Origin: Propionibacteriaceae bacterium | Lineage (GTDB): Bacteria; Actinomycetota; Actinomycetes; Propionibacteriales; Propionibacteriaceae | Direction of reading: 5' to 3' | DNA length: 7,936 nucleotides | Assembly (NCBI GenBank): GCA_030528545.1 | Contig: JAUMYR010000122.1 | Span: 1-7,936, forward strand | Shown: positions 1 to 7,936 of the stretch, piece after piece | Layout of the letters: every line of letters begins with the position of its first letter | Position numbering within the stretch: the first letter of the stretch is position 1 | The notes under the pieces: model-generated | Databases searched by the model: none | The model's input: the letters and a program-made list of their open reading frames with translations, nothing else | Told to the model about the DNA's origin: nothing | Program-made: the position numbers and the translations under genes

Positions 1-1278
1 GCCTACCGGGACCCCTACGAGCACACCCCCTACGCCCTCCTCCACGTCTACGACTGGTGCGAAGCCCACGACTACGCCACCGCCACCGGTGTGGTCGCCG
101 ACACCTACAACCGCCGCCCCTACACCACCCGCTACGGCCGATCCGTAGGAACCCCACTATGGTCCATCGCCAACCAGCTCGCCCCCAACGCCGGAGCGGT
201 CTACACCCTCGCCCCACGACCCTTCCGTGACCGCACCGGGGCCTGGTCCAACCCCGCCAGCTTCACCCTCACCCTCGAAGTCCTGAAACGCCCACCCCAG
301 TCCGCCCTCATCTGGGACGACGACTACCGCACCCCCGGCGCCGTCGCCTCCGCCTACTACACCCGCACAGGCACCTGGAGCCAGTGGGCGGCCCCCAGCG
401 GCACGCCCAGACCCTACGGGCAAGCCCGGGTCGGCACCCAAGGCGGGTCGCTCCTCGCCGCACACAACTTCGGCGCCAGATCCCTCCACGCCCAAGCCAG
501 GCTCCAGCTGCCCGCAGCCGGTGCCGCCGGGGTCCGTATCGGCACCATCCGCGCTGAAATCACCCACACCGGAACCCTCCAGCTCACCCACAACGGCACC
601 ACCCTCACCAGCACCACCGTGGACCCGCCAGGGATCAGCACCACCCCCGGCGACGGCACCGTCGTCATCGGGCTACGCATCCGGGGCACCAAAGCCCGGG
701 TCTACTACTCCACCACCGAAGCCCACACCCCGCTACGCCTCCAAGCCAGCGTGCCATCATCAGCCCTCACCGGACAGGCCGGACTCTGGGCAGCCAGCCC
801 AGCCTGGTTCGACCACCTCCGCATCGGCGACGGCTGGTGGTACCAGCCCCGGGAAGCCCTCACCGTCAGATTCGGTGACCACACCTGGACCGTCGGACGC
901 ATCCCCCGCACCGGCGTGAAGTGGGACCACTCCCGCAACATCTTCCGACCCCTCACCGACGTCGAAGAGATCACCACCAGAACCAAAGACATCAGCCCAG
1001 ACTGGGACTTCGACCACCAGCCCATCCCCATCAGCCTCGGCGAAACCCGCCACGTCACCATCCGCCCCCTCGACATCGGATGCTGGCTCGGCCGGATCTT
1101 CCTCTGCGACGCCCAAGGCGCATCCATCCTGCACTACTCCGACGTCGAATCCACCACCTACTGGATCAACCGAGCCACCTACGACTACCACCTCGACGGC
1201 TTCGCCCTCTGGGCACTCGGACAAGAAGACCTCCGCCTCTGGGAACGACTCAAAGGCGGCCACCTACCAACCACCTAA
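1..1278 (+). CDS. Phage minor tail protein, 5'-truncated, with concanavalin-like domain and glycosidase-like C-terminus
   Basis: The frame is open from base 1 to a TAA at 1276-1278, giving 425 visible residues; the start lies upstream. From about residue 103 to 279 the sequence has the pattern of a concanavalin A/LamG-like jelly roll: an opening IWDDDY, alternating beta-strand residues, and a closing GLWAASPAWFDHLRIGDGW, close to the usual ending of such domains. The last ~45 residues (DVESTTYWINRATYDYHLDG then FALWALGQEDLRLWERL) resemble the final strand and helix of GH18-type glycosidases, but no DxxDxE catalytic motif is visible, so activity is not supported. Base composition is strongly C-rich on this strand. 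The neighbours (wall-binding proteins, endolysin, holins) make a tail-tip or adhesion protein that contacts the host surface the best reading. The structural role is inferred; the exact tail component is unknown. Confidence 0.7.
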   Translation, partial: AYRDPYEHTPYALLHVYDWCEAHDYATATGVVADTYNRRPYTTRYGRSVGTPLWSIANQLAPNAGAVYTLAPRPFRDRTGAWSNPASFTLTLEVLKRPPQSALIWDDDYRTPGAVASAYYTRTGTWSQWAAPSGTPRPYGQARVGTQGGSLLAAHNFGARSLHAQARLQLPAAGAAGVRIGTIRAEITHTGTLQLTHNGTTLTSTTVDPPGISTTPGDGTVVIGLRIRGTKARVYYSTTEAHTPLRLQASVPSSALTGQAGLWAASPAWFDHLRIGDGWWYQPREALTVRFGDHTWTVGRIPRTGVKWDHSRNIFRPLTDVEEITTRTKDISPDWDFDHQPIPISLGETRHVTIRPLDIGCWLGRIFLCDAQGASILHYSDVESTTYWINRATYDYHLDGFALWALGQEDLRLWERLKGGHLPTT

Positions 1279-1290
1279 CAACGAAAGGAA
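1271..1290 (+). repeat. 20-bp direct repeat covering a stop/RBS junction, copy 1
   Basis: The bases CCACCTAACAACGAAAGGAA recur exactly at 2308-2327. This copy includes the TAA of the tail gene and the AAAGGA Shine-Dalgarno (1284-1289) of the following gene, 7 bases before its ATG at 1297. The shorter core ACGAAAGGAA also occurs at 3368-3377 before the endolysin. The repeat is part of the evidence that the 1297-3385 region arose by duplication. Confidence 0.85.
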
Positions 1291-1296
1291 ACCACC

Positions 1297-1719
1297 ATGG
1301 CCTGGAGCAACGACTGGAACAAGGTTCGCCCGACGCGCGTCGTGTGGCGTAACGACTGGTGCCACAGCGAAGGGACTGTGTGGGGTAAAGGTCATGCCAC
1401 CCGTGACGTCTACTCCAAGCAGACCATCTGCCCCGCCTGGGATGGTGCGGTCGATTCGCACACCTGGTGCTCCCACAACAACAAAAACGGCGATGGCTCA
1501 GCCGTGAAACGCATCCAGAGGAAGCTGAACGACGCAATCAGCCTCGCCCAGCAGGTCGAAACCGGAGTCCCGGCCCCCCTCGCCGTTGACGGCGTCCTCG
1601 GACCAAAAAGCCACTCCGCGATCGTATGGTTCCAGAAAGGCCGAGGGCTGAAGGACGATGGGCTCGTCGGCAAGAAAACCTGGGACAAGCTGGCAACCAC
1701 TCCAGGCTCACCCTGGTGA
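1297..1719 (+). CDS. Small protein with C-terminal peptidoglycan-binding domain (PG_binding_1-like), no catalytic domain
   Basis: 140 residues, started by ATG with AAAGGA 7 bases upstream. The C-terminal half matches the PG_binding_1 pattern: SAVKRIQRKLNDAI (68-81), LAVDGVLGPKSHSAIVWFQK (95-114) and LKDDGLVGKKTWDKL (118-132), with the two DGxxG turns typical of this three-helix fold. An extra ~10-residue loop (ISLAQQVETGVPAPL) lies between the first helix and the first turn. The N-terminal ~60 residues are rich in Trp and His with three cysteines (22, 45, 58); I do not recognise them. There is no signal peptide and no hydrolase motif. Coming just after a tail gene and two genes before the endolysin, it may be a virion-borne or lysin-associated wall-binding protein; that role is inferred. 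Its 3' end overlaps the convergent lipoprotein gene by 12 bp. Confidence 0.8.
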   Translation: MAWSNDWNKVRPTRVVWRNDWCHSEGTVWGKGHATRDVYSKQTICPAWDGAVDSHTWCSHNNKNGDGSAVKRIQRKLNDAISLAQQVETGVPAPLAVDGVLGPKSHSAIVWFQKGRGLKDDGLVGKKTWDKLATTPGSPW

Positions 1720-2289
1720 CTGACGCTCCAAACATTCGATGGCGGCCCGGAGAGCCTTCGGGCCGTCCTCGAAAGCAACCTGAGCAAACGTGTGCGTACC
1801 GGGCCAGTCCTCATTGACGATCGACGTGAGATCCCTGGCCCACACGGCATGATTCGTGTGCCTCTCCACCCCGTCGAAGGACACGGTGTCCCAGAAAGCA
1901 ATCGCGAACCCTTCGCTCACGGCGACCCGGACCGCAGGACGGCTCCAGTCGACGAAATCTCGTCGGCTCAGGGTCTTTCCGGCATCAGAGGACTTGGGCA
2001 AAGGTTCACACGCGAACCGTTCGCTCGGGTCGGATGGGATCAACTCCAGCACGTCCCCCTCGGGCCCTAGCACAGTGCCCGGTTTGGGCCCCCACGCCAA
2101 CCCATTAGGTGCAGGGCTCGCCGCCGGGGAGGCTGTCGTAGGCGCTGGCGTGGGCGCAGACGTCGCGAACGGGGCGTCCCAGTCCACGCTAGCGCTCGGC
2201 ACCGGCTCCGACGGCGGCTTGATCCCCAGCGCACTACACCCGGTGAGCAGAACACCCACACCTCCCAGCACAGCCCACAGTCCACGCAT
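1708..2289 (-). CDS. Phage-encoded lipoprotein A, probable lysogenic-conversion gene (moron)
   Basis: 193 residues read leftwards against the late operon. The ATG at 2289-2287 is chosen because it opens a classic lipoprotein signal peptide: MRGLWAVLGG, a hydrophobic core, and lipobox LLTGC with Cys18; the frame stays open upstream but without signal-like sequence. A Pro/Ala/Ser/Thr linker follows (about residues 24-70), then a C-terminal domain with two cysteines, one in FACEPL and one in IECLERQ near the end, which could form a disulfide. I recognise no family in that domain. Residues 1-49 are encoded by DNA identical to the start of the second leftward gene at 2851-3333. No Shine-Dalgarno precedes the ATG, but a CATACT hexamer lies six bases upstream, suggesting leaderless expression. 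By analogy with prophage lipoproteins such as Ltp of phage TP-J34, superinfection exclusion is possible but unproven. Confidence 0.82.
   Translation of the reverse strand: MRGLWAVLGGVGVLLTGCSALGIKPPSEPVPSASVDWDAPFATSAPTPAPTTASPAASPAPNGLAWGPKPGTVLGPEGDVLELIPSDPSERFACEPLPKSSDAGKTLSRRDFVDWSRPAVRVAVSEGFAIAFWDTVSFDGVERHTNHAVWARDLTSIVNEDWPGTHTFAQVAFEDGPKALRAAIECLERQSPG
2141..2289 (-). repeat. 149-bp perfect direct repeat, copy 1 (lipoprotein signal peptide and linker)
   Basis: This stretch is identical base for base with 3185-3333. It runs exactly from the start codon of lipoprotein A to codon 50, then identity stops abruptly. Beyond the start codon, similarity continues only patchily (AGTATGCCC at the same offset). 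Confidence 0.95.
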
Positions 2290-2295
2290 ACACCC

Positions 2296-2301
2296 AGTAT
2301 G
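2296..2301 (-). promoter_or_regulatory. Candidate -10 element of a leaderless promoter for lipoprotein A
   Basis: On the minus strand the hexamer CATACT ends six bases before the ATG, so a start site about 7 bases downstream would fall on the A of the start codon. The same hexamer at the same distance precedes lipoprotein B although flanking bases differ. No good TTGACA-type -35 is present 16-18 bp upstream; a TTG (TTGTTA) lies 11 bp upstream, too close for a normal sigma-A promoter. No Shine-Dalgarno is visible. Confidence 0.4.
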
Positions 2302-2307
2302 CCCCAG

Positions 2308-2327
2308 CCACCTAACAACGAAAGGAA
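2308..2327 (+). repeat. 20-bp direct repeat with RBS, copy 2
   Basis: Exact copy of 1271-1290. Here it is not preceded by a coding stop in use on this strand: it lies in the divergent gap between lipoprotein A and the next rightward gene, and supplies the AAAGGA (2321-2326) 8 bases before the ATG at 2335. Retention of the CCACCTAA part without coding need supports duplication of the junction. Confidence 0.85.
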
Positions 2328-2334
2328 CACCATC

Positions 2335-2847
2335 ATGGCCATCCCCGCAAAGCCCACCCAACGCCTCGCCGTCGACGGCATCATGGGCCAGAAAACCCGA
2401 GACGCCGCCGCCTGGGCGCTCAAGGTCACACGATTCACCAGCGGGACGACGATCCAGGACATGGGTTTGTTCGCCGAACGCAGTCTCCAGCGATGGTTGA
2501 ACCGGTACAAGACGTGGAAGAAAGTTCCGGTGACGTCGTGGGCGCACTCCTACTATCAGTGGGACCAAGCCCTCGAAGAAGATGGGGTTGTCGGCCCCCG
2601 CACTGAAGCCAAGCTCGGCGCCGTCATAACCTACTTCACGAATGGCTGGGCGCATGGCCCCCTTGATGACATCCTCATCCCGGCCGGTCGGTCAATCCGC
2701 TGTTTCCAGGCGCTGCTGAACGGCATGATCTTCCAAGAGCGTCCCATCGGCCCCCGCATCAAATATGTGAACTCCTCGGTTGAGTGGGGTTCTGGCCAGG
2801 CCCGGTGGGCGCTCGTTCCCGACCGCCCGAGCTGGCAAACGGTGTAA
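2335..2847 (+). CDS. Small protein with divergent peptidoglycan-binding-like motifs
   Basis: 170 residues. The ATG at 2335 is preferred over the in-frame ATG at 2299 because AAAGGA sits 8 bases upstream of it and the extra 12 residues would run into the divergent promoter region. Two PG_binding_1-like segments are visible, LAVDGIMGQKTRDAAAWALK (11-30) and EDGVVGPRTEAKLGAVITYF (82-101), each with a DGxxG turn followed by a helix; the tryptophan-rich sequence between them (LQRWLNRYKTW, HSYYQWDQAL) may complete a degenerate repeat. The last 60 residues are unrecognised. There is no signal peptide or catalytic motif. It occupies the same place in the second module as the 1297-1719 gene does in the first and is probably a strongly diverged paralogue or an analogous replacement. 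It converges on lipoprotein B with a 3-bp gap. A wall-binding role is inferred. Confidence 0.72.
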   Translation: MAIPAKPTQRLAVDGIMGQKTRDAAAWALKVTRFTSGTTIQDMGLFAERSLQRWLNRYKTWKKVPVTSWAHSYYQWDQALEEDGVVGPRTEAKLGAVITYFTNGWAHGPLDDILIPAGRSIRCFQALLNGMIFQERPIGPRIKYVNSSVEWGSGQARWALVPDRPSWQTV

Positions 2848-2850
2848 ACG

Positions 2851-3333
2851 TTACCCCTGCTCTAGGCACAACCGGGAAGCCTGCTCGGCCCGTGGCGTGA
2901 TCGTCTCTTCCTGGGCATCCTGCCCGGCGAGCCCACGGTAGAAGAACAGGTCCGGGCCCTCCTCGGGACTGGCATGGGTCCAGGTGAGATAGACGACCTG
3001 CCCATCCTTGCCGTGCGCGGCGACCATGGTAAAGGGCCGCCCGGAGTGATACCCCGCACCACCGTAGACGGCACCCATCGTCGTGGGACGCACACCCCAC
3101 TCGGCGAAGGCCGCACGGGCCTTCTCGGCGATGTCCTCGGGCAGGGTCTGGCACTCATAGGTCGGCTCCGGATAGGTCCGGGACGGCGCTGGCGTGGGCG
3201 CAGACGTCGCGAACGGGGCGTCCCAGTCCACGCTAGCGCTCGGCACCGGCTCCGACGGCGGCTTGATCCCCAGCGCACTACACCCGGTGAGCAGAACACC
3301 CACACCTCCCAGCACAGCCCACAGTCCACGCAT
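2851..3333 (-). CDS. Phage-encoded lipoprotein B, probable lysogenic-conversion gene (moron)
   Basis: 160 residues on the minus strand, ATG at 3333-3331, TAA at 2853-2851. The first 49 residues, including signal peptide, lipobox LTGC (Cys18) and linker to SAPTPAP, are identical to lipoprotein A. The payload then differs: a shorter linker (SRTYPEPT) and a compact ~105-residue domain starting at YECQTLPEDI and ending SRLCLEQG. As in lipoprotein A, one Cys opens and one closes the domain, and the endings (LCLEQG here, ECLERQ there) look alike, so the two domains may be distant relatives. I recognise no family. It should be anchored to the outer face of the membrane. Like its twin it has a CATACT hexamer six bases before the ATG and no Shine-Dalgarno. 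Its place among late genes on the opposite strand is typical of genes expressed by prophages, but function is unknown. Confidence 0.82.
   Translation of the reverse strand: MRGLWAVLGGVGVLLTGCSALGIKPPSEPVPSASVDWDAPFATSAPTPAPSRTYPEPTYECQTLPEDIAEKARAAFAEWGVRPTTMGAVYGGAGYHSGRPFTMVAAHGKDGQVVYLTWTHASPEEGPDLFFYRGLAGQDAQEETITPRAEQASRLCLEQG
3185..3333 (-). repeat. 149-bp perfect direct repeat, copy 2 (lipoprotein signal peptide and linker)
   Basis: Identical to 2141-2289, 1044 bp away. The boundary on the start-codon side is exactly the ATG; on the other side it is within codon 50. Zero mismatches, including synonymous sites, next to fully diverged DNA implies recent exchange or duplication of this segment rather than selection on protein alone. 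Confidence 0.95.
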
Positions 3334-3339
3334 GCATCA

Positions 3340-3345
3340 AGTATG
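3340..3345 (-). promoter_or_regulatory. Candidate -10 element of a leaderless promoter for lipoprotein B
   Basis: CATACT on the minus strand, six bases before the ATG, exactly as for lipoprotein A. The spacer bases differ (TGATGC here, GGGTGT there) while the hexamer and a neighbouring GGG are kept, which favours a functional element. A TTG (TTGTCG) again lies 11 bp upstream at 3362-3357. The nearest purine-rich stretch is too far from the ATG to be a normal ribosome site. Confidence 0.4.
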
Positions 3346-3385
3346 CCCTGGCCGGGCGACAATTCCCACGAAAGGAACACTCATC

Positions 3386-4054
3386 ATGCGGCTTGCCTAC
3401 ACCGGCGCTGACCGCGACCTCCAGCGCAGCCCAGAAACCACCCAGGCCCTCGCCCGCTGGGCCAACGCCACCTTCCCCACGGTCACGATCGGCTCGTCCT
3501 ACCGGCCCTGGGATGACTTCCGGGACCACCGCGAAGGCGCCCTCGACATCATGACCAGTGACCGATCGGTCCACGACCAGATCTGCGACGCCCTCATCAG
3601 GCTCCACAACCAGGGGGCCTGCGTGATCGTGTCCCTGATCTCCTGGGGCCGCCGCTGGACCCCCGGACAGGGCTGGCACCCCTACCGTGGCGGCAACCCC
3701 CACACCGACCACGTCCACGCCTGGCTACGCCCCTCCGGAGGCTTCCGCGGCGAAGGCACCGGAGCAGGACCCGCCCCGGCCAGGTACCCGCTCACCGGAC
3801 AGCGCCGGGCAGGTAGGCCCTGCTACTACGGCAACCGCAGCGGACCTGCCAACTGGGTCGGTGGCTACCACGCCAAGGATCGCCCCGGCATCCGCCAGAT
3901 CCAGGCCCGGCTCCGCCAGAGCGGCCACCAGATCGCCATCGACGGAATCTACGGCCCCCAGACCGAGGCCGCAGTCCGCGCCTACCAGGCCGGGCACGGC
4001 CTCACCGCTGATGGGCTGGTCGGTCCCGCGACCTGGGCCAGCCTCATGGACTGA
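3386..4054 (+). CDS. Endolysin: M15-like zinc peptidase with C-terminal peptidoglycan-binding domain
   Basis: 222 residues from an ATG with AAAGGA (3371-3376) 9 bases upstream; the longer in-frame reading back to 3194 would run through the lipoprotein B leader and is rejected. Residues ~1-118 resemble the M15/ARB_07466-like peptidase domain: GSSYRPWDDF (36-45), DHREGALDIM (47-56) with probable zinc ligands His48 and Asp54, and PHTDHVHAWL (105-114) with His109/His111. A short Gly/Pro/Ala linker follows (~119-137), then a PG_binding_1 domain (~168-220) with IRQIQARLRQ, AIDGIYGPQTEAAVRAYQ and LTADGLVGPATWASL. Such enzymes cut peptide bonds in peptidoglycan stem peptides or cross-bridges; the exact bond cannot be read here. 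No signal peptide, so export relies on the downstream holins. The stop overlaps the GAGGGG ribosome site of the next gene, showing tight coupling. Spacing in the zinc motif is one residue shorter than the form I remember. Confidence 0.85.
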   Translation: MRLAYTGADRDLQRSPETTQALARWANATFPTVTIGSSYRPWDDFRDHREGALDIMTSDRSVHDQICDALIRLHNQGACVIVSLISWGRRWTPGQGWHPYRGGNPHTDHVHAWLRPSGGFRGEGTGAGPAPARYPLTGQRRAGRPCYYGNRSGPANWVGGYHAKDRPGIRQIQARLRQSGHQIAIDGIYGPQTEAAVRAYQAGHGLTADGLVGPATWASLMD

Positions 4055-4062
4055 GGGGCTGG

Positions 4063-4500
4063 GTGAGCATGATGCCTCTCCGCCGTGTCTGGCTCCTCGT
4101 GCAGGAGCCGAGGGTGGTCACCGCCACGGTCAGCGTGGCGTGGCTCATCATCACCGGGATCGGGGTCGCCGCGCTAGTGGCCCCACCCCCCACGATCGCC
4201 CACGAGTGGGGGCCGCACCTCACCACGGTGTGGGGCGTCATGCTCACCACGGGGGGAGCACTCGGCATAGCTGGGTGTCTCCCCGGCTGGTGGTGGATCG
4301 AGCGGGCCGGGATCATCGCGACGTGGACCGGCTGCGCCATGTATCTATCCATCGTGCTCCTGCTCCACGCCTGGGGACCCGATTCCAGGCTGGTCCACGC
4401 CGGATTCATCACCCTCGCGATCGTCGGGACACTCGCGAGGTGGCTCCGGATCAGCGGCCCAGCTCTGGACCCACACCGAGGCAGGAGCACGACCCGATGA
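4063..4500 (+). CDS. Four-helix membrane protein of the lysis cassette (putative holin or holin partner)
   Basis: 145 residues if started at the GTG at 4063; ATGs at 4069 and 4072 in the same frame are alternatives, and GAGGGG (4053-4058), which overlaps the endolysin stop, could serve either. Four hydrophobic segments are visible: about 19-40 (VTATVSVAWLIITGIGVAAL), 53-74 (LTTVWGVMLTTGGALGIAGC), 83-103 (GIIATWTGCAMYLSIVLLL) and 109-128 (RLVHAGFITLAIVGTLARW), followed by a short basic tail. I do not recognise a named family. Position directly after the endolysin and before two more small membrane proteins suggests a role in membrane permeabilisation or lysis timing. The stop overlaps the next start as ATGA. 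The dual GTG/ATG start recalls holin genes with two starts, but that is only an analogy. Confidence 0.65.
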   Translation: MSMMPLRRVWLLVQEPRVVTATVSVAWLIITGIGVAALVAPPPTIAHEWGPHLTTVWGVMLTTGGALGIAGCLPGWWWIERAGIIATWTGCAMYLSIVLLLHAWGPDSRLVHAGFITLAIVGTLARWLRISGPALDPHRGRSTTR

Positions 4501-4811
4501 CCCCCACCGAGCTTGCCGCGCTGCTCGCCGCCCTCGGCTGCGGTGCGATCCTCCCCCAGCTCATCCAGGGCGTGATCGGGTGGATCACCGGCCGCCAGGA
4601 CGTGGAGCGGCGCCGCTACCAGCAGATCATCGAGGAGCGAGACCGGGCCGAGCGTGAGGCCGACCGGGAAGCATCCATGCGCCGCCGGATCAGCGAACAC
4701 GCGTCGTACCTCCGCCAGCTCCTCATCCAGTCTGGGTACCCATCCCAGAACATCCCCGAGTGGCCCATACCGCCACGACATCTACGAGAACAGGAAACCC
4801 ACCATGACTGA
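4497..4811 (+). CDS. Small protein with N-terminal membrane helix and coiled coil, lysis cassette
   Basis: 104 residues, ATG at 4497 overlapping the previous stop (ATGA), with AGGAG (4483-4487) 9 bases upstream. Residues ~5-31 are hydrophobic (ELAALLAALGCGAILPQLIQ then GVIGWIT) and could form one membrane helix. Residues ~33-75 are highly charged with regular spacing (RQDVERRRYQQIIEERDRAE then READREASMRRRIS), a likely coiled coil. The tail is proline-rich. A single N-terminal anchor plus coiled coil is the plan of many small phage lysis or tail accessory proteins; a spanin-like or holin-regulating role is possible, but I recognise no family. It overlaps the next gene by 8 bases, consistent with coupled translation. 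Confidence 0.65.
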   Translation: MTPTELAALLAALGCGAILPQLIQGVIGWITGRQDVERRRYQQIIEERDRAEREADREASMRRRISEHASYLRQLLIQSGYPSQNIPEWPIPPRHLREQETHHD

Positions 4812-5082
4812 CATCATCACTCTCGCCGCCACCGCCCCGGCAGTCGTCGCGCTCACCAACCTGGCCCGCGAACTGGGCCTGCCCTCACGGGCCGGAATGC
4901 TGCTGGCTGTCACCCTCGGCATCGCCCTATCCGTCGCCGACTACGCCCTCACCGGCACCGGATGGTACGAGCAGGCCGTCGCTGGGCTCATGCTCGGGCT
5001 AGCAGCGGCAGGCCTCCACGACCTCGCCGGTCGCGCAGCCACCCCACGCCGCGCACTCAACGGATATCAGGACGCCGCGTGA
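4804..5082 (+). CDS. Putative holin
   Basis: 92 residues, ATG at 4804 with AGGAAA (4792-4797) 6 bases upstream. Size and layout suit a holin: hydrophobic segments at ~3-20 (DIITLAATAPAVVALTNLA), ~30-48 (AGMLLAVTLGIALSVADYA) and ~56-75 (EQAVAGLMLGLAAAGLHDLA), and a short polar tail with Arg residues (RAATPRRALNGYQDAA). The pattern LTNLARELGLPSR, then a membrane segment, then AGLMLGLAAAGLHD is like many small Gram-positive phage holins (from memory, no search made). Holins form membrane lesions that release the endolysin. The stop overlaps the next start as GTGA. With two other membrane proteins beside it, it is the best single holin candidate in the cassette. Confidence 0.72.
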   Translation: MTDIITLAATAPAVVALTNLARELGLPSRAGMLLAVTLGIALSVADYALTGTGWYEQAVAGLMLGLAAAGLHDLAGRAATPRRALNGYQDAA

Positions 5083-6464
5083 CCACGCACCGGAGCATGG
5101 AGCTGAACCAGCCGCCAGCGATCGCTGACGTGTACCTGGTGGCTGGAAGCTCAGCACAGCTGACCGCACAACACCTGCCCGCGGGCACGAAACTGGAGTT
5201 CGACTCCCCGGCATGGGCCGCCCGGACACCGGTCATGGACTCCGGGGTGGCCCGGTGGAGGCTCTCCCCACAAGACGTTGCTGGGCTGGCCAACGCCCAG
5301 CACGTCCGCCTCGTCGCCGACGAGCAGACCATCGCGGCAGGGAGGGTGTACCACGTCAGCGAATGGCCCCGCTGGGTGACCGGAGGCACGCAACGCATCA
5401 CCTATGTGCCAGGACCTACAGGCCCAGCCGGGGCTGCTGGGGTAGGGATCTCCAGCATCACCCAGCCCCAGCCCACCCAGATGCGCATCAGCCTCGATGA
5501 CGGCAACTCGTATGACCTGACGCTGCCAGGTGGTGGAACCGCCGCACCGCTCACCGAGGAAGCGATCGCCACCGCGCTCGGCTACGTCCTAGTGACATCG
5601 GAGGAGCCGCCCACCGAGTCCACCCGGTGGGGAGTGCCTATCGTGTGGGTGCCGCGCCGCGCCTACACGGTAGAGGTGCCGGTGACACCACTCCAGCCAT
5701 CCGCCGACCTAGCGGCCCGCACGATCACCATCCCCACGGTGACCGGGGTGGAGTACCTCATCGACGGTCAGGTAGTGACTGGTGTATGGACGGCCAGTCA
5801 GGATGGAGTGGTCACCGTGACCGCCCGGGCGCTGCCCGGCTATCTACTCGTCGGCCCCGCACAGTGGCAGTACACGCTCGGGGCACCACCCCCCGCGGGG
5901 GGCCTCATCGCGGGCGACGACTTCTCCGGGCTCGACGAAGGGGCCTCCCTCGTCCCCGATGGGTCCCCCGGGCTGGTGGGCCGAGCCTGGCCGCAGCAGG
6001 GCAGCCTGACCGTGAACTGGAGCAAGTGGGGGTCCACCAAGGAACCGCTTGTCGCCGCCAGTGGTGGCGTGACCCGCCAGAGCAACAGCGGCTGGGCACA
6101 CGCTGACATCGGTCAGGCCGACTACCTGGTCGAGCTGGATCTCGTCCCAGCCGCCACCACCCACGGATCCATGATCAGCCTGGTCTGTGGGCTGGGGGCG
6201 AGCCGTCGGGGCGGTGTCGAGTTCGCGATCCACGGCCGCACGACCGGCGCCACGATCGGCGGCACCCAGGTGACACACCTGAGCCAGCACGATGTCACCG
6301 GAACATGGCGCATCCGCAAGCGCGGAGGGGTACTCAGCATCGACGCACCCAACCAGCCAGGCATCGCCACCGTCAGCAAAGAAGTCACCCCAGATTGGGG
6401 GAACGTGCTTCAACTCCGCGTGACACTCGCTGGCCTCGTCCGTGGAATCAGGGTATTCCAATGA
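5079..6464 (+). CDS. Tail fibre / receptor-binding-type protein with collagen-like linker and C-terminal jelly-roll domain
   Basis: 461 residues from the GTG at 5079, which overlaps the holin stop (GTGA) and has AGGA (5069-5072) 6 bases upstream; the ATG at 5097 is a weaker alternative. A beta-rich N-terminal ~100 residues (ADVYLVAGSSAQL, LVADEQTIAAGRVYHVSEWP) resembles phage baseplate attachment regions. Residues 112-121, GPTGPAGAAG, are a short collagen-like stretch, common at trimer junctions in tail fibres. TEEAIATALGYVLVTSEEPP (from ~166) resembles a fibre segment seen in many tail proteins. The middle (VEYLIDGQVVTGVWTASQDG) looks Ig-like. From ~274, IAGDDFSGLDEG opens a concanavalin/LamG-like domain to the C-terminus, ending LRVTLAGLVRGIRVFQ. 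Probably a trimeric host-binding fibre. The stop overlaps the next start (ATGA). Confidence 0.75.
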   Translation: MTTHRSMELNQPPAIADVYLVAGSSAQLTAQHLPAGTKLEFDSPAWAARTPVMDSGVARWRLSPQDVAGLANAQHVRLVADEQTIAAGRVYHVSEWPRWVTGGTQRITYVPGPTGPAGAAGVGISSITQPQPTQMRISLDDGNSYDLTLPGGGTAAPLTEEAIATALGYVLVTSEEPPTESTRWGVPIVWVPRRAYTVEVPVTPLQPSADLAARTITIPTVTGVEYLIDGQVVTGVWTASQDGVVTVTARALPGYLLVGPAQWQYTLGAPPPAGGLIAGDDFSGLDEGASLVPDGSPGLVGRAWPQQGSLTVNWSKWGSTKEPLVAASGGVTRQSNSGWAHADIGQADYLVELDLVPAATTHGSMISLVCGLGASRRGGVEFAIHGRTTGATIGGTQVTHLSQHDVTGTWRIRKRGGVLSIDAPNQPGIATVSKEVTPDWGNVLQLRVTLAGLVRGIRVFQ

Positions 6465-7666
6465 GAATCTGGAACGATTCCCATGGGGGATGGTGGCGTG
6501 ACACCATCCCCCACGAGCACACCCCCCGCGGATGGCGGCCCATCATGGAGCCCCAATACCCAGGGCAGACCAGCTACGACCCGTTCTGGCCCCGCTACAT
6601 CGGGCAGGACACCATCTGGCAGCGGGACGTCAGAGGGGACGCTATGCCGCTGGCCCACAACAGCGCAGCGATGGCCGCCTGGATGGACACCCACAGCCCC
6701 GACCCCTGGAACCCCGCGGCGTTCGGGTCGAAGACCTCGCTCAACGCTCACACGTTTGGTACCGCACCCGTCGCGACCTACATCGTGGACTCATCACAGC
6801 CCGGCTGCCCCACCCAGACCATGGACAGCTGCCGGGGTGCGGGCCTCACCCGGGAACAGATCGAGGCCTACCTAACCGGGCCAATCCCCTGGCCAGCGCA
6901 CGTGCTGCCTGCCCGCAACGGTGACAAGGGCCTATGCATTATCGACATCGCCACCGGCATCTGGCGGGAATACTTCATGGTCCTGCCTGTCGAAGGCAAG
7001 CCGGGGCACTGGACTGCGCTAGCTGGCGGCTTCGCCGTCTACCGCCCCGGATTCGACGGGCTCATCCGCTCAGGTGTCTACGCGCCGCAGCACACCGCTG
7101 GACACGGCACCGTCTTCGGCGGCTTCGACATGCTGGGCTATATCGGCGCGGAAGAAGCCTTCCGGGGTGAGATCCGCCACGCCCTCGCCTTCACGACAGC
7201 AAACTTCGCCAAGACCGAGATCCCGTCCTGGCCAGCCCGGCTCAGCGACGGCAAAGCCCCCCTCTCGGAGGCGGACAAGTCACCCACTCACGGACAATGG
7301 GCCAGGCTCCCCGCCACTGTGGACCCGACACAAGACCCACGCACGGGACGCCCCTACAAGCCCCTCACGCGGCTACTGATCCGCGCAGCACAACGCTACG
7401 GGCTTGTCGCCACCGACACCAACGCCTGGTGCCACGCATTCAAAGCGTGGAGCAGCCCAGAGACGGCACAGCGATACGGCGGCAACGATCCCTGGGCCCC
7501 TGGGGGCCTGATCGCCCAGCACCTCCTCCCCTCCGACCCCAACCAGGGCCTCGCGGTAGACGACTTCCCCTGGCACCTGACCGAGTGGGCCCCCATCGAT
7601 TGGGGGCGCCCCAGCCCAGACTTCAACCTCCGCCCCGGAGAATGGAGACCCTGGACCCGATCATGA
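6461..7666 (+). CDS. Large protein of unknown function at the end of the tail-fibre operon
   Basis: 401 residues, ATG at 6461 overlapping the fibre gene stop, AGGG (6450-6453) 7 bases upstream. The N-terminal ~85 residues are rich in Trp, Pro, His and Asp (IWNDSHGGWWRDTIPHEHTP). From ~100 to 330 the sequence looks like a folded domain: VATYIVDSSQPG, GLCIIDIATGIWREYFM, WTALAGGFAVY, MLGYIGAEEAFRGEIRHALA, PSWPARLSDGK, ARLPATVDP and LIRAAQRYGLVATDTNAW. From memory, the series GxIxHAL...SDG...RLxxxxD...ARALQRYGxxVxD occurs in uncharacterised actinobacterial secreted and phage proteins; I cannot assign a reaction. No signal peptide or membrane segment. Coupling to the fibre gene suggests a tail-tip, fibre-partner or surface-glycan-acting protein. 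It is the last gene before the terminator. Confidence 0.72.
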   Translation: MRIWNDSHGGWWRDTIPHEHTPRGWRPIMEPQYPGQTSYDPFWPRYIGQDTIWQRDVRGDAMPLAHNSAAMAAWMDTHSPDPWNPAAFGSKTSLNAHTFGTAPVATYIVDSSQPGCPTQTMDSCRGAGLTREQIEAYLTGPIPWPAHVLPARNGDKGLCIIDIATGIWREYFMVLPVEGKPGHWTALAGGFAVYRPGFDGLIRSGVYAPQHTAGHGTVFGGFDMLGYIGAEEAFRGEIRHALAFTTANFAKTEIPSWPARLSDGKAPLSEADKSPTHGQWARLPATVDPTQDPRTGRPYKPLTRLLIRAAQRYGLVATDTNAWCHAFKAWSSPETAQRYGGNDPWAPGGLIAQHLLPSDPNQGLAVDDFPWHLTEWAPIDWGRPSPDFNLRPGEWRPWTRS

Positions 7667-7679
7667 ACCCCGGCAACCG

Positions 7680-7715
7680 AACGCCCCGCCCTGATCGAGG
7701 GCGGGGCGTTTCGTC
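7680..7715 (+). terminator. Strong intrinsic terminator of the rightward late operon
   Basis: A perfect 12-bp GC-rich stem (ACGCCCCGCCCT, 7681-7692, with AGGGCGGGGCGT, 7698-7709), extended by an A-T pair at 7680/7710, encloses the 5-base loop GATCG and is followed by TTTCGTCGTC. It lies 14 bases after the last stop codon. The T-run is short, as is common in high-GC actinobacteria. The preceding gene junctions 4054 to 7666 lack such hairpins, so this appears to end the whole lysis and fibre transcript. Confidence 0.88.
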
Positions 7716-7746
7716 GTCTCCCGGCTGCCGCTAGGACGTAACCGGC

Positions 7747-7818
7747 CCCGGTACGATTTGGGTACGATCGCGCTCCGGCGTGCAGGTAAAAGGCCTAGTG
7801 AATCGTACCCGGTACGAC
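7747..7818. repeat. Cluster of four GGTACGA repeats, probable protein-binding site
   Basis: GGTACGAT occurs at 7750-7757 and 7761-7768 (11 bp apart, about one helical turn, same face). Its inverse ATCGTACC lies at 7802-7809 and a fourth copy, GGTACGAC, at 7811-7818; the last two form the near-palindrome TCGTACCCGGTACGA. CCCGGTACGA is repeated exactly at 7747-7756 and 7808-7817. The two pairs flank about 33 bp that include GGTAAAAGGCCTAGTG. Such an array suits integrase arm sites, an excisionase or repressor operator, or an attachment region, all common after the lysis/fibre end of temperate phage maps. No integrase is in the window to decide. Confidence 0.6.
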
Positions 7819-7874
7819 AGGACTTGCTCGCACACAGTGGCACTTGGCGGCACCTGCGGATGCTCTCCGGGGCA

Positions 7875-7924
7875 CGCAAATCGGCCCCCAGCCAGGTGTT
7901 TACCGTAGTCAGGGGCCGATTGCG
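7875..7924. repeat. Long inverted repeat, possible terminator for a leftward gene or attachment-region structure
   Basis: AATCGGCCCC (7879-7888) pairs perfectly with GGGGCCGATT (7912-7921); with one bulged A the stem extends three more pairs to 7875 and 7924. The 23-base loop has no further strong pairing. Read leftwards the stem ends in GGGGCCGATTTGCG, a weak T tract, so it could terminate a gene entering from beyond the right edge. There is no coding sequence with supporting features between 7667 and 7936. Confidence 0.5.
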
Positions 7925-7936
7925 TATCCGAGCCGC

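Follow-up and report, generated by a model that had tools for sequence, protein, structure and literature searches.

In phage lambda, the bor gene encodes a lipoprotein, lies antisense to the late operon near the lysis genes and is expressed in the lysogen; Bor is an outer-membrane lipoprotein of the Gram-negative type, linked to serum resistance and encoded by a single gene with no wall-binding partner. Ltp, the exclusion lipoprotein of the Streptococcus thermophilus phage TP-J34, consists of a lipid anchor, a low-complexity spacer and an outer domain and is encoded in the lysogeny module; in many exclusion proteins, a lipid anchor or a membrane helix serves as the tether (PMC3952083). In Cutibacterium acnes phages, a further study describes gp41, conserved in all the C. 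acnes phage genomes tested there, as a putative Ltp-like exclusion protein, membrane-anchored and with an outer domain modelled as cystatin-like (PMC11480721).

The window, i.e. the whole stretch of 7,936 nucleotides analysed here, contains two convergent gene pairs, P1/L1 and P2/L2, flanked by a minor tail gene on one side and the endolysin gene on the other (Table 1). The reading preferred here, with a probability of about 0.45, is that they are two tandem alleles of one cassette joined by unequal recombination, in which L would be an exclusion-type surface protein and P a late wall-binder.

Table 1. Features of the block between the tail gene and the endolysin gene, in window positions.
Feature	Positions	Strand	Remarks
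Minor tail protein, C-terminal part	91..1278	+	PHROG 3432 minor tail, E 3e-111; left border of inserted block
Leader repeat, copy 1 (tail gene end, ACGAAAGGAA, P1 start)	1267..1302	+	92% to copy 2
P1, 140-aa wall-binding protein	1297..1719	+	PG_binding_1 at residues 67-132
L1, 193-aa predicted lipoprotein (anchor, Pro/Ser/Thr-rich spacer, head)	1708..2289	-	Lipobox LTGC by reading; relatives P0001, P0003, P0007
Anchor repeat, copy 1 (149 bases at the 5' end of the L1 coding sequence and 15 bp upstream)	2141..2304	-	98% to copy 2
-10-like CATACT, six bases ahead of L1 start	2296..2301	-	By eye; start probably leaderless
Leader repeat, copy 2, ahead of P2	2304..2340	+	92% to copy 1
P2, 170-aa wall-binding protein	2335..2847	+	PG_binding_1; own small family P0008-P0012
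L2, 160-aa predicted lipoprotein	2851..3333	-	Lipobox by reading; relatives P0005, P0006
Anchor repeat, copy 2 (L2 5' end)	3185..3348	-	98% to copy 1
-10-like CATACT, six bases ahead of L2 start	3340..3345	-	By eye
Endolysin (by binding domain and position)	3386..4054	+	PG_binding_1, PHROG endolysin; right border of block

The genes of each pair run tail to tail, with a 12 bp overlap in P1/L1 and a 3 bp gap in P2/L2, and the rightward starts are spaced by 1038 and 1051 bp, the leftward ones by 1044 bp. The RBS-like ACGAAAGGAA was found by reading ahead of all three rightward genes (1281-1290, 2318-2327 and 3368-3377). The first-pass annotation was correct in all five gene coordinates, the orientations, the overlap and the gap, as well as in the near-constant period and in the motif upstream of the rightward ATGs.

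Self-comparison of the window, a check proposed in that annotation, recovered by blastn an anchor repeat of 164 bp (98%, E 2e-79), within which the 149 coding bp of the L1 and L2 5' ends (2141-2289 in L1) show zero differences, and a leader repeat of 37 bp (92%, E 3e-08); beyond these, essentially no DNA similarity between the units was found and their interiors are unalignable as DNA. At the protein level, the heads of L1 and L2 reach a global score of 47 against 11.1 +/- 5.3 for shuffled sequences (0 of 1000 reaching the score), and P1 against P2 gives a z of 7.4 (0 of 500 shuffles), as expected from the homology of the pairs claimed earlier. Profile comparison gave a weak match of P1 to the P2 family (probability 36%, E 0.00038) and, for the L1 and L2 heads, a probability of 1-2% (E 0.0095 global, 0.042 local). 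By these comparisons, P1/L1 and P2/L2 are remotely homologous pairs and not simple copies. Neither unrelated folds of the P proteins nor lipoprotein genes at unrelated loci, which together would have told against the duplicated module, emerged as far as tested. The locus had also been described as three units, the last headed by the endolysin gene; the endolysin C-terminus does carry PG_binding_1, but the gene is no third copy and is preceded by a partial leader only (21 bp at 3368-3388, E 0.01 only).

PG_binding_1 (Pfam PF01471, cut-off 23 bits) is above cut-off in P1 (E 3e-10, 40.6 bits), P2 (2.2e-06, 28.2 bits) and the endolysin C-terminus (7.2e-18). Apart from PG_binding_1 and PG_binding_3, nothing above noise was matched by Pfam in P1 and P2, with no domain match in residues 1-66 of P1. 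The PHROG endolysin matches of P1 fall mainly in the binding part and that of the window endolysin (2.5e-17) in the binding part only; the endolysin label stems from the gene's position, the binding domain and the PHROG lysin hits within it. Because no catalytic Pfam family was matched in the N-terminal part of this endolysin either, the missing catalytic match in P1 and P2 is weak evidence. The wall-binding domain of P1 is closest to the C-terminus of its own endolysin (33% over 75 aa, E 1e-11; z 17), and, judged by sequence, the P proteins seem related to the wall-binding domains of endolysins. Four P proteins from related loci were compared with PF01471, those of loci L032 (25.1) and L036 (29.3) passing and those of L041 (21.1) and L029 (14.6) failing, while those of other relatives were assigned by motif only or by reading (the latter, instead of the scan, for L033 and L035). 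Between P1 or P2 and the P proteins of relatives, z ranges from -0.7 to 4.6, except for P2 with L036 (8.6) and P1 with L031 (5.4).

Among 31 further non-redundant loci that have a related tail gene, 12 carry the same convergent pair, 3 of them at the tail/endolysin junction and 9 downstream of the endolysin gene. The census omitted ten loci in which <2.7 kb follow the tail gene, together with two duplicates (L012 = L001, L078 = L029), and three of the 37 loci of one search (L043-L045) were unused because of cut tail genes. This recurrence is a new result of the analysis, and loci with one pair, for which a search had been suggested, do exist; L079 has two surface genes with different anchors. 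Integrase candidates of L007, L031, L036, L040 and L079 all match Phage_integrase (5/5), and three of these loci have the pair; the window itself shows neither an integrase nor a repressor, and its phage may therefore not be temperate. In phages Eleri and Kauala, lysin A directly follows the tail gene and the pair is absent. Microbacterium phages supply most of the annotated phage records in which a related tail gene occurs (166/185), and the two records inspected lack the pair, which may explain why it has drawn little attention.

The pairing of P and L genes is loose. An antisense lipoprotein gene stands opposite another gene in L007 and L040, and phage Montesquieu (L080) has a wall-binding-only gene, assigned by motif, without a lipoprotein gene; moreover, a terminator-like hairpin separates the two genes in 9/9 pairs downstream of the endolysin gene (without shuffled control). 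These cases would fit P and L being neighbours by position only, with P ending the late operon, L starting a leftward cluster and no unit of inheritance. Yet in the window, L032, L033 and L035 the pair stays between the tail and endolysin genes, twice in the window, its genes adjacent with a 4 to 12 bp overlap or a 3 bp gap, and we hold purely positional association to be doubtful.

Other searches were less productive. No relatives of L1, L2, the P2 family or the endolysin were confirmed in viral_contigs, and nothing was found in phage records with region 1250-4100 (distant mode), L2 or the P protein of L032; that of L029 retrieved three Arthrobacter phage endolysins only. The sole genome_contigs match of the P2 family (L002) is a lone copy with one in-frame TGA in a Bifidobacteriaceae MAG, useless for context and confined to its own genome among the 18 of its family. 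Alignment A2 of the lipoproteins matched 6/394 class genomes, with six of the seven matches ending by roughly model position 65 and one reaching 99, and was discarded as signal-peptide noise. Genome G385 (2/396 matched, the other being G001) reads as having a chromosomal protein with repeated wall-binding domains. Ten of the 14 loci in one search (L057-L066) match within longer ORFs (180 to 305 aa); the remaining four (L032-L035), as well as both loci of a further search, repeat records found before. Hydrophobic ORFs running antisense to full-length endolysins or holins (e.g. L010, L015, L019, L020, L027, L032, L033, L035, L041), as well as small ones in L077 and L079, are likely shadows of rightward genes, and a 93-aa ORF in L016 flagged by the lipobox scan does not adjoin a wall-binding gene.

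Reassortment within the surface proteins was measured as the normalised local score of the anchor (first 50 aa) and of the head (aa 61 on). The anchor is shared and the head different in L1/L2 (1.00 and 0.08, respectively), in L032/L033 (0.60 and 0.11) and in L077/L079 (0.75 and 0.18); the reverse is seen in L030/L079 (0.18 and 0.73) and L036/L077 (0.13 and 0.56), two pairs in which a transmembrane anchor takes the place of a lipid anchor. The surface gene of L031 encodes 64 aa only, and its head score is meaningless. Judged from these scores, anchors and heads reassort among loci, even lipid against transmembrane anchors, and P and head covary imperfectly (L024/L041: P 0.72, head 0.15). The cassette is a clear divergent island in 2/7 non-redundant locus pairs: in L032 against L033, identity is 98-100% on the endolysin side, 40-77% inside and 77-85% in the tail gene; in L036 against L041, the values are 91-100% (endolysin), 85-96% (immediately before P) and 35-63% (inside). 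Even in L032/L033, however, the signal-peptide bin is at 65% and the spacer bin at 90%. Two comparisons do not show an island, L033 with L035 (62-86% in all bins of the pair but the lipoprotein 5' end, 52-71%; only 33-65% on the endolysin side) and L041 with L024 (P gene at 61-86%, above its neighbours); the L029/L030 comparison is mixed, and L032/L035 and L036/L024 are uninformative because the flanks differ too. The island pattern is not general across the locus pairs compared.

How the two units arose can be considered on these grounds. Joint duplication followed by divergence, as first proposed, agrees with the homology of the pairs, with single-copy relatives and with the kinship of P1 to its own endolysin domain, but by itself leaves the identical 149 coding bp beside unalignable interiors unexplained. 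A fuller version supposes a single duplication of the whole pair, later divergence of both copies and gene conversion that preserved identity in the L 5' ends and leaders. It would account for the constant period, order and orientation as well as for the related L heads and P domains and the P1-endolysin resemblance; the same unchanged bases next to such interiors weigh against it, as do loci with a single pair that already have similar anchors with different heads, so that allele joining needs fewer steps, and it appears less probable, though a serious alternative. The joining of two alleles through their constant ends seems at least as likely as duplication then divergence, because relatives combine, at a locus present once, similar anchors with different heads and similar heads with different anchors. 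Positions 1279-3385 would then contain two alleles, in tandem, of a phage cassette made up of two convergent genes. Heads and anchors would be traded between phages by recombination close to the 5' ends, and an unequal event of that kind would unite two alleles, leaving two different heads on one anchor.

The N-termini of L1 and L2 are both MRGLWAVLGGVGVLLTGC, with an LTGC lipobox predicted by sequence reading and, also by reading, a Pro/Ser/Thr-rich stretch after it, i.e. the lipoprotein signal and spacer of the Ltp type. Their GC content by codon position is of coding type (0.65/0.59/0.73 in L1, 0.68/0.57/0.80 in L2), and they lie on the strand opposite to the late genes. Database relatives are P0001, P0003 and P0007 for L1 (P0007 matching over 91% of its length at 37%) and those of Table 1 for the L2 type. 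A consensus scan of 1200-3450 gave no sigma-70 sites; -10-like hexamers precede the surface genes of 11/12 relatives (by eye, without control, L031 not being among them). The L2 head is modelled as alpha-beta4-alpha (mean pLDDT 68), with a weak cystatin-like resemblance. In hmmscan of L1, L2 and the antisense proteins of relatives (six with Pfam, which includes an Ltp model, and five with NCBIfam), no head reached a curated cut-off and no Ltp family was listed; the PADLOC-DB defence models gave no family at E <= 0.1 when 10 proteins, among them L1, L2, P1 and P2, were compared with them.

By analogy, the surface protein may shield the infected bacterium from other phages. It is the architecture by itself that points to exclusion, since the heads matched neither Pfam nor NCBIfam and the PADLOC search was empty. 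The leftward gene would specify a surface protein built of three parts, a membrane anchor, a Pro/Ser/Thr-rich spacer that is flexible and an outer head open to exchange. A promoter of its own probably drives the gene in infected or lysogenic cells, and the protein would most likely block superinfection by other phages in the manner of Ltp-type lipoproteins, which act on DNA injection. Other lysogenic-conversion roles, such as adhesion, protease inhibition or a serum resistance similar to that of lambda Bor, could be served by such surface proteins instead of phage exclusion, and are considered less likely. The rightward gene, in the late operon, would give a small wall-binding protein akin to the binding domain of the endolysin, which probably exits the cell with it and may coat the wall or wall debris. 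In its widest and distinctly speculative form, the proposal is that actinobacterial phages trade exclusion heads via anchor/head cassettes and stack alleles, which would widen protection, while P lets the progeny escape exclusion or debris. If right, the locus would be a recurrent actinobacterial phage site where anchor-plus-head surface proteins are traded, adjoined by a putative late wall-binding protein, and phages differing only in the cassette should differ in the phages they exclude.

P1 and P2 share with endolysins the cell-wall-binding domain, P1 being nearest to its own endolysin, and differ from them as small separate genes without a catalytic family match (although the window endolysin has no catalytic Pfam match either). 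The L genes resemble lambda bor, as generally described, in encoding lipoproteins from the strand opposite to the late operon and close to lysis genes, but bor is an outer-membrane, single-gene case without a wall-binding partner. With gp41, likened by its description, they share the actinobacterial phage setting, the anchored protein and a cystatin-like outer domain (weakly so for the L2 head), whereas gp41 is conserved and the head is the variable part of the present cassette. Ltp is likewise a phage-coded lipoprotein with anchor, spacer and outer domain, but ltp belongs to the lysogeny module and the L genes are found in the late region, antisense and next to a wall-binding gene; the present case further differs from the Ltp type in having no Ltp family match and, above all, in head/anchor reassortment and two tandem alleles.

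The window reads as the late region of an actinobacterial tailed phage, in which two convergent gene pairs, each made of a rightward gene for a wall-binding protein (P1, P2) and a leftward gene for a predicted lipoprotein (L1, L2), lie between a minor tail gene and an endolysin gene, followed on the 3' side by a membrane protein, a holin and more late genes. The N-terminal part of the endolysin matched no catalytic Pfam family. Lysin A comes directly after the tail gene in Eleri and Kauala, two Microbacterium phages with a tail protein 48% identical to that of the window, so that the block 1279-3385 is extra relative to these phages. Two large genes follow the holin (5079-6464 and 6461-7666), one of them fibre-like with a GPTGPAGAAG collagen-type stretch (Pfam match only sub-threshold), the other unmatched in Pfam, PHROGs, NCBIfam and PADLOC. 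Just 3' of the last rightward gene, a GC-rich inverted repeat and then a short T run (7680-7710) form a probable late-operon terminator, and downstream of the operon several GGTACGATT / AATCGTACC-like words, direct and inverted, were seen by eye (7745-7825); these may represent operators or an attachment region.

Coordinates of the tail gene, the two convergent pairs and the endolysin gene in the window
Feature	Position	Strand	Assignment
Minor tail gene	ends 1278		PHROG 3432, E 3e-111
P1	1297-1719	+	
L1	1708-2289	-	
P2	2335-2847	+	
L2	2851-3333	-	
Endolysin	3386-4054		named by binding domain and place

The first-pass annotation had proposed that a P-L module was duplicated in tandem as a whole and then diverged. 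Self-comparison of the DNA gave only two short clear repeats between the units, one of 164 bp at 98% (2141-2304 vs 3185-3348), covering the start of each L coding sequence, with all 149 coding bases identical, plus 15 bp upstream, and a leader repeat of 37 bp at 92% (1267-1302 vs 2304-2340), which spans the tail-gene end, an RBS-like motif and the P start; a partial third leader copy lies 5' of the endolysin (21 bp, E 0.01). As predicted proteins, the two units are remotely homologous. The outer domains (heads) of L1 and L2 align globally with a score of 47, against 11.1 +/- 5.3 for shuffles (0/1000 reach 47), matching a cysteine near the head start and another near the C-terminus, and P1 and P2 have a wall-binding domain in common (z 7.4, 0/500 shuffles; BLASTP E 9e-06 as a single comparison), P1 being much nearer to the C-terminus of the window endolysin (z 17; 33% over 75 aa, E 1e-11) than to P2. 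Profile comparison was weak both for P1 against the P2 family (probability 36%, E 0.00038) and for the heads (E 0.0095 global, 0.042 local, probability 1-2%), and with full-length L1 and L2 the membrane-attached N-terminal parts (anchors) alone were aligned. The remote homology of heads and P domains thus speaks for the proposed duplication, while identical ends around interiors that do not align as DNA speak against it.

Relatives were collected by an alignment scan with the tail protein, which gave 37 IMG/VR loci, and by genome searches, which added prophage-like loci (1 of 396 genomes; 6 of 295, the first one included). The 44 loci examined comprised 34 of the 37 IMG/VR loci, Eleri, Kauala, G085, five further genomes, Glutamicibacter phage Montesquieu and the window; 34 of them extend 2.7 kb or more beyond the tail gene, and 32 were left once two duplicate records had been removed. 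A wall-binding-only gene converging on a leftward surface-protein gene occurs in 13 of the 32, the window included with its two pairs; the other 12 have one wall-binding gene each, identified by motif or reading (two of four put to Pfam passed the PG_binding_1 cut-off). Among these 12 relatives, a lipobox marks the surface proteins of L029, L030, L031 (only 64 aa), L032, L033, L035, L036 and L041 and the first of the two in L079; those of L024, L076 and L077 and the second one in L079 have no lipobox but a signal or transmembrane anchor. The pair lies at the tail/endolysin junction, as in the window, in L032, L033 (gene ends overlapping by 4 bp in both) and L035 (8 bp), and downstream of the endolysin in the other nine, and has thus been kept together at two places. 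Scanning the loci for such genes showed neither a wall-binding-only gene nor an antisense lipoprotein in 16 of the 32; Montesquieu (L080) has the former, by motif, without a lipoprotein, and in L007 and L040 an antisense lipoprotein lies opposite another kind of gene. This other gene belongs to a rightward family (motif like DRAYELGYRPDWDG; no Pfam match for the L040 member) that follows the endolysin in L007, L040 and L075. A lone P2 relative with one in-frame TGA was seen in a Bifidobacteriaceae MAG (L002, 7001-7501), adjoining genes that read as sugar transport. All five integrase candidates tested (L007, L031, L036, L040, L079) matched Phage_integrase, so at least these loci look temperate.

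Normalised protein scores, with arbitrary cuts at residues 50 and 60, show that the predicted anchors and heads reassort among loci. Similar anchors carry different heads in L1/L2 (anchor 1.00, head 0.08), L032/L033 (0.60, 0.11) and L077/L079 (0.75, 0.18), and the heads are alike but the anchors not in L030/L079 (head 0.73, anchor 0.18) and L036/L077 (0.56, 0.13), in both of which a lipid anchor is replaced by a transmembrane one; L029/L030 (anchor 0.77, head 0.41) and L033/L035 (0.49, 0.79) are ordinary pairs. P0005, an L2-type database protein, is close to L2 over about the first 75 residues and lower beyond. L079 is a second case of stacked surface genes, with two antisense genes in a row (5449-5976 and 6028-6651 of the reverse complement), one with a lipobox anchor resembling the L029/L030 type, the other with a transmembrane anchor resembling the L077 one. 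Among loci whose tail genes are related, the catalytic part of the endolysin varies as well (Peptidase_M15_4 in L029, Amidase_2 in L036 and L041, none matched by Pfam in L032), so that lysis genes, too, are exchanged.

DNA identity along the loci gave a mixed picture across seven non-redundant pairs. A clear divergent island is present in two, L032/L033 (98-100% on the endolysin side, then one bin of 65% at the signal peptide and one of 90% at the spacer, the Pro/Ser/Thr-rich stretch, 40-77% across the pair, and a tail gene at 77-85%) and L036/L041 (endolysin 91-100%, the stretch behind it about 50%, the bases directly preceding P 85-96%, the pair 35-63% and a single bin after it 79%), and in part in L029/L030. 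The opposite is seen in L033/L035, where the pair is more similar than the endolysin side, and in L041/L024, where the P gene is more similar than the genes around it; L032/L035 and L036/L024 are of little help, since the flanks differ there too. Since some relatives' alleles also differ as identical ends with unrelated interiors, the joining of two alleles appears somewhat preferable to duplication of a unit with later divergence, which requires a later conversion confined to the ends. For allele joining, an unequal crossover of two phages at anchor or leader sequence would give the observed array in one step.

In 9/9 pairs downstream of the endolysin, a strong predicted hairpin edged by A-rich and T-rich sequence (+ strand, -30 to -57 kcal/mol, without shuffled control) lies between the two genes, as expected of a bidirectional terminator. 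Of the pairs at the tail/endolysin junction, those of L032 and L033 and the two of the window were folded and gave no such hairpin (-8 to -20 on either strand). By eye, in few cases and without control, -10-like hexamers were seen 5' of 11 of 12 surface genes inspected in relatives (for example TAGACT in L029, L024 and L077), with TACGAT (L033) and TAGAGT (L035) seven bases 5' of the ATG. In L1 and L2, CATACT was likewise seen exactly six bases 5' of the ATG, and a clear ribosome site is missing, an arrangement that would fit leaderless transcripts; a consensus scanner found no sigma-70 site in window 1200-3450.

For the rightward wall-binding protein, no catalytic domain was matched and reading showed no signal peptide; it would therefore be released from the cell along with the endolysin. 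That one head can be carried by either a lipid or a membrane anchor fits surface display alone being what matters, and head replacement fits a partner that changes, whether phage or host. On the likeliest reading, the leftward protein would act in the manner of Ltp, the superinfection-exclusion lipoprotein of Streptococcus thermophilus phage TP-J34, with which it shares the build of lipid anchor, spacer and outer domain; in Ltp this build stops DNA from being injected, and many exclusion proteins are anchored either through a lipid or through a membrane helix (PMC3952083).
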